A stretch of DNA of 64,000 nt from Bacteroidota bacterium (GTDB lineage Bacteria; Bacteroidota; Bacteroidia; Palsa-965): NCBI GenBank assembly GCA_006218065.1, contig VBWE01000015.1, forward strand, positions 124,001 through 188,000, read 5' to 3'. A model generated the notes under the pieces. That model saw only the letters and a list, made by a program, of their open reading frames with translations, ran no database searches and was not told the DNA's origin. Below are positions 1 to 64,000 of this stretch, one piece after another. Position 1 is the stretch's first letter. Every line of letters begins with the position of its first letter. A program made the translations under genes and the position numbers.

Positions 1-321
1 TTTATTACGCACGACTATGACAGTCGCCCGGACGAACATGTGGAAATAAGTATTTATCACATCATCCTCGAACTGATGAACAATATTGTCAGGCATGCCG
101 ATGCGAAAGAGGCGACGGTGCAGCTTATCCGTTTTCCCGGGTATGTCAATATTACGGTAGAAGACAACGGCAAAGGGTTCGATATGGAGCAGGCGAAAAA
201 CAAGAGAGGAATAGGGTTGAGCAATATTATTTCGCGCGTGAATTATCTTTCCGGTAAAATAGATATTGATTCGGCGCCCGGAAGCGGTACGACCGTTATC
301 ATTGATATCCCGCTGGTATGA
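1..321 (+). CDS. Sensor histidine kinase, C-terminal ATPase domain (partial, 5' end outside window)
   Basis: This is the last 106 codons of a two-component sensor kinase; the frame is open from the first base. It holds most of a HATPase_c domain: an N-box with the core ELMNNIVRHA, the G1 box DNGKGFD, the G2 box GIGLSNI and a closing GSGTT. Spacing and sequence fit the NarX/LiaS-type kinases that use a HisKA_3 dimerisation domain, which would lie upstream. The stop overlaps the next start by 4 bp (ATGA), so it is translationally coupled to the response regulator, almost certainly its partner. The sensed signal cannot be judged because the sensor half is missing. Confidence 0.93.
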   Translation, partial: FITHDYDSRPDEHVEISIYHIILELMNNIVRHADAKEATVQLIRFPGYVNITVEDNGKGFDMEQAKNKRGIGLSNIISRVNYLSGKIDIDSAPGSGTTVIIDIPLV

Positions 322-971
322 AAAAACTGAAACTGCTTATCGCTGATGATCACCAGCTGTTCCTCGATGGCTTGCTGTCGCTGCTCAAAACCGAAAAATC
401 GTTTGAGCCGCCGGCCACGGCCACCAACGGAAACCGGGTGCTGGAACTCCTGCAGAAAAATAACTACGATATATGCGTGCTCGATATCAATATGCCCGGG
501 TTGAACGGCATTGAAACCACCCGGCGCATCCGCCACGAATGGCCCGAAGTGAAGATCATTATCCTGACTACCTACAACGACAAAGAATTTATTTCCGAAA
601 TGCTGCTGGCTGGCGTATCGGGTTACGTACTGAAAAGCGCCACCAAAGCCGAACTGGTGAACGCCATCAGCAAAGCCGCATCGGGCGGAACATATTACAG
701 CAGTGAAGTCCAGAACAGCATCATGCACGATTATCTCGGCAAAATCAAAAAAGAAAAAGGCGCTTCCGGGAAACCGGTAGTGCTCACCAAACGCGAAACG
801 GAAATCGTGAAACTGCTGGCCCGCGAATACACGAACGACCGCATCGCCGAAGCGCTGAGCATCAGCTACCGCACCGTGGAAACACACCGGAAGAACATCA
901 TGCAGAAAACCGGGGCGCAAAACCTGGCGGGGCTCGTGAAATTCGCATACGCGCAGGGAATCATCAGCTGA
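318..971 (+). CDS. NarL/FixJ-family response regulator
   Basis: A 217-residue DNA-binding response regulator. The receiver domain (about 1-125) has the acidic pair D10/D11, the phosphoacceptor D56 in VLDINMP, T84 and K107. A linker leads to a LuxR-type helix-turn-helix (about 155-215) with the typical core LTKRETEIVKLLA and the recognition region YRTVETHRKNI. Phosphorylation by the kinase just upstream is expected to promote dimerisation and DNA binding. All catalytic residues are present and the length is normal. Targets are unknown; the kelch-repeat surface protein 115 bp downstream is the nearest candidate. Confidence 0.95.
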   Translation: MKKLKLLIADDHQLFLDGLLSLLKTEKSFEPPATATNGNRVLELLQKNNYDICVLDINMPGLNGIETTRRIRHEWPEVKIIILTTYNDKEFISEMLLAGVSGYVLKSATKAELVNAISKAASGGTYYSSEVQNSIMHDYLGKIKKEKGASGKPVVLTKRETEIVKLLAREYTNDRIAEALSISYRTVETHRKNIMQKTGAQNLAGLVKFAYAQGIIS

Positions 972-1086
972 AATCCCGGTACATATACCAACTTATTGGC
1001 AGGCGAAAATGCCAACTCCGCGGTATTTAATTTCTTGAATGCTCTGCTCAATTTTGCTGTGGATCAATTCACCAAAAAGCAGCAAG

Positions 1087-2307
1087 ATGAGAAGCACGTT
1101 ACTCTTCCTTTTATTATGCTCGTTCAACATCGCAGGCGCGCAAAACGCCTGGACGCAAAAAGCCAATTTCGCCGGACCCGCCCGCGACGGTGCAGTATCT
1201 TTTACGATTGGAACGAAAGGATACGTCGGTACGGGTATTATTGACACAAGTTCAAATCCTCCCGCGCCTGTTTTCCAGGACTTATGGGAATATGATCCGT
1301 CCACGGATACCTGGACGCAGAAAGCCAATTTTGCCGGTGTCCCCCGTGGATTTGCCAGCGGTTTCGCCATTGGAAATAAAGGTTACATCGGCCTCGGCTA
1401 CGACGGCGACGTTACGGTTTACAATGATTTCTGGGAATACGATCCTGCCGGGAACAGTTGGGTGCAGAAAGCGAATTTTCCTGCTGCGCCGCGGGGAGCT
1501 GCAGGTTGTTTTTCGGTCGGCTCCAAAGGATACATCGCTACCGGGCGTGATATAACTTCTTTTTACCAGGATTTGTGGGAATATGACCAGGCCGGGAATT
1601 CCTGGGTGCAGAAAGCCGCTTTTCCCGGTGCTGCGCGTGAAGGCCCGGTATCATTTACGATCGGTTCCAAAAGCTATATCGGCACCGGCAGAGATATTAA
1701 CGATAACAGGTTGCAGGATTTCTGGGAATATGACCCGGTACTGAATGCCTGGTTGCAGAAAGCAGTTGTACCGGGATCAGCCCGCGGCAGCGCCACCGGT
1801 TTCGCTATCGGCACGAAAGGATATATCGGCAACGGTTCCGGCGGAAGCGGTTCACTTACGGATTGGTGGGAATGGGACCAGGCATCGAACAGCTGGACAC
1901 AGAAAGCGAATTTTCCCGGCGCTGGATTCGAAGGAGAATCAGCGTTTGCCATCGGCACGAAAGGATATGTCTGTATTGGTTACACAGGGAACCAGTCGCA
2001 GCCTTTTACCAACGAATGCTGGGAATTCGATCCGAACGTGCTTTCGGTCGGTGAACAGGAGGAAGGTATTTCTGTGAGCGTGTTCCCGAATCCGTTCGTT
2101 TCATCTGTAACGGTTCACAGCAGTTTGGAATTACGCGATGCGGCGTTGGCGATCTATGATATGTCGGGGAAACAGGTGAGGAGCATCGAAAACTGCGCCG
2201 GCAGCAGCTTTCGTATCGACCGGGACGGCTTGCCTGCCGGTGTTTATTTTTACGAACTGCGCGATAAACGGAAACTGCTGGCGGCAGGAAAATTTATTGC
2301 GGAGTAA
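1087..2307 (+). CDS. Secreted kelch-repeat protein with T9SS sorting domain
   Basis: A 406-residue exported protein. I chose ATG 1087 because it begins a clean signal peptide ending SFNIAGAQ; an in-frame ATG at 1039 would put 16 polar residues before it. The body is six kelch-like blades, each with a W-x-QKA..F motif, a central G(T/S)KGYIG strand and an FWEYDP turn, predicting a six-bladed beta-propeller. The last ~75 residues (from SVSVFPNPF to GKFIAE) form a type A T9SS sorting domain, so the protein should cross the outer membrane by type IX secretion and may be surface-anchored. The ligand is unknown. Confidence 0.88.
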   Translation: MRSTLLFLLLCSFNIAGAQNAWTQKANFAGPARDGAVSFTIGTKGYVGTGIIDTSSNPPAPVFQDLWEYDPSTDTWTQKANFAGVPRGFASGFAIGNKGYIGLGYDGDVTVYNDFWEYDPAGNSWVQKANFPAAPRGAAGCFSVGSKGYIATGRDITSFYQDLWEYDQAGNSWVQKAAFPGAAREGPVSFTIGSKSYIGTGRDINDNRLQDFWEYDPVLNAWLQKAVVPGSARGSATGFAIGTKGYIGNGSGGSGSLTDWWEWDQASNSWTQKANFPGAGFEGESAFAIGTKGYVCIGYTGNQSQPFTNECWEFDPNVLSVGEQEEGISVSVFPNPFVSSVTVHSSLELRDAALAIYDMSGKQVRSIENCAGSSFRIDRDGLPAGVYFYELRDKRKLLAAGKFIAE

Positions 2308-2386
2308 AAGCTTTGATACGATGCGGGATACACCCGAGATATGAACTGGCCGCGCGCCTGCATTAGAGGAAGCTGCGAAACATGCG

Positions 2387-4660
2387 TCAGTTTTCCCGCA
2401 TCAGTTTCTTCAGCCGTTCGATATTCTCCTTGTTCTTCGCTGATTTCATGGAGTTGATCACTTTCTTTTTTTCCGCGTTGGTCAGGTGCCAGCTTAAGGA
2501 AATGCGATCGGGAAATTCATTCTGCAGTTCGAAATCAATAATGTCGATGCTGCTTTTAAACCAACTCTGCGCATATTCGAATTCGCGGTCCGTATTGTAA
2601 TCCTGCACGGTAAACAGGTTTCCGTAAAAACTGCCGAGCGGGCGGCTCAGCGCTTCGGAGAGCGTTTGCCCTTCATCCGGTTCCACAGGCCTTTCCTTGA
2701 ATTTATCACGGGTCTGGATGATGACCACGCCGCTGGTGTTTTTTTCGAGCCATTCGCGGAAGCAATAAATAAAACGTATCGTATTCACCAGCCCGTAATT
2801 ATCGCGCATGCCGGCGTCAAACACTTCCAGTTTCGGATCGGATGGCAACTCAGTCAACGGTGTGATGTAGGGGAAAGTGGCGCTCATGCGCAGCACGGAG
2901 CTGAACAGGATTCTGCCCGCTTTCTGTTCGCTGAAAAAACGGCTGTATTCAATCCCGTCCGGAATTTTATTGTAGCTGATCCGGTCGTGCTCCCTGCTTT
3001 GCGTAAGGTAGGAAACGCCCTGCGCGCTGATCACCAGGCGGCGTCCGTCGTTGACGATCGTGGGTGAAAAAACCATCATCGGTATCCGTGCGGATGCTTC
3101 ATCGGCGGCATAATCCTCCAGCCGTTTGGTCAGGATACGCCCGGTATTGTCGTTAAATTTTTCTTCGAAAGCATACGCCCGGTTTTTCCCGTAGTGCTGG
3201 CTGTCGAGTTTAAACCGCTGTATCGGCAGGAACCAGTCGTTGACGGCGATACTAAACGCCATCGGGTTGAGAATATCCGCGGAAACATGATCGCGCAGCG
3301 CGGGATCCCTGTAATTGTATTTCGGATCACTTTCCCCGCGCAGTTTCACTTCACGCAGGTAAGCCGCGCCGAGCATGCCACCCGACGAACCGAAAACAGC
3401 AGCCGTATGTGAAAGCAGGTCGCCGGTAACGCTGTCGCCGTACTGCATGGTGTAAAGCGTCCACAGCGCCGACCTTATTCCGCCGCCGCTGCAGTTGAAA
3501 ATAACCAGCTTGGGCAACTGCGTTGAATCAGTCATGTTCCGCGCTTTCCAGTTTTCCAGCGTAGCAATCGTATTTGCCGAATCGATCGCGCGCCAGTTTT
3601 TTTCCTGGTCGTAATAATGCAGTTTTTCGTTCGTGTACTTCACCGGTGGAACGGTATAATCCATCCCGTAAGCGCGTGTATGGTTGCTGAAATAATCGAA
3701 CTGGTATGCCCAGTTGAACGAAATGAGCAGCAGGATGAAAACGGTGGTTGTCCAGCCCCTGAACCAGGTATGCAGCATGGACGTCATCATCAGGTACATG
3801 GTGAAAAGCAGGAAAACGCTGGCCCCGGCCGGGATCATAAAAGCCGGGATATCGCGGAAGCTGCCGAGTACGAGCAGGCTGATGAGTACCAGCGCCTGGA
3901 AAAAAACGGCGTTGTAATGATTCTGTTTGAAAACGCGTATCAGCATTTCCTTGTCGTAATGCTCGAACGAACGGGCGAGCTTTATCCGCCAGGGAAAATT
4001 AATGTACACTTCCACATGCCAGTCGCGTGCCTCACGGTTTGCGTCCAGGTTTCGCCATTCGAAATTGCGGCGGAGGATGATACGGCTGATGTACCGTCGT
4101 TTCTTTTCATCCTCCGATTTGCGGATACCGTAAATTTTTGAAATGTCTTTGTTCGTGCGGATAAAATAGAAGAATGAAATGCTCATAAAGGTGATCAGTC
4201 CTGCCAGGAAAGCGGAAATGTAAACAAACTGGTCCCCGGCCGCAATCGATTCTTTCGCGAAAAACGAAAACATCTTGTTGAAGTACACGGCGAGAAAAAA
4301 AACAGGAATGATAAAATTGTTCCAGCAGAATTTTATAAAAGGATGGGAGAGCGTGGCGAGAAACGGGAAGCGAAAGGCATTCTGGATATAACAGGAAATA
4401 TTATACGCCATGATAAATCCGCCGCAGGAAAAACCGACGATGAAGTAGGAGAGGAAGCTCACTTTTTCCATGTACTCCGGTTCGAGGAACAGGAAGCCGA
4501 CCCCGTAACGGGCCGCGACGCTTTCTGTAATGAAGCCGAAAAGCAGGAGCCAGAACACCACGATCATGTGATTCTTCTTGACCTGTACGAGCAGAAGCTG
4601 CAAGGGAAAGAAGTACACGATGCGCCGCAAGAGCGGCCGGTTCTGGATGAACTTTTTCAT
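2387..4660 (-). CDS. Patatin-like phospholipase with multi-span membrane N-terminus
   Basis: A 757-residue protein. Residues 1-320 are a membrane domain with about six to eight hydrophobic spans (for example 33-50, 70-90, 113-130, 145-168, 250-270, 300-320). The C-terminal half is patatin-like: an oxyanion loop in NCSGGGIRSALW (about 389-400), the nucleophile elbow GSSGG with S426, and the catalytic Asp in FDAGMRDNYG. Family members hydrolyse acyl esters of membrane lipids. The catalytic dyad appears intact. It follows the formiminotransferase gene on the same strand after 43 bp and may share its transcript, though no functional link is evident. Which substrate is cut is unknown. Confidence 0.85.
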   Translation of the reverse strand: MKKFIQNRPLLRRIVYFFPLQLLLVQVKKNHMIVVFWLLLFGFITESVAARYGVGFLFLEPEYMEKVSFLSYFIVGFSCGGFIMAYNISCYIQNAFRFPFLATLSHPFIKFCWNNFIIPVFFLAVYFNKMFSFFAKESIAAGDQFVYISAFLAGLITFMSISFFYFIRTNKDISKIYGIRKSEDEKKRRYISRIILRRNFEWRNLDANREARDWHVEVYINFPWRIKLARSFEHYDKEMLIRVFKQNHYNAVFFQALVLISLLVLGSFRDIPAFMIPAGASVFLLFTMYLMMTSMLHTWFRGWTTTVFILLLISFNWAYQFDYFSNHTRAYGMDYTVPPVKYTNEKLHYYDQEKNWRAIDSANTIATLENWKARNMTDSTQLPKLVIFNCSGGGIRSALWTLYTMQYGDSVTGDLLSHTAAVFGSSGGMLGAAYLREVKLRGESDPKYNYRDPALRDHVSADILNPMAFSIAVNDWFLPIQRFKLDSQHYGKNRAYAFEEKFNDNTGRILTKRLEDYAADEASARIPMMVFSPTIVNDGRRLVISAQGVSYLTQSREHDRISYNKIPDGIEYSRFFSEQKAGRILFSSVLRMSATFPYITPLTELPSDPKLEVFDAGMRDNYGLVNTIRFIYCFREWLEKNTSGVVIIQTRDKFKERPVEPDEGQTLSEALSRPLGSFYGNLFTVQDYNTDREFEYAQSWFKSSIDIIDFELQNEFPDRISLSWHLTNAEKKKVINSMKSAKNKENIERLKKLMREN

Positions 4661-4703
4661 AAACGGGGCCTTATTTTCTTATACGAGAAATACACAGAAC
4701 CCG

Positions 4704-6380
4704 TTACGAAATTTTAGAATTAACTGTTTTCAGAATTTCCGCTTCTTCGGCCTGCGCTTTTTGTTCGATGACTGCGCCGCGGGCGATGATATCCGCCGCA
4801 AACTTTTTATCGTCGAGACCGGCGGCGTTTATTTTCACGTTGAGGTATGCACCCATCACGGCAGCCCGCGCGGCCAGCGCACCCACACCCGCATCGGAAA
4901 CCGAATTGGGATTGCCTTTTTCAGCCATCGCGCGTGCAATCTCCAGCGTTGCAGCCGAAGCTTCCATCACGCGGAAAGGGACTTCGGTGGCGTACCGGGT
5001 AGCTTCCTGGATGGCCGCAGTCCGGGCTTTTTTCTCTTCGTCGTTCCCTTTCGGAAGTCCGAATGCCGCCATGATCCGGTTGAAAGCGCGTGTATCTTCA
5101 TCCACAAGCCGCAGCAGTTGGTCTTTCAGTTGCTGGCCTTTTTCCGCCCAGTCCGAAAACGCTTTCCAGCGATCGTCCCAGCCGCGCTTGTGCGAAGACA
5201 GGTTGGCGACCATCGTGCCCAGCGCCGCACCCAGCGCACCCATATACGCCGAAATGGAACCGCCGCCGGGAGCCGGGCTTTCGCTGGCTGTTTCGTCGGC
5301 GAAAGCAGCCAGCGACATGCTCACCAGTTTGTTGTCCGACTTGTCGCGCAGCAGGTATTCGATCACGCGTTCTTCCGGTTTGAAGGGTGCCAGTTCCTCG
5401 AGCCCGAGTGATTTGACGGCGATTTTGATCAGCTCGCTTTCCGAAACGCCGGTCGAACGTTCCTGCTTTTCGAGAAAATATTTCCCGGCATCGAGCAGGC
5501 ATTGCAGCGGCAGCAGGCCGACGAGTTCGGAGCCTGTAACGCGCATCCCGCGTGCTTCCGCACGTTTGCACACTTCATCAAAGGCGATATGAACGGGCGT
5601 AACCCGCGTATTGGTGAGGTTCATCGAAATCTGCGCGATGCCGTATTCTTCAATGTACCAGCCGATGGCTTTCACGCTTTTCAGCGAGCCGGGGATAACG
5701 ACCGGGTTGCCGTTCGCATCCTTCACCGGGTTTCCTTTGGCGTCCTTTTCTGTGCGTCCGGCTTCACGCACGTCGAAAGCGATGGCATTCGCGCGGCGGG
5801 TGCTGGTGGTGTTCAGGTTGATATTGTAAGCGATCAGGAAATCGCGCGCACCGATCACGGTAGCTCCGCGTTTCGCGTCGAATTCGGCCGGACCGAAATC
5901 GGGTTTCCATTCGGGCAATTTAATTTTCTTGAAAAATCCTTCGTATTCGCCGGCGCGGATGACAGAAAGGTTATTGCGTTTTTGATCGGCCTGGGCCGCT
6001 TCGTACAGGTAAACGGGAATGCCGAGTTCTTTGCCGACACGCTCACCGAGTTTTTGCGCGTACTTCGCCGTTTCTTCCATGCTGATGCCGGCAACGGGAA
6101 TGAGCGGGCAAACGTCGGTAGCGCCCATGCGCGGGTGCTCGCCTTTATGTTTACTCATATCGATGAGTTCGCCGGCGGTGCGGATGGCGCGGAAAGCGGC
6201 TTCCACAACGGCTTCGGGTTCACCGACGAATGTAACCACCGTGCGGTTGGTTGCTTTGCCCGGATCAACATTGAGCAGGCTGATACCTTCCACGGATTCG
6301 ATACTGTCCGTGATCTGTTTAATGATCTGCATATTCTGCCCTTCGGAAAAGTTGGGCACGCATTCGATGAGACGTTTCAT
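4704..6380 (-). CDS. ftcD: Bifunctional glutamate formimidoyltransferase / formimidoyltetrahydrofolate cyclodeaminase
   Basis: A 558-residue fusion enzyme of histidine breakdown. The N-terminal domain (about 1-310, starting MKRLIECVPNFSEGQ, with HKGEHPRMGATDVCPLIPV) transfers the formimino group from N-formimino-glutamate to tetrahydrofolate. The C-terminal domain (about 350-558, with SPAPGGGSISAYMGALGAAL) releases ammonia to give methenyl-tetrahydrofolate. The start at 6380 is favoured because conservation begins exactly there; an upstream extension of 40 codons is unlike the family. HutI, the preceding step, lies 650 bp away on the same strand. HutH and HutU are not in the window. Confidence 0.96.
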   Translation of the reverse strand: MKRLIECVPNFSEGQNMQIIKQITDSIESVEGISLLNVDPGKATNRTVVTFVGEPEAVVEAAFRAIRTAGELIDMSKHKGEHPRMGATDVCPLIPVAGISMEETAKYAQKLGERVGKELGIPVYLYEAAQADQKRNNLSVIRAGEYEGFFKKIKLPEWKPDFGPAEFDAKRGATVIGARDFLIAYNINLNTTSTRRANAIAFDVREAGRTEKDAKGNPVKDANGNPVVIPGSLKSVKAIGWYIEEYGIAQISMNLTNTRVTPVHIAFDEVCKRAEARGMRVTGSELVGLLPLQCLLDAGKYFLEKQERSTGVSESELIKIAVKSLGLEELAPFKPEERVIEYLLRDKSDNKLVSMSLAAFADETASESPAPGGGSISAYMGALGAALGTMVANLSSHKRGWDDRWKAFSDWAEKGQQLKDQLLRLVDEDTRAFNRIMAAFGLPKGNDEEKKARTAAIQEATRYATEVPFRVMEASAATLEIARAMAEKGNPNSVSDAGVGALAARAAVMGAYLNVKINAAGLDDKKFAADIIARGAVIEQKAQAEEAEILKTVNSKIS

Positions 6381-6583
6381 AGGTATTGTCGTGATTATTT
6401 TACCGGGTACGAATGTACGAAGGCTGCCAGTATTATTCAGTCTTTCCCTGCGCGATCCGGCTAACTGCAGCTTGTACAGATTTCGCGGGCAGCAAATCAA
6501 GATTGTCGGTAAAAATTACCTTTTGGTAGAAAATCCGCCGCGGCTGTTCTTTCTAAACCTATTTTGCAGATAAATCACAGCAT

Positions 6584-7021
6584 ATGAAACGCAAAGGAAT
6601 CGATTTCGTTTACGCACCCAATGGCGACATGATGTTGCCGGCGGGCATTTCCAAAATAGCCGCGCTCGGTTTTCGCGACGACCTGTTCATCATTCCCCGT
6701 TCCAGTATTGCCGGGGCTGGCCGCACCGTTGAAACCACGACGTATTCCGTAGGCGGTAAACCGATGCTCGAAGCCGTTGAAGCCTGGATCAGCGACCCTT
6801 CCGTGAGCCTCGACGATTTCCGGGAAAGTGTGAAAGTGGCTTTGTCCGAACAGCCCGGTACGCATTTCCGCGTCAACGAACTGAAGGAGTTCAGGATCAG
6901 GAACAGCTGGTTTTCGCGTGGACTTTATTTCAAGAAACAGGGAGCCGGAGGTTTTACCGGTTGTTCGATACGCGATAAAACGCTCGTGGCGGAATTCCAG
7001 TCGTTCTACGGGCAGGGTTGA
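6584..7021 (+). CDS. Conserved-looking hypothetical protein between hut genes
   Basis: A 145-residue soluble protein with no signal peptide or membrane segment. I do not recognise the family. The sequence is mixed alpha/beta in character, with a glycine-rich segment (KKQGAGGFTGCS) near the C-terminus. It is encoded opposite to its neighbours: it diverges from ftcD (203 bp shared upstream region) and converges on hutI with a 9-bp gap. A near-consensus -7 box (TATTTTG) lies about 25 bp before the ATG. Codon use matches the surroundings. Its place inside the hut genes could mean a role in histidine catabolism, but that is only positional. Confidence 0.7.
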   Translation: MKRKGIDFVYAPNGDMMLPAGISKIAALGFRDDLFIIPRSSIAGAGRTVETTTYSVGGKPMLEAVEAWISDPSVSLDDFRESVKVALSEQPGTHFRVNELKEFRIRNSWFSRGLYFKKQGAGGFTGCSIRDKTLVAEFQSFYGQG

Positions 7022-7030
7022 TTTTACGGT

Positions 7031-8290
7031 TCAGTTTTTCTCGTGAACTACTTTCCCGCCAACAATCACGGCCTGGACCAGGTCGCTGCCAAAAGCATAT
7101 GGCAGGAAATCGTAATTCGGAACCGGCTGGGTAATGAAAAAATTCGCCGCTTTCCCGCGCGCAATACTGCCGTGCGTTTCCGAAAGTCCCATCGCGTAAG
7201 CGCCGTTGATCGTGGCGGCGTTGATGGCCTCTGCCGGCGTGATCTTATAATTTACACAAGCCAGCGAAAGCATCAGGTTCATATTCCCGCTCGGTGAACT
7301 GCCGGGATTATAATCCGAAGCGATGGCCAGCGGCAATCCCGCGTCGATCATCTGCCGCGCCGGCGGGTTGATCAGCGAAAGGAAAAACTGCGCGCCGGGA
7401 AGTACAACCGGCATCGTGTTACTTTTTTTCAAAAGCGCGATATCATTTTCGTTCACATATTCCAAATGATCCACGCTGATCGCTCCGCAGTCCACGCCGG
7501 CTTCCACGCCGCCGGAATGGCTGAGCTGTTCCGCGTGAATTTTCGGAACCAGGCCGTGTTTCTTCGCGGCTTCCATGATATGCCCCGTTTCCGCTTTGCT
7601 GAAATAACCGTTCTCGCAAAATGCGTCGCAATAATCCGCAAGTCCTTCCGCCGCGATGGCGGGAAGCATCTCTTCGATGATGAGTTTGATGTACGCTTCT
7701 TTCGTATGCGTTTTCGGTACCGCGTGCGCCCCGAGGAAAGTCGCTTTTACAGGAACCGGCGCTTTTTCCTTCAGCCGCCTGATCACGCGAAGCATTTTTA
7801 ATTCCGATTCCAGCGAAAGTCCGTACCCGCTTTTTATTTCAATCGCGCCGGTTCCCTGGGCGATGACTTCGCGGATACGCTGCATGGCGCTTTCGAAAAG
7901 TTCGTCCTCGCTTGCACCGGCTAATTTTTTTGCAGAGTTGAGTATGCCGCCGCCGCGTTCCGCAATTTCCTGGTAACTCAGCCCGTTGATGCGGTCCACG
8001 AACTCGCCCTCGCGGCTGCCCGCGTACACGATATGCGTATGCGAATCGCACCAGCAGGGGAGAACAAGTCCTTCATTCGCATCGATCACCTGCAGGCCGC
8101 TCCAGTCGGTAATGCCGGGGAAATCGACCATCGTTCCGAAATCGGCGATCAGCCCGTCTTCCACGGCCAGCCAGGCGTCGTGCAGGCAGGGCAGGTTTTT
8201 CATTTCCGCACCGGCGACTTTTTTCCGCGGCAGGTCGTTTTCAACCTGCACGAGTGAACGGATGTTTTTGACCAGGATTTTATTCGCCAT
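7031..8290 (-). CDS. hutI: Imidazolonepropionase
   Basis: A 419-residue amidohydrolase-superfamily enzyme that opens imidazolone-5-propionate to N-formimino-L-glutamate, the third step of histidine degradation. Diagnostic motifs are the metal-binding strand DSHTHIVYAGSRE, the loop GGGILNSAKK, KSGYGLSLESELKMLRVI, HAEQLSHSGG and the late SDYNPGSSPSGNM. Length is typical. The product feeds the formiminotransferase encoded further along the same strand. Upstream of the start a near-consensus -7 element (CATCTTTG on the coding strand) lies about 22 bp before the ATG. Confidence 0.96.
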   Translation of the reverse strand: MANKILVKNIRSLVQVENDLPRKKVAGAEMKNLPCLHDAWLAVEDGLIADFGTMVDFPGITDWSGLQVIDANEGLVLPCWCDSHTHIVYAGSREGEFVDRINGLSYQEIAERGGGILNSAKKLAGASEDELFESAMQRIREVIAQGTGAIEIKSGYGLSLESELKMLRVIRRLKEKAPVPVKATFLGAHAVPKTHTKEAYIKLIIEEMLPAIAAEGLADYCDAFCENGYFSKAETGHIMEAAKKHGLVPKIHAEQLSHSGGVEAGVDCGAISVDHLEYVNENDIALLKKSNTMPVVLPGAQFFLSLINPPARQMIDAGLPLAIASDYNPGSSPSGNMNLMLSLACVNYKITPAEAINAATINGAYAMGLSETHGSIARGKAANFFITQPVPNYDFLPYAFGSDLVQAVIVGGKVVHEKN

Positions 8291-8384
8291 AGATATTCCA
8301 ATGCTTCTGCAAAGATGGAAAAAAGCAGGCTACGAAACATGACCGTTCTGCCGCTTATGATTATGTTTGTTCGTCCTGGTATTT

Positions 8385-8981
8385 ATGAAACATTTTTTCG
8401 TTTTCTCCGCATTGTTTTTCCTTGCCGGCGCTGTTTCGGCGCAGGACAACGATTCGCTGGAACTGGAGCGGGAAAGGAAACTGCTCGAAGGCGTAACATA
8501 CGATTACAATGTGATCAAGTTCAATATCGCCAATACGTTTGTCGGCGGCATCAATCCCATTTACGAGCGGCGTACGAATCTCAATATTTCCTGCCTGGCC
8601 GATGTCGACTGGAATTTCAATAAAGAACGCCGCCACCAGGAAATAGCGCTGGGCGTGCGGTATTATTATAACCTGGAACAACGGATACTGGACAACCTCG
8701 AAAACAAGAACAGGAAAACGTCCTGCCTCGCCGCGAATTATTTCCAGGGCGATATTCTCGTCGGGCATTATATCGGTACCCGGTACTGGGAGGAAGAGCT
8801 GAACGGCTGGAGTTTCGGCCCGATGCTGAAAGTGGGTATGCAGCGTAAATTCTGGAAGTATTGTTTCTGGGACGGCTGGATCGGCTACACGACGCCGCTT
8901 CCGGATCGCCGGCCGAAGGACGATCGTATCATCCGCTTCGGCACATTCCGTTTCGGTTTTGTTTTTGGAATCGATTTCTGA
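8385..8981 (+). CDS. Exported hypothetical protein, probable small outer-membrane barrel
   Basis: A 198-residue protein with a signal peptide (MKHFFVFSALFFLAGAVSAQ), which is why I start at ATG 8385 rather than six codons earlier. The mature part has alternating hydrophobic/polar strands rich in aromatic residues and ends in the strand FRFGFVFGIDF; a terminal phenylalanine is typical of outer-membrane beta-barrels. I do not recognise the family. Its stop overlaps the next start (TGATG), so it is coupled to the large fusion protein that follows and probably works with it. Confidence 0.72.
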   Translation: MKHFFVFSALFFLAGAVSAQDNDSLELERERKLLEGVTYDYNVIKFNIANTFVGGINPIYERRTNLNISCLADVDWNFNKERRHQEIALGVRYYYNLEQRILDNLENKNRKTSCLAANYFQGDILVGHYIGTRYWEEELNGWSFGPMLKVGMQRKFWKYCFWDGWIGYTTPLPDRRPKDDRIIRFGTFRFGFVFGIDF

Positions 8982-11512
8982 TGAAGACAAAGTATATCCT
9001 GTTTTTCTTTTTCCTGTTCCCGGCGTTTGCTCTGCAAAGCCAGGAACGGCAGGGTTTTACGATGTCGCGCTACGGCGGGATGAACGGGCTGTCGCTTAAC
9101 CCGTCTTTCGGCATGCTCACGCCTTTTCAACTCGAAGTAGGCTGGAGCATGGCAGCCTTGAACCTGGATAATTTTTTTCTCGACGTTCCGTCCATGCGGG
9201 CCGACCAGTTTCTTTTCGGAACAGGTAAGCACCCGGTGCGCCTGATCAATCACCCGGATGCCGGTTTTTCCGGCGAAGCCATTTTCCGTTTTCCCGCTGT
9301 AGGCGTGAAGTTCAAACGCTTCGCCGTATCGACCGTAGCGAACCGGCGGCTGGTTATGGGTTTCGAACATTTCCCCGCGCCGTTCATGCTGGATATTTTC
9401 AACGGTTTTGATCCTGCGCTGATCGGGACGCAAAAAGAAATTCCGCGTTTCAATGGCGGTTACCTGCTGTGGGAAGAAGCCGGCGCCAGTTTTTCCGCCG
9501 TGATGCAGCAGTATGAGAACGACCGGATCAACGGCGGTATTTCTTTGCGTTACGTGCATGGCGCCAGCAGCAGTTTTTTCTCCACCAGCGAAAACTCATT
9601 TTACAAATACGCCGATTCAACGCATCTCGATCTTGAAAAGATGCAGGCCTATTATGGTCAGAACGGTGAAAAGTACGGCGCCGGGCTGGTTTTCGATATC
9701 GGCCTGCACTGGATGAAACAGGATACCGGGAAAGTTTTCAGAAGCATGGATTCGCCGGATCGTGTGTTCGATCACAAGTATAAATACCATTTCGGCATTG
9801 CTTTCCTGGATGTAGGCATGATCCGTTTTTTCGAAGCGGAAGAATCCAATATCCGGGTAAACAACCTGCCTGTTGAAACCAGTAACGGCGGCCCTTTTAC
9901 GGTAGACAGTATGGAAACGATCATCTTCGATCTGCTCGACCGGATCGATTCCGCAGGAACTTCCGCAACGATCCAGCAAAGCAACGCGGGCACCATGGAT
10001 ATGCGGCTGCCTACGGCCGTGAGCGCACAATTCGACTGGCAGTTTCACCGGAATTTTTTTCTCGGAAGCACATTTACATACGGTCTCCCGGTAGGCAAAA
10101 TGCCTTCGGTACGGAGACCCGCGCAGCTTACCCTGGCGCCGCGTTATGAAACGGGCAAATTCATGTTTATGCTGCCCATGTCCTTGTACGATTTCAGGCA
10201 GGCGCGGGTAGGAGCGGCGCTGCGGTTCAAAGGAATTACCGTCGGAACGGATCGCGCGTTCACGTACACGGAAAACGTAACCAGCATAAAAGGTTTCGAT
10301 TTTTACGTGGGCGTGCGGCTTGGGATCGAACAGCTCGAGCATACTTTCCTGAAACCGTACAAGCCGGTGAAGGAGAAAAATTTCGAACATACCGGTTATA
10401 CCGACCGGCTGGCTGCGCTTCCCGGGCAGGGCGTTCAACTGTACTTCAGCATGCACCCCGACAGTGGAAGCCTGCTTGTGCTGAGCAATTTTGCGGGCGA
10501 CACCATCGATTCCACTTTTGTGGACCCGGTTCAGCAGCGCGCCCGTTTCTGGCGTCCCTGGAAATACGGCTACGGGTACCGGAATGTGAAACGGTACAAA
10601 ATTCCGAAAGAACTGCCCAGCGATATTTATTTCCTCGAACGCGAAACGCCGCTGATCGTGCGGCCGACTTCCCGGGACTCGATGGATATTATTATCGTTA
10701 TCCCTACGAATACGTATGAGTCGGAAAACAAAAAAGGCGGGCGAAGTTTGTATGCGGCCGACAAGGCGGGCCGGAAAGGCGGCAACGTGGTTTCGTTTCT
10801 CCGGCCTTTTGATCAGCAGTATTTCAAACAGTTGCAGGCTTTAAATGCCTGGATGAAAGAACACCCGGAATATAAAGTCGGTTATATATCCGATAAGGAA
10901 ATGGACAGTTACCATACGATCAAAACGGCGAAGATGCTGATCATAGCTGGTGAAAGCCGGAGCTGGACGCGGGCTGCACGTTCCAATTACGATCGTTTCG
11001 TGAAAAAAGGCGGGCACGTACTGGTGCTTTCCCCGGATGATTTTATGAAATACCAGGTTCGTTATAAGCAAAAAGGAAAACAACTCGTTTGTTATAAAAA
11101 TAACAGGAAGGATCTGTTCGAACCCAACCCGCTCAACCGAACCGGCGAATGGAAAAATCCGAAACTGAAATACCCGCTGCCCGCCTATCGCCGCCTGGTG
11201 TACAACGTGAAACCGATCGCAGCCGACAGTACGAACCGGCTGTACCTGCCCGGCCTTTCGGAAAAAGCAATCGTATTCGATTTGCGGAATGAGGAAACGG
11301 TTGTCGCGCAAATGAAACCGATGAAATACAGGCCGCCCGTACTGGCACACGTAATGTTCAACGACGATCCGCAGAAGCCCGCTACGCTGGTGAAAGATAC
11401 GCCGGCTTCGGGCACCGTATTCGATTTTCACAACGCCGTTTTGCTGAATCCGTCAACACCGGCTGAAAAACAAAAACTGAAAACAGCAATCGATTTCCTG
11501 CTGGCGCAATAA
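8981..11512 (+). CDS. DUF5723-like outer-membrane protein fused to an N,N-dimethylformamidase-like C-terminal domain
   Basis: An 843-residue exported protein (signal peptide MKTKYILFFFFLFPAFALQSQ). Residues ~20-500 resemble the Bacteroidota DUF5723 outer-membrane family: an early GLSLNPSFG segment followed by many amphipathic strands. From ~568 to the end I recognise the fold of the DMFase beta-subunit C-terminal domain: PTNTYESENKKGGRSLY, VSFLRPFD, a GHVLVLSPDDFMKYQVRY strand, QLVCYK and TGEWKNP. The segment equivalent to GHDEYW, which holds the iron-binding His and Glu in the enzyme, reads GESRSW here (about residue 655), so amidase activity is unlikely. Domain naming is from motif memory, not a search. 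It is coupled to the preceding gene. Confidence 0.78.
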   Translation: MKTKYILFFFFLFPAFALQSQERQGFTMSRYGGMNGLSLNPSFGMLTPFQLEVGWSMAALNLDNFFLDVPSMRADQFLFGTGKHPVRLINHPDAGFSGEAIFRFPAVGVKFKRFAVSTVANRRLVMGFEHFPAPFMLDIFNGFDPALIGTQKEIPRFNGGYLLWEEAGASFSAVMQQYENDRINGGISLRYVHGASSSFFSTSENSFYKYADSTHLDLEKMQAYYGQNGEKYGAGLVFDIGLHWMKQDTGKVFRSMDSPDRVFDHKYKYHFGIAFLDVGMIRFFEAEESNIRVNNLPVETSNGGPFTVDSMETIIFDLLDRIDSAGTSATIQQSNAGTMDMRLPTAVSAQFDWQFHRNFFLGSTFTYGLPVGKMPSVRRPAQLTLAPRYETGKFMFMLPMSLYDFRQARVGAALRFKGITVGTDRAFTYTENVTSIKGFDFYVGVRLGIEQLEHTFLKPYKPVKEKNFEHTGYTDRLAALPGQGVQLYFSMHPDSGSLLVLSNFAGDTIDSTFVDPVQQRARFWRPWKYGYGYRNVKRYKIPKELPSDIYFLERETPLIVRPTSRDSMDIIIVIPTNTYESENKKGGRSLYAADKAGRKGGNVVSFLRPFDQQYFKQLQALNAWMKEHPEYKVGYISDKEMDSYHTIKTAKMLIIAGESRSWTRAARSNYDRFVKKGGHVLVLSPDDFMKYQVRYKQKGKQLVCYKNNRKDLFEPNPLNRTGEWKNPKLKYPLPAYRRLVYNVKPIAADSTNRLYLPGLSEKAIVFDLRNEETVVAQMKPMKYRPPVLAHVMFNDDPQKPATLVKDTPASGTVFDFHNAVLLNPSTPAEKQKLKTAIDFLLAQ

Positions 11513-11677
11513 ATCGCCGGGCGCAATTGTAACTTTTCCCCTGCGGTTTTCGTCTGCCCCGTGAAACCCGGTTGCAGGAAAGGAAAAAAGTTTCCTCCTG
11601 CCAAAAACCGGGAATACCATTTATAGTTCAATAATTGCCGGATATGAAAAGCAACCTTCCCGGGTTAAAAACGTCCT

Positions 11678-11685
11678 TACTTTTG
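11678..11685 (+). promoter_or_regulatory. Candidate Bacteroidota -7 box before the TonB receptor
   Basis: TACTTTTG matches TAnnTTTG. It ends 8 bp before ATG 11694, or 14 bp before the alternative ATG 11700. No clear -33 TTTG is visible upstream. Confidence 0.4.
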
Positions 11686-11693
11686 ATGACGAT

Positions 11694-14057
11694 ATGTATA
11701 TGATAAAGAAAACAGGTATATTTTTCCTGCTGCTGGTTCCGGCTGCGGTTTCAGCCCAGCAGAAACATACCATCAGCGGCTATGTGCAGGAAAAAGGAAG
11801 CAAGGAAACGCTGCCCGGCGTAGCGATCTATGCGCCCGCACTCAAAACCGGTACTTCTTCAAACAGCTACGGCTTTTTTTCGCTGACGCTACAGGCGGAT
11901 ACGGTTGACCTGGTTATTTCATACGCCGGGTACACGGTGCAGAAGAAAACGATTATCCTCGACAAGGATATCAGCCTGAGTATCGACATCGAGCCCGTGC
12001 AGTTGAAGGAAGTTGTTGTGGAAGCGGACAAGGTGGAAAAAATAAGCCAGGAAACGCAGATGAGTTCCGTTTCCATCCCGGTCGAGCAGATCAAGGATAT
12101 TCCCGCGCTCCTGGGTGAAAAAGATGTGCTGAAAGTTATCCAGCTGCTGCCCGGCGTTCAGAAAGGAAGCGAAGGCAGCAGCGGTATTTATGTCCGCGGC
12201 GGCGGTCCCGACCAGAACCTGATCATCCTCGACGATGCCACGGTGTACAATGCCAGTCACCTCTTCGGTTTTTTCTCACTCTTCAACGGCGATGCGCTCA
12301 AAAGCGTGGAACTGATCAAAGGCGGTTTCCCGGCGCGTTACGGCGGACGTCTTTCGAGCGTGCTCGAGATGCGGATGAAAGAAGGAAGCAAGGACAGCCT
12401 GCACGGCGAAGCGGGAATCGGCGTAATCTCTTCGCGCCTGGTACTCGAAGGCCCGATCGTGCGCGGGAAATCATCGTTCCTCGTTTCCGCCAGGAGAACA
12501 TATATCGACCTGCTCATTCGTCCTTTCCTGCAGCCGAGCGATATTTTCGGCTACTATTTTTACGACATGAATGCCAAGGCGAATTATGTGCTGAACGATA
12601 AGAACAAATTTTACCTGAGCGGTTATTTCGGTAACGACAGGGCGTACAATAAAGGCGAATATTCAGCGACTGAAAAGTTCAACGCTTCCCTGCGCTGGGG
12701 CAATGCGACCGGTACGGCGCGCTGGAACCACCAGTGGGGAAGCCGGCTTTTTTCGAACACGTCTTTCATTTTCGCCAAGTACACGATGGATATCGACTAT
12801 GAAGATATCTTCAACCAGGATACGTTTAACCTGAAGTACGGTTCCGGCATCCGCGATTTCAGCCTGAAGCACGATTTTGATTTTTCGCCGAACCCGAAAC
12901 ACCTGGTCCGGTTCGGATTTGTTTCCACGTACCATCGTTTTACGCCGAGTGCATTCGTGATTAAAAATTCGTCGTACCCGGAAGGAGATGTAGACAGCAA
13001 ATCGCGTGCTGATGCTTTTGAAAATGCCGTGTATATTGAAGATGACTGGGAAATGACTTCGCGTTTAAAAGGAAATATCGGCATACGGCTGAGTCATTTC
13101 CTGAGCGAAGGGAAACACTATTTCAAACCTGAACCGCGTGTGGCGATGCGGTATATGCTCAAGGAAGATCTTTCGGTGAAAGGAAGTTTTGCGATGATGA
13201 ATCAATACCTGCACCTGCTTTCGAATACGGGAATCGGGCTGCCCACGGATCTCTGGGTGCCTGTTACCGAAAAAGTCGGGCCGCAGAATTCCTGGCAGGC
13301 TGCGGCAGGAGTGGCGAAAGACTGGTATGAGCAGAAACTGATGATCTCGGTGGAAGGATATTACAAACATATGACCGACGTGATCGGCTATAAGGAAGGC
13401 GCGAGTTTCCTCGTGGTCGACGATCCGGATGACAACGAAGAAGTAAACTGGGAAAACAATATCACCACCGGGCAGGGCTGGAGCTACGGCGGCGAATTGC
13501 TCATCCAGCGCAAGTTCGGAAAGTTCACCGGCTGGATCGGGTACACCTTATCGTGGACGCAGCTGCAGTTCGACTCGCTCAATTTCGGGAAGAAATATTT
13601 TGCACGTTACGACCGGAGGCATGACCTTTCGCTGGTTGGTATTTACAAACTGAATGATCACATCACAATTTCCGGTACATGGGTTTACGGTACGGGAAAT
13701 GCCGTTACGCTGCCGCAGGCGAACTACATCGTTTATCAACATGATCCCACAAATGGCGGAACAAGTACGGTGAACGGGCCGCAGCAAAATTACTGGTGGT
13801 GGTATGAAGTGAGCGACTACGGCGAAAAGAACAGTTTCCGCATGGCGCCCTATCATCGCCTCGATCTCGGTGTCCAGTTCCACAAGCAGAAAAAAAGATA
13901 CGAACGTACTTTCGAGCTGAGTGTTTACAACGTGTACAACCGCAAGAATCCGTTTTACTATTTTATCAAGTACGATAACAATACGGGGAAAAACACGCTG
14001 ACGCAGGTGTCGCTGTTCCCGATCATTCCTTCTGTTTCATGGACAATTAAATTCTGA
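11694..14057 (+). CDS. TonB-dependent receptor with carboxypeptidase-regulatory-like domain
   Basis: A 787-residue outer-membrane transporter. After the signal peptide (ending PAAVSAQQ) comes a carboxypeptidase-regulatory-like beta-sandwich (about 24-105: HTISGYVQEKGSKETLPGVAIY), then a plug domain (about 110-225: LLPGVQKGSEGSSGIYVRGGGPDQN and KGGFPARYGGRLSSVLEM), then a long beta-barrel ending in SVSWTIKF with a terminal Phe. It should import a bulky ligand using TonB energy. The DUF4249 lipoprotein gene follows after 6 bp, an arrangement recurrent in Bacteroidota. ATG 11700 is an equally good start. The substrate is unknown. Confidence 0.93.
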   Translation: MYMIKKTGIFFLLLVPAAVSAQQKHTISGYVQEKGSKETLPGVAIYAPALKTGTSSNSYGFFSLTLQADTVDLVISYAGYTVQKKTIILDKDISLSIDIEPVQLKEVVVEADKVEKISQETQMSSVSIPVEQIKDIPALLGEKDVLKVIQLLPGVQKGSEGSSGIYVRGGGPDQNLIILDDATVYNASHLFGFFSLFNGDALKSVELIKGGFPARYGGRLSSVLEMRMKEGSKDSLHGEAGIGVISSRLVLEGPIVRGKSSFLVSARRTYIDLLIRPFLQPSDIFGYYFYDMNAKANYVLNDKNKFYLSGYFGNDRAYNKGEYSATEKFNASLRWGNATGTARWNHQWGSRLFSNTSFIFAKYTMDIDYEDIFNQDTFNLKYGSGIRDFSLKHDFDFSPNPKHLVRFGFVSTYHRFTPSAFVIKNSSYPEGDVDSKSRADAFENAVYIEDDWEMTSRLKGNIGIRLSHFLSEGKHYFKPEPRVAMRYMLKEDLSVKGSFAMMNQYLHLLSNTGIGLPTDLWVPVTEKVGPQNSWQAAAGVAKDWYEQKLMISVEGYYKHMTDVIGYKEGASFLVVDDPDDNEEVNWENNITTGQGWSYGGELLIQRKFGKFTGWIGYTLSWTQLQFDSLNFGKKYFARYDRRHDLSLVGIYKLNDHITISGTWVYGTGNAVTLPQANYIVYQHDPTNGGTSTVNGPQQNYWWWYEVSDYGEKNSFRMAPYHRLDLGVQFHKQKKRYERTFELSVYNVYNRKNPFYYFIKYDNNTGKNTLTQVSLFPIIPSVSWTIKF

Positions 14058-14063
14058 CCGGCG

Positions 14064-14921
14064 ATGAAAAACTTAATATATACATTCCTGTTTGCGATCG
14101 TGTTAAGTGTTTCGTTCGTTTCCTGTGAGCAGGCCGCGGATATCGATCTGCCCGAAACGGAACCGAAACTCGTCGTTACCTGTTTTATTTCCCCGCAGGA
14201 TACGCTGATCATTGCACGGATCAACCGCAGCAAACCGGTTTTCCAGGCATCGACGGTGAATCCGTCTTTTTCGGTAGATAACGCAACGGTTATTCTTGCC
14301 GGGAACAGCACTTCCGTTCAGCTCACGTACGATGCGGACTTCGAATGGTATTATGTTTCACCGTCGCAGTTCCAGGTACTGCCGGGCGCCACATATACGA
14401 TTACGGTAACTACGCCCGAAGGCGAATCGGTAAATGCGAGTACGACTATCCCGGTATCGGTTCCGCAGAATTACACGGTAACCGTAACTTCCGAAATACT
14501 GGACAGTAATTCGTTCGGGTTGAACGAGCATTACATGTCGGATAATGCATGGACGGATCTTGCAGGGCAAACGGATTTTTACCGGCTCATCTGGGTCAGT
14601 GTGCGGACCAATGCATTCCTGCCGGGCGATACTTTGTATTCCACACTCGGCGGAGAACTTATTTCCGATAAGAATAACGACGGCGGACAGATCAGGCTGC
14701 TCAGCGACGGATACCAGTTCCAGAACACGACCGATACCACGATCGCGATGGATTTTCACCTCGTACATGCTACGCCGGAATACTACCTGTATCACCAGTC
14801 GGTTCAGAATTACGGCGGTGATAATCCGTTCGCAGAACCGACTTTGATTTATACGAACGTTACCGATGGTCTCGGCGTTTTTGCGGGATACAACAGTGTG
14901 AAGAGAAGGGTACTCCTCTGA
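14064..14921 (+). CDS. DUF4249-family lipoprotein
   Basis: A 285-residue lipoprotein: a signal sequence ends in the lipobox SFVSC with C21 as the lipidated residue. Segments such as [28 protein letters not shown] and [26 protein letters not shown] are typical of DUF4249. The N-terminal part looks like an Ig-like beta-sandwich. Family members sit next to TonB receptors and are thought to be accessory surface lipoproteins; that link is contextual. It is 6 bp downstream of the receptor and clearly co-transcribed. The molecular function is undefined. Confidence 0.87.
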
Positions 14922-14940
14922 CGGAAGTCGTTTTTTAAAG

Positions 14941-14948
14941 TATTTTTG
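14941..14948 (+). promoter_or_regulatory. Candidate -7 box of aroC, almost touching the start codon
   Basis: TATTTTTG fits TAnnTTTG and ends only 4 bp before ATG 14953. With usual Bacteroidota spacing the transcript would begin at or near the A of the start codon, implying a leaderless mRNA. Confidence 0.45.
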
Positions 14949-14952
14949 CCCC

Positions 14953-16027
14953 ATGGCCGGCAACAGTTTCGGGGAACTTTTTCGCATCACGACTTTCGGT
15001 GAGTCACACGGACCTGCGATCGGCGGTGTGATTGACGGTTGTCCGCCCGGCGTTCTCATAGACCCGGATTTCATCCGGCTGGAACTTCGCCGTCGCCGCC
15101 CGGGACAATCCAGGATTGTTACCCAGCGCAAAGAAGACGACGAAGTGGAATTGCTGTCCGGCGGGAAAGTCGACCGGTACGCCGATCGGTTTTATCATCC
15201 GCAACAGCGACGCCAAATCCAAAGACTACGAGCATATCCGCGAAGTGTATCGTCCTTCGCACGCCGATTTTACCTACGATGCGAAATACGGGATCCGTGA
15301 TCACCGCGGAGGCGGGCGTTCCTCTGCCCGCGAAACGGCCGCCCGCGTGGTGGCCGGTGCGGTGGCGAAACTGCTGCTCAGTCGCGCGCAGGTATCCATT
15401 CATGCCTACGTTTCGCAGGTCGGTGATATCAAACTGAACCTGCCATACTCCGCGCTCGATCTTTCGAAAACGGAAGACAATATCGTCCGTTGTCCCGACG
15501 CCGCCGTTGCCGCGGAAATGATCAGACTCATCGAAGATATCCGCAAACAGGGTGATACCATCGGCGGCGTGATCAGCGGTGTGATCAAAAATGCGCCGGC
15601 CGGTTTGGGCGAACCTGTTTTCGATAAGCTGCATGCCGATCTCGGCAAAGCGATGCTCGGTATAAATGCAGCCAAAGCATTTGAATACGGATCGGGTTTT
15701 GCCGGCGTAGAAATGAAAGGCTCGCAGCACAATGATGCGTTTATCCCGGGAACCGGTTCGCGGAAAATTGTGACAAAATCAAATTACTCCGGCGGCATCC
15801 AGGGCGGGATCAGTAACGGTGAAGACATTTATTTCCGCGTAGCGTTCAAACCCGTCGCCACGATTATCCAGAAACAAATTACCGTAAACAAAAAAGGCCA
15901 GCCCGTTGAAGTGATGGGCAAAGGCCGCCACGATCCCTGCGTGCTTCCCCGCGCCGTTCCGATCGTGGAAGCGATGGCCGCACTGGTCATGGCCGATCAC
16001 CTGCTGCGCGCAAAAACGAACGGGTAA
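14953..16027 (+). pseudogene. aroC: Chorismate synthase, interrupted by a frameshifting deletion
   Basis: Chorismate synthase makes chorismate from 5-enolpyruvylshikimate-3-phosphate at the end of the shikimate pathway. The first frame reads [20 protein letters not shown] through EVELLSGG, the expected N-terminus. The protein then continues one frame over from [15 protein letters not shown] to HLLRAKTNG, with [33 protein letters not shown] intact across it in positions. Against the family pattern LSG-VFEG-xTTGT, about three residues are missing around 15165, consistent with loss of about 8 bp. Everything else is conserved and no second copy is visible. Either the gene is inactivated or the assembly is wrong here. 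Confidence 0.88.
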
Positions 16028-16179
16028 ATTCACCCGTCAACCTGTTTGCAAAAACTCAGCTTCGTATTCTGATCATCTATATCTTTAGTTTATGGTAATA
16101 TTATGTACAGTATCACTAATAACATTGCTTAAATATTATAATATATATTTGATCAACAATAACTCAAAATTGTATTCAA

Positions 16180-17028
16180 ATGGCATATTTCTTCTTTATA
16201 GACGAGAGTGGAACAGATAGACAAGACTCATATTATGAAGTTCTTTGTGGTATTGCTATCAAAGACAGTGACCTATGGAAAATCGTTAGTCAGCTCAAAA
16301 ATTTGGAAGAACAAATATTAGGGACCAGATATAGTGGCAACGAAAGAGAAATTAAGGGCAAAAAATTCTTAAAAAGGAAAGTATTCAAACAAGCCGAAAC
16401 AACGGAATCTATTCTTCAGCCTGAAAGAACCATACTTGCTAAGGAATGTATTGAAAATGGAGCTAATGCCACAAAAAGACACTTGGCAGCATTAGCTCAA
16501 GCTAAGCTCGATTATGTGAAGAAATTGTTAGAACTGTGCGCTCAATATAGAATAAAAATTTTTGCATCAATATCATCCGAACCTATCAGAGAAACAGATG
16601 ATGAAATGGATGGACTATTAAGACGAGACTATGTTTATGCTTTTGAAAGAATGTATTACTACCTTGAAGACAAACGAAATGAAGACCAAGGAATAATAGT
16701 TTTCGATGAGATCGAAAAATCTCAGAGCCACGTTTTGATTTCGCAGTTAGAAAACTATTTTAAAAGGACACTCAAAGGAAGACAGCGTTCTGGATTAGTA
16801 ATACCTGAACCGTTTTTTGTGCATAGCGACTTAACGACAGGTATACAAATTGCTGATTTAATAGCTTACATTATTTCTTGGGGGCTAAGATTAAAGGGTA
16901 TGTCAGAACCGTCAAGACCCGAATTGAATGAGTTTGTAGAATTAATCAAACCTCTGCGATATATAACGACAAGGGAAATTGGGGATGTTCCTGATATGCA
17001 AATATGGAGTGTAACCTACGTGAAATAA
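16180..17028 (+). CDS. DUF3800 domain-containing protein
   Basis: A 282-residue protein starting MAYFFFIDESGTDRQDSYY, the hallmark FIDESG strand of DUF3800, with a later acidic strand IIVFDEIEKSQ and a C-terminal TTGIQIADLIAYIISWG. The family is predicted to have an RNase H-like fold with acidic catalytic residues and often occurs near mobile or defence genes. No signal or membrane segment. Base composition and codon use are much more AT-rich than neighbours from about 16060 to 17160, arguing for recent acquisition. No integrase or repeat boundary is visible. Function unproven. Confidence 0.85.
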   Translation: MAYFFFIDESGTDRQDSYYEVLCGIAIKDSDLWKIVSQLKNLEEQILGTRYSGNEREIKGKKFLKRKVFKQAETTESILQPERTILAKECIENGANATKRHLAALAQAKLDYVKKLLELCAQYRIKIFASISSEPIRETDDEMDGLLRRDYVYAFERMYYYLEDKRNEDQGIIVFDEIEKSQSHVLISQLENYFKRTLKGRQRSGLVIPEPFFVHSDLTTGIQIADLIAYIISWGLRLKGMSEPSRPELNEFVELIKPLRYITTREIGDVPDMQIWSVTYVK

Positions 17029-17168
17029 AAAAAGGCAATGCCAGTTTCCCAACAAAGCCTCCATTGCAAAAGTACAACAAAAGAATTAAATACCCAAATA
17101 AAACAAAAACGGTTTTTGCAAATAGGCTGACATTCCTCAACGGACTTCATACACGCCCAGACACTCAA

Positions 17169-18389
17169 TTACTCCGCAACCAGTTTCCCATTCCAAACCG
17201 TTGCACCGTTCTGTTCCAGTTGCAGAAAATACATGCCTGCCGGAAGATTTTTCCTGGCTAATTCAAAATCATTTCCGCTGAAAGTATACGCCGCAAGCAG
17301 TTCCCCGGCAATATTATAAACGGACAAAACGGAATTTGCTGTTTGATTTCTTTGCGGATCAGTGATCGTAATGCGTGTTGTTTCTGCAAACGGGTTTGGG
17401 GAAACGCTTACCGGTATTCCCGCATGCGTTACACTGTTTACGGAAAGCGGTTGCTCCACGCGCAGGATCACGCCGCCTTCGCCCACCGCCCAGCCGAAAA
17501 TATCCAGCGGCGCGCTCGCCCAGAATGAACGCAGGTGCTGGTTTGTGGGACTATTCTGCGAGGTCCAGGTCAGGCCGCCGTCCGTTGACAGGCGTATCGT
17601 ACCGTTTCCGCCCACTGCGTAATAAATTCCGCCGAACAGGTATTGCGGCGAGGCAATCCAGTGCAGGAAGTTACTTGTGCCGCTGTTCTGCTGAACCCAG
17701 TTTACGCCGCCATCATAAGTATGAAGAACTAAACCGTTATCGCCGGAGATAACGCCCATCGGCGAATTGTCCATGCACACAGACCACAAAACCGTGTTTG
17801 TAACCGGGCAGGTTTGCGGAGTCCAGTTTGTACCGCCGTCTGAAGTATGCAGAATTTTACTGCTGTCGCCCGTCATCCAGCCTTCCGTGGCGGAAACAAA
17901 ACGCACTGTCCAGAGGTTGCCGCCGAAATTGCTCGCCTGCGGGTTCCAGTTCACGCCGCCGTCGGTCGTGTGCAGAATTGTTCCCCCGGCGCCGCAGGCC
18001 CAGCCATCAGCACTGTTTATGAAATAAATGCACCACAGCGTATTGTTCGTGCCGCTCGTTTGCGGATTCCAGTTCAGGCCGCCGTCGGTGGTTTTCAGGA
18101 TCGTTCCGTTTCCGCCGCTTATCCAGCCGTTGCTTGCGTCGAGCATGCACACTTCGAAAAGCGTTTCACCGGTTCCGCTCGTCTGGCCGGTCCAGTTTTG
18201 CCCGCCGTCGCTGGTTGTGCGGATGGTTCCGCCGCTTCCGGTGGCCCAGGCCTGGAACGTGGATGTTCCGCAAACGGAATACAGGTTTTGCAGGGTTCCG
18301 CTTACCTGCGGAGTCCATTGTGCGAATGCCTGTTCACAATACAGGAATACAATTCCAGAAAAAAAGAATGAGAGCAACTGTTTTTTCAT
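17169..18389 (-). CDS. Secreted YCF48/BNR-like beta-propeller protein with T9SS sorting domain
   Basis: A 406-residue exported protein with a signal peptide ending EQAFAQ. Seven or so repeats contain TTDGGLNWNPQ(T/A)SG-type motifs and alternate with GWISGGNGTIL-like strands, typical of YCF48/photosynthesis-assembly-like and BNR/Asp-box propellers. The C-terminal ~80 residues (SVSPNPFAETTRITI to VWNGKLVAE) form a type A T9SS sorting domain. It stands alone on this strand. In this phylum such propellers are surface proteins of unknown ligand; there is no reason to link it to photosystems. Confidence 0.87.
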   Translation of the reverse strand: MKKQLLSFFFSGIVFLYCEQAFAQWTPQVSGTLQNLYSVCGTSTFQAWATGSGGTIRTTSDGGQNWTGQTSGTGETLFEVCMLDASNGWISGGNGTILKTTDGGLNWNPQTSGTNNTLWCIYFINSADGWACGAGGTILHTTDGGVNWNPQASNFGGNLWTVRFVSATEGWMTGDSSKILHTSDGGTNWTPQTCPVTNTVLWSVCMDNSPMGVISGDNGLVLHTYDGGVNWVQQNSGTSNFLHWIASPQYLFGGIYYAVGGNGTIRLSTDGGLTWTSQNSPTNQHLRSFWASAPLDIFGWAVGEGGVILRVEQPLSVNSVTHAGIPVSVSPNPFAETTRITITDPQRNQTANSVLSVYNIAGELLAAYTFSGNDFELARKNLPAGMYFLQLEQNGATVWNGKLVAE

Positions 18390-18515
18390 GATGCGCTATG
18401 TATTTGCCGATAAGAAAGATACTTCGTTTGGAGCAATGAACAAAATGCGGCCTTTCCCGGGAATTTTTGTGAAAAACAGGGCCGGCGGACATCTTTTACC
18501 TGCACGCGGAATCCC

Positions 18516-18523
18516 TATCTTTG
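18516..18523 (+). promoter_or_regulatory. Candidate -7 box of the AsmA-like gene
   Basis: TATCTTTG, an exact TAnnTTTG match, ends 21 bp before ATG 18545. It supports that ATG over the upstream in-frame TTG at 18521, which lies inside the promoter motif. Confidence 0.45.
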
Positions 18524-18544
18524 AAACGTAAATTTCATAAACGT

Positions 18545-21340
18545 ATGAGCAATCAACCTAAAAAGAAAAAAAGCCTCCTCCGCCGTATCCTGAAGTGGAG
18601 CGGAATCACTTTTGTCCTCCTGCTGATCACGATAATCATCCTGCCGTTCATCTTCAAGGATAAACTGATTGCCATGCTCAAGGAAGAAGTGAATAAGAAC
18701 GTGAACGCCAAAGTGGACTGGGGCGATTTCGATCTTTCGCTTTTCAGTAGTTTCCCGGACTTCCGTTTTACGATCAACAACGTGCGCGTGAGCGGGATCA
18801 ACGAATTTGAAAAAGATACGCTCGCGAATATCCCGCTGCTCAAACTGGACCTCAACCTGATGAGCGTGATCAGTGGCGATCAGTATAAAGTGAACAGCAT
18901 TTATCTCGAGAATGCGCGCCTCAAAGCCCGCGTGCTGAAAGACGGGAAAGCCAACTGGGATATCGCCAGGGAAGACAGCACGGCCGCCAAAACGCCGGAA
19001 TCCGCCGAACCTTCCAAATTCAAACTCGCGCTGAAATCCCTGGAAATCAAAAACGGATATATCGTGTACGACGATGCTTCGCTGGATGTGCTGACGATTC
19101 TCGACGGCATGAACCATACGCTGAGCGGCGATTTCACGCAGGATAATTTCCTGATGGAAACCCAAACCACGATCGAACGCTTCACGCAGGAGTACGGCGG
19201 CATGGCGTACCTGAAAAAAGCGAAGGTCGATCTGAAAGCGAATCTCGACATGGACATGAAGAACTGGAAATTCACGTTCAAGGAAAACGAAGTGACGATA
19301 AACGAACTCGGTCTCGGCATCGACGGTTACTTTGCCATGCCCGGCGATGATTACGATATGGGCATGACCTTCAAAGCGAAGCAAACGGAATTCCGGAATA
19401 TCCTTTCGCTCATGCCGGCCGTATATACCGCCGACTTCAAGGACGTGAAAACGTCGGGCAAACTCACGCTCGACGGTTACCTGAAAGGTATTTACAGCGA
19501 AAAGAAAAACACGATGCCCGGCTACGGCGTGAACCTTCAGATTGCCGACGGGATGTTCCAGTACCCGTCGCTTCCGAAATCGGTTACGGGAATCAATATC
19601 GACCTGAAAGTGGACGCCCCGAGCGGCGATCCGGACAAAATGGTGATCGATGCGAAAAAGTTTGCCATGAATATCGGCGGAAACCCGGTCGCCGGGAACC
19701 TGCACGTGGAATCGCCTGTGAGCGACGCGCTGATCAACGGCGCGGTGAACGGGAAAATAAACCTGGCCACCATTCGCGATATCGTTCCGCTGGAGAAAGG
19801 CGACGAACTGAACGGCATCATTTCCGCCAACGTGAAAATGGCTGGCCGCATGTCCATGATCGATAAAGGCGAGTACGATAAATTCCAGGCTTCGGGCACG
19901 CTCGGCATTGCCGATATGATTTACAAAACGAAGGACATGCCCGAAACGAGCATTAAAGCGATGGACCTGAATTTCTCGCCGAAGTTTGTGGAACTCACGA
20001 AACTCGATTCCAAAATCGGGAAGAGCGATATCCGCGCAGACGGCCGGATCGACAACCTGCTTCAGTATCTTTTCAAGGATCAACTGCTGAAAGGCAATTT
20101 CAATATGAACTCTTCGCTGATGGACCTGAACCAGTTTATGCAGCCCGCCGCTTCGTCGGAAATGTCGGTGATTGAAGTGCCGGGGAATATCGACTTCACG
20201 ATCAAATCGACTATCGGGAAACTGCTTTACGATAACATGACGATGGACAACGTGAGCGGCGGCGTTACGATCCGCGACAAAAAAGTGGACCTGAGCCAAC
20301 TGAAAATGAATACGCTCGGCGGATCGATGACGGTGAACGGATCGTACTCGACAACCAATGCGCTGAAACCTGTAGTGGATTTCGATCTCGATATTACCGA
20401 CTTCGATATTCAGCAGACTTTCAATACGCTGAACACGGTGCAGAAACTGGCGCCGATCGGCAAGCATACCAAAGGCCGGTTCTCCACTTCTGTGAAAATG
20501 ACAACGGATCTCGACGGAAAAATGATGCCGGATTACAATTCGCTCAAGGGTATCGGGAAATTGAGCACGAAAGGAGTAGAAGTGGAAGGTTTCGGTCCGC
20601 TGAAAAAATTAGACGATGCGCTGAAACTGAACAAATTCAAAAAAGTGGCGCTGAACAATATCAGCCCGATCGGTTTTAAAATCGAGAAAGGCCGCGTGAA
20701 CGTCGATCCTTTCGATTTCAAGATCGCGAACAGCACGGCAAAAATGGAAGGCGGGTCAACCGGCATCGACCAGACGATCGATTACAAATGGACCATCGCT
20801 ATTCCGCGTTCGGAATTCGGCGGCGCGGCAAACGCTACGCTGAATTCGCTCACTTCCCAGGCCAGCGCCAAACTGGGCCGCCCGGTTACGCTGAGCGATA
20901 AAGTGGACCTGGCCGTACTCTTCGGTGGAACAGTCACCGATCCGACGGTTAAAACCAGCCTGAAAGAAGCCGCCGCCGATCTGAAAAACGACGTGAAAGA
21001 AACGGTGAAGGAAATCGTGAATGAAAAGATCGACGATGCCAAGGAAAAAGCACGCGCCGAAGCAGATAAAATCCTGAAAGACGCGCAGGTGCAAGCCGAC
21101 AAGATCAAAGCCGATGCTGCAGTCGCCGCCAAAAAATTCAAGGACGAAGGTTATAAGAAAGCCGATGATATCGAAAAATCCGCAAAAAATCCGCTTGAAA
21201 AAGTAGCCAAGAAAAAACTGGCCGAGGAAACGCGCAAGCAGGCGGATATCGGGGCAAAAAAGATTACGGATGAAGCCGATCAGAAAGCCAATGCGATCAT
21301 GGCCAAGGCGCGCCAGGAAGCGGATGCCAAACTAAAATAG
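18545..21340 (+). CDS. AsmA-family protein with coiled-coil tail
   Basis: A 931-residue protein with a basic N-terminus (NQPKKKKSLLRR) and one membrane anchor (about 17-40), followed by an AsmA-like repeating beta region starting LIAMLKEEVNKNVNAKVDWGDFDLSLFSSFPDFRF. AsmA/TamB-like proteins form long grooves that shuttle phospholipid between membranes. The last ~130 residues (from ~795) are Ala/Lys/Glu-rich and strongly predicted coiled coil, an extension not typical of AsmA. ATG 18545 is preferred over the TTG at 18521. It ends 22 bp before the next gene. Confidence 0.87.
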   Translation: MSNQPKKKKSLLRRILKWSGITFVLLLITIIILPFIFKDKLIAMLKEEVNKNVNAKVDWGDFDLSLFSSFPDFRFTINNVRVSGINEFEKDTLANIPLLKLDLNLMSVISGDQYKVNSIYLENARLKARVLKDGKANWDIAREDSTAAKTPESAEPSKFKLALKSLEIKNGYIVYDDASLDVLTILDGMNHTLSGDFTQDNFLMETQTTIERFTQEYGGMAYLKKAKVDLKANLDMDMKNWKFTFKENEVTINELGLGIDGYFAMPGDDYDMGMTFKAKQTEFRNILSLMPAVYTADFKDVKTSGKLTLDGYLKGIYSEKKNTMPGYGVNLQIADGMFQYPSLPKSVTGINIDLKVDAPSGDPDKMVIDAKKFAMNIGGNPVAGNLHVESPVSDALINGAVNGKINLATIRDIVPLEKGDELNGIISANVKMAGRMSMIDKGEYDKFQASGTLGIADMIYKTKDMPETSIKAMDLNFSPKFVELTKLDSKIGKSDIRADGRIDNLLQYLFKDQLLKGNFNMNSSLMDLNQFMQPAASSEMSVIEVPGNIDFTIKSTIGKLLYDNMTMDNVSGGVTIRDKKVDLSQLKMNTLGGSMTVNGSYSTTNALKPVVDFDLDITDFDIQQTFNTLNTVQKLAPIGKHTKGRFSTSVKMTTDLDGKMMPDYNSLKGIGKLSTKGVEVEGFGPLKKLDDALKLNKFKKVALNNISPIGFKIEKGRVNVDPFDFKIANSTAKMEGGSTGIDQTIDYKWTIAIPRSEFGGAANATLNSLTSQASAKLGRPVTLSDKVDLAVLFGGTVTDPTVKTSLKEAAADLKNDVKETVKEIVNEKIDDAKEKARAEADKILKDAQVQADKIKADAAVAAKKFKDEGYKKADDIEKSAKNPLEKVAKKKLAEETRKQADIGAKKITDEADQKANAIMAKARQEADAKLK

Positions 21341-21362
21341 CCGCTAAAACCGTTATTGGAAA

Positions 21363-22346
21363 ATGAAATCAGTGCTTTGGCTGACATTAAGTGTGTGCGC
21401 TGTCTTGCCTCTGCAGGCACAACTCGTTCGCGGAGAGCGGCCGCAAAAAGGCATCTTTCAATTGAACGGAAAGGTGAAGTCCGTAAAAGAAACCGGGTAT
21501 ATCATCGAAATAAAAAATGGTGATACGACAGAGCGAAAAGGAAGGCAAAGTCTTGCGGATTGTGATTTTCTTGTAAAATTTAACGCAGAGACTCAGAAAA
21601 CCGAACACCTGTTTTATGTGCCGAGCGGGAAGGTTAAAGATCACTATAAATTCAAATACGATGCTGCCGGGAATATGGTAAACGAATTTGTTACCAAACG
21701 TTTCTGGAAATGGAAAAATACAACCTGCGATTCCGGAACGTATTACAGGAGCGTGAATTATTTTTACGACGCAGCCGGAAAACTGCAAAAATCGGAAGCG
21801 CAAACCAGCGACACGATAACCGATAAGCCCAAACATTTTTATACGGAAATCTATACCTATGATTCAGCCGGCAGAAAAACCGGTCTGAAATCTTCAACAG
21901 AAGAAAGGGTTATCAATCGAAGCGAGTATAAATATGATAAGGCAGGTAACCTCGCCGAAGAAAAAAAGTACCAGTTTGATAGTTCATTAACTGATGTCAA
22001 TACGTATAGTTATGACAAAGACCAGAATTGTACTGAAGTAAAAGAAGCCATGCATAACGGCTTCTTAAGAAGCAGGGGAATATTTAAGTACTCAGGCACT
22101 AAATATGCTACGGAAGAATCCTGGTATTATAATGAAGAGCCGCTGGATTGCAGGAACGTATATAAACGCGATGAGCATAACAATATAGTCGAAACGCGAC
22201 ATTACGAGTCTGAGGACACCTTGCATAGCATTACAGTAAACAGGTATGAGTATGACAAATACGGTAACTGGACAAAGAATACCATTTTAATAAACGGTAA
22301 ACCGAAGTTTGTTTTGTACCGTACGATCGAGTATTATTTCGAATAG
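21363..22346 (+). CDS. Exported YD-repeat (RHS-like) protein
   Basis: A 327-residue protein with a signal peptide (MKSVLWLTLSVCAVLPLQAQ) and a series of YD-type repeats: YDAAGNMVNEF, YDAAGKLQKSE, YDSAGRKTGLKS, YDKAGNLAEEKKY, ending YDKYGNWTKN. Such repeats form extended beta-strand shells in RHS toxins. Here there is no toxin domain, no self-cleaving DPxGL core and no T9SS tail, so it is more likely a periplasmic or surface repeat protein. Composition becomes somewhat more AT-rich in the second half. Function unknown. Confidence 0.78.
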   Translation: MKSVLWLTLSVCAVLPLQAQLVRGERPQKGIFQLNGKVKSVKETGYIIEIKNGDTTERKGRQSLADCDFLVKFNAETQKTEHLFYVPSGKVKDHYKFKYDAAGNMVNEFVTKRFWKWKNTTCDSGTYYRSVNYFYDAAGKLQKSEAQTSDTITDKPKHFYTEIYTYDSAGRKTGLKSSTEERVINRSEYKYDKAGNLAEEKKYQFDSSLTDVNTYSYDKDQNCTEVKEAMHNGFLRSRGIFKYSGTKYATEESWYYNEEPLDCRNVYKRDEHNNIVETRHYESEDTLHSITVNRYEYDKYGNWTKNTILINGKPKFVLYRTIEYYFE

Positions 22347-22498
22347 CTAAGATTTGATCGGACAATTAGCGTTAAATTGAGCTGTTGAATCTCATTAACC
22401 TAAGAACCGGCCAGGTTGACTGTAAAACCAATTAACCGGGAATTTGTAATTTTTTGGTACGATTCTCGTTATACCTCTGATACGTACGGTTGAAAGAA

Positions 22499-24538
22499 AT
22501 GAAGAAAATCATCCTCTCCCTGCTCCTTGCTTTTGCCGGCAGCCTGTCCTGTTTTGCGCAGGACGATAAAGCCGCGCTTTGCCAGGAAATCAGTAATGGC
22601 GACGTCGTGAAGAAATACGAGAAAGCCATCGACAAAAAGAAAACCGAGTTCAAGGACAGGCTGAAACTCCTGGCCGAAGTGCTTGAAGCCGAACCGGATT
22701 TTGCGGAAGCCAACCTGGAATACGGAAAACTGCTGATGACCGTAGGCCGGCAGGACGGCGATAAATTCAATTACGGTCCTGCGCTGAAATACCTGAAAAA
22801 AGCCGTGGAAGTTTGTCCCCAGCTTGGCGCGGAACCGCTTTACTGGATCGGGAGCAAGTACTACGTGGATGAAAAATACGACGAGGCGGTGACGTATCTC
22901 GATAAGTACGTGAAGTATGAAACCGACGACAGCAAAAAACTCGGTAAAGATTATGAGTTCAACTCCGGCCAGTCCGTCGAGATGATCAAATGGTCGAAGT
23001 TCTACATCAACATCAAAAAAAATCAGAAACCTTTCCAGCCCGTGCCGGTGGAAAATATCTGCACACAGCACGACGAATACCTCGCTATTATTACGCCTGA
23101 CAATACGCAGTGCTGGTACATCCGCACGCAGCCGTACAATAAAATGGACAGCCCGTTCCAGAGCGATAAAATGATCGAAGTGTTTACCATGAGCGAGCGC
23201 CAGCCCAACGGCCAGTTCAATAAAGGCACGATGCTCGACGAACCGTTCAACCGCAATCCGAACGAAGGCGGTCCGACATTGTCGATCGACAACCGGCACC
23301 TGGTTTTTACCATTACGAAGCCGTCAAAGGAAGGTCAGAACACGGATTTATATACCACCGATTTTGTAGATGGCGGTTGGACAGCGATCCGTCCGCTCGG
23401 TGATAAAGTGAACGACCCGGTGTACTGGGATTCGCAGCCGAGCATGTCGTCGGATGGGAAAACATTGTATTTCGTGAGCGATCGCCCGGGCGGACTCGGC
23501 GGTACGGATATTTACGTGACCAAAAAACAGGCTGACGGCAGTTGGGGAACTCCGGTGAACGCCGGCGAACCGATCAACACTACCGGGAACGAACGCTCGC
23601 CGTTTATACATTCCGACAGTGAAACGCTGTACCTCAGCAGTGACGGGCATCCGGGCGTTGGCGGACTGGATATTTTTTACGCGCGGAAAGACGACAAAGG
23701 AAAATGGAAAGAGCCGGTGAACATCGGTATTCCCATCAATACGGAAGAAGACGATCTCGGTTTTTTTGTGAGCACGGACGGCAACCTCGGTTATTTTTCT
23801 TCGCGTTCGCCGAATATTCCCGGCGGGAAAGGCGGTCATGACCTGTATTCGTTCAAGCTTTACAAAGAAGCGCAGCCCGACGCGGTAGTTATCGTGAAAG
23901 GTGAAGTCAAACAGCCCGACGGAAATAATTTCTCCGGCAAAATCGACGTAGAAATCAAAAGCGCGCAAACGGGCAAGAAGATCGACGTAGTTGTGGACAC
24001 CACGAGCGGACATTATGCAACCGCCATCAAAGTATCGAAGAAAGAAGACTACGTAGTTACGCTGAAAAAAGAAGGCGTTGCGTTCAGCTCACAGCTTATC
24101 GAAGCGGCGAAAGTGGAAGAGGCCGTGAAAAAACCGGACGCGCCACCCGTAAAGCTCGAAGCGCTCGAAGTAAAAGAAGTCAAGCTGGGCGAGCAGTACA
24201 CGCTCAACAATATTTACTTCGGTTCGAATTCCGCTTCGCTCGAAGCGCGTTCGAAATCCGTGCTCAAGGAATTTGCCGTGTACCTGAAAGAGAACGCAAA
24301 TATCCGCATCGAAATTCACGGGCATACCGACGATGTGGGCGACAGGGGCGCCAACCTTTCGCTTTCCAAAGAACGCGCGCTGGTTGTCCTCGAAGCGCTC
24401 ACGGAAGAATTCGGCGTTCCGAAAAACCAGATTACGAGTTTCATCGGCCACGGTCCCGACCAGCCGCTCGATACCGCGAAAACAGACGCCGCCCGCGCGA
24501 AAAACCGTCGCACGGAGTTTTGGATAGTGGGGAAGTAA
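22499..24538 (+). CDS. PorE-like TPR / PD40 / CRD / OmpA outer-membrane protein
   Basis: A 679-residue exported protein (signal peptide ending SLSCFAQ; ATG 22499 chosen over TTG 22490). Order of parts: TPR-like helices (about 45-170, with EPDFAEANLEYGKLL), a WD40/PD40 propeller (about 200-450, with DGKTLYFVSDRPGGLGGTDIY and SPFIHSDSETLYLSSDG), a carboxypeptidase-regulatory-like sandwich (about 460-520), and an OmpA-like peptidoglycan-binding domain (about 560-679, NIYFGSNSASLE and HGHTDDVGDRGANLSLSKER). This is the layout described for PorE, a T9SS component anchored to peptidoglycan. Bacteroidota often carry several such proteins, so the PorE role is a hypothesis. Confidence 0.88.
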   Translation: MKKIILSLLLAFAGSLSCFAQDDKAALCQEISNGDVVKKYEKAIDKKKTEFKDRLKLLAEVLEAEPDFAEANLEYGKLLMTVGRQDGDKFNYGPALKYLKKAVEVCPQLGAEPLYWIGSKYYVDEKYDEAVTYLDKYVKYETDDSKKLGKDYEFNSGQSVEMIKWSKFYINIKKNQKPFQPVPVENICTQHDEYLAIITPDNTQCWYIRTQPYNKMDSPFQSDKMIEVFTMSERQPNGQFNKGTMLDEPFNRNPNEGGPTLSIDNRHLVFTITKPSKEGQNTDLYTTDFVDGGWTAIRPLGDKVNDPVYWDSQPSMSSDGKTLYFVSDRPGGLGGTDIYVTKKQADGSWGTPVNAGEPINTTGNERSPFIHSDSETLYLSSDGHPGVGGLDIFYARKDDKGKWKEPVNIGIPINTEEDDLGFFVSTDGNLGYFSSRSPNIPGGKGGHDLYSFKLYKEAQPDAVVIVKGEVKQPDGNNFSGKIDVEIKSAQTGKKIDVVVDTTSGHYATAIKVSKKEDYVVTLKKEGVAFSSQLIEAAKVEEAVKKPDAPPVKLEALEVKEVKLGEQYTLNNIYFGSNSASLEARSKSVLKEFAVYLKENANIRIEIHGHTDDVGDRGANLSLSKERALVVLEALTEEFGVPKNQITSFIGHGPDQPLDTAKTDAARAKNRRTEFWIVGK

Positions 24539-24609
24539 GGGATTTATTCCTGTTGAATTCGTTGAAGCGATTGATCATACCAATGATGCTCATGTTCTGC
24601 GGGCGCTTC

Positions 24610-24771
24610 ATGGTTTCGCAGGATATCTCCGTGCATGATATTGAACTTACCCCGGAACAAAAAGCAATTCTTGACGAGGAAGAACGTTTGCAGAAATCAG
24701 GCAGTGGAAAAACCTATTCGCTGAATGAAGTAAAATCGTTTGCCCGCAGTTCAAGAAAAAAACAAGCCTGA
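24610..24771 (+). CDS. Putative antitoxin of a RelE/ParE module
   Basis: A ~53-residue protein from ATG 24610 (MVSQDISVHDIELTPEQKAILDEE); upstream in-frame ATGs at 24583-24592 would add hydrophobic residues atypical for an antitoxin. It is acidic at the N-terminus and basic at the end (SFARSSRKKQA), with the pattern Y-S-LNEVKSFAR seen in small antitoxins paired with RelE-type toxins. The toxin start lies 5 bp after the stop. Assignment rests on size, charge pattern and position. Confidence 0.65.
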   Translation: MVSQDISVHDIELTPEQKAILDEEERLQKSGSGKTYSLNEVKSFARSSRKKQA

Positions 24772-24776
24772 GTTTT

Positions 24777-25049
24777 ATGCATATCAGATTCAGTGCACGT
24801 GCGCGAATCCAGGTTCGTGAAGCTTATGTGTGGTATGAATCGAAGCAGTCTGGTTTGTGTGAACGATTCCTGTCTACTTTAGACAGTACTGTTTCGCTCA
24901 TCGTCCAATTTCCATCGGCACTCCCGTTTCGTTACAAACGTCAGCGCGGCGCCTGGCTGCAGAAATTTCTTTTTGTAATTTTCTACCGGCAAACGAAATC
25001 AGGAATTCATGTTTTTGCTGTGCTTCATTGCAAGAGGAATGTGGGCTGA
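24777..25049 (+). CDS. RelE/ParE-family toxin
   Basis: A 90-residue basic protein with the RelE/ParE fold signature: an N-terminal beta-strand (MHIRFSARARIQVREAYVWYESKQSGL), the helix ERFLSTLDSTVSLIVQFPSALP, and a C-terminal strand set (KFLFVIFYRQTKSGIHVFAVLHCKRN). RelE members cut mRNA on the ribosome; ParE members inhibit gyrase; sequence alone does not separate them here. It directly follows a small putative antitoxin, forming a type II module. Length and C-terminal basic residues look intact. Confidence 0.85.
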   Translation: MHIRFSARARIQVREAYVWYESKQSGLCERFLSTLDSTVSLIVQFPSALPFRYKRQRGAWLQKFLFVIFYRQTKSGIHVFAVLHCKRNVG

Positions 25050-25091
25050 GTGAAAAAACCATTGCATTCATAGAAAAGACCGACTTCAGTT

Positions 25092-25286
25092 ATGCTTGAT
25101 CTGGATGATATCAATGATTTCCTGCCTGATTCTGAATATGGTCAGGACAGTTCTGAAAGCGTCGATTCAAAAAAATCAAAGAAGAAAAAAAAGCGTGTCT
25201 CGTTTCTTGATGCGCGACCGTGGATTATTCTTTCATTGGCTATTACCGGAATTATTATTGTCTCCGTTTTGATCATAACAGGATAA
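25092..25286 (+). CDS. Small tail-anchored membrane protein
   Basis: A 64-residue protein: acidic N-terminus (LDLDDINDFLPDSEYGQDSSES), a run of lysines (KKSKKKKKR) and one C-terminal hydrophobic segment (WIILSLAITGIIIVSVLIITG). This looks like a tail-anchored single-span protein. No family recognised. It is 42 bp downstream of the toxin gene on the same strand and may be co-transcribed with it. Confidence 0.5.
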   Translation: MLDLDDINDFLPDSEYGQDSSESVDSKKSKKKKKRVSFLDARPWIILSLAITGIIIVSVLIITG

Positions 25287-25304
25287 ATTCCTTCGAAATT
25301 CAGT

Positions 25305-25322
25305 TCCCGATAGCTATCGGGA
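25305..25322. repeat. Perfect 18-bp palindrome
   Basis: TCCCGATAGCTATCGGGA is a perfect palindrome lying 18 bp after the small membrane-protein gene. It resembles dispersed intergenic palindromes seen in Bacteroidota genomes. It lacks a T-tract, so it is not an obvious terminator. Confidence 0.6.
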
Positions 25323-25377
25323 CGAAATTTGACATTCGTTATTCAATCTCCGGAAAGTCCCCGCAACTAAAAAAACA

Positions 25378-25412
25378 ACAGCCCCGGATCCTTGTCGGAT
25401 TTCCGGGGCTGT
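25378..25412 (-). terminator. Intrinsic terminator for a minus-strand transcript
   Basis: Arms ACAGCCCCGGA (25378-25388) and TCCGGGGCTGT (25402-25412) form an 11-bp perfect stem. On the minus strand the stem is followed by a T-rich run (the A-rich stretch at 25369-25377 on plus), so it would stop transcription coming from the right. It implies a minus-strand transcript across 25413-25960. Confidence 0.55.
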
Positions 25413-25737
25413 GTACCGCATCAACCATGGCCTGGTGTGCTGCTCTGGGGTTTAAGCAGAGGTTGTACACCTAAAACCTTTTTTCGGCGGCATAAGGAGG
25501 CAGGAAGCCGCCTCTTTCAACAGTCGCTGCAACTGTTTTCAGGGATTCGATCAGCCGGACACGTACACCACTTGAAGGAAAAACCGGCTGAAAGGGTTGA
25601 TGAGGTAATTCGTGGCAGGCTTTGTACCAGCCGTCTTGAGGTTGGCCGATACAAAGCAACTGCACTAAGCGTAGGCGTGTGATGCGAAGGGAAATACGGC
25701 ACGCGCACCGCCGGCCTTACGGGGCCGTCCCCTTCGC
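25411..25737 (+). ncRNA. Possible structured RNA: five consecutive strong stem-loops
   Basis: Stems in order: GTGTAC 25411-25416 with GTACAC 25465-25470 (inner AACC/GGTT and CTCTG/CAGAG); GGCGGC 25486-25491 with GCCGCC 25507-25512; TCAGCCGG 25551-25558 with CCGGCTGA 25584-25591; GCTTTGTA 25619-25626 with TACAAAGC 25650-25657 (inner CCAGCC 25627-25632 with GGTTGG 25640-25645); GCGAAGGG 25684-25691 with CCCTTCGC 25730-25737 (inner ACGGC/GCCGT). The fourth stem includes a G-U pair only if read on plus, a weak hint for strand, whereas the nearby terminator points to minus. I could not match it to tmRNA, RNase P or SRP RNA. Confidence 0.4.
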
Positions 25738-25864
25738 CTTCACATTCTGCCCGGTTAATTTTCTTATTCTTCTTCGTCTCCTGATCCGCCGAGGGTAAAA
25801 TGATCTGGCCATTATGGATCGTAACTGGCACAATTGCTAAGCATCCTTCGTCTTTTCGTAACAT
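25517..25864 (-). CDS. Uncertain small hypothetical protein, divergent from the S24 repressor
   Basis: A possible 115-residue protein beginning MLRKDEGCLAIVPVTIHNG. Support: a purine-rich stretch AGGAAAAAG just before the ATG, a candidate minus-strand -7 box at 25966-25973 and a minus-strand terminator at 25378-25412. Against: the second half covers the stem-loop block, the C-terminus (CTCPADRIPENSCSDC) does not look like a folded domain, and no family is recognised. The first ~40 codons may be a gene remnant running into a structured element. Confidence 0.3.
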   Translation of the reverse strand: MLRKDEGCLAIVPVTIHNGQIILPSADQETKKNKKINRAECEGEGDGPVRPAVRVPYFPSHHTPTLSAVALYRPTSRRLVQSLPRITSSTLSAGFSFKWCTCPADRIPENSCSDC

Positions 25865-25965
25865 CGCTTCTTTTTCCTATAAACTGTAACTATATTTCCC
25901 TCGTAAATAATTCCGACTTCAGACTAATTTCTATCGTTAAAGCTATACCGGGACTATTAACAAGA

Positions 25966-25973
25966 CAAAAATA
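25966..25973 (-). promoter_or_regulatory. Candidate minus-strand -7 box
   Basis: The minus strand reads TATTTTTG here, an exact TAnnTTTG match, about 100 bp before the minus-strand ATG at 25864. It is back to back with the repressor promoter, so both could be controlled from one operator. Confidence 0.35.
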
Positions 25974-25995
25974 TAGTTTTAATTAATACAAGTCA

Positions 25996-26028
25996 AGTAA
26001 AATTATTATATTTGCCTATAAATTTACT
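25996..26028 (+). promoter_or_regulatory. Promoter and probable autoregulatory operator of the S24 repressor gene
   Basis: The -7 box TATATTTG (26007-26014) lies between two arms of an inverted repeat: AGTAAAATT (25996-26004) and AAATTTACT (26020-26028), 8 of 9 positions complementary. A palindrome straddling its own promoter is the usual layout for a dimeric XRE/LexA-type autorepressor. ATG follows at 26032. Confidence 0.5.
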
Positions 26029-26031
26029 CAA

Positions 26032-26802
26032 ATGACACTCAATCAGCGCATTAAATTATTAAGAAAAACGCTGGGGCTTTCGCAGACCGAATTTGCCACA
26101 GCAATTGGAATTACGCAAACCTCGCTTTCGCAGATAGAGAGCGGGAAGAACGGGATCTCGTACGACGTTTTTCATGCTATCGTGAGCCAATATAAAATAG
26201 CCCCGTTCTGGCTCATGAACGGCGATGGCAGCATGTTTCCCAAACCGGGAGAGCAGGGAACAGGCAGCGCCCTTCCTTTAGTAGTGACGGTTGCCGACGA
26301 CGGCGAGGAGAATATCGTACTCGTTGATCAGAAAGCTGCCGCAGGGTATCTCGAAGGCATGCACGACCGCGAATATGTGCAGCGCCTTCCCGCATTCCGC
26401 CTGCCCGGCTTCCGCGGAAAAACATACCGCGCATTCGAAGTCAGCGGCGACAGTATGCTGCCGACCATCTGGCCGAACGATCTGCTCGTGTGCAGTTACG
26501 TGGAATCGTTTTCGCATATCCGCGAAAGTTATGTGCACGTAATAGTAATGAATGACGGAAGCATCGTTGCGAAACGCGTTTTTCATGGTGACAATAAAGA
26601 ACAGCAACTCCTGCTGAAATCGGACAACCCGGCGTATCCGCCTTACCCGGTGCAGAAAGAAGAAGTGGCACAGGTCTGGAGCGTGAAGGCCCGCATCACC
26701 GGCCAGTTGCCCGCTCCCGACGGCGCCGAACAACGCCTGCACGATATTGAAAAACGCGTGATACAGATTGAGCATACGATTTCGGGAAAAGGAGGGAAGT
26801 AG
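26032..26802 (+). CDS. XRE-family repressor with S24 (LexA/CI-type) peptidase domain
   Basis: A 256-residue regulator. Residues 5-60 are a helix-turn-helix (LRKTLGLSQTEFATAIGITQTSLSQIESGKNG). The C-terminal S24 domain has the catalytic serine S141 in EVSGDSMLPT and lysine K181 in IVAKRVF. An Ala-Gly pair at A104-G105 (KAAAGYLEG) is a plausible self-cleavage site, as in LexA and phage CI. A ~40-residue coiled coil closes the protein. It probably represses its own promoter and perhaps the divergent transcript, with release during DNA damage or stress. No SOS or prophage genes are adjacent. Confidence 0.9.
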   Translation: MTLNQRIKLLRKTLGLSQTEFATAIGITQTSLSQIESGKNGISYDVFHAIVSQYKIAPFWLMNGDGSMFPKPGEQGTGSALPLVVTVADDGEENIVLVDQKAAAGYLEGMHDREYVQRLPAFRLPGFRGKTYRAFEVSGDSMLPTIWPNDLLVCSYVESFSHIRESYVHVIVMNDGSIVAKRVFHGDNKEQQLLLKSDNPAYPPYPVQKEEVAQVWSVKARITGQLPAPDGAEQRLHDIEKRVIQIEHTISGKGGK

Positions 26803-26880
26803 TCATTTCTCGACTACCGCTCGAAATGACAAGATCGGATTCCGTAGTCGTCGCTATCCGTAGTCGCCGACTACGGATAG
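26802..26880. repeat. Two adjacent palindromic repeats after the repressor gene
   Basis: The first hairpin pairs GTCATTTC (26802-26809) with GAAATGAC (26823-26830) and begins on the last base of the repressor stop codon. The second is a perfect 13-bp inverted repeat, CTATCCGTAGTCG (26854-26866) and CGACTACGGATAG (26868-26880), with a 1-base loop. Neither is followed by a T-tract. The first resembles a dispersed GTCATTTCGA-type hairpin known from many bacterial genomes. Confidence 0.65.
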
Positions 26881-26977
26881 CACCTACTACAGTAACGAAA
26901 ACTTAAGGATAACAGAGTAAATGATTTTTAGCTAAGAGAAAAATGCAATTGTGTTTAACCCTTAAATTTTATTTTTT

Positions 26978-27178
26978 ATGAGCACGGATGTACTGATTTT
27001 AAAAGAGCGGATTCTCAGCAAACTCGACCGCATCGAAGACAAAGAATATCTCCAGTCGCTGGATGCGATACTGGAATATGAAAATCATTCCGAAAGCCGC
27101 GGCGACCGCCCCACGCTGAGCGACGAAATGCATGCTGCCTGGCGCAGGTTCTGGCTGCGCACCTGGCATCGCACCTGA
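26978..27178 (+). CDS. Small hypothetical protein
   Basis: A 66-residue soluble, charged protein: MSTDVLILKERILSKLDRIEDKEYLQSLDAILE then a His/Arg/Trp-rich C-terminus (AAWRRFWLRTWHRT). Predicted mainly helical. The N-terminal half resembles short addiction-module-like proteins, but no toxin gene adjoins it. An A/T-rich stretch (TTTTATTTTTT) precedes the ATG. Function unknown. Confidence 0.5.
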   Translation: MSTDVLILKERILSKLDRIEDKEYLQSLDAILEYENHSESRGDRPTLSDEMHAAWRRFWLRTWHRT

Positions 27179-27196
27179 GTTTCCGAAAAAAAACTG

Positions 27197-27264
27197 CTGC
27201 AGATTGCGCTGATTCCCGCAGATTGTTTATTTAATTTATCTGCGAAAATCTGCGTAAGCTGCGG
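27197..27264. repeat. Imperfect inverted repeat built from CTGCGAAAATCTGCG-like words
   Basis: Arms 27197-27223 and 27238-27264 pair over 27 positions with 6 mismatches. Within each arm the word GCAGAT or ATCTGCG recurs. It fills the gap between two small genes. Confidence 0.55.
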
Positions 27265-27296
27265 CTTGTGCGTTTGAACGCAACGAAGTAACTTGC

Positions 27297-27692
27297 ATGA
27301 AAATAAATCCCATGCCCCGGATACTTTTTCTTTGTTGTGTTTTGTTGCTGCCTTTCGCAGGCAAAACGCAAACGGGTTTTTGCGGAATTCATTCGTCGAT
27401 AACTGTCAAATTAAAACTGCTAACTTCGACGGAGACTGTAAGTTTTGCGCAATCCCTGAAATCATGCGAGAAGGCTATGCAGCAAGGCTGTTTCCAATTT
27501 GAGGCAAAGCCTTCCGGCGTTTTCGAAATCATAGACGGGCCCGCACCGTATTTCAAAAAAAGCAAAGTGTTTATACAGTTTCCTTATGGCTGGCTTGTCG
27601 GGAAAACCGGCAGTGAATACGAACTCCGGGTGCGCATACTGCCAACAGGAACGCTTTTACAGGCAATGCCCTTGCTGGAAGTGGTGTATTGA
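27297..27692 (+). CDS. Exported hypothetical protein
   Basis: A 131-residue protein (117 if read from ATG 27312 minus the first residues) with a hydrophobic signal segment RILFLCCVLLLPFAGKTQ. The mature part has three cysteines in CGIHSS, SCEKAMQQGC and a beta-rich tail ending LLEVVY. No family recognised. More AT-rich than guaA downstream. Probably periplasmic. Confidence 0.55.
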   Translation: MKINPMPRILFLCCVLLLPFAGKTQTGFCGIHSSITVKLKLLTSTETVSFAQSLKSCEKAMQQGCFQFEAKPSGVFEIIDGPAPYFKKSKVFIQFPYGWLVGKTGSEYELRVRILPTGTLLQAMPLLEVVY

Positions 27693-27752
27693 ATCACCTA
27701 AGACCGTTTTCCAAACGATTGTTAACAAGCCGCAAACACTTACTAACAACCC

Positions 27753-27782
27753 TTTGCAGCATGACCGGCTTGTGTATCTTTG
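27753..27782 (+). promoter_or_regulatory. Promoter of guaA with both Bacteroidota elements
   Basis: TTTG at 27753-27756 and TATCTTTG at 27775-27782 are separated by 18 bp, a close match to the Bacteroidota consensus. The -7 box ends 3 bp before ATG 27786, so transcription should begin at or inside the start codon. Confidence 0.55.
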
Positions 27783-27785
27783 CGC

Positions 27786-29315
27786 ATGCATGAATCCATC
27801 CTGATCCTGGATTTCGGATCACAATACACGCAGCTCATTGCACGCCGCGTTCGCGAACTCAACGTTTACTGCGAAATTCACCCGTACAACCACGCGCCCG
27901 CACTGACCGCCTCTTTCAAAGGCGTCATTCTTTCCGGCAGTCCCGCTTCCGTGCGCGATCCGCAGGCCCCGAATCCCGATTTGAGTGCATACCGCGGCAA
28001 AGTTCCCGTACTCGGCGTTTGTTACGGCGCACAGCTTATGGCCCAGCAGAACGGGGGAGAAGTGCTTCCTTCCAAACACCGCGAATACGGCCGTGCAAAC
28101 CTGGATACGCTCAGCACGCACGACAGGCTTTTCAAAGGCATCACGCAGCATTCGCAGGTCTGGATGTCGCATGCCGATACCATTACACGCCTTCCCGAAA
28201 ATTTCGAAGTAGTGGCCAGCACCTCCGATGTGAAATTCGCAGGTTATCACATTACCGGGGAAGATACCTGGGGAATCCAGTTCCACCCGGAAGTTTATCA
28301 TTCCACAGAAGGAACGGCCCTGCTGAAAAATTTTGTAGCCGGAATCTGCGACTGCCGCCAGGACTGGACGCCGGCTTCGTTCGTGGAAGAAACCGTTGCA
28401 CAACTGAAAGCGCAACTGGGCGACGATAAAGTAGTGCTTGCGCTTTCCGGCGGCGTGGATTCGAGCGTGGCGGCTTTGCTGCTGAACAAAGCGATCGCGA
28501 AAAATCTCTACTGCATTTTCGTGGACAACGGTTTGCTGCGCAAAGATGAATTCACTTCGGTGCTCGATTCATACAAGCACATGGGCCTGAATGTAAAAGG
28601 CGTGGAAGCGCGCGACCTCTTCTACGGCGAACTGAAAGGCGTTACCGATCCCGAAGAAAAAAGAAAAATAATCGGCCGGCTTTTCATCGAAGTGTTCGAC
28701 GTGGAAGCACACAAAATCAAAGACGTAAAATGGCTGGGGCAGGGAACCATTTACCCTGACGTGATCGAATCGGTTTCCGTAAAAGGTCCTTCGGCCACCA
28801 TCAAAAGTCACCACAACGTAGGCGGCCTTCCCGAAAAAATGAACATGAAAGTGGTGGAACCGCTGCGCCTGCTTTTCAAGGATGAGGTCCGCCGCGTGGG
28901 CCGTGAACTCGGCCTCGAACCGAATATCCTCAACCGCCATCCTTTCCCCGGTCCCGGCCTGGGAATCCGGATACTGGGCGATGTGACAGCAGAAAAGGTA
29001 CGCGTTTTGCAAGAAGTAGATCATATCTTCATCGAGGGCCTGAAAAAAAGCGGGCTGTATAACGATGTATGGCAGGCCGCAGCTATTTTGCTGCCGGTGC
29101 AAAGCGTAGGCGTAATGGGCGATGAACGCACGTATGAAAACGCCGTTGCGCTGCGCGCCGTAACCAGCACCGACGGAATGACCGCCGACTGGTGTCACCT
29201 GCCTTACGAGTTTCTCGGTAAAGTATCGAACGAGATCATCAACAAAGTCAAAGGCATCAACCGCGTAGTGTACGATATCAGCTCAAAACCACCGGCTACC
29301 ATCGAATGGGAATAA
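27786..29315 (+). CDS. guaA: GMP synthase (glutamine-hydrolysing)
   Basis: A 509-residue enzyme converting XMP to GMP with glutamine and ATP. The class I glutamine amidotransferase domain (about 4-195) has the nucleophile C79 in GVCYGAQLM and the partner motif QFHPEVYHS. The ATP-pyrophosphatase domain (about 200-390) has the PP-loop [11 protein letters not shown]. The dimerisation domain ends KPPATIEWE, the classic terminus. Length is normal and all motifs are intact. ATG 27786 matches the expected N-terminus and sits directly behind a strong promoter. Confidence 0.98.
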
Positions 29316-29326
29316 GCAGCAACGTC

Positions 29327-30946
29327 ATGACCAAACACATCCTCTCCATATTGCTTCTGGTTCTCGCCTTATCTGCAAGTCATTGCTCACTGGCGCAGGA
29401 CGGCATAAAGAAATCGACGAAAACGCAGGTCATCGAGGGGAAGAAATATTACATCCACAAAGTCGATAAAGGACAAACGTTATATGCCATTGCGAAAGCG
29501 TACGAGCTGACAGTAAACGATATCATCCTCGAAAATCCCGACGCGATCAACGGGATAAAACCCGGGCAGGAACTGAAAGTGCCTTTCGTAAAACCGGGTA
29601 CCAAACCGGTAACAACCAGCGGAGACACGGTTGTGTATTTCTGGCATAAAGTGGAGCAGGGACAAACGCTTTACACGCTTTCGAAAATTTACGCCGTGAA
29701 AGTGGAACAAATCGAAAAGCTGAATCCCGGGTCAGCACAGGGTTTGAAGGCCGGCCAGCAGATTAAAATTCCCGGTGTGAAGAAAATGGTCACGACAGTT
29801 CCCGTTTTTCTCGACTCGAATAAAGTGCCGAAAGACACGTTTCCGTTTAAAGAAATCAAAAAGGAACTGTACCATGTGGCGCTTTTCATGCCGCTGAATT
29901 ACTGGAAAACGGACGAGATCAACGTGGATAAAATTCTGCAGAACCAGCAGGTCTTTCCTCCGCGCACAGAACTCGCGCTCCAGTTTTATGAGGGCCTCAC
30001 GCTTGCGATCGACTCGCTGCAGAAACGCGGATTGAAAATCAAACTGCATGTATACGACAGCGACGAAAACGATTCTACTGCCATACTCACTACGCTGAAA
30101 AAACCGGAAATGGAAAAAATGGATTTGTTCATCGGTCCCTTTTATCCCGGCCCTTTCGCGCACGTAGCAAAATACGCCGCATCGAAAAACGTTTGCGCCG
30201 TTTCCCCGGTTTCCCAGGCGAACCGCGTTTTGTTTTCCAATCCCACCGCTGCAAAAACCACACCCGCCGTTTCCACGCAGATGGAATTTCTCGCAAATCA
30301 CGTGAACACTGCGCACAAGACGAAAAAAGTAGTCGTAATCTCGAGCGGAAGTCCGAAAGAACAGTTTTTCATCAACTCGTTCAAGAAATCGTTCGATACG
30401 CTTCGCCATGCGCGGGGAAATGATACCGTAACCGTGATCCGCGGAATGGCCGGTTTGTCGCCGCTGCTCAGCCCGGACACTACTATCCTGATCATTCCTT
30501 CGAACAGCCAGGCTTTTGTTACCGACCTGATGCGCGGGCTGAATGAAGTAGCCGAAAAGCATAAGCTCATCGTTTACGGCGCTCCGGGCTGGATCAATTA
30601 CGATAACCTGGATTACGAATACCTGCAGGCCGTACAACTCCATTTTCCTTCGCCGTATTTCATCGATTACGAAGATTCGCTGACAAAAATTTTTACCCGG
30701 AAATATGCTGCCGCTTACAAAGGCGATGCGAACATGTATGTTTTCATGGGCTATGATATCGGCATGTATTACCTGGATGCCCTGTATCGTTTGGGTACTG
30801 GTTTTCATGCACGTATGCCCGAGCTTCGATATACCGGCCTGCAGCAGAAATTCGAGTTTGTAAAAACCGATAACGGAAGCGGCTACGAAAACCGCGCCGT
30901 GAACCTGGTCAGGATGATCGACTACAAACTCGTGAAAAGAAACTGA
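29327..30946 (+). CDS. Exported LysM protein with periplasmic-binding-protein-like domain
   Basis: A 539-residue protein with a signal peptide ending SHCSLAQ (start ATG 29327). Two LysM motifs (about 40-90 and 112-155: KVDKGQTLYAIAKAYELTVNDIILENP and KVEQGQTLYTLSKIYAVKVEQIEKLNP) bind peptidoglycan. Residues ~185-535 resemble a type 1 periplasmic-binding fold (YHVALFMPLNYW, FYEGLTLAIDSLQKRGLKIKLHVYDSD, FIGPFYPGPF, SPVSQANRV). This combination is frequent in Bacteroidota. Ligand unknown. It is 11 bp after guaA and 1 bp before hemF, so the three are likely an operon. Confidence 0.87.
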   Translation: MTKHILSILLLVLALSASHCSLAQDGIKKSTKTQVIEGKKYYIHKVDKGQTLYAIAKAYELTVNDIILENPDAINGIKPGQELKVPFVKPGTKPVTTSGDTVVYFWHKVEQGQTLYTLSKIYAVKVEQIEKLNPGSAQGLKAGQQIKIPGVKKMVTTVPVFLDSNKVPKDTFPFKEIKKELYHVALFMPLNYWKTDEINVDKILQNQQVFPPRTELALQFYEGLTLAIDSLQKRGLKIKLHVYDSDENDSTAILTTLKKPEMEKMDLFIGPFYPGPFAHVAKYAASKNVCAVSPVSQANRVLFSNPTAAKTTPAVSTQMEFLANHVNTAHKTKKVVVISSGSPKEQFFINSFKKSFDTLRHARGNDTVTVIRGMAGLSPLLSPDTTILIIPSNSQAFVTDLMRGLNEVAEKHKLIVYGAPGWINYDNLDYEYLQAVQLHFPSPYFIDYEDSLTKIFTRKYAAAYKGDANMYVFMGYDIGMYYLDALYRLGTGFHARMPELRYTGLQQKFEFVKTDNGSGYENRAVNLVRMIDYKLVKRN

Positions 30947-30947
30947 A

Positions 30948-31847
30948 ATGCCCACGAAAGAGACGATCGCCGGAAGGCTTCGCCAGTTACAGGATTCCAT
31001 TTGTGATGCGCTCACGCAAGCCGACGGTAAAGGAAAATTCGAGGAAGACAACTGGGAACGGCCCGGGGGCGGGGGCGGGCGGACGCGCATCATGCAGCAC
31101 GGCCGGGTCATCGAAAAAGGCGGCGTCAATTTTTCCGCAGTCAGCGGCGAACTTCCCGAAAACATCCGCGCAGCTTTAAAAGTCAGTGAAAGCGAATTCT
31201 TCGCCACCGGCGTTTCCATCGTCATTCATCCCGAAAGCCCGATGGTTCCGATCATCCACATGAACGTGCGGTATTTTGAACTAAACGACGGAACTAAACA
31301 AACCTGGTGGTTCGGTGGCGGAATCGATCTTACGCCGCATTACATCGTGGAAGAAGACGCCCGTTTTTTCCACCGGGAAATCAAAAAAGTCTGCGATCTT
31401 TTTTCCCCTGATTTTTACCCGGTGCATAAAAAATGGGCCGACGATTATTTCTTTATAAAGCACCGCGGCGAAAACAGGGGTATTGGCGGTATTTTCTTCG
31501 ATCGTTTGTCAGGTAGTGACGATCAAAAGCAATTTTACTTCGACTATATTATAAAGACAGGCGAAGCATTTGCCCCGGTTTATACCCGGCTGATGTTGAA
31601 AAACGCGGACCTTCCTTACAGCGAAAAAGAAAAGCAATGGCAATTCCTCCGCAGGGGCCGTTACGTGGAGTTCAACCTGGTTTATGATAAGGGTACTAAA
31701 TTCGGTTTAGATACCAACGGCCGCATCGAATCCATCCTGATGAGCCTCCCGGAGCACGCGGGCTGGCAGTATAACTACAAAGCAGCCCCGGGAAGCCCCG
31801 AAGAAAAAACCCTGGAATACCTCAAAAAGGCGGTTGATTGGGTTTAG
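30948..31847 (+). CDS. hemF: Oxygen-dependent coproporphyrinogen III oxidase
   Basis: A 299-residue enzyme that decarboxylates coproporphyrinogen III to protoporphyrinogen IX in heme synthesis, using oxygen. Signature segments: ERPGGGGGRTRIMQHGRVIE, NFSAVSGELPE, WWFGGGIDLTPHY, RGENRGIGGIFFDRL and RRGRYVEFNLVYDKGTKFGL, ending in the usual LKKAVDWV. Length is normal. Presence implies aerobic or facultative life. The start lies 1 bp after the LysM gene. Confidence 0.97.
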   Translation: MPTKETIAGRLRQLQDSICDALTQADGKGKFEEDNWERPGGGGGRTRIMQHGRVIEKGGVNFSAVSGELPENIRAALKVSESEFFATGVSIVIHPESPMVPIIHMNVRYFELNDGTKQTWWFGGGIDLTPHYIVEEDARFFHREIKKVCDLFSPDFYPVHKKWADDYFFIKHRGENRGIGGIFFDRLSGSDDQKQFYFDYIIKTGEAFAPVYTRLMLKNADLPYSEKEKQWQFLRRGRYVEFNLVYDKGTKFGLDTNGRIESILMSLPEHAGWQYNYKAAPGSPEEKTLEYLKKAVDWV

Positions 31848-31986
31848 AAACATAATTTACGGTCAATCAGCCAATTAGCCAGATATCCTGTTAATAACTT
31901 TGTTTTGGATTTTTAGGTCAAAAACTTGACTGGTAACTACTTGTGTAATATATTGCGGACGCTTGGCAAAGCACTGAATTCAAAAC

Positions 31987-34900
31987 ATGTTAAAGATGAT
32001 CATGAAGAAACGTTACCTGTCTTCAGTTTCCCGCAGGATGATCGTTGGAGCTTTCGCATTTTCGCTGCTCTCATCCGTTGCTGTTGCGCAGGATCCCAAC
32101 TCGTTTGATTTAATCAAAACAGAGGATTCGCTTGCAGGCTTTAATGCCGACAAAGTGATGAACACGCTCATGGCGAAACAACTCGAGCCATGGGAAGTAA
32201 AACTTGCGATGGAGAAAGCGAAAAGACGCTACATCAACCGCAAGTACAACATCGCGCAAAACCACACGCCATACACACCTCCGCCGACCCCGCAGGCTCC
32301 GTGCACCAACATGGACTTTGAAACGGGAAACTTTACCGGCTGGTCGGGCTGGATCGGGGATAACAGCCTCAGTTCTTCCGGGCCTTTGCAGAACCTGGTG
32401 TCCGGCATCTTCTCTACAGGGATGAACGCCTTGCTGAGCGATGCCAATGCACGTCACACCATCATGTCTGTTGCAGGCGGTAACGATCCCTGCGGCGGAT
32501 TCCCGGTTGTTGCGCCCGGCGGAAACTATTCCGTGCGTCTCGGCGGAACAACGGCAAACTACCAGGGCGAAATTCTCGAACAAACATTTACCGTTGCTCC
32601 CGGCAATACGAGCTTCACCTACCAGTACGCCGTAGTGCTCAACGATGGCGGCCACTCTGCCGGTGAACAGCCCTACTTCAAAATTGAAATGATCGACCAG
32701 TCCGGCGGTTTGATTCCCTGTTCCCAGTATTACGTGGAAGCCAGCGGATCCATTCCCGGGTTCCAAACCTGCGGTGTCGGTACTTCCTACAAGCCGTGGA
32801 CAACGGTAAACATCAACCTGGCGACTTACGTTGCACAGAACGTAACTATCCGCTTTACCGCTGCAGGATGTATCTATGCCGGTCACTACGGTTATGCGTA
32901 CATCGATGCGTCCTGCCTGCCTTACCAGATTTCCCAGAACGATTCACTTTGCGCCGGCAGCAGCATCAACATTAGTGCGCCGGTGGGTGCGCAGAGTTAT
33001 TCCTGGGCGCCAACGGGACAAACCAGCCAGACCATCAACGTAACAACACCCGGAACGTACAGTGTAACGATGACTTCCGTTACCGGCTGTACGACCATGC
33101 TCACGCACGTGGTGGCACAGTATCCGCAACCAACAGCGACGTTCACCTATAACAGCCCGAACTGTACAACGCTCGTCAACTTTACGAATACGTCCACATG
33201 TACGAATAACGGGGCGATGACATACACCTGGGACTTCGGGGACGGTAGTCCAACGAGTAACCTGCAAAGTCCGTCGCACAATTATCCGGCAGGCACATTC
33301 ACGGTAACATTAATAGCAACGGGTGTGAACGGCGGATGCGCCGACACGATTACAGCAATAGTCAATCCTGCGAACGGAGGCCAGGCTGCGTTCTCCAATA
33401 CGAGCGAATGCCTCAACAATCCAACTCAGTTTACCGATCTGTCTGTCGGGTCGACCGGCTGGAGCTGGGATTTCGGGGAACCTTCATCCGGGGGCAATAA
33501 TGTTTCTTCGCTTCAGAATCCATCACATACCTATGGAGCGCCCGGAACCTACACGGTAACGCTGACCGCAACTACTTTACCATGTCCGTCAGTCGTTACA
33601 CAGATAATCACGGTGTATCCCTTGCCAACCGCGGCGTTCACCTATGGCGGTTCATGTACGAGTCTCACGGTGAACTTCACGGATAATTCCACTGTAACCA
33701 ACCCGAATACCATTACGGGCTGGAACTGGAACTTCGGAGATCCTGCTTCGGGTGCAAACAATATCTCGAACCTGCAGAATCCGCCGCATACGTTTTCGGC
33801 CGCAGGAAACTACACCGTAATTCTCACCGTTACCACCAGCGACGGTTGCCAGAGCACGATAAACCTGCCCATATCGGTAGGTGCACCGCCAACCGCACTT
33901 TTTGCAACGACACCGGTTTGTACCAATACGCCGATGCAGTTTACCGATCAGTCCACAGGCGCTTCGCAGTATTTCTGGGACTTCGGTACGATCGCGACAA
34001 ACGACACATCAAACCTGCAGAATCCGAGCTACACCTTTACTCAAAGCGGAACATTTACCGTAACGCTTATTGCTTCGGCAGGTTCTGGTTGTTCGGATAC
34101 CGCAACGCTCCAGGTAACGGTGAATCCCGGGCCTGCCCCGGCATTTGCTGCGCCCGCAGTCTGCGAAACATCCACAACAAGTTTCACTGATCAGTCGGTT
34201 GTATCCAGCGGAACAATCACGAACTGGTCCTGGGATTTTGGTGTAACGTCGCAAACCGGCGATACATCGAACCTGCAGAACCCAACCTTCGTTTACCCGA
34301 CAGCGGGCACGTACACGGTAACGCTTACCGTTACGTCGAACAACGGCTGTCAGACAACCATGACGCAGGTAGTGAACGTTAACCCGCTGCCCACGGCCCA
34401 GTTTACAAACAGCCCGGCATGCAGCGGCGCACCGATGAACTTTACCGACCAGTCTCTTGTTACCAGCGGAAACGTAACCACCTGGGCATGGGATTTCGGC
34501 GACGGTTCCCCGGTAAACAATACGCAGAATCCTTCGCATAACTACGGTACTTCCAGCTCGACATACACGGTAACACTGATTGTCGGTACAAGCAACGGAT
34601 GTACGGACACCATCGCGCAGACCATCACACTGAACCCGATACCCGTTGCGCTTTTCGTAGCGGATACCACGCAGGGATGCGCGCCGCTGTGCATCAACTT
34701 TACCGACCAGAGCAGCGTAACGCCCGGCAGCATTACCGGCTGGACCTGGGATTTCGGCGACGGTTCGGTACCGAACTTCACGCAAAATCCGCAGCACTGC
34801 TATCTCGCTCCCGGAACGTATGACGTTACGCTGACCGCGACAACCAACCAGGGTTGTGTGGCCACGCTGAACATTCCGGCCTATATTACAGCTCATCCGT

Positions 34901-35436
34901 CGCCGGTAGCCAGCTTCTCGGCAACGCCGCAAACAACGACGATCCTGAACACGACCGTAAGCTTCACCGATTTGTCCAGCGGCAGCCCGATTTCGTGGTC
35001 CTGGGATTTCGGAGATTTTGCTACGGACAACGTGCAGAACCCGGTACATACGTACAACCCGGATCTGTCGTACAGCTACGATGTAACGCTTTCGATCGTG
35101 AACCAGTACGGCTGCGTGGACGATACCACGATTACTATTCTCGTGGAGCCCGAATTCACGTTCTACATTCCGAATGCGTTCACGCCGAACGGTGACGGTA
35201 AAAACGACGTGTTCTTCGGTACTGGTATAGGCATTGATAAATACGACATCTGGATATTCGACCGCTGGGGCAATATGATTTTCCACGGCGACGACCTTGC
35301 CGATACCTGGGATGGTAAAGTACAGGGCAAGAGCCAGCAGATCTGCCAGGAAGATGTATATGTCTGGAAAGTAATCCTGACCGATGTCTTTGCGAAAAAA
35401 CATAAATACATCGGCCACGTTTCGCTGATCAGGTAA
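31987..35436 (+). CDS. Large PKD-repeat adhesin with gliding-motility-type (type B) T9SS C-terminus
   Basis: A 1149-residue exported protein (signal peptide ending LLSSVAVAQ; ATGs at 31996 and 32002 are also possible). After a ~110-residue linker comes a lectin/jelly-roll-like module (about 110-310, DFETGNFTGWSGW). Eight PKD domains follow, marked by WDFGDGSP-type cores, and a CHU_C/gliding-motility C-terminal domain: FYIPNAFTPNGDGKNDVF, IFDRWGNMIF, DTWDGKVQGK, YIGHVSLIR. This is a typical T9SS-exported surface adhesin of gliding Bacteroidota. A TAACTTTG box lies at 31895-31902. A terminator follows. Confidence 0.92.
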   Translation: MLKMIMKKRYLSSVSRRMIVGAFAFSLLSSVAVAQDPNSFDLIKTEDSLAGFNADKVMNTLMAKQLEPWEVKLAMEKAKRRYINRKYNIAQNHTPYTPPPTPQAPCTNMDFETGNFTGWSGWIGDNSLSSSGPLQNLVSGIFSTGMNALLSDANARHTIMSVAGGNDPCGGFPVVAPGGNYSVRLGGTTANYQGEILEQTFTVAPGNTSFTYQYAVVLNDGGHSAGEQPYFKIEMIDQSGGLIPCSQYYVEASGSIPGFQTCGVGTSYKPWTTVNINLATYVAQNVTIRFTAAGCIYAGHYGYAYIDASCLPYQISQNDSLCAGSSINISAPVGAQSYSWAPTGQTSQTINVTTPGTYSVTMTSVTGCTTMLTHVVAQYPQPTATFTYNSPNCTTLVNFTNTSTCTNNGAMTYTWDFGDGSPTSNLQSPSHNYPAGTFTVTLIATGVNGGCADTITAIVNPANGGQAAFSNTSECLNNPTQFTDLSVGSTGWSWDFGEPSSGGNNVSSLQNPSHTYGAPGTYTVTLTATTLPCPSVVTQIITVYPLPTAAFTYGGSCTSLTVNFTDNSTVTNPNTITGWNWNFGDPASGANNISNLQNPPHTFSAAGNYTVILTVTTSDGCQSTINLPISVGAPPTALFATTPVCTNTPMQFTDQSTGASQYFWDFGTIATNDTSNLQNPSYTFTQSGTFTVTLIASAGSGCSDTATLQVTVNPGPAPAFAAPAVCETSTTSFTDQSVVSSGTITNWSWDFGVTSQTGDTSNLQNPTFVYPTAGTYTVTLTVTSNNGCQTTMTQVVNVNPLPTAQFTNSPACSGAPMNFTDQSLVTSGNVTTWAWDFGDGSPVNNTQNPSHNYGTSSSTYTVTLIVGTSNGCTDTIAQTITLNPIPVALFVADTTQGCAPLCINFTDQSSVTPGSITGWTWDFGDGSVPNFTQNPQHCYLAPGTYDVTLTATTNQGCVATLNIPAYITAHPSPVASFSATPQTTTILNTTVSFTDLSSGSPISWSWDFGDFATDNVQNPVHTYNPDLSYSYDVTLSIVNQYGCVDDTTITILVEPEFTFYIPNAFTPNGDGKNDVFFGTGIGIDKYDIWIFDRWGNMIFHGDDLADTWDGKVQGKSQQICQEDVYVWKVILTDVFAKKHKYIGHVSLIR

Positions 35437-35457
35437 TTTCAAAAAATAAGTTTCATA

Positions 35458-35488
35458 AAAGAAGCAGGTCATTACGGCCTGCTTCTTT
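35458..35488 (+). terminator. Intrinsic terminator after the PKD adhesin
   Basis: Arms AAAGAAGCAGG (35458-35468) and CCTGCTTCTTT (35478-35488), 11 bp perfect, then TATTTTG. It closes the adhesin transcript just before aat. Confidence 0.75.
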
Positions 35489-35502
35489 ATTTTGTGCCCG
35501 TT

Positions 35503-36177
35503 ATGTTCTGGCTCGATGAAGAATTGATTTTCTTTCCTCCGCAGGGATTGGCGGATAAAGACGGTTTCCTGGCCGTTGGCGGTGATCTATCTGTCCGCAG
35601 GCTCCTGCTTGCTTACCGGAGCGGTATTTTTCCCTGGTATGATGAACCTGATCCGATCATGTGGTTTTGTCCTTCGCCGCGATTTGTGCTTTTCCCGGGC
35701 AGGCTGAAAATTTCTTCGAGCATGAAAAAAGTGATCCGTAGCGGAGTATTTGAAATCACGTTCAGCGAAGCATTCGGCGAAGTGATGGAAGCTTGCGGAC
35801 GTATTCCCCGTCCCGGGCAAACCGGTACCTGGATCGGACCGGAAATGCTGGCCGCTTATAAGGAAATGCACCGGCTGGGTTTCGCCTGGAGCGCGGAAGC
35901 CTGGCGGGATGGAAAACTTGCGGGCGGAGTTTACGGTGTAAAACTGGGGAATTGTTTTTTCGGGGAATCCATGTTCAGCCGCGAAAGCAATGCGTCGAAA
36001 ACCGCGTTCATTTTTTTGGTTGAAAAACTGAAAGCGGAAGGATGCGTGGTGATCGACTGCCAGGTTCAGACGAAGCACCTGCAATCGCTGGGCGGAGAAT
36101 TTATTCCCCTGCCGGATTTTCTCGCTCTGCTGGATAAAAATATTCCGCCGCTTGAGTTGTTATACAAAGGACTGTAA
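35503..36177 (+). CDS. aat: Leucyl/phenylalanyl-tRNA--protein transferase
   Basis: A 224-residue enzyme that adds Leu or Phe to N-terminal Lys/Arg of proteins, marking them for ClpAP under the N-degron rule. Motifs: FPPQGLADKDGFLAVGGDLSVRRLLLAYRSGIFPWY, IMWFCPSPRFVLFP, GTWIGPEMLAAYKEMHRLGFAWSAE and GGVYGVKLGNCFFGESMFS, all expected. A GTG three codons upstream (35494) is an alternative start. The stop codon's last base belongs to an adjoining palindromic element; without it the frame would run about five residues further. Confidence 0.96.
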   Translation: MFWLDEELIFFPPQGLADKDGFLAVGGDLSVRRLLLAYRSGIFPWYDEPDPIMWFCPSPRFVLFPGRLKISSSMKKVIRSGVFEITFSEAFGEVMEACGRIPRPGQTGTWIGPEMLAAYKEMHRLGFAWSAEAWRDGKLAGGVYGVKLGNCFFGESMFSRESNASKTAFIFLVEKLKAEGCVVIDCQVQTKHLQSLGGEFIPLPDFLALLDKNIPPLELLYKGL

Positions 36178-36415
36178 CCCGTTTAAAACTCCTCCCCGGA
36201 ACCGTTTTACATGAAAACTGTTGCTATACGTCGGAGTAGATCCAGTCGGCAGCAGCAGTGGCGGTAGCAGTCGATGTTGTTCGCTTCGCATGTATACCGA
36301 ATCTTCCAGGAGCATTGCTGTAATGCAAATACTGCCACTGCCACTGAAAAGAAAGCTATTCCGACGTATTAAAAACTTCGCTGTAAAACAGTCTCCGGAG
36401 GAATTTTAAACAGGC
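36177..36415. mobile_element. MITE-like near-palindromic element flanked by TA
   Basis: The two halves are inverted copies of each other: GTTTAAAACTCCTCC (36181-36195) pairs with GGAGGAATTTTAAAC (36398-36412), the inner CGTTTTAC and GTAAAAC pair, then ATACGTCGGAGTAG (36225-36238) with CTATTCCGACGTAT (36356-36369), and CAGTGGCGGTA (36256-36266) with TACTGCCACTG (36330-36340). The arms extend roughly 95 bp each. TA dinucleotides flank both ends (36175-36176 and 36416-36417), matching the target choice of Tc1/mariner/IS630-type transposases. It has no coding capacity, so any mobility would be by a transposase elsewhere. Confidence 0.65.
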
Positions 36416-36430
36416 TATTACTTTGTTTCC

Positions 36431-36438
36431 TAATTTTG
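36431..36438 (+). promoter_or_regulatory. Candidate -7 box of dapA
   Basis: TAATTTTG, exact TAnnTTTG, ends 20 bp before ATG 36459. The expected -33 region falls inside the end of the palindromic element, so the element may supply part of this promoter. Confidence 0.45.
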
Positions 36439-36458
36439 TCCGCTCATCCATAAACAAT

Positions 36459-37349
36459 ATGGCATCCATTCATAACAAGCTCAGAGGTACCGGCGTGGCT
36501 GTTGTTACGCCTTTCAGAAAAGACGGCAGCGTCGATTTTCCTGCATTGTCGAAGGTGGTTGAACATATCGTCAAAGGCAAATGCGAATACATCGTGGCCC
36601 TTGGAACAACCGGCGAATCGGTAACCCTGGACAAGCAGGAAAAGGAATCCGTTTTCCGGCATATCGTCGACGTGGTGAATAAACGGGTGCCCGTTGTAAT
36701 TGGTATCGGCGGAAACAATACCGCGGAACTTGTTCACCAGATGGAAACCGGCTGGCTTGTCGGCGCTGACGCGATCCTCTCGGTTTCGCCGTACTATAAT
36801 AAACCCAACCAACGCGGTATTTACGAGCATTACCGGTCTCTTTCCCAGGCAGCTCCTTTGCCGATCATACTTTATAATGTTCCCGGGCGCACTGCTTCGA
36901 ATATCACGGCGGAAACAACGCTGAAGCTCGCAGGTGATTTCAAAAACATTGTCGCCACAAAAGAAGCATCGGGAAACCTGGAGCAGATCATGACCATTAT
37001 CCGGAATCGCCCTAAAGATTTTCTCGTGATTTCGGGCGACGACCTGCTCACGCTGCCCACGGTTGCTTCCGGCGGAGACGGTGTGATTTCCGTTGTGGCC
37101 AATGCTTTCCCGAAAGATTTCTCGGAAATGGTTCGCCTGGCTTTGAAAAACAAAATGCCGGAAGCGCGCAAACTGCACTACAAACTGCTGCGCATTACCC
37201 AGCTGTTTTTCGCCGACGGAAATCCCGGCGGAGTAAAAGTTGCTCTCGAAGCAAAGAAACTTTGCGGCGCCACGCTGCGCCAGCCGCTCTGGCCGGTGAA
37301 CGATACCCTGCGCGCGGAAATCATCGCGGAGACGAAAAAGATCCGCTGA
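36459..37349 (+). CDS. dapA: 4-hydroxy-tetrahydrodipicolinate synthase
   Basis: A 296-residue class I aldolase condensing pyruvate with aspartate semialdehyde, the first committed step to lysine and diaminopimelate. The Schiff-base lysine is K168 (VATKEASGN), the catalytic tyrosine Y139 (LYNVPGRT), and the GTTGES loop is present (about 49-54). Start ATG 36459 (MASIHNKLRGTGVAVVTPF) fits the family; an earlier in-frame ATG at 36423 lies in the promoter. The gene stands between two palindromic elements, the second beginning at its stop codon. Confidence 0.97.
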   Translation: MASIHNKLRGTGVAVVTPFRKDGSVDFPALSKVVEHIVKGKCEYIVALGTTGESVTLDKQEKESVFRHIVDVVNKRVPVVIGIGGNNTAELVHQMETGWLVGADAILSVSPYYNKPNQRGIYEHYRSLSQAAPLPIILYNVPGRTASNITAETTLKLAGDFKNIVATKEASGNLEQIMTIIRNRPKDFLVISGDDLLTLPTVASGGDGVISVVANAFPKDFSEMVRLALKNKMPEARKLHYKLLRITQLFFADGNPGGVKVALEAKKLCGATLRQPLWPVNDTLRAEIIAETKKIR

Positions 37350-37516
37350 GAAGCTGTTAATGAATTGTTTTTGGAATTTGTTATGATGCCATTTTTGCTC
37401 AGGCAAGGCGGATTTTGCAGCTCATATCGGAGATGATCTGGGCAAAAAATCCAACGCAGCATGAGAAAAAATGGCGCATAACAAAACCGAAGGATAATTC
37501 CTTAACAGCTTCTGAG
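37346..37516. mobile_element. Second MITE-like palindromic element, starting on the dapA stop codon
   Basis: A 171-bp sequence whose ends are inverted copies: AGAAGCTGTTAA (37349-37360) with TTAACAGCTTCT (37502-37513), then TTTGTTATG (about 37378-37386) with CATAACAAA, GCCATTTTT with AAAAATGGC, and GATTTTGC toward the centre. No ORF and no similarity to the element upstream of dapA. The terminal CTGAGAAGC overlaps the dapA TGA, so the insertion either supplied or reconstituted the stop. Confidence 0.6.
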
Positions 37517-37656
37517 ATTTCGAAAATTCAATCAATCCGGCAATTTGTCCGGCAGAAAACTGATTTGACTCGTCCAACCGGGTTGAAAATCTCCCCTTTT
37601 TTTGCGTCCTTTGATAGACATCCCACCATCAAAAGCAATTACTTATCTCAAATCGC

Positions 37657-40065
37657 ATGAAAAAAATTTTACAAAGTGTTTCCACCGCATTGATCGTGCT
37701 GGGCGGAGCAGCATCCCTGGATGCGCAGAGCAGCATGAATATCACGCTGGCCGACCAGTTGTCCACACCCGGCAACCAGACGCTTGCGAATATCTGCGGC
37801 TATGTTGACGGCGCGAATGAATATGCGCTTCTCGGTGCGGATGCCGGGATGATCATCGTGGACGTTACCGTGCCGACCAATGTGCAACAGATTGTTCAGA
37901 TCCCGATGGTGAGCAGCCTCTGGAAAGAAATCAAAGTGTACGGCAACTACGCTTACATTACTACAGAAGGTAACGGAGGTGCGCTGCAGATTGTCGATCT
38001 GAGCGCATTGCCCGCAACATCTGCCAGCAGCTACAACTATTACACATATACCGGCGACGGCGCCATTGCCGGCCAGCTCAGCACGGTACATGCGCTGCAC
38101 ATCGATACCACGCAGGGATATCTCTATTTGTTCGGATCAAACATCGGTGCGCAGGGAGCACTTATCCTCGACCTGAACACCGACCCGTATAACCCGACTT
38201 ACGTCGGCCAGTATTCCGCCAACGGGTATGTTCATGACGGGTATGTGGACAACGATACGCTTTATGCCGGGCACATTTATACCGGTAATTTCTGCATCGT
38301 GGACTGCACCAATAAAACGGCGCCGGTTGTACTGGCTACGCAGGGCACACCGACTGCATTTACGCACAATACCTGGCTGAGCGACGACCGGAAATATATT
38401 TTCACGACGGACGAGAATACCAACTCGTACCTCACGTCCTACGACGTGAGCAATCCCGGCAACGTAACGGAACTTGATCGCATCCAATCGTTCAACCCGG
38501 GCTCAGGATCGATCGTGCACAATACGCATATCCTGAACAACTGGGCCGTAACTTCCTGGTACCGCGACGGGGTAACGATTGTCGATGTGACTCGTCCGCA
38601 CAACCTGGTTACAGTCGGTTACTATGATACGTACAACGGAACAGGCAACGGTTTCGACGGCGCCTGGGGCGTTTATCCTTTCCTGCCTTCGGGAACCATG
38701 GTTGTTTCCAATATCAACGAAGGACTTTTTGTTTTGTCCCCGACTTACGTTCGCGCCTGCTATGTGGAAGGAAATATCACCGACAGCCTTTGCGGAACAG
38801 CGCTCAGCGGGGTAACTGTTACCATCGGCACGGTGAACGTTACCGACCTCTCCGACATCGCAGGTGATTACGCTACCGGAACAGCGACGCCGGGAACATA
38901 TACGGTTACATTTTCCAAGCCCGGGTACATCACGAAAGTTTATAACAACGTTTCTTTCACTGCCGGTGTAGTTAATTTTATCAACGTACAGCTTAACGCG
39001 CAGAATGCTGTTTCCCTGACCGGGCAGGTTACGGATGCGGTAACGACAAACGGGATCGGGAACATTGATGTGAATTTCACCGGACTTTCTTCGTTCACGT
39101 TCACGACCAACGGCACCGGGAATTTCAGTTCCTGCGGATTTCCTTCGGATACATACACGGTTACTACCGGCGCATGGGGATATGTTACACAGTGCAATTC
39201 CGTTGTGGTGAACACCGGAAACAGCAACGTGCCGCTGCAACTTCAGCCGGGCTGGTACGATGATTTTTCGTTCAATTTCGGCTGGACGGAAACAAGTACG
39301 GCCAGTGCAGGAACCTGGGAACGCGGACTTCCGCAGGGGACGTTCAATAATTCCACGCCCTCGAACCCGGGCGCGGATGTTACTACCGACTGTATGGGAC
39401 TTTGCTACGTTACCGGTAATGCGGGCGGCAGCGCCAGTTCGGACGATATCGACGGCGGGTATACCACGCTCACTTCGCCGGTATTCGACCTGACGAATTA
39501 CACGAACCCGGTTTTGGAATACGATCGCTGGTTTTACAATGGCGGCGGTTCCGGCAACCCGAACGACTCGCTGGTTATCAGCCTTACAAACGGAACAACC
39601 ACTGTTGTACTCGAAACAGTTACCGCCAATTCGCCGAACAGTTCGAGCTGGGTTCACCAGACATATAACATCAGTTCGCTGCTCACACCTACGGCTACGA
39701 TGCAGTTCATTGCGCGCGCTGCGGATGCCATGCCGGGCCACCTGGTGGAAGCCGGGCTGGATGCGTTCAATGTGCATTCGACAGTGAGTGTGGAAGAAAC
39801 TTCGCTGATGAACGGCGCACTGCAGGCTTTCCCGAATCCGTTCACGGGCAACACGCAGATTCGCTACAACCTCGGCGCAGAGCCGGTCCAGGGCGCGCAG
39901 ATGCTCGTTACTGATCTTGCGGGACGTGCTGTTTCGTCGATCGCGCTCAGCAGCAAAGAAGGTTCCGTGAATTTCGATCAGCCGCTTGCCGGCGGAATTT
40001 ACCTGGTGCAGCTGGTAAACGGGAATAAAATTTCCAAACCACTCAAAATTGTAAAAACACACTAA
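37657..40065 (+). CDS. Secreted LVIVD / choice-of-anchor-B-like protein with CRD repeats and T9SS sorting domain
   Basis: An 802-residue exported protein (signal peptide ending GGAASLDAQ). Residues ~25-365 form a propeller of LVIVD-type repeats (YALLGADAGMIIVDVTVPTNVQQIVQI, TSYDVSNPGNVTELDRI, GVTIVDVTRPHNLVTVGYYDTY) resembling the choice-of-anchor B family. Two carboxypeptidase-regulatory-like sandwiches follow (about 370-450, 455-530), then a jelly-roll module (about 535-705) and a type A T9SS tail (AFPNPFTGNTQIRYNL to KPLKIVKTH). It is predicted to be surface-exposed. A strong terminator follows. Function unknown. Confidence 0.88.
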   Translation: MKKILQSVSTALIVLGGAASLDAQSSMNITLADQLSTPGNQTLANICGYVDGANEYALLGADAGMIIVDVTVPTNVQQIVQIPMVSSLWKEIKVYGNYAYITTEGNGGALQIVDLSALPATSASSYNYYTYTGDGAIAGQLSTVHALHIDTTQGYLYLFGSNIGAQGALILDLNTDPYNPTYVGQYSANGYVHDGYVDNDTLYAGHIYTGNFCIVDCTNKTAPVVLATQGTPTAFTHNTWLSDDRKYIFTTDENTNSYLTSYDVSNPGNVTELDRIQSFNPGSGSIVHNTHILNNWAVTSWYRDGVTIVDVTRPHNLVTVGYYDTYNGTGNGFDGAWGVYPFLPSGTMVVSNINEGLFVLSPTYVRACYVEGNITDSLCGTALSGVTVTIGTVNVTDLSDIAGDYATGTATPGTYTVTFSKPGYITKVYNNVSFTAGVVNFINVQLNAQNAVSLTGQVTDAVTTNGIGNIDVNFTGLSSFTFTTNGTGNFSSCGFPSDTYTVTTGAWGYVTQCNSVVVNTGNSNVPLQLQPGWYDDFSFNFGWTETSTASAGTWERGLPQGTFNNSTPSNPGADVTTDCMGLCYVTGNAGGSASSDDIDGGYTTLTSPVFDLTNYTNPVLEYDRWFYNGGGSGNPNDSLVISLTNGTTTVVLETVTANSPNSSSWVHQTYNISSLLTPTATMQFIARAADAMPGHLVEAGLDAFNVHSTVSVEETSLMNGALQAFPNPFTGNTQIRYNLGAEPVQGAQMLVTDLAGRAVSSIALSSKEGSVNFDQPLAGGIYLVQLVNGNKISKPLKIVKTH

Positions 40066-40082
40066 GCATACATTCCTTATGC

Positions 40083-40120
40083 AAGAGAGCCGTGTCCTGA
40101 ACAGAGAACACGGCTCTCTT
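40083..40120 (+). terminator. Intrinsic terminator upstream of coaE
   Basis: Arms AAGAGAGCCGTGT (40083-40095) and ACACGGCTCTCTT (40108-40120), 13 bp perfect, followed by GTTTTATCTTT. The T-tract merges with the coaE -7 box, so terminator and promoter are nested. Confidence 0.8.
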
Positions 40121-40124
40121 GTTT

Positions 40125-40132
40125 TATCTTTG
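40125..40132 (+). promoter_or_regulatory. Candidate -7 box of coaE, 5 bp before the start codon
   Basis: TATCTTTG, exact TAnnTTTG, ends 5 bp before ATG 40138; a transcript would start at or next to the AUG. Confidence 0.45.
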
Positions 40133-40137
40133 CTCAA

Positions 40138-40722
40138 ATGAAAAAGATCGGGCTTACCGGCGGAATTGGGTGCGGCAAATCGTACGTAGCGGAAATATTC
40201 AGGAAACTGGGTATTCCCGTTTACGAAGCCGATGCGGAAGCGCGCCTGCTTCAACAGCACGATCCCGCATTAAAAAATGCGATCGCCGGTCTTTTCGGAA
40301 AGAATATTTACCTGCCGGACGGCATGCTCGACCGGAAAAAAGTAGCGGAACAGGTTTTTTCCGACCCGGAGAAAATGAATCGGCTGAATGCGCTCGTGCA
40401 TCCCGCCGTAGCCCGTCATTTCGAAACCTGGATTGCGGAAAACGCCGAAACGCCGTATATCATTAAAGAAGCCGCCATTCTGTTCGAATCGGGAGCGTAC
40501 CGGCAAACGGATGCGGTGATCGTGGTTACTGCACCGACGGACCTGCGGATTGCCCGCGTGATGAAACGCGACGGAGCGGGCAGGGAAGAGGTGGAAAAAC
40601 GCATGAAAGCGCAGTGGACCGAAGAAGAAAAAATAAAACTCGCGCAGTTCGTTATCCGCAACGACGAAAAAGAATTGCTTATTCCGCAGGTGTTGCGAAT
40701 CCACGAAGAGCTGATGAAGTAA
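40138..40722 (+). CDS. coaE: Dephospho-CoA kinase
   Basis: A 194-residue P-loop kinase for the last step of coenzyme A synthesis. The Walker A motif GLTGGIGCGKSYVA (about 5-18) opens the protein; VYEADAEARLL, VVTAPTDLRIARVMKRDG and the lid region VEKRMKAQ are characteristic. Length is normal. It has its own promoter inside the preceding terminator and ends in a bidirectional terminator. Confidence 0.95.
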   Translation: MKKIGLTGGIGCGKSYVAEIFRKLGIPVYEADAEARLLQQHDPALKNAIAGLFGKNIYLPDGMLDRKKVAEQVFSDPEKMNRLNALVHPAVARHFETWIAENAETPYIIKEAAILFESGAYRQTDAVIVVTAPTDLRIARVMKRDGAGREEVEKRMKAQWTEEEKIKLAQFVIRNDEKELLIPQVLRIHEELMK

Positions 40723-40760
40723 AAGGATATATCCCTTCGGCATTTTTTTATATACATACC

Positions 40761-40804
40761 AAATAAAAAGAGGCTTCACTGGAAAGTGAAGCCTCTTTTT
40801 ATTT
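40761..40804. terminator. Bidirectional terminator between coaE and the DUF4870-like gene
   Basis: A perfect 20-bp stem: arms 40761-40780 and 40785-40804 with a GGAA loop, A-rich on the left and T-rich on the right (AAATAAAAAG ... CTTTTTATTT). It serves both convergent genes. Confidence 0.85.
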
Positions 40805-40819
40805 GTTGTTTTCTTTGGA

Positions 40820-41185
40820 CTAATTAAAGGCTCCGCCGAACATTTTCTCGAACATGGAACCGATAAGCGGAACAGGTGTTTCTTTTTCATTGGCGGCATT
40901 CACGATACCCAGGATGAGCAGCACGAGGAATCCCAATGCTATCAGCGGCATTACGAAAAAGAGGAAAGGCATGAGCATCATAATGATGAACATGACGATC
41001 CATATAGCCACCCAGGAAATGAACAAACCCAAAGCCTGGCGCAGGTGGTACGCGCCCAGTCTTGTTTTATTGCTGCTGTGCATCACGATGGCGATGATAA
41101 AGCCGATGAGCGTACAGTAAGCTAAGATGGCCGTCGTTTTTCCATTATCGGCCTGTGCAGGAGGCGGTGCTGGTTGTTGTTGCAT
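40820..41185 (-). CDS. DUF4870-like small membrane protein
   Basis: A 121-residue protein from ATG 41185 (MQQQPAPPPAQADNGKTTAILAY). A Pro/Gln-rich cytoplasmic head is followed by three hydrophobic spans and a short tail. The segment TAILAYCTLIGFIIAI and SNKTRLGAYHLRQALGLFISW, where a helix pair carries H-x-RQA, fits the DUF4870/Tic20-like small-membrane-protein group. A promoter-like pair TTTG-N18-TACATTTA lies upstream. Function unknown; it neighbours a cluster of similarly built proteins on the opposite strand. Confidence 0.8.
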   Translation of the reverse strand: MQQQPAPPPAQADNGKTTAILAYCTLIGFIIAIVMHSSNKTRLGAYHLRQALGLFISWVAIWIVMFIIMMLMPFLFFVMPLIALGFLVLLILGIVNAANEKETPVPLIGSMFEKMFGGAFN

Positions 41186-41298
41186 ATCAGGTTGTTGTTG
41201 GTTGACGTAAATGTATAAAAACAATGTTACCTGCAAAGACTTGTACGGAATAAGGCTTTTGAATATCTTGGCCTTTTAAAACAAATAAGCAAAAGACT

Positions 41299-41751
41299 AT
41301 GCAAAATCAGCCTCCCTACAACGATCCGAATAACCCGCAGAATCCGAATCCGTACAACCAGCAGTACAACCAGAATCAGCCTCCTCCTTATGGTGGCGGG
41401 CAGAACCAGCCTCCGTACGGCGGGCAGATGCAGAACAATCCTTACGGCGGCGGCCAGGTTGATGTGCCGAATGCCACGGTAATCCTGGTTTTGGGTATCG
41501 TGTCCATCGTCATCTGCGGATTAGGTCCTATCCTGGGTACTATCGCCCTGGTGATGTATTCCGGCGCAAAAAAGATCTACGAACAGAATCCCGGCGCATA
41601 TACGCAGAGCTCATTCAATAACCTGAATGCCGGCAGAATCTGTGGCATCATCGGCCTGATTCTCGGAAGCCTCATCTGGCTCTATTATATTGTTGTGCTC
41701 GTGATTTTCGGCACGATGATGGGTTCCGTCTCCACCTGGGACAGGTACTGA
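41299..41751 (+). CDS. CCC-motif-type small membrane protein (copy 1)
   Basis: A 150-residue protein with a ~52-residue Pro/Gln/Asn/Tyr-rich head (NPYNQQYNQNQPPPYGGGQ) and two membrane hairpin segments: VDVPNATVILVLGIVSIVICGLGPILGTIALVMYSGAKK and LNAGRICGIIGLILGSLIWLYYIV. This matches a Bacteroidota group annotated as CCC-motif or DUF4190-like membrane proteins. Three close relatives follow within 2 kb. Function unknown. Confidence 0.82.
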   Translation: MQNQPPYNDPNNPQNPNPYNQQYNQNQPPPYGGGQNQPPYGGQMQNNPYGGGQVDVPNATVILVLGIVSIVICGLGPILGTIALVMYSGAKKIYEQNPGAYTQSSFNNLNAGRICGIIGLILGSLIWLYYIVVLVIFGTMMGSVSTWDRY

Positions 41752-41780
41752 TCGCTTCGTGCAGGTATAAAACGTAACGC

Positions 41781-42089
41781 GTGTTGCTATTTTCCATCAG
41801 CGATTACCTGTTGCCCTGCCCGGTAAAACAACTTACCGGCCTGGAATGCCCGGGCTGTGGTTTCCAGCGCTCGTTCGTCGCATTGATGCGCGGGGACCTG
41901 GCGGATAGCCTGCATTTATATCCTGCACTGATCCCGTTCCTGTTTACCTGGATACTGCTGCTCCTGCACCTGAAATTCAAATTCAGGAACGGCGCGAAAT
42001 GGATTACGTATTCGTTCGCTGCAACAGCAGTTATCGTTTTTGTGAACTTCATGATCAAAATGGTTTTTAATTTTCATACGCATCACTAA
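41781..42089 (+). CDS. DUF2752 membrane protein
   Basis: A 102-residue protein with the diagnostic CPVKQLTGLECPGCGFQRSF motif and two or three hydrophobic spans. The paired cysteines suggest metal or disulfide chemistry, but the role is unknown. It begins at GTG 41781, which directly yields the family N-terminus (LLFSISDYLLPCP). Its stop is immediately followed by the next ATG (42090), so it is co-translated with a CCC-motif protein. Confidence 0.87.
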   Translation: MLLFSISDYLLPCPVKQLTGLECPGCGFQRSFVALMRGDLADSLHLYPALIPFLFTWILLLLHLKFKFRNGAKWITYSFAATAVIVFVNFMIKMVFNFHTHH

Positions 42090-42452
42090 ATGCAGCAGCC
42101 TCCGAATTATTACCCGCCGCCCGGTTTCAACCCGCCGCCGAATTTCAACCCGCAGCGGAATCTTCCGAATGCGACGGGAGTGCTGGTGCTCGGGATATGC
42201 TCGCTGGTGTTTTGTTTCGCGTACGGTATTCTCGGCCTGATCTGCGCCAGTGTTGCGCTTATCCTGTCGTCGGGACCGAAGCAGGAATACGAACAGAATC
42301 CGCAGTATTATACACTGTCTTCGTGGAACAACCTGAAAGCAGGACGTACCTGCGCGATCATCGGGCTGATCCTTTCCGCACTTTTCATCGTGGCGATCAT
42401 CCTGGCGCTCTTTGTTTTCGGAGCGGTGGTTGATACCTTTGCCTGGCATTGA
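42090..42452 (+). CDS. CCC-motif-type small membrane protein (copy 2)
   Basis: A 120-residue paralogue of the protein at 41299, with a shorter Pro/Asn head and the same core LPNATGVLVLGICSLVFCFAYGILGLI, then YTLSSWNNLKAGRTCAIIGLILSALFIV. The conserved features are N-A-T at the membrane edge and the C-AIIGL second span. It starts directly on the DUF2752 stop codon. Confidence 0.83.
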   Translation: MQQPPNYYPPPGFNPPPNFNPQRNLPNATGVLVLGICSLVFCFAYGILGLICASVALILSSGPKQEYEQNPQYYTLSSWNNLKAGRTCAIIGLILSALFIVAIILALFVFGAVVDTFAWH

Positions 42453-42495
42453 TATTTACAGCAACGCAACCTTCACAAATCAAAAAAATACGCTC

Positions 42496-42843
42496 ATGCA
42501 GCAACAGAACTACAACCAGCAAATGCCGCCTTACGGACAGCAGCCTTACGGGCAACAGAATTACGGCGGCGGTTACCAGGTCGATCTGCCGAATGCAACC
42601 GGCGTACTCGTTTTGGGTATCCTGTCCATTATTTTTGCCGGGCTCATCGGGGTTGTCCTGTCGATCATTGCCTTGAATATGGCTTCAACTGCCAAAGCCG
42701 AATATGATATGAACCCGGGAAGATATACCGAAGCATCCATGTCGCGCGTAAGAGCAGGGCGTGTGTGCGCCATTGTAGGACTTTGCCTGCTTGCTTTCGT
42801 GATCCTGCTGCTCGTTGTGGTACTTGCGGCCGGAAACATGTAA
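42496..42843 (+). CDS. CCC-motif-type small membrane protein (copy 3)
   Basis: A 115-residue paralogue. ATG 42496 (MQQQNYNQQMPPYGQQPYG) gives the expected Gln/Tyr-rich head; the frame is open further upstream but overlaps the previous gene. Core: VDLPNATGVLVLGILSIIFAGLIGVVLSIIALNMASTAKAEY and VRAGRVCAIVGLCLLAFVILL. It ends in a terminator. Confidence 0.82.
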   Translation: MQQQNYNQQMPPYGQQPYGQQNYGGGYQVDLPNATGVLVLGILSIIFAGLIGVVLSIIALNMASTAKAEYDMNPGRYTEASMSRVRAGRVCAIVGLCLLAFVILLLVVVLAAGNM

Positions 42844-42862
42844 CGGAATAATTAAAATCCGC

Positions 42863-42901
42863 GAAAGACCGTTTTCGTCATTGCGGCGAAAGCGGTCTTT
42901 C
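42863..42901 (+). terminator. Intrinsic terminator
   Basis: GAAAGACCG (42863-42871) pairs with CGGTCTTTC (42893-42901), extended inward with one mismatch, then TTTATTTTC. It separates copy 3 from copy 4. Confidence 0.7.
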
Positions 42902-42918
42902 TTTATTTTCACAACATT

Positions 42919-43269
42919 ATGCAACAGAACCAGGATCCGTATTTCAGCACGAAGATCGAAGTACCGAGGGCTACGCTGGCTATGGTGCTCGGTATTGTTT
43001 CCATCGTGCTCGTGCTTCCTGCTCCGTTTATCGGGACTACGATCGTGGGAATTGCCGGGATCATCTGCGCCGGTTCTTCGCTGATGATTATTTCGGAAGC
43101 CAAAACGATGCTGGAGCAGGATCCGCACCTGTACCTGCAGGAAGAATCGAAAAAGAAACTAAAAATTGGGCGTACCTGCTCGATCATCGGTGTGAGCATT
43201 CATTTTTTTATGTTCGCCCTGTTCTGGTTTTTCATCATCGTGTATGGCAGGCCCGCTTTCGCTTTTTAA
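42919..43269 (+). CDS. CCC-motif-type small membrane protein (copy 4, divergent)
   Basis: A 116-residue protein with the same plan: short head, VPRATLAMVLGIVSIVLVLPAPFIGTTIVGI, a connecting loop EQDPHLYLQEESKKKLKIGR, and a second span TCSIIGVSIHFFMFALFWFFIIV. It has lost the N-A-T motif (RAT) and the first-span cysteine, so it is the most diverged copy. It lies 9 bp upstream of the NAD(P)H-hydrate repair gene. Confidence 0.75.
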   Translation: MQQNQDPYFSTKIEVPRATLAMVLGIVSIVLVLPAPFIGTTIVGIAGIICAGSSLMIISEAKTMLEQDPHLYLQEESKKKLKIGRTCSIIGVSIHFFMFALFWFFIIVYGRPAFAF

Positions 43270-43278
43270 CGAATACCC

Positions 43279-44802
43279 ATGAAAATTCTCTCCGTCCCGC
43301 AGATCCGTGAAGCCGATGCCTACACCATCGCCAACGAGCCCGTAGCCTCTATCGACCTGATGGAACGCGCAGCCCGCACCTGCAAAAACCGGATTACGGC
43401 GAACTGCGCGAAAGATCAGCGTTTTGTAATCGTGTGCGGAAACGGCAACAACGGCGGCGACGGGCTGGCTATTGCGCGTATGCTCGTCGCGGAAAACGGA
43501 TCGGACCTGCGCGTGGTGATCGTGCCGGTGGCTGCAAAAGCGTCGGACGATTTTACGACCAACCTGGAGCGGCTGAAAACCGTACTCGCCCCGGAAAAAA
43601 TAAACGAGATCGAAGCGGATGCCGTGCGGACGAAAATCGTTTTTAATCCGCATACGGATATTATCGTGGATGCACTTTTCGGATCGGGACTCAACCGGCC
43701 GGCTGAAGGTCTTGCTGCCGCTGTGATCGGGGAGATCAACCGGAGCGGATGCCCGGTCATTGCCATCGATATTCCTTCCGGACTCTTCGGCGACGATAAC
43801 CGGGAGAACACCGGGGCAGCGATCGTGCATGCACAGGAAACACTCACATTCCAGTCGCCGAAACTCGCGTTTATGTTTGCCGAAAATGCGGTTTACACGG
43901 GCCGTGTTGTCGTGCTTGATATCGGCATTCACCCGGCTTTCCTGCATGATGTGAAAACGCCTTTCGGATTTTTGGAGGAAGGCGACCTGCGTGGATTATT
44001 GCGTCCGCGAGACAAATTTTCGCACAAAGGAACGTACGGTCATGCGCTGCTCGTTGCCGGGTCGAAAGGTAAAATGGGTGCGGCCGTGCTGGCTTCCTTA
44101 TCCTGCCTGCGGTCGGGCGCGGGGCTGGTAACGACCATGATCCCGAAATGCGGCTACGAAATCCTGCAGTCCGCAGTCCCCGAAGCGATGGTGATTGAAA
44201 GCGAAGAGGAAAATTTCATTGCAGGAAAGATTGCGGACGAAAAATTTTCAGCGACAGGCATCGGCCCGGGAATCGGTACATCCGAAGAAACCGTACGTTC
44301 CCTGAAAATCCTGGTCCAGCAATGCAAAACGCAGCTCGTGCTGGATGCGGATGCGATCAATATACTTGCTGAAAATAAAACCTGGCTTTCTTTTCTCCCG
44401 GGAAATACGATACTCACGCCGCATCCCGGCGAATTCGACCGGCTTTTCGGCAAGCACGATTCCGGTCACGCACGCATGATCACGCAGCGCGCGATGGCCA
44501 TGAAATTCAACCTGTATATCGTGCTGAAAGGTGCGCATACCAGCATCGCCTGTCCCGACGGGAATGTTTTGTTCAACAGCACCGGTAATCCCGGTATGGC
44601 CACAGCCGGCAGCGGGGACGTACTTACGGGGATCATCACTTCTTTTTGTGCGCAGGGTTATTCTGCGGCCGCATCCTGTTTTCTCGGCGTTTTCCTGCAT
44701 GGAAGAGCGGGGGACATCGCCGCTGCGGCGGGACCGGTCATCGCGCGGGATATTGTGCATGCTTTGCCTGCGGCGTTCGTGTCCGTATTACAAACAAAGT
44801 AG
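43279..44802 (+). CDS. nnr: Bifunctional NAD(P)H-hydrate epimerase / ADP-dependent dehydratase
   Basis: A 507-residue fusion that repairs hydrated NADH and NADPH. The N-terminal epimerase (about 1-215, YjeF-N) has CGNGNNGGDGLAIARML and DALFGSGLNRP. The C-terminal dehydratase (about 225-505, YjeF-C) has HALLVAGSKGKMGAAVLA, DADAINIL, TPHPGEFDRLFG and the substrate loop GNPGMATAGSGDVLTGII. Both active sites look intact and the length is normal for the fused form. Confidence 0.94.
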   Translation: MKILSVPQIREADAYTIANEPVASIDLMERAARTCKNRITANCAKDQRFVIVCGNGNNGGDGLAIARMLVAENGSDLRVVIVPVAAKASDDFTTNLERLKTVLAPEKINEIEADAVRTKIVFNPHTDIIVDALFGSGLNRPAEGLAAAVIGEINRSGCPVIAIDIPSGLFGDDNRENTGAAIVHAQETLTFQSPKLAFMFAENAVYTGRVVVLDIGIHPAFLHDVKTPFGFLEEGDLRGLLRPRDKFSHKGTYGHALLVAGSKGKMGAAVLASLSCLRSGAGLVTTMIPKCGYEILQSAVPEAMVIESEEENFIAGKIADEKFSATGIGPGIGTSEETVRSLKILVQQCKTQLVLDADAINILAENKTWLSFLPGNTILTPHPGEFDRLFGKHDSGHARMITQRAMAMKFNLYIVLKGAHTSIACPDGNVLFNSTGNPGMATAGSGDVLTGIITSFCAQGYSAAASCFLGVFLHGRAGDIAAAAGPVIARDIVHALPAAFVSVLQTK

Positions 44803-44810
44803 CTTTTCCG

Positions 44811-44910
44811 AAAAGGCAAAAGCAAAGAGCAAAAGGAAATAGCGATACGCGTTTTTATTTTTTTGCCCTTTGCCTCTTGCCCTTTGCTATTTGCCTTTTA
44901 TTTTTCACCG
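44811..44910. repeat. Hairpin repeat built of GCAAAAGGCAAA words
   Basis: The left arm (44811-44843) is purine-rich with AAAAGGCAAAAGCAAAG; the right arm (about 44862-44905) is its imperfect inverse, TTTGCCTCTTGCCCTTTGC. It starts 8 bp after the nnr stop and reaches the 3' end of the next (minus-strand) gene. Confidence 0.6.
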
Positions 44911-45870
44911 CATCACGACAAGCAACGGCAACCCTTTCCGCTTCCGCCATTCCGCATACACCCGGTGTACATGATGCAGCACGGGAGACGATGCAGATTT
45001 TTCATCACCTGCAATACGAAACAGGAGCAGGCGATGCACGCCGTAATCGCCGAGGGAACCGAGCAGTTCCAGTTCGCGACAATTTACTGCGCCCTGCGGT
45101 TCCGGCAATCCGAATACCGGCGAACGGTTTTCCGTAAACGGGAAGTCCCTGAAATCCCGCAAAGGCTTCATGTGATTTTTTCCCTGCGCGTAGGCTAGTG
45201 CGGCTGCGGCGGGAGTCATTTCCCAGTACGCGATTTTCCCGGATTGTTCCACCTGGCGGCAGGCTTCTCCTTCGTGGCGTAATGAAATCACATAGTATCC
45301 CTGCCCGGGAGAACCGTTCAGGTCGGCGGAAAAAAGATTGAAAAGCGTACCGTCGGAAATCGTAAGCAGGGAAACTTTCCGCGGGATGGTGTATGCTATT
45401 TTCACCTGTTCGTACAGGTTGCCCGGAAGGCGCAGGTTGCCGGAATTGTTTCGTTTGAGCAATTGCCGGATGCTGTTGGTAAACCTGAAAAATCCCGGTT
45501 CGAGCCGGTGATGCCCGTGCGTGGATTCCAGCAATGCGATCGTTAACGTTCCGGATGATCCCTGCGCCGGTAACTGTTGAATCAGCAACCTGCGCAGTTG
45601 TAAAACGGCGAGTACTTTTTCGCCGGAGCAGAATTCCATCACGATTTCTTCCGAAAGGTTGTCCAGTCGCTGCGCGCCGGCCCCGGTTGCGCCCAGCATA
45701 AACAGTACGGGTTTGTATCCCAGGAACAGGCAGGAGTCATCCGCAGCGAAACGGCCGTTGTTTTTGCAGCGAATAAAAACATGCAAAGGATCGGAAGGAT
45801 TTTCGCCCAGGCAAACGTATTCCTGCAAAAACGTAATACCGAATAACCATTTCCGGGCCAGTGCCTTCAT
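44905..45870 (-). CDS. Hypothetical protein with possible flavin-reductase-like C-terminal half
   Basis: A 321-residue soluble protein, no signal peptide. I do not recognise the N-terminal half (LHVFIRCKNNGRFAADDSCLFLGYKP). The second half (about 165-305) has the texture of a flavin-reductase-like split barrel: KVSLLTISDGTLFNLFSADLNG, YYVISLRHEGEACRQVEQSGKIAYWEM and a central V-N-C-RELELLGSLGDYGVHRLLLFRI. This match is impressionistic. The gene is isolated and bracketed by two copies of the GCAAAAGGC hairpin repeat. Confidence 0.6.
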   Translation of the reverse strand: MKALARKWLFGITFLQEYVCLGENPSDPLHVFIRCKNNGRFAADDSCLFLGYKPVLFMLGATGAGAQRLDNLSEEIVMEFCSGEKVLAVLQLRRLLIQQLPAQGSSGTLTIALLESTHGHHRLEPGFFRFTNSIRQLLKRNNSGNLRLPGNLYEQVKIAYTIPRKVSLLTISDGTLFNLFSADLNGSPGQGYYVISLRHEGEACRQVEQSGKIAYWEMTPAAAALAYAQGKNHMKPLRDFRDFPFTENRSPVFGLPEPQGAVNCRELELLGSLGDYGVHRLLLFRIAGDEKSASSPVLHHVHRVYAEWRKRKGLPLLVVMR

Positions 45871-45910
45871 GTGTGGTGTAGTTGCTGTTACAAATAAAGT
45901 ATATTAATTC

Positions 45911-46012
45911 AAAAGGCAAAGGGCAAAAGCAAAAGGCAAAAAAATAAAAAGCAAAAATGCATATCACTCATTGCCTTTTGCCCTTTGCTTTTGCTTTTTG
46001 CCCTTTATTGCA
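45911..46012. repeat. Second copy of the GCAAAAGGC hairpin repeat
   Basis: AAAAGGCAAAGGGCAAAAGC (45911-45930) and following bases pair imperfectly with GCCTTTTGCCCTTTGC and flanking bases up to about 46012. It lies upstream of the minus-strand gene whose other end carries the first copy. Confidence 0.6.
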
Positions 46013-46067
46013 CGAATTATCCGAAGAAAAAGGATCTTCCGCAGGAAAAGATACGCTGAGGATTTAC

Positions 46068-46691
46068 TCAGAGAATAATCGACGTATCACCCAGTCCTTC
46101 GCGCACGATCACGAAATCGCCGCCGGTGCAGTCGATCACCGTAGAAGCCTGGAGGTTGCCGAAGCCGCCGTTGATCACGAGGTCGACTTTATCTTTATAC
46201 TTCTCGTAAATCATTTCCGGGTCCGAATAGTATTCCATCAGTTCGTCGTCATCGTCATGCACCGAAGTGGAAGCGATCGGGTGCCCGAGTTCTTTTACAA
46301 TGGCGCGTACAATATCGTTGTCGGGCACGCGTATACCCACGGTTCTCTTTTTTCCCTGGAAAAGTTTCGGGACATCGTTGCTTGCGTCGAGAATAAACGT
46401 GTACGGTCCCGGAAGCGCACGTTTAAGCACCCGGAAAACAGGATTCGGAATCGGCTTGGTGAAATCGGCGAGGTGACTGAGGTCGTGGCAGATGATGGAA
46501 AAATTCGCTTTATCGGGCGAAATGCCCTTAAGCCTGCATAAACGTTCGAGCGCTTTGGGTTGGTTGATGTCGCAGCCCATACCGTAAACCGTATCCGTAG
46601 GATAAATGACAATCCCGCCGCTGCGCAGGCAATCGGCCACCCGCCGTACCGGCTCGTCCTGCGGATTATCGGAATTGATGCGGATCAGCAT
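46068..46691 (-). CDS. L-threonylcarbamoyladenylate synthase-like protein (YrdC/Sua5/YciO family)
   Basis: A 207-residue single-domain protein: GGIVIYPTDTVYGMGCDINQPKALERLCRLKG, ALPGPYTFILDAS, KKRTVGIRVPDNDIVRAIV, SSTSVHDDDDE (the HPIASTS region) and the end STVIDCTGGDFVIVREGLGD. YrdC/Sua5 makes threonylcarbamoyl-AMP for tRNA t6A. Sequence details resemble the YciO branch, whose activity is weaker or different. Which branch acts in t6A synthesis here cannot be said without the rest of the genome. Confidence 0.88.
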   Translation of the reverse strand: MLIRINSDNPQDEPVRRVADCLRSGGIVIYPTDTVYGMGCDINQPKALERLCRLKGISPDKANFSIICHDLSHLADFTKPIPNPVFRVLKRALPGPYTFILDASNDVPKLFQGKKRTVGIRVPDNDIVRAIVKELGHPIASTSVHDDDDELMEYYSDPEMIYEKYKDKVDLVINGGFGNLQASTVIDCTGGDFVIVREGLGDTSIIL

Positions 46692-46759
46692 AGAGATGGT
46701 TTAAAATTCCTCAGCGAATTGGAATAGAAAAGTTCCTTTTTCTTCGGAATAATTCATTA

Positions 46760-46866
46760 ACGATTTTCGATTTCGGATTGCCGATTTTCTATTGCGCACA
46801 AACCAACCGCACCCGGATGCATCGCGAACAAAAATCGAAAATCGGCAATCCGAAATCGAAAATCGT
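46760..46866. repeat. Long hairpin with perfect 30-bp arms
   Basis: Arms 46760-46789 and 46837-46866 are exact inverse complements, built from ATCGAAAATCGG-like words (right arm begins GAAAATCGGCAATCCG). The loop is 47 bp. It occupies the gap between two minus-strand genes and has no T-tract. Confidence 0.75.
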
Positions 46867-46927
46867 AATGCGTTCGCATCGCAACACCGGCTTTCATATT
46901 TCAGTATCTTGATTTTACGAATACGGA

Positions 46928-47581
46928 TCACTGGAATTTTTTCGCGTCTTCGAGGAATTGCTTCAGCCCGTTGTCCGTGAGCGGATGCCTGAGCAGTGCG
47001 GTGATTGCGCTGAGCGGGCAGGTCGCTACGTCGGCGCCGATCTTCGCGCAGTCGATAATGTGCATCGGGTGGCGGATGGAGGCGGCGAGAATCTGCGTGG
47101 TGAATCCGTAGTTGTCGTAAATCAGGCGGATTTCTTCGATCAGCGCAAGCCCGTCAGTCGATACGTCATCGAGGCGACCGATGAACGGGGAAACGTAAGT
47201 GGCTCCCGCTTTGGCTGCCAGCAGGGCCTGGCCCGCAGAAAAAACAAGCGTGCAGTTGGTACGAATGCCTTTCGAGCTGAAATATTTGAGCGCTTTCACG
47301 CCGTCTTTGATCATCGGGACTTTCACCACGATCTGTTTGTGCAGCGCGGCCAGGCGTTCGCCTTCTTTCACGATGCCGTCGAAATCGGTGGAGATGACTT
47401 CGGCGCTCACGTCGCCGGTAACGATATTACAGATATCGACGTAGTGCTTGAGCACGGCGGCTTCGCCGGAAATACCGACTTTCGCCATCAGCGAAGGATT
47501 GGTGGTTACACCGTCAAGCACACCCATATCCTGGGCTTCACGGATCTGTGCAAGGTCGGCAGTGTCGATAAAAAATTTCAT
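46928..47581 (-). CDS. fsa: Fructose-6-phosphate aldolase / small transaldolase
   Basis: A 217-residue class I aldolase. The Schiff-base lysine is K87 in QIVVKVPM; FIDTADLAQIREAQDMGVLDGVTTNPSLMAK and YVSPFIGRLDDVSTDG are characteristic of the TalC/Fsa branch. The enzyme moves dihydroxyacetone units between sugar phosphates; members of this branch act as either fructose-6-phosphate aldolase or transaldolase, not separable by sight. Length is typical. It stands alone, divergent from the membrane-protein cluster. Confidence 0.93.
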   Translation of the reverse strand: MKFFIDTADLAQIREAQDMGVLDGVTTNPSLMAKVGISGEAAVLKHYVDICNIVTGDVSAEVISTDFDGIVKEGERLAALHKQIVVKVPMIKDGVKALKYFSSKGIRTNCTLVFSAGQALLAAKAGATYVSPFIGRLDDVSTDGLALIEEIRLIYDNYGFTTQILAASIRHPMHIIDCAKIGADVATCPLSAITALLRHPLTDNGLKQFLEDAKKFQ

Positions 47582-47695
47582 AGTCTGGTTTTTGTTTGGC
47601 CCGTAAAATTACAAACCGCGGCGTCAAAAGACGTCTAAACTAATTAACAAATTATCCATAGTATTTGTTGGAGTCTCTATAACGAGTATTCGCCG

Positions 47696-47716
47696 GTCGA
47701 CGACTCAGACGTCGAC
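47696..47716. repeat. Short palindrome GTCGACG-N7-CGTCGAC
   Basis: Perfect 7-bp arms (47696-47702 and 47710-47716) in the divergent region between fsa and the membrane-protein cluster. Too far (about 85 bp) from the operator to be clearly linked. Confidence 0.4.
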
Positions 47717-47800
47717 TAGCAGCGTCTTTGGATCAAAAAAATGGTGTTAAAAATTGAAAAACTTGTGAACAGTACTTGACTTTCTCCTTTTGATGGGTTT

Positions 47801-47817
47801 ACTTTGTAGCACAAAGT
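47801..47817. promoter_or_regulatory. Operator 1: ACTTTG-N5-CAAAGT
   Basis: ACTTTG (47801-47806) and CAAAGT (47812-47817) form a perfect dyad with a TAGCA spacer, ending 8 bp before ATG 47826. A second copy with the same dyad and the same 8-bp spacing precedes the gene at 48832. The nearby winged-helix regulator at 48491 is the obvious candidate to bind both. Confidence 0.7.
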
Positions 47818-47825
47818 GCTTTTAA

Positions 47826-48494
47826 ATGACTGAACAAAACGAACACCTGTCGGCACTGACCGAGATCCGCGACCTGATGAACCGCTCGTCGCGATTCCTT
47901 TCACTAAGCGGCATATCCGGTATCTGTGCGGGCGTGCTTGCGCTGGCAGGGGCGGGCGTGGCCTGGTTCTGGATGCGCGACCTGTTTTTCAAATTTCCGC
48001 TTTTCGTGGATGCTGATTATTTGATTCCCGGAAATTTTTTCAGCGCCCCGGCTGTTGATTTCTATACTTTTTTTGTGCTGGACGCCGGTTCGGTTTTGTT
48101 GCTTTCCCTTTTGTGCGGCTGGTTTTTCTCGCGACGCAAAGCGAAGAAGCAAAACATGCCTTTCTGGGACCAGACAGCCTGGCGGGCATTGCTCAACCTG
48201 TTTATCCCGCTGGCTGCGGGCGGCTTATTTTGCCTGGCCCTGATGCTGCACGGGGTGATCGGGCTGATTGCGCCGGCGACTTTGATTTTCTACGGACTGG
48301 CCCTGCTCAATGCGAGTAAATACACGTTGAACGATGTCCGTTATCTCGGCGTTTCACAGATTGCACTCGGACTGGCGGCCTGCATGTTTGTGGGCTACGG
48401 TTTGTTTTTCTGGGCGCTCGGATTTGGTGTGCTGCACATTGTTTACGGTGCCGTGATGTGGTGGAAATACGAACGGGGAGCGGGAGGAGAATGA
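47826..48494 (+). CDS. Multi-span membrane protein of the operator-controlled cluster
   Basis: A 222-residue protein with a short cytoplasmic head (TEQNEHLSALTEIRDLMNRSSRF) and about five hydrophobic spans (for example ISGICAGVLALAGAGVAWFW, VLDAGSVLLLSLLCGWFF, LFIPLAAGGLFCLAL and IALGLAACMFVGYGLFFWALG). No family recognised with certainty. Its stop overlaps the start of the winged-helix regulator (ATGA), so the two are translationally coupled; in such pairs the membrane protein and regulator commonly form one functional unit. Confidence 0.82.
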   Translation: MTEQNEHLSALTEIRDLMNRSSRFLSLSGISGICAGVLALAGAGVAWFWMRDLFFKFPLFVDADYLIPGNFFSAPAVDFYTFFVLDAGSVLLLSLLCGWFFSRRKAKKQNMPFWDQTAWRALLNLFIPLAAGGLFCLALMLHGVIGLIAPATLIFYGLALLNASKYTLNDVRYLGVSQIALGLAACMFVGYGLFFWALGFGVLHIVYGAVMWWKYERGAGGE

Positions 48495-48790
48495 ACGAAT
48501 ACTTACTTAAACTCAATAAAGCTTTTGAAAACCGTGCGCGGTTAGGCATTATGTCTATCCTGATGGTGAACGACAGCGTGGAATTCACGCACATGAAAGA
48601 GCTGCTCCAGGTAACCGACGGAAACCTGGCCAGCCATATTACGGCCCTGGAAAAAGCCGGCTACGTGGAAGTCACCAAACAGTTCATCGGCAAAAAACCG
48701 AATACGACGTATTCCGTAACACGCAGCGGCCGAAAGGCTTTCACAGAACATCTCGATGCGCTGGAAAAGCTGCTGAAAAGTCAAAAGTGA
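48491..48790 (+). CDS. Winged-helix transcriptional regulator
   Basis: A 99-residue dimeric-type regulator: LNKAFENRARLGIMSILMVNDSVEFTHMKELLQVTDGNLASHITALEKAGYVEV is the helix-turn-helix, KQFIGKKPNTTYSVTRSGRKAF the wing, and a final helix (HLDALEKLLKS) the likely dimer contact. It belongs to the MarR/ArsR-like single-domain wHTH group common in Bacteroidota. ATG 48491 follows GGAGGAG closely, an unusually good ribosome site for this phylum, and overlaps the previous stop. It probably binds the palindromes at 47801 and 48807. Confidence 0.88.
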   Translation: MNEYLLKLNKAFENRARLGIMSILMVNDSVEFTHMKELLQVTDGNLASHITALEKAGYVEVTKQFIGKKPNTTYSVTRSGRKAFTEHLDALEKLLKSQK

Positions 48791-48806
48791 TTTTTTTTGC
48801 CCTTAT

Positions 48807-48823
48807 ACTTTGAAATACAAAGT
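48807..48823. promoter_or_regulatory. Operator 2: ACTTTG-N5-CAAAGT
   Basis: ACTTTG (48807-48812) and CAAAGT (48818-48823) with an AAATA spacer, 8 bp before ATG 48832. Flanks also match operator 1: both continue GCTTT-x-AAATGAC into the start codon region. Confidence 0.7.
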
Positions 48824-48831
48824 GCTTTGAA

Positions 48832-49392
48832 ATGACCATAATAGCGACATTTTTACTCCTGCTGCTCATCGTCGGGCGATGTTCCTGGGAATTAATTTTC
48901 CTTGAATCGCCGGGCTTTGAGCGCAGTACGCAGCAGGTAAACAGCGGATCGCCGCTGGTGCGCGGACTCGCATTGCTTTCGGGACTCGTTTCACTGGTGC
49001 TTTTGCTGGAAGCGGCGCCGGTGAAGGTCCGGGTGGGTGCGGTGATTTTGCTCGCAGTAACGCAAACCGCGTATTGGTTTTCGAGCCTCGGGAAAGCGAA
49101 CTGGGGCAGGGGACTGAATTTTCTTTTCCGCCTGCTGATTTCCGCCGGCATCGTTTTTCATTTTCTGCTCGCCTGGAAAATGCGCGCCGATCTGAAAAAC
49201 GATACGGTACTCGTGGCCGGGATCGTGGTACTCGTGCCGGTAATCTCGGGCATGCTCCTGCTCATCGAACTGCTTTTTAATGCGGCGCTTTCACACGGAC
49301 GGAAATTCAGCTGGAAATTTTTGGCGGAAGCGGGAACTGTTGCCGCGGTGACTTTCCTGCTTTTTCAACTTCAGATTATTCATCACGCATGA
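48832..49392 (+). CDS. Membrane protein under the second operator
   Basis: A 186-residue protein with about five hydrophobic spans (IIATFLLLLLIVGRCSWELIF, LALLSGLVSLVLLLEA, VILLAVTQTAYWF, LLISAGIVFHFLLAW, VVLVPVISGMLLLIELLF). No recognised family. Start and operator spacing match the gene at 47826, indicating joint control. It begins the second, longer run of membrane genes. Confidence 0.8.
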   Translation: MTIIATFLLLLLIVGRCSWELIFLESPGFERSTQQVNSGSPLVRGLALLSGLVSLVLLLEAAPVKVRVGAVILLAVTQTAYWFSSLGKANWGRGLNFLFRLLISAGIVFHFLLAWKMRADLKNDTVLVAGIVVLVPVISGMLLLIELLFNAALSHGRKFSWKFLAEAGTVAAVTFLLFQLQIIHHA

Positions 49393-49682
49393 AAACGTTT
49401 AACCCCGGTTTTATGGTCCCGTGCGGGAATGCAGCCTGCCCTATCGATTGCGATGGTTGTGGTGCAACAGGCAGCGCTGCTTCCCCGGGACCAGGACCGG
49501 GAAAGTTTATGACGATCGCTTCAGAAAAAGAGCGATTTCAAAATATGCCACGGAGGCACGGAGAACACAGAGAACCACAGAGACTCTGTGTTCCTCCGTG
49601 TTCTCCGTGCCTCCGTGTTTTTTTTCTGGAGTATTCCCAATCGAATCATCCAAATCCCTTTTCCCATGATAACGAACTTTGA
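49389..49682 (+). CDS. Doubtful small Cys-rich protein, possibly disrupted by a repeat
   Basis: An ATGA overlap with the preceding stop suggests a coupled gene starting MKTFNPGFMVPCGNAACPIDCDGCGATG. The first ~45 codons look plausible with four cysteines; after that the frame passes through the CGGAGGCACGGAG hairpin repeat and loses protein character. It may be the remnant of a gene truncated by repeat insertion, or not a gene. Confidence 0.25.
   Translation: MKTFNPGFMVPCGNAACPIDCDGCGATGSAASPGPGPGKFMTIASEKERFQNMPRRHGEHREPQRLCVPPCSPCLRVFFLEYSQSNHPNPFSHDNEL
49549..49617. repeat. Hairpin repeat built of CGGAGGCACGGAG words
   Basis: Arms 49549-49582 and 49584-49617 are inverse copies over 34 positions with 3 mismatches and a 1-base loop. 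Each arm contains the word CACGGAG repeatedly. A T-run follows on plus, so it might also terminate transcription. Confidence 0.75.
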
Positions 49683-50184
49683 AACGAACGAAGCGCTTGC
49701 AGAAAAAAAACTACTCCGCCGCATCCGCCGCTGGCTGGCTGCGTTTATGATCCTGCTCATCATCAGCGGCATTACAGCATCGCCCGTACTCGCCGAATTG
49801 AGTTTCGCGATGCAGCATAAAAACTGGTTCCCGGAATTTATGCAGGAATGGCTGGTGAATATTTACACAGCCCTGCAGGATATCGATCAGGAACATCCGT
49901 ACGTGTTTTACGCTTTCGACTGGCTGGCTTTCGCGCACGTGATCATCGCGCTGTTTTTCATCGGCGTGTATAAAAATCCCGTGCAGAACGCCTGGGTGCT
50001 GCGTACCGGCATGATCGCCTGCATCGCCATTATCCCGCTCGCGTTTATCGCCGGCGGCATCCGCGAAATTCCCTGGTTCTGGCGATTGATCGATTGTTCC
50101 TTCGGCGTGTTCGGCATTATCCCGCTGCTGCTGGTGGAACGATTGACCGGGAAATTAAAAATCATAAAAACCGCAAACGCATGA
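49666..50184 (+). CDS. Membrane protein with four spans
   Basis: A 172-residue protein: a cytoplasmic head ending LLRRIRRW, span 1 (AAFMILLIISGITASPVLA), a ~50-residue loop, span 2 (LAFAHVIIALFFIGVY), span 3 (MIACIAIIPLAFIAGGI) and span 4 (LIDCSFGVFGIIPLLLV). No family name can be given. It ends with an ATGA overlap to the next gene. Confidence 0.8.
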   Translation: MITNFETNEALAEKKLLRRIRRWLAAFMILLIISGITASPVLAELSFAMQHKNWFPEFMQEWLVNIYTALQDIDQEHPYVFYAFDWLAFAHVIIALFFIGVYKNPVQNAWVLRTGMIACIAIIPLAFIAGGIREIPWFWRLIDCSFGVFGIIPLLLVERLTGKLKIIKTANA

Positions 50185-50576
50185 TACCCTTGTTTCTCGA
50201 GCCCGGAGGCAATTCCTCCGGTGACGATTACATTATTCTCATTCTCCTGGCGCAATTATTTGTCGGCTTTTTCCAGCTCGTCATCGCACTCGCATTTACC
50301 ATCGACCGGCTTGTGCGGAAAAAGCCGATGCCCGGTTTGCGAATTTACTGGATCGCCGTAGCCGTTTATTTCTCCGTGCTCATCGCCATGCAGGCCTTGT
50401 CGCTGGCGCTGTTCGATACATACATGCCGGAAGAAATACTCGGCGCCTGGTTTTTCAGCGCCTGGCTTATCGCCCTGTACATGCCGTTTTTCGGCCTCGT
50501 CGATAAATACTATGCGCAAAAATCCAACCAGCAACTTCCAATAGTTCAACATCAAACATTGAACGTGAAACATTGA
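50181..50576 (+). CDS. Membrane protein with three to four spans
   Basis: A 131-residue protein: IPLFLEPGGNSSGDDYIILILLAQLFVGFFQLVIALAFTIDRL then YWIAVAVYFSVLIAMQALSLALF and WFFSAWLIALYMPFFGL. ATG 50181 overlaps the preceding stop (ATGA). Its last codons (VQHQTLNVKH) come from a short repeated stretch with the words ACATTGAA, perhaps a replaced C-terminus. Family unknown. Confidence 0.75.
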   Translation: MIPLFLEPGGNSSGDDYIILILLAQLFVGFFQLVIALAFTIDRLVRKKPMPGLRIYWIAVAVYFSVLIAMQALSLALFDTYMPEEILGAWFFSAWLIALYMPFFGLVDKYYAQKSNQQLPIVQHQTLNVKH

Positions 50577-50609
50577 ATTTTTAAAAACCACAACCAAAAA
50601 AGAACAAAC

Positions 50610-52481
50610 ATGAAACGCAACGACTGGGTTTTCCTGATCTCCGTAGCCGTGTACAGCCTGCTGTTTTACAAGCAGCAGCCCGGCCTGAATGTGCTGCTTT
50701 TTAATATCGTTTTAACGGCCGGCGCTTTGCTGATGAATCCCGGCCTGGTAAAAAAGCGAAACTGGCTGCTCGCTGCCGCCGGAAGTTTATTCACCGCAGG
50801 CTGCGTATTTTTTTACGGCAACACGCTTTCGGTGATCGCCAATATCGTTTCGCTGTTTATGCTCAGCGCGATGAGCATGTACCCGCAAACGTCGGTCATC
50901 ATCGGTATTTTTCTTTCGTTCTGTTCGCAGGGAGCGTCGTATGTTTTTATGATCATCGACTCTATCGAACGCCGCCGCCGTACCGTGGCATCCGGTGAAA
51001 CCCGGCCCTCGCGCGGCCGCCGGTTCCTGCTTTCGGTCATCGTGCTGCTCGTGGTCGTCATTTTCTTTCTGATGTACCGTTCGTCGAACGTGCTTTTCTA
51101 CGAGTTCACGAAAAACATCAACCTCGATTTTATTTCCATCGGCTGGTGCGCGTTTACCCTGCTCGGCGCTTTGTTCGTTTACGGGTTCTATTATAATCGC
51201 GGGCCTGCGCTGGTTGCCGAATGGGAATCGTCGCTCGGTGAAAAACTGCAGCCGCCCGTTCCCGAAAAACCGGGCTTCTTCGACAAACTGATGAGCCTGG
51301 CCAACGAACGTTATTCCGGCATCCTCCTGCTCGTGCTGCTCAACCTGCTCCTGCTTTTTGTGAACGGCGTGGATATCGCATTCATGGCTGGCGATCAGCA
51401 TCTTCCCGAAGGGGTAACGTTTACCGAATACCTGCACCAGGGCGTGGGCATGCTTATCACGTCTATCATCAGCGCCATGATTATCATTATTTATTATTTC
51501 CGCGGGCGCATGAATTTCGACGGGAAAACCGGGCTGCTCCGTTTGCTCGCGATCGCGTGGATCGTGCAGAATGCATTCATGCTTTTTTCCACCGCCTGCC
51601 GCAACGGTGCGTACATCGAAGAATTCGGCCTGACTTATAAACGGATCGGCGTGTTCGTATACCTGCTGCTCACGCTCATCGGCCTGGCCGTAGTCGCGAT
51701 AAAAGTCGGGAGCAAAAAAACGAACGCGTATATGTTCCGCGTCAACGGCTGGCTTTTTTATGCGGTACTGGCCATCAGTCCTTCCGTGAACTGGGACCGG
51801 ATCATTACGCAATACAACCTGACGCGGGCCAGTCACCCGGATACTTCGTACATCACGGATCTTTCGTACGCCAATTACGAAGAACTGCTCCTCGTCAGCC
51901 GCATGGGTTTGCTCGAATCGTACATCAACAGCGCGGGCGACAGTTGGGGCAGGGGATACCGCGTCAGTTACGGGCGAAATTTTTCACGCGAGCTGTATTA
52001 TTTCATGTACCGGCAGAAATACGCCAGGTGGCAATCGCTGAGTCTGAACAAGCAGATGGTGTATGCCAGGCTGCTGGAACAAAAAACGCCTGCGGGAAAA
52101 GATACCTCGCTCGATCTCTCGTACCGCGATGTGGAGCAACTGCCGTATTTTAACCTCTTCGCAAATACGGAATACATTCACGCCGCGGGAAATAAAATCA
52201 CTTCGCTCGGCGAAATTCAGAAATACAGCAAACTGAAATCGCTTTTCCTCGCGGACAACCGGCTTGAATCTGTCGCAGATATCGCCAGGCTTCCGGAACT
52301 CTCCACGCTCGACCTGCGCGGCAACCCGGTTAAGGATTACAAGCCGCTTTACGGGATGAAGAGTCTCCGGGAAGTTTACGTTTCCATCCGCAACCTGGAC
52401 GATCTCGATGCGCTGGAGAAAAATCTTCCGGGCGCCAGAATCATGAACAGTCCCGATTACAGCAACGCATCTTTTTTCTGA
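50610..52481 (+). CDS. DUF4173/DUF4153-type membrane protein with C-terminal leucine-rich repeats
   Basis: A 623-residue protein. Residues 1-400 contain about ten hydrophobic spans; RYSGILLLVLLNLLLLFVNGVDIAF, FTEYLHQGVGMLITSIISAMII and NGWLFYAVLAISPSVNWDRII match my memory of the DUF4173 pattern. Residues ~500-610 are leucine-rich repeats: LDLSYRDVEQLPYF, NKITSLGEIQKYSKLKSLFL, NRLESVADIARLPELSTLDLRGNPV, forming a curved binding surface. The fusion suggests a membrane protein with an extracytoplasmic recognition arm. It is the largest gene of the cluster. Confidence 0.82.
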   Translation: MKRNDWVFLISVAVYSLLFYKQQPGLNVLLFNIVLTAGALLMNPGLVKKRNWLLAAAGSLFTAGCVFFYGNTLSVIANIVSLFMLSAMSMYPQTSVIIGIFLSFCSQGASYVFMIIDSIERRRRTVASGETRPSRGRRFLLSVIVLLVVVIFFLMYRSSNVLFYEFTKNINLDFISIGWCAFTLLGALFVYGFYYNRGPALVAEWESSLGEKLQPPVPEKPGFFDKLMSLANERYSGILLLVLLNLLLLFVNGVDIAFMAGDQHLPEGVTFTEYLHQGVGMLITSIISAMIIIIYYFRGRMNFDGKTGLLRLLAIAWIVQNAFMLFSTACRNGAYIEEFGLTYKRIGVFVYLLLTLIGLAVVAIKVGSKKTNAYMFRVNGWLFYAVLAISPSVNWDRIITQYNLTRASHPDTSYITDLSYANYEELLLVSRMGLLESYINSAGDSWGRGYRVSYGRNFSRELYYFMYRQKYARWQSLSLNKQMVYARLLEQKTPAGKDTSLDLSYRDVEQLPYFNLFANTEYIHAAGNKITSLGEIQKYSKLKSLFLADNRLESVADIARLPELSTLDLRGNPVKDYKPLYGMKSLREVYVSIRNLDDLDALEKNLPGARIMNSPDYSNASFF

Positions 52482-52495
52482 ACACGTACGAACAA

Positions 52496-53263
52496 ATGCA
52501 TCACACGATGAAACCCGATTATCCGATCATCAAAACACTGCTCTGGCTTACGCTTTTCAGTATAGCCATGGGATACCTGGAAACAGCCGTGGTTGTTTAC
52601 CTGCGCAAATTGTATTTCGCCGACGGATTCCGTTTTCCGCTTTCGCCGGTTTCGCCCGATATCGCGGTAACCGAATTCTGGCGCGAAGCGTGTACCATCA
52701 TCATGCTGCTGGGTGCGGGCATTATGGCGGGCAGGAACGGCGCGCAGAAATTCGTTTTCTTTCTTTATTGCTTCGCCGTCTGGGATATTTTCTACTACGT
52801 GTTTCTCAAAGTCCTGCTCGGCTGGCCCGAATCGCTGTTCACCTGGGACGTACTTTTCCTGATTCCCGTTCCCTGGGTCGGACCTGTGCTTGCGCCCTGT
52901 ATCGTTGCGGTTACGATGATTTTGTTCACGCTGGTCACTGTTCGTTTGCAAAGCCAGGGACGAAGCGGCGTTACAAACTGGACGGAACGCGGGCTGCTGC
53001 TGACGGGTGTCGCGGTCATCCTCGTTTCGTTTATGTGGGATTATTTTCAGTTTGTAGCGAACAACCCGGAAGCGAAAGGCATGTGGACATTATCCAGCGA
53101 TCAGAACCTGTTCAGCGAAGCCCGCAATTACATGCCGGAGCATTTCAACTGGCTGCTTTTCGGCTGCGGTGAATTTATCCTGCTCGGCGCGATCACACTT
53201 TTTTTCATGCGCCAGGTGAAACAGCCGCAAACCGTACGAACGGCAGCAGGAGTCCGGCATTAA
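52496..53263 (+). CDS. Membrane protein of unknown family
   Basis: A 255-residue protein with about six hydrophobic spans (LLWLTLFSIAMGYLETAVVVYL, ACTIIMLLGAGIMAG, VFFLYCFAVWDIFYYVFLKVLLG, LIPVPWVGPVLAPCIVAVTMILFTLV, GLLLTGVAVILVSFMWDYFQFV, WLLFGCGEFILLGAITLFFM). Aromatic and Asp residues in span 3 and span 5 are notable. The start is ATG 52496 or 52508. It lies 14 bp after the DUF4173 gene. Confidence 0.75.
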   Translation: MHHTMKPDYPIIKTLLWLTLFSIAMGYLETAVVVYLRKLYFADGFRFPLSPVSPDIAVTEFWREACTIIMLLGAGIMAGRNGAQKFVFFLYCFAVWDIFYYVFLKVLLGWPESLFTWDVLFLIPVPWVGPVLAPCIVAVTMILFTLVTVRLQSQGRSGVTNWTERGLLLTGVAVILVSFMWDYFQFVANNPEAKGMWTLSSDQNLFSEARNYMPEHFNWLLFGCGEFILLGAITLFFMRQVKQPQTVRTAAGVRH

Positions 53264-53302
53264 CTTTCTCCGAAGGAGTCCATCGGACAAAAAAACACAA
53301 CC

Positions 53303-53986
53303 ATGAAAAACATACTGACAGGCGCGCGAAGTTTTTTTAGCGTAAAAAGCGATCAGCACACATTAGCGATTCTCGGCATTTCTTCCGCTTTTTGCATCGC
53401 GGTAATTATTGCCCGGTGTTTTGTTTATGACAGTCACCGCTATCTTTTCCTCGGCTGGAACCTTTTCCTGGCCTGGGTTCCGGTCTGGTTCACTTTTGCG
53501 CTGCATACAAAATCCATCGGGCGTTACGCGGAAGCGACGAAGCTTGCCTGTCTCGGTCTCTGGTTTTTGTTTTTGCCCAACGCGCCGTATGTACTCACCG
53601 ACCTTTTTCACCTGGCGGCGATCCCCGGCGTTCCGATATGGCTGGACTGGCTGATATTGCTGAGCTGCGGCTGGACCGGGCTCCTGCTGGGGTTCTGGTC
53701 GATGATCCGGGTGCGCAAATGGATACTGCCGAAACTGAGTCCCGGCCTGGGCATGCTGTTCGTTCCGGTCACGCTGCTGGCCTGTGCGTATGGGGTTTAC
53801 CTTGGCCGTTTCGAACGGTGGAACAGTTGGGATATCGTATCGCATCCTTTCGCGATCGGGCTGGATATCCTGCAGTCGCTGGTGCGGCCGCGCGCGCTGG
53901 GCATGACGGCTTTGTTTTCGTTATTTTTAGCTTTTGCCTGGTGGTGCTTTTCGCCGCTTTTTCAAAATGATGCACATGACCGATAA
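53303..53986 (+). CDS. DUF1361 membrane protein
   Basis: A 227-residue protein with six to seven spans. Diagnostic: LFLGWNLFLAWVPVWF, LWFLFLPNAPYVLTDLFHL and VYLGRFERWNSWDIVSHP, all hallmark stretches of DUF1361. The family's function is unknown. Its end overlaps the start of the diacylglycerol kinase gene by about 20 bp. Confidence 0.9.
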   Translation: MKNILTGARSFFSVKSDQHTLAILGISSAFCIAVIIARCFVYDSHRYLFLGWNLFLAWVPVWFTFALHTKSIGRYAEATKLACLGLWFLFLPNAPYVLTDLFHLAAIPGVPIWLDWLILLSCGWTGLLLGFWSMIRVRKWILPKLSPGLGMLFVPVTLLACAYGVYLGRFERWNSWDIVSHPFAIGLDILQSLVRPRALGMTALFSLFLAFAWWCFSPLFQNDAHDR

Positions 53987-54368
53987 AAACAATAAACCGT
54001 TTTCCCTGCGGGCCCGGCTGCGAAGCTTCGGTTATGCGTTCAAAGGAATCGCCGTTTTTATGAAAACGCAGCACAATGCCTGGATTCACCTGCTTGCCGC
54101 ATGTGCCGCGGTATTCCTCGGCTTCTGGTTACAGATCAGTACGGTCGAATGGTGCGTAGTTATACTTTGTATCGGTTTGGTTTTTGCCGCAGAAGCATTC
54201 AATACTGCCATCGAATGGCTGACTGACCTGGTATCGCCGGGCAAAAATGAAAAGGCCGGAAAAGTGAAAGATTTGGCTGCGGGAGCGGTGCTTTTGATCT
54301 CCCTCGCTTCAGCCGCCTGCGGAATCATCATTTTCCTGCCGAAACTCATCGATAAATTGTCAACATAA
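53967..54368 (+). CDS. dgkA: Diacylglycerol kinase family protein
   Basis: A ~133-residue membrane enzyme with three spans; characteristic EAFNTAIEWLTDLVSPGKNEKAGKVKDLAAGAVLL contains the catalytic Glu and the E-x(8)-D region. DgkA-type proteins phosphorylate diacylglycerol or undecaprenol; in many non-proteobacteria the substrate is undecaprenol, used in cell-wall recycling. Starts at 53967, 53970 and 53976 are all possible; the head begins around MTDKNNKPFSLRARLRSFGYAFKGI. Confidence 0.92.
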   Translation: MMHMTDKNNKPFSLRARLRSFGYAFKGIAVFMKTQHNAWIHLLAACAAVFLGFWLQISTVEWCVVILCIGLVFAAEAFNTAIEWLTDLVSPGKNEKAGKVKDLAAGAVLLISLASAACGIIIFLPKLIDKLST

Positions 54369-54569
54369 AAACAGCTTATGTCTTAGCTTGGTCTTGTTTT
54401 TTATCTATTTGGTCGAATAGTTACGTTGTTTTGTCGATTTAGTTGAATTGATTTCCTGTAAACGTGGAAAATAAAAATTAAATGTCTTGACTTGTATTAT
54501 GCTTTAGCCGTAATTTTAGGGTGGCAAATCACATGTTCTTTTTTACCTGTTCTTAAATTCTCCTAACAC

Positions 54570-57500
54570 ATGAAACAACGTTATTGGCTCACGTTGTTGC
54601 TGGGTGTCATGTTTTTTTCATGGCAGGAAGCATCAGCATGTCACGGTGTGGCATTAGTAAATTTTTCGGCAAGCACGAACGGTACATCCGTTACCGTGAA
54701 TGGCAGTTCCAATTCTGCAACCTGCGGATGCGGTCCGTATTACATGGAAGTTGAGCTGGCCTGTTTCAGTTCCGCCAACTTCACCGGCGCCGCGCCTACC
54801 TGCAACGGCACCTGGAACGTGTATCCCTGGTATCGCTCCATTCTTAATGTACCGAACTACGTAGGCCCGAGCTGGCCGGATCAGTGTGTTGTGGAACCTT
54901 ACTTCCCGGTAACTATAAACTTTGCACAGTTGTGCGCCGGTACAACGTACGTGCTCCGTGCGCGGGAGCGAGTCTGCGGGTCCGGAAGCGCCGGGCCATG
55001 GTCAGCGACGTACACATTTACAACGCCCGGCGTACCACCCAACTTTATCCTGAATGCAACGGCAACCCCGGCAACCATCTGTGCCGGCCAGCAAAGCACA
55101 CTTTCGGCAACGGTAGCAGGAAGCGGCGGCTGCGGAAGCGGCAACCCGGTTTTTACCTGGACGCCGATTAGCCCGGCAGGACCTGCAATTCCCGGTAACC
55201 CGGTAAACGTAAGCCCTACAGTTACTACCGTTTACCAGATCACTGCCGCAGGCGGATATCTCACCTGCTACGGTGTTCCCCCGGTAACAGTAACGGTAAC
55301 AGTACTTCCCGCACCAATTCCGGGTACACCTTCGGCAGCACCTACAACAGTTTGTGCCGGACAAAATACCACGCTTACGCTCACCGGTTATTCGGGTACG
55401 AGTATCCAATGGCAGTCCGGGCCATCCTCGGCAGGTCCATGGACACCGATACCCGGTGGAACAACCACGCCATTCTCAACACCGGTAGTTGGAAATACAT
55501 ATTTCAACGCAACGGTTTCGAACGGTTGCGGAACAGTGACTACAACAACCGTACTGGTCACCGTACTTCCGGCGCCGATCATTTCAGTAACACCGGCAAA
55601 TCCTGCTATTTGTCTCGGGCAGAATATTGTACTCACGGCATCCGGCGGTCCCAGTTATGCCTGGGCTGAACCACCGCCCGGTGGAACGCTCAGCGCGACA
55701 GTCGGTACATCCGTTACGGCAACACCGACTACTACAACTACTTACACGGTAACGTCAAGCCAGGGAATTTGTACCAGTACATTCGTGATCACCGTAACGG
55801 TAAATCCTGTACCGAACCCGGTCATTACGCCTGCGAATCCGAATATCTGTAACGGCGACTCCGTACAACTCACCTGCGGTCCGGGACCTTACTCTTCTGT
55901 TACATGGTCTCCTGCAACAGGGCTGAGCAGTTCGAGCGGCGCGGTTGTGGATGCTTTTCCGTCAACAACACAAGCATATACTGCAACGGCAACAGATGCA
56001 AACGGTTGTTCCGATACGGCGAATATCACTGTTAACGTTCTTCCGAACCCGGTACTCAGCGTAACGCCGCTCAATCCGTCCGTATGCCCCGGCCAGTCCG
56101 TACTGCTCACGGCATCCGGAGCGGTAAGCTATACCTGGAATACAGGCGCAACTACCGATACAACAAGCGTTTCACCGGTAACGACCACAACATACACCGT
56201 TGTCGGAACAACCGGGGGAAGCTGCATCGATTCAACAACTGTAACCGTAACGATCAACCCGAACATCGTAGTGGATGCCGGTTTGCCCGACAGTATCTGC
56301 CCCGGCGGACAAACTGTTCTGAATGCAAGTCCCGGTAATGCCTCCACTTATACCTGGCTGGGTTCGGGTGTTGTGAGCGGTACAGGAACATCTTCACCGA
56401 CTGTAGCGCCGGCAACAACAACCATGTATTATGTAGATATCGTGGATGTAAACGGTTGTTCAGGAAGCGACAGCGTGGAAGTTTTTGTCCGCACGATTCC
56501 TCCTGCAAATGCCGGAGCCGATGTTGCCATCTGCACCGGTTCGAGCACACAGCTTGCCGCCAGCGGTGGACTTATCTACAACTGGTCGCCTGCAACGGGA
56601 CTTTCCGGAACCAATATCAACAACCCGTTTGCTGCACCGACACAAACGCAGACATACGTTGTAACAGTAACCGATGCTTTCCAGTGCAGCAATACCGACT
56701 CATTGGTCGTTACGGTTAATGCGCTTCCTGCGGTTAATGCCGGTCCGGATGTATTTATCTGCGGACCCGGCGCACAGCTCAACGCAAGCGGTGCAGCCAA
56801 CTATTCCTGGTCGCCCGTTACCGGTCTCAGCGCATCAAACATCGCCAACCCGGTTGCGAGTCCTGCAGTAACTACGACGTATGTTGTTACCGGTATCGAT
56901 GTTAACGGATGCGTAAATACCGATACGGTAGTTGTAAACGTTTACACACCGCTTACTGTTGTTGCTTCCAATGCCGCTTCCATCTGTCCGAACGGTTCAA
57001 CGCCGTTGAACGCGGCAGCCGGTGGCGGAGACGGAAACTATATATACACCTGGACTCCGGCAACCGGTCTGTCGAACCCGAACAGCGCGTCGCCCAATGC
57101 GTCGCCTGCAACAACTACAACGTACACGATTACTATTACCGATGCCTGCGGATCGGCATCAGCCATCGATTCGGTAACGGTAACAGTGTTCCCGGTACCG
57201 GTTGTGACCATCACGCCCGATGTAACCAGCGGTTGCGTTCCGCTTTGCGTGAACTTCACGGGCAATTCCGCTCCTTCGGCCAGCGTATCCTGTTCCTGGG
57301 ATTTCAGCGACGGACAAGGTTCGGGTTGCAACGTACAGCATTGCTTCACCACAGCGGGATCGTATACTATTATGCTCAACATCACCGATGGAAACGGTTG
57401 TACCGGATCAATCACGATGCCGAACCTGATCACCGTGCATCCTTTGCCGGTAGCCGGATTCATGGCTTCACCGATTGAAACGACGATCCTTTCACCGAAC

Positions 57501-57980
57501 ATCACGTTTACGCCGACCTGCCAGAACTGTGATTCGACGGTGTACTTTATGGGCAACCCGGACAGCATTGTGATTACGAACAACCAGTTTACGTACACGT
57601 TTACCGACAGCGGAACTTTTGTAATCACACAGGTCGTTTACACACAGTATGGCTGCACCGATCAAACGGATATCGTGGTGATCATAAAACCGGATTTCAT
57701 CATTTACGTTCCGAACGCATTCTCGCCCAACGGCGATGGTGTGAACGAAGTCTTCATGCCGGTTGGCGAAGGCATCGACCCGGAAAATTTCAACATGTGG
57801 ATCTACGATCGCTGGGGCAATATGATTTACAACACAAACGATCTGTACAAAGGCTGGAACGGTAAAGTGCAGGGACAACCGGAAATTTCGCAGATCGATG
57901 CGTATGTCTGGAAAATCCAATGCAAGGACAGGGCCGGGAATAAACACACGTACATCGGCCACCTGAGCATGATCAAGTAA
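54570..57980 (+). CDS. Large Ig/PKD-repeat surface protein with gliding-motility-type T9SS C-terminus
   Basis: A 1136-residue exported protein (signal peptide about MKQRYWLTLLLGVMFFSWQEASA). A ~130-residue head is followed by about ten Ig-like or bacterial-PKD-type domains, each with a C-A-G-Q-N/P-G-Q-S turn and a TTTTYTVT strand, such as SICPGGQTVLNASPGNASTYTW and TICAGQQSTLSATV, then a true PKD (CSWDFSDGQGSGC). The end (FIIYVPNAFSPNGDGVNEVFM, YDRWGNMIYN, YIGHLSMIK) is the type B/gliding T9SS signal. It resembles the adhesin at 31987. A weak promoter TTG-N21-TAATTTTA lies at 54487-54518. Confidence 0.9.
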   Translation: MKQRYWLTLLLGVMFFSWQEASACHGVALVNFSASTNGTSVTVNGSSNSATCGCGPYYMEVELACFSSANFTGAAPTCNGTWNVYPWYRSILNVPNYVGPSWPDQCVVEPYFPVTINFAQLCAGTTYVLRARERVCGSGSAGPWSATYTFTTPGVPPNFILNATATPATICAGQQSTLSATVAGSGGCGSGNPVFTWTPISPAGPAIPGNPVNVSPTVTTVYQITAAGGYLTCYGVPPVTVTVTVLPAPIPGTPSAAPTTVCAGQNTTLTLTGYSGTSIQWQSGPSSAGPWTPIPGGTTTPFSTPVVGNTYFNATVSNGCGTVTTTTVLVTVLPAPIISVTPANPAICLGQNIVLTASGGPSYAWAEPPPGGTLSATVGTSVTATPTTTTTYTVTSSQGICTSTFVITVTVNPVPNPVITPANPNICNGDSVQLTCGPGPYSSVTWSPATGLSSSSGAVVDAFPSTTQAYTATATDANGCSDTANITVNVLPNPVLSVTPLNPSVCPGQSVLLTASGAVSYTWNTGATTDTTSVSPVTTTTYTVVGTTGGSCIDSTTVTVTINPNIVVDAGLPDSICPGGQTVLNASPGNASTYTWLGSGVVSGTGTSSPTVAPATTTMYYVDIVDVNGCSGSDSVEVFVRTIPPANAGADVAICTGSSTQLAASGGLIYNWSPATGLSGTNINNPFAAPTQTQTYVVTVTDAFQCSNTDSLVVTVNALPAVNAGPDVFICGPGAQLNASGAANYSWSPVTGLSASNIANPVASPAVTTTYVVTGIDVNGCVNTDTVVVNVYTPLTVVASNAASICPNGSTPLNAAAGGGDGNYIYTWTPATGLSNPNSASPNASPATTTTYTITITDACGSASAIDSVTVTVFPVPVVTITPDVTSGCVPLCVNFTGNSAPSASVSCSWDFSDGQGSGCNVQHCFTTAGSYTIMLNITDGNGCTGSITMPNLITVHPLPVAGFMASPIETTILSPNITFTPTCQNCDSTVYFMGNPDSIVITNNQFTYTFTDSGTFVITQVVYTQYGCTDQTDIVVIIKPDFIIYVPNAFSPNGDGVNEVFMPVGEGIDPENFNMWIYDRWGNMIYNTNDLYKGWNGKVQGQPEISQIDAYVWKIQCKDRAGNKHTYIGHLSMIK

Positions 57981-57998
57981 AAAACGAAATATCTTTAT

Positions 57999-58030
57999 GA
58001 AAAGGGTTTTCATTACCGAAAACCCTTTTC
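57999..58030 (+). terminator. Intrinsic terminator after the surface protein
   Basis: GAAAAGGGTTTTC (57999-58011) and GAAAACCCTTTTC (58018-58030), 13 bp perfect, followed by TGTTTAA. Confidence 0.7.
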
Positions 58031-58046
58031 TGTTTAATGAAGTGAA

Positions 58047-59732
58047 ATGAACCGGTTTTTATTTTTTGCTTCGTGCGTATTATTTACGGTTGCTCCGCTT
58101 AAATCGCAGCAGCAGCAAAATCCTGCGCCTTTATCTGCCGGCTGGTGCACATATGCCGGCGGTGGCGACAGCGATGACCTGCTGGGCATAGAACGTTTTG
58201 CAAACGGCGATTATCTCGTTACCGGTTATTCCGCCAGCCTCAATTTCCCGGTCGGAACGGGAACGGTGCAAACGAACAACGCCGGAAGTTACGATGCCGT
58301 GATCATGCGCATCGACAGTACCGGCAACCGGGTATGGGCTACCTATTTCGGCGGAACGGGTTTTGATGCGGCTTATCATGCGGTGATCGTAGGCAATGCC
58401 GTTTATGTTGCCGGATCGACGAACAGCAACGACCTGCCTGTTGATACGAATGCGTACCAGCCGCTGTATGCCGGGGGCTATGAAGCCTGGCTGCTGAAAC
58501 TCGATACGAACGGGCAGAAAATATGGAGTACCTATTTCGGCGGAAGCGGGTCGGATGCAGCGTATGATATCGATGCCGATGCCGCCGGAAATATTTACCT
58601 CGGTGGTTCAACTACGTCATCGAACCTGCCTTTGGCGGCAACAACCGGTTTCCAGCCCAACTGGGCTGGAGCGCTGGATGCCTGGATCGCGAAATTCGAT
58701 TCGTCCGGGCAGGCGCACTGGAGTACGTATTATGGCGGAAGCGGGAGCGAGGATGCGCATTCGATTACGGTGGATGCCGGCGCAAATATTATTCTCTGCG
58801 GCGGGACCTTCAGCCTGAATTTTCCCACGAGCCCCGGCGCTTTCCAGTCGCTCAGCGGCGGCATGCAGGATGTGTACCTGCTGAAACTCGATTCTTCGGG
58901 CAACCGCATTTTTGCTTCGATGTACGGCGGAACAGCCGGCGAAGATGCCTTCGGTTTGCACCACGATGCCGCCGGGAATATTTACATCGCAGGTTTTACG
59001 CAAAGCATAGACTTCCCGCTGCTCGGAACAACGTACCAGAATATGAATGCCGGGATGAACGACGCATACCTCATGAAATTGAATACTTCCGGCATACCCC
59101 TTTGGTCTACGTATTACGGCGGGCCGCAGGATGAAAATGCCTACGGACTTTTTGTGCACGATGAATACGTTTATTTCACCGGCAATACGCAGAGTGCGAC
59201 ATTTCCCGTAACCGTAAACGCTTTGCAGGATTCGCTTGCGGGACTTACCGATGCATACGTCGTGAAATTCGATACGGCGGGAACGCTCGTCTGGGCGAGT
59301 TTTTTCGGCGGAACGGGAGCTGATGTGGGAAATGCGATCGTGATCGATCCGCAGTCCGCGGCGGGTATTGTTGGAAATACGTACAGCACGGATTTGCCGG
59401 TACAATCCGGCGTAATGCAAACAACAAACATGTTCCAGGGCGATGGTTTTATCGCGGCCATCGATGCGTCCGCTTTGCCGATCGGTTCTGCGCTTGCGGA
59501 AAAACCGCTTGCCGGGAATGATTTTATGCTTCAGCCCACGCTGTTTGAAAACGAACTGCACTGGAATGAATCGCTCGCTTCGTGGATGATCTATGACCTT
59601 ACAGGAAAACTCGTCCTGTCGGGCACACAGGAAACACGCGCTGAAACTGCTAAGTTGAAAAGCGGTTTGTATGTGTTCACAGGAAATACGCGCGACGGAA
59701 AACCGGTTACCCGGAAAATTATCAGGAAATAA
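58047..59732 (+). CDS. SBBP-repeat beta-propeller protein with T9SS sorting domain
   Basis: A 561-residue exported protein (signal peptide ending VAPLKSQQ). About eight SBBP-type blades repeat WSTYFGGSGSDAAYDIDADAAGNIYLGGST with LKLDSSGNRIF strands, building a large propeller. The C-terminus (LNFELHWNESLASWMIYDLTGK region to GKPVTRKIIRK) is a type A sorting domain. Surface-located; ligand unknown. It is co-oriented with the preceding adhesin but separated by a terminator. Confidence 0.88.
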   Translation: MNRFLFFASCVLFTVAPLKSQQQQNPAPLSAGWCTYAGGGDSDDLLGIERFANGDYLVTGYSASLNFPVGTGTVQTNNAGSYDAVIMRIDSTGNRVWATYFGGTGFDAAYHAVIVGNAVYVAGSTNSNDLPVDTNAYQPLYAGGYEAWLLKLDTNGQKIWSTYFGGSGSDAAYDIDADAAGNIYLGGSTTSSNLPLAATTGFQPNWAGALDAWIAKFDSSGQAHWSTYYGGSGSEDAHSITVDAGANIILCGGTFSLNFPTSPGAFQSLSGGMQDVYLLKLDSSGNRIFASMYGGTAGEDAFGLHHDAAGNIYIAGFTQSIDFPLLGTTYQNMNAGMNDAYLMKLNTSGIPLWSTYYGGPQDENAYGLFVHDEYVYFTGNTQSATFPVTVNALQDSLAGLTDAYVVKFDTAGTLVWASFFGGTGADVGNAIVIDPQSAAGIVGNTYSTDLPVQSGVMQTTNMFQGDGFIAAIDASALPIGSALAEKPLAGNDFMLQPTLFENELHWNESLASWMIYDLTGKLVLSGTQETRAETAKLKSGLYVFTGNTRDGKPVTRKIIRK

Positions 59733-59738
59733 TCCCCG

Positions 59739-60227
59739 TCATTTCATATTCACAAACTGTAGCGGAAGATCGTAGTTCCCGCGGCGGAGCAGGGCGATCA
59801 CAGCCTGCAGGTCATCGATCTTTTTCCCGGTAACGCGCACCTGGTCGTCCATCATCTGCGCCTGCACTTTCAGTTTTGAATCCTTGATGTCTTTCAGGAT
59901 TTTCCGTCCCGATTCTTTATCGATGCCTTCTTTCACTTTCACATCTTTGCGGACCATATTCCCGGACGCGTATTGTTCCTTGCCTTCGTCGAGGCAGCGC
60001 GGGTCGAGGCCCTGCTTCACCATGCGGCCGCGGATCACATCCACGATCGAACGGATGCGCATCTCGTCTTCCGTGAGAATATTCAGCACGAGATCTTTTT
60101 TGTTGAGTTCGATCGTGCTTTTCGAATCGCGGAAATCGAAACGGTTCAGGATTTCTTTCCGGGCGCTGTTGATCGCATTGTCGAGCGTTTGCGGATCAAT
60201 CTTGTTGGTGATGTCGAAGCTGGGCAT
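59739..60227 (-). CDS. YajQ-family protein
   Basis: A 162-residue protein, complete and typical: SFDITNKIDPQTLDNAINSARKEILNRFDFRDSK, IVDVIRGRMVKQGLDPRCLD, and the closing RVTGKKIDDLQAVIALLRRGNYDLPLQFVNMK. YajQ proteins have two RRM-like folds and bind nucleotides, including cyclic di-GMP in some species. Whether this one does so is unknown. It converges on the SBBP gene with a 6-bp gap. Confidence 0.96.
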   Translation of the reverse strand: MPSFDITNKIDPQTLDNAINSARKEILNRFDFRDSKSTIELNKKDLVLNILTEDEMRIRSIVDVIRGRMVKQGLDPRCLDEGKEQYASGNMVRKDVKVKEGIDKESGRKILKDIKDSKLKVQAQMMDDQVRVTGKKIDDLQAVIALLRRGNYDLPLQFVNMK

Positions 60228-60313
60228 GGCTTTGTGAAATGGTATCTGCTGCGAAGATAGTGAATGGGATTTTTAGCACAACTGTGGTTGGTTTATCGCG
60301 CCGGTACGAATGT

Positions 60314-60375
60314 TCAATGCCAAACGCTCATCGGACAAATTCCTTGTTACTTGATTATTGGGCGTTTGACATTGA
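60314..60375. repeat. Inverted repeat TCAATGCCAAACGC / GCGTTTGACATTGA
   Basis: Arms 60314-60327 and 60362-60375 pair over 14 positions with one mismatch. It sits between yajQ and the CtlX-like gene. Confidence 0.55.
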
Positions 60376-60397
60376 GCGTTAAAATCCTGCACTTTTC

Positions 60398-61279
60398 TCA
60401 CCGCAATTCAGCCAGCATGCAGCGCGCGCTTCCGCCCCCGGCGGTTTCGATGCAGCGGATATCACCGTAAACAATCGCTGCGAAGCGGCTGATCGTTTCT
60501 TTCTGTGCTCCGTCCAGCGAAGCATAAGCCTGCGCCGACATGATGCAGATATCTTCGCCGTTCCTGTTTTTGGTGAACAGCATATTCCCGGCAAAAGCAT
60601 GCATCTGTTCCAAAGTAACCGGTAACAATTTGTGACCAGTTTCCTCCAGCATGCGTTTCACCATACCGGAATCCCGCGGATCGATAACATCTTCGCAGAT
60701 CACGGCCAGTTTTTCATGCAGGGCCATCAGTACGTTGGTATGATAAACGGAAACGCCGTTCACCGGGATCGTGCGGAATGCAACCGGTTTGTAATCCAGC
60801 CTCCGGCAGGCCGTGCGTAAAAGTCCGCCGTCCGTGCGCGGCGAAAGCGCAGCATACGCGATACGGTTCGGGTAATCGATCACCATGCTGCCCGTGCCTT
60901 CAAGAAAACGATTCTGTTTTTCATGGTGCGAGTAATCCACCAACTCGGTATAGCCACGCGCAGCAAGCATCTCCACGATATCGTTCCTGCGTTCGATCCT
61001 GCGGCTGGCGGCCTGCATCGGCCAGAGCACGATCGTTTTCCCGTCGTGCAGCGAAATCCAGTTGTTCGGGAAAACGGCGTCGGGCTTTACCGGTTCGGCG
61101 GTATCTTCCACGATAAGTAAATCGATACCGGCTTTGCCGAGTTTTTCTGCAAAGGCATCGAATTCCTGCTGCGCAGCGATGGCGGAATCAACTGCAGCGG
61201 GTTTTTTCTGGAAGGTATTCGTCAACGCCGTTTCCGCGTTGAAACCGAAGGAAGCGGGACGAATGAGCAACAGGGCCAT
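60398..61279 (-). CDS. CtlX-like citrulline/arginine hydrolase family protein
   Basis: A 293-residue amidinotransferase/dihydrolase-fold enzyme. The putative triad residues are visible: the Asp/Glu region KPDAVFPNNWISLHDGKTI, a His in VNGVSVYHTNVLM and the nucleophilic Cys in GGGSARCMLAE near the end. NPDAVFPNNW and NRFLEGTGSMVID are hallmarks of the CtlX/arginine-deiminase-related group, reported for citrulline breakdown in Francisella. Substrate here is inferred. It is a single gene on this strand, 37 bp upstream of a broken HD phosphohydrolase gene in transcription order. Confidence 0.85.
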   Translation of the reverse strand: MALLLIRPASFGFNAETALTNTFQKKPAAVDSAIAAQQEFDAFAEKLGKAGIDLLIVEDTAEPVKPDAVFPNNWISLHDGKTIVLWPMQAASRRIERRNDIVEMLAARGYTELVDYSHHEKQNRFLEGTGSMVIDYPNRIAYAALSPRTDGGLLRTACRRLDYKPVAFRTIPVNGVSVYHTNVLMALHEKLAVICEDVIDPRDSGMVKRMLEETGHKLLPVTLEQMHAFAGNMLFTKNRNGEDICIMSAQAYASLDGAQKETISRFAAIVYGDIRCIETAGGGSARCMLAELR

Positions 61280-61316
61280 AAGGCTGATGTGTTTTTAATA
61301 ACGGCAGCAGCAAATA

Positions 61317-61917
61317 TCACCAGTATCCGATCGATTTCAATTCGCGCGACAAATTTTTTCTTGCGGATTCTTCCCAGCGTTCATGCAACAGGCCGGTTTG
61401 ATAGATGCGCGGTTTATCCAGGAAATGCCGCAGCACAGCCTTGCGCCCGGGATTGTAAAGCAGGTCGGGGTACATGCTGAATTCCTTACGGATAGCGGAA
61501 GTGTACTGATCATAAACCGCATTATCTGCAGCAAGCACGGATAAATCGAAATCGAGAAAAAAGCAGAGATCGTTCTTATCTGGTCCGTCAAAAATTTCAT
61601 GCTTCTGCGTTGCGCGGATAAAGCGGCTCACGTTTTCGATGAGCGCGGCATCCTGTCCCAGCTTTTCGAGATCGTGTTCCGCTTTCCGGGCGCTTTTTTC
61701 TTCGTTGTCCTTTCGCGCAGGATCGTAAACATAATCGTGGTAAAGGATTGCGATATCGACCAGCGTTTTGTTTTTCAAATGCTCCCGGAATTTTTCGCTC
61801 AGTTCGAGCAAAGCGCCGATATGCGCCGCGGTATGATAATGCTTCGAGCAGTTCATCGGCAAGCGCGGAATCGCCGAAAACTTCGTTCCAGCGTGCGGTG
61901 ATAATGGGAAAGGGCAT
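61317..61917 (-). pseudogene. HD-superfamily phosphohydrolase, disrupted by a frameshift near its N-terminus
   Basis: The downstream frame (about 180 residues) is a complete catalytic part: KHYHTAAHI (the HD-domain His), LYHDYVYDPARKDNEEKS, FLDFDLSVLAADNAVYDQYTSAIRKEFSMYPDLLYNPGRKAVLRHFL, ending KSIGYW. The N-terminal piece MPFPIITARWNEVFGDSALADELLE is in the other frame. Between them family members have about eight more residues around a conserved Tyr-Ser; a deletion of roughly 20-30 bp at about 61843-61860 explains both the gap and the shift. The product would start internally or not be made. Confidence 0.78.
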
Positions 61918-61926
61918 CAGGGAAAA

Positions 61927-63216
61927 TCAGTGTGCAGCCTGTGAAGTGTTTTCACGGGAGCGTACGGCTAATGGCAATACATTCCTGGCTTTCGGGGAGA
62001 AAATGTGCAGGCATCTTTGGAGCAGGTTTACCCGTTGTGCAAGCCAGCTGGTGAAGATTGCCGAAATGACCAGGAACGAAGCCCCGGGCAAACTGCCGGC
62101 CTGCCAGAACTGGCCGAGGTTGAATATGGGTTCGTTGTTCAGCCGCATCAGCAGCAAGGATGAGAGCAGCAAAACCATGCCGGAAATGCCGATGACTTTC
62201 CGGTTACCGAAATTATTTCCTGCGTAGATGATCAGTATGACCGAGCCGATGAAAAGCAGTATTTCGTAAATCCGCGCGTAGCCTTCCAGGTAATTTGATG
62301 CGATGTAAAACAAACCGGTGAAAGCAACCAGTCCCTGGGAAAGCGCGCCCGCTTTGCCGTGGAAGTAAGCGAATGACGTTCCGAAAATAATCAGCAGCAG
62401 GAAGAACGCCATAAAAGGCTGCAGCAGGAAATCGATGAAGCGATCGAAGAAGCCCGGCGTGTACTGGACTACTTTGTAATTGCTGATGCCGGCAAGCTGC
62501 ATGACTTCATTTACGCTCGAAGCTTCCTGTTTGCTGACGTGTGAATTGAATGCGAAATCGGAAATTTCCGAAAAAGCGGCGCCTTTCGGATTGCGGCTTA
62601 TTTCGTTGCGCTGCGCAAGTACGGTGTTCGTATTTTTTCTTCCTGCGGCAGTTTCCGTTTTTTTTGCCGTGGCATTCGACCCGCCTGCATTGGCTTTCGG
62701 ACTCATGTACACACTGTCGCCGCCCATGGAAATGATTTTGGCCGTTGTGGAAGCGTGGTCATCGAAATATACGAGCACGGGTTTATTGAAATCTTTCAGG
62801 CCCTTGCGGATATTGTCGGCTGTTTCGAGCGTGGCGTTGCTGCTGTTCATGTGAATGAGCAGTACATCGGCTTTCACGTTGCGCGCCTGCCGGATGGCTG
62901 CCTGTGCTGCGCGCCAGGAAGGCGGTCCGACATCATCGCGCAATTCGAATGTGTAAACGATTTTGGGAGAAACAGCGCCCGAACCGCCCGAACCGGAACG
63001 GTCGTCGGCTGCGGGAACAGGTTTTTCGATATTGATCGGGAGCCCGATGGGCAATGAGAAATCGTCTACGCGTTCCACACCTTCCACGCCCTCGTTTTTT
63101 TCGAGACCCGAGCCGTCGGTTTTTTCATCACCGGCCTTGATGGTACGAGGCAAGCCGGCCACTGCAAAAGCGGGAAGGAGAATTACCAGGAAGAAGAGGG
63201 CCAGTTTGTGACGCAT
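61927..63216 (-). CDS. NfeD/ClpP-class membrane protein with degenerate active site
   Basis: A 429-residue membrane protein with a signal peptide (MRHKLALFFLVILLPAFAVAG). A ~60-residue charged linker precedes a ClpP-class fold (about 84-240: VYTFELRDDVGPPSWRAAQAAIRQARNVKADVLLIHMNSS). The serine normally in xASAG is replaced: the aligned stretch is HASTTAKIISMGGDSVYM with T157, and the oxyanion GG after IxMN is SSN. About six membrane spans follow. The C-terminal OB-fold common in NfeD is absent; the tail is polar. So the protease is probably inactive; a structural or regulatory role at the membrane is more likely. Confidence 0.8.
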   Translation of the reverse strand: MRHKLALFFLVILLPAFAVAGLPRTIKAGDEKTDGSGLEKNEGVEGVERVDDFSLPIGLPINIEKPVPAADDRSGSGGSGAVSPKIVYTFELRDDVGPPSWRAAQAAIRQARNVKADVLLIHMNSSNATLETADNIRKGLKDFNKPVLVYFDDHASTTAKIISMGGDSVYMSPKANAGGSNATAKKTETAAGRKNTNTVLAQRNEISRNPKGAAFSEISDFAFNSHVSKQEASSVNEVMQLAGISNYKVVQYTPGFFDRFIDFLLQPFMAFFLLLIIFGTSFAYFHGKAGALSQGLVAFTGLFYIASNYLEGYARIYEILLFIGSVILIIYAGNNFGNRKVIGISGMVLLLSSLLLMRLNNEPIFNLGQFWQAGSLPGASFLVISAIFTSWLAQRVNLLQRCLHIFSPKARNVLPLAVRSRENTSQAAH

Positions 63217-63360
63217 ATCCGGCAGTAAAGTTCAGGCTAAGTTAGTGTATTTCAGGACAAAGAACAATGGCCGGTTCTTAAAAATTCAAAAAAAGGTTGA
63301 TATATCAATTTATGCCCGCCAACAGCCGAGATCCCGGGGCGGATCTGGCCATTGCCCGCA

Positions 63361-64000
63361 TTAAAATTTTTCAAAAATACCCAGGCCGAATAGTGCAAAA
63401 TCGTACTTCACCGGGTCCAGCGGGTCGAGCAGCGCGAGTTTCCCGGTAAGTTCTTTTACCGCGCGTGCATCGTCCTGCTTCCGTTCCAGCAGGCCCAGCC
63501 TGCGCGCCACGCGTCCGCTGTGCACATCGAGCGGGCAGCAGAGCAGGGCGGGAGAAATGCTTTTCCACAGGCCGAAATCCACCCCGCGTTTGTCGCGCCG
63601 CACCATCCAGCGCAGGTACATGTTGATGCGCTTGGCCGATGATCCCGCCGAGGGATCGGAAATATGCTTGCGCGTGCGTGCCGGGTGCGCAGGTTCGAAA
63701 AACAGGCTGCGGAAATGCACGATGGCCGCCATTATATCGCCCTGCTTCGCGCCTGCGCTGAATACGTTTTCCAGCCCGCCGTGCCGATACCGTTGAAGGT
63801 GCGGTGTACGAAATTGTCCAGCCGCGCGAGTTCCTTTTTCTGCGCCGACATCACGAAATCAAAAGGCTGCATATCCATCCGTTCCATCAGCCCACGCGCG
63901 TTTTTAATGATCGTGGTCCGTTGTCCCCAGGCGATTGTGGCGGCCAGGAAACCGGAAATTTCGACGTCCTCTTTTTTACTGAACAGGTGCGGAATGGAAA
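63361..64000 (-). pseudogene. TIGR02757-family protein, frameshifted and cut by the window edge
   Basis: A Bacteroidota-typical protein of unknown function. From the window edge one frame reads IPHLFSKKEDVEISGFLAATIAWGQRTTIIKNARGLMERM through FVHRTFNG; then the downstream frame reads YRHGGLENVFSAGAKQGDIMAAIVHFRSLFF to FALFGLGIFEKF. The stretch normally between (about 13-16 residues including a DDL..F..AL segment) is missing at about 63782-63795, and the frame shifts, so a deletion of 3n+1 bp fits. Motifs RRDKRGVDFGLWKSISPALLCCPLDVHSGRVARRLGL are otherwise intact. The 5' end is outside the window. Confidence 0.8.

Follow-up and report, generated by a model that had tools for sequence, protein, structure and literature searches.

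A three-half-site operator and a winged-helix/membrane-protein gene pair recurring across Bacteroidota: a putative autoregulated switch for cell-envelope genes

The locus and its paired sites

The window analysed here, a stretch of 64,000 nucleotides, contains a compact locus in which two copies of a palindromic site flank a pair of overlapping genes, all on the forward strand. The first gene (47826–48494) encodes a 222-residue membrane protein, here called TM1, and the second (48491–48790) a 99-residue winged-helix protein, wHTH. A sequence-only reading of this DNA had placed a winged-helix gene between the two sites, translationally coupled to the membrane-protein gene. The start codon of wHTH overlaps the TM1 stop codon in ATGA at 48491, and wHTH is an HTH_34 protein by profile and fold. 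The PF13601 profile matches residues 17–95 over positions 2–80 of its 80 (108.7 bits against a cut-off of 27; 1.6e-31). An AlphaFold2 model (pLDDT 89.5) has 1ub9 as its closest fold match, with a TM-score of 0.86 and 31% identity, followed by Rv3488 (PDB 5zhc/5zi8). The scores for MarR (21.2 against 24.6 bits), PadR (21.8 against 27), HTH_5 (17 against 22) and HTH_metalloreg (25.4 against 55) fall below their cut-offs, and by these cut-offs wHTH belongs to HTH_34 and lies outside the MarR, PadR and ArsR families. The protein has no cysteine.

The AlphaFold2 model of TM1 (pLDDT 80) consists of six long helices, which we take to be membrane helices, following an N-terminal helix. No Pfam family was found for TM1, and in a fold search against the PDB the best match did not fall below an E value of 0.7. 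Among its most conserved parts is an N-terminal block, EIRxxMxRSSRFxSLSGLSG.

The sequence-only reading described the sites as two copies of the dyad ACTTTG-N5-CAAAGT, with the end of each copy 8 bp from a following ATG. This is correct for both the copy upstream of TM1 (the U site, 47801–47817, ATG at 47826) and the copy downstream of wHTH (the D site, 48807–48823, ATG at 48832), and the spacers do differ, being TAGCA in the former and AAATA in the latter. The matching GCTTT flank that had been remarked on is also real, and it turns out to be a third conserved half-site. An N-CTTT block follows the dyad directly, always on the gene side, and is 93–98% conserved in an alignment of all sites; in the window its CTTT lies at 47819–47822 for copy 1 and, by the same alignment and pattern, at 48825–48828 for copy 2. 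The proposal of a dyad conserved in sequence and position with a variable spacer therefore stands, but the operator has three half-sites rather than two. As read from the alignment, the predicted full operator is the 22-bp sequence ACTTTG-N5-CAAAGT-N-CTTT. A repeat search recovers the two copies as a 31-nt direct repeat of 87% identity.

Within the 5.26-Mb genome from which the window comes, the exact dyad occurs twice, both times at the wHTH locus, and a control pattern with the sequence reversed has no exact match. The dyad is thus not scattered at random positions, as the sequence-only reading had allowed that it might be. When one mismatch is tolerated, the dyad gives 11 sites and the reversed control 21, so that there is no excess over background at this stringency. 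The 22-bp pattern is more discriminating, giving the same two matches and no others even at up to two mismatches.

Distribution of the operator and of the gene pair

Both sites recur at orthologous loci. Four genomes of the same family encode a close orthologue of wHTH (66–75% identity), and all of them have the dyad at that locus. Among 80 named loci from other genomes, which include Flavobacterium, Chryseobacterium, Elizabethkingia, Hymenobacter, Pontibacter, Siphonobacter, Butyricimonas and Ignavibacteria MAGs, the upstream copy is present with at most one mismatch in every case. A second copy is found just after the wHTH gene at 76 of 81 loci, the window included. The near regions of these genes contain 129 exact dyads and no exact reversed control. 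Outside the class, 20 of 20 loci have the upstream dyad and most have a second one. Conservation upstream of orthologues, on which the earlier proposal had been made to depend, thus extends across the phylum, and the dyad and its position are kept upstream of the regulator's own operon while the spacer varies. Many of the 20 loci from other classes carry a lineage-specific right arm, AAAAGT. In one group of these, mostly from a single family (L270–L285), AAAAGT replaces CAAAGT at the U site and the D site mostly retains CAAAGT, possibly reflecting divergence of the operator between the two copies. At another locus (L011) a distant HTH_34 paralogue has a related dyad, ATTTTG-N5-CAAAAT, 659 bp upstream; this is a hint that paralogues use a variant operator, or it could be a chance match.

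The 80 named loci had been chosen by best protein match, and unbiased samples were added for this reason. In an even sample of 295 genomes of the class, wHTH (PF13601, presence called at E ≤ 1e-30) was found in 92. The 22-bp operator occurs in 80 of these 92 genomes and in none of the 203 others, and is therefore restricted to regulator-bearing genomes; the reversed 22-bp pattern has no match in all 295. The exact site is absent from 12 of the 92, with near-matches in at least one of them (G003). Of the 149 22-bp sites listed, 111 lie within 2 kb of wHTH. The dyad without CTTT proved too noisy for use as a genome-wide probe. Exact dyads average 2.04 per genome with wHTH (control 0.66) and 0.32 per genome without it (control 0.49); those that lack CTTT lie away from wHTH loci, the copy in G003 being the one exception among those inspected, and mostly look like chance matches in coding sequence.

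TM1 shows the same linkage to the regulator. It adjoins wHTH at all 81 named loci and is present in all 92 wHTH genomes of the class sample, with one copy of each gene per genome; outside these genomes a single weak match (1.1e-11) was found in one genome. As would be looked for in a sensor pair, the membrane partner is always co-encoded with the regulator. Judged by this distribution, TM1 is an obligate, co-inherited partner of wHTH and not merely its target, and since wHTH is never found without TM1, the latter is a putative supplier of the signal. Co-inheritance and adjacency together suggest TM1 as the best candidate for signal input. The cis-encoded switch is probably old in the phylum Bacteroidota, and its age is part of the explanation developed below.

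Genes behind the operator

Downstream of the D site in the window, a row of genes on its strand encodes a 186-residue membrane protein with no Pfam match (48832–49392), a 172-residue membrane protein (49666–50184), a DUF4153 membrane protein with C-terminal LRR (50610–52481), a 255-residue membrane protein (52496–53263), a DUF1361 membrane protein (53303–53986; PF07099, 1.8e-39) and a DgkA-type diacylglycerol/undecaprenol kinase (53967–54368; PF01219, 5.2e-34). Between the 186- and 172-residue protein genes lies a near-perfect inverted repeat (49549–49617; CACGGAGGCACGGAGAACACAGAG...) with 34-nt arms and a 1-nt loop, possibly an interspersed repeat element or a terminator, and because of it the row can be regarded only putatively as one transcript. 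A second inverted repeat (46760–46866; ACGATTTTCGATTTCGGATTGCCGATTTTC), with 34-nt arms 39 nt apart, lies between genes upstream of the circuit; comparison with a plasmid collection found no match to it.

Several of these families recur behind the operator elsewhere. The commonest is DUF4153, found downstream at 59 of 81 loci and at four separately fetched operator sites. Coq4-like proteins occur at 19 loci and four off-locus sites, and a small membrane protein family at 13 loci and eight off-locus sites. The family of the 172-residue protein is downstream of the circuit at 11 loci and of one off-locus operator, that of the 255-residue protein recurs at 11 loci, and a CreD-containing family is found near D sites at six; DUF1361 and DgkA are also among the putative target families. 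The 38 listed sites more than 2 kb from wHTH were fetched, and the gene that follows on the side of the third half-site was read; many of these genes belong to families of the wHTH locus. The operator travels with the same families when they lie at other loci, which speaks well for its acting on these genes.

Individual sites extend this picture. At L214–L217, in four genomes of one family, the operator directly precedes Poly_export and Wzz/tyrosine-kinase genes. At L199, L210 and L191 it precedes MSEP-CTERM/exosortase K genes and VIT genes of the XrtN system, which suggests that the exosortase systems of some Bacteroidota are part of the predicted operator regulon. At L211 two full operators lie 99 bp apart on the reverse strand (approximately 1203 and 1302) before a single DUF4153-like operon situated away from the wHTH locus.

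Promoter geometry and the proposed mechanism

In Flavobacterium, the –7 box of sigma-A promoters is TAnnTTTG and occupies –12 to –5 (PMC9723704). From the site logo and this consensus, a putative –7 box, TTACTTTG, is recognised at 47799–47806, overlapping the left half-site of copy 1, and a putative –33 element, TTGAC, lies 20 bp before it (47776–47780), in keeping with the spacing of TTG in relatives. The U sites of most relatives read TAACTTTG (TAnnTTTG); the consensus is exact in 61 of 81 U sites, and TTG is found 17–23 bp before the box in 71 of 81, where shuffled sequences predict 8.1. The predicted transcription start in the window is at about 47811. Since the left half-site shares the TTTG of the –7 box, the operator covers about –10 to +12, and thus overlaps the predicted promoter of the regulator. 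As far as position can show, the arrangement is that of a repressor site, and with the first operator built into a sigma-A promoter, autorepression would be the likeliest mode of action. We infer that wHTH regulates its own operon.

The D sites are built differently. TTG at the spacing of the U register is present in one of 76, so that a sigma-A promoter in that register is unsupported, and TAnnTTTG is found in 15 of 76. In its place a tract of at least six T residues lies at a fixed distance from the operator in 72 of 76 D sites; in the window this is T8 (48791–48798) followed by G, the T8-G tract (48791–48799) occupying –16 to –8 before copy 2. The tract was considered as a terminator of the TM1-wHTH transcript and rejected: hairpins are not enriched before it (mean z –0.08), and its distance to the dyad is fixed even at displaced D sites. 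As the sigma-A geometry is absent from D sites, repression may take another form at copy 2, or activation may act there. The same wHTH and operator could accordingly serve mainly in activation or in a dual role, with copy 1 repressed and D-type promoters activated, the T-tract and third half-site helping to recruit or position RNA polymerase. The missing –33/–7 pair, the retention of the operator with its T-tract in fixed phase, and a distance from dyad to start codon some 10 bp greater than that of U sites all favour such a role, but TTG at promoter spacing is present in 14 of the 38 off-locus sites, and we regard it as rather unlikely.

The identity of the protein that binds the dyad cannot be read from sequence alone, and the site could in principle belong to another, unlinked transcription factor for which the wHTH gene is one target among others. 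We consider this very improbable, given that the 22-bp site is confined to wHTH genomes and mostly lies beside wHTH, which is the sole DNA-binding gene of the conserved module. It is slightly less probable still, and indeed very doubtful, that the repeats serve in the core promoter, or as a leader RNA hairpin, and not as a protein operator. The left arm at U sites does coincide with the –7 box, and the dyad can pair as RNA, with a mean of –3.4 kcal/mol; however, such a hairpin is weak, conservation of the right arm and of the third half-site matches that of the –7 portion, and dyads are present at D sites, which lack the promoter pair. Moreover, with the predicted start located within the dyad, a transcript from a U site would contain only part of the hairpin. 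A chance repeat is refuted, to the point of being negligible, by the confinement of both exact genome copies to this locus and by conservation across the phylum.

The recurrence of sites, gene pair and layout throughout the phylum makes this almost certainly a real, apparently undescribed switch for cell-envelope genes. We propose that wHTH, probably as a dimer, binds the 22-bp operator; that at copy 1 the bound protein would block RNA polymerase and so repress its own TM1-wHTH operon; that this protein would also control membrane and envelope genes, through copy 2 and, in relatives, through a small number of sites at other loci; and that TM1 may supply the signal, for example by holding wHTH at the membrane or releasing it. 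Taken as a whole, a wHTH that binds the operator, represses its own operon and controls envelope genes, with TM1 as the candidate input and envelope stress as the putative theme, is in our judgement likely. More tentatively, as a possibility that we put forward with reserve, the six-helix TM1 may be a sensor of membrane or envelope state that holds or releases an HTH_34 repressor in an undescribed, phylum-wide two-protein signalling system, whose three-half-site operator would govern exosortase sorting and polysaccharide export as well as genes for envelope maintenance (DUF4153, CreD, DgkA and DUF1361).

Small winged-helix autorepressors of the PadR family control the operon in which they are encoded and a small number of neighbours, and one-component repressors of the MarR and ArsR types use dyad operators that overlap the promoter, with adjoining targets. 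By analogy, the circuit would work as an autoregulated winged-helix repressor with neighbouring targets, which is a well-known kind. wHTH shares its fold with PadR proteins such as Rv3488 but scores below the PadR cut-off and has a different operator; it differs from MarR/ArsR repressors, whose cut-offs it also fails to reach, in its obligate membrane partner and three-half-site operator, and from ArsR-type metal or sulfide sensors in having no cysteine. Nearly the whole of wHTH matches the HTH_34 profile and the fold of its solved member PH1061 (PDB 1ub9), but the Bacteroidota proteins form a subfamily with their own membrane partner and operator. As with anti-sigma factors and other small regulators kept at the membrane, regulator and membrane protein are encoded as an inseparable pair; the likeness is one of analogy only, the TM1-wHTH pair being known from its genes and TM1 resembling no solved structure. 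The circuit differs from known repressors of this kind in three respects: its operator has three half-sites, one of them fused to the –7 box; a membrane partner is obligate; and it is extremely conserved in the phylum. In the open-access literature we found no operator, partner or regulon for HTH_34, PF13601 or PH1061, and no description of the circuit (HTH_34, DUF4153, MSEP-CTERM, the motif); as the search covered open-access literature only, novelty is unproven.

Outside sugar utilisation and the SOS response, operators are known for few Bacteroidota transcription factors. Here about a third of the sampled genomes reveal the site together with the putative regulator, its partner and its targets, and the genetically tractable Flavobacterium johnsoniae, whose wHTH orthologue lies at 5986–6273 of locus L158, is among the organisms that bear the circuit. 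Through the circuit, the control of exopolysaccharide export, of exosortase substrates and of DUF4153- and CreD-type envelope genes would become directly accessible, and a function is proposed for TM1, a conserved family of membrane proteins that lacks a Pfam entry.
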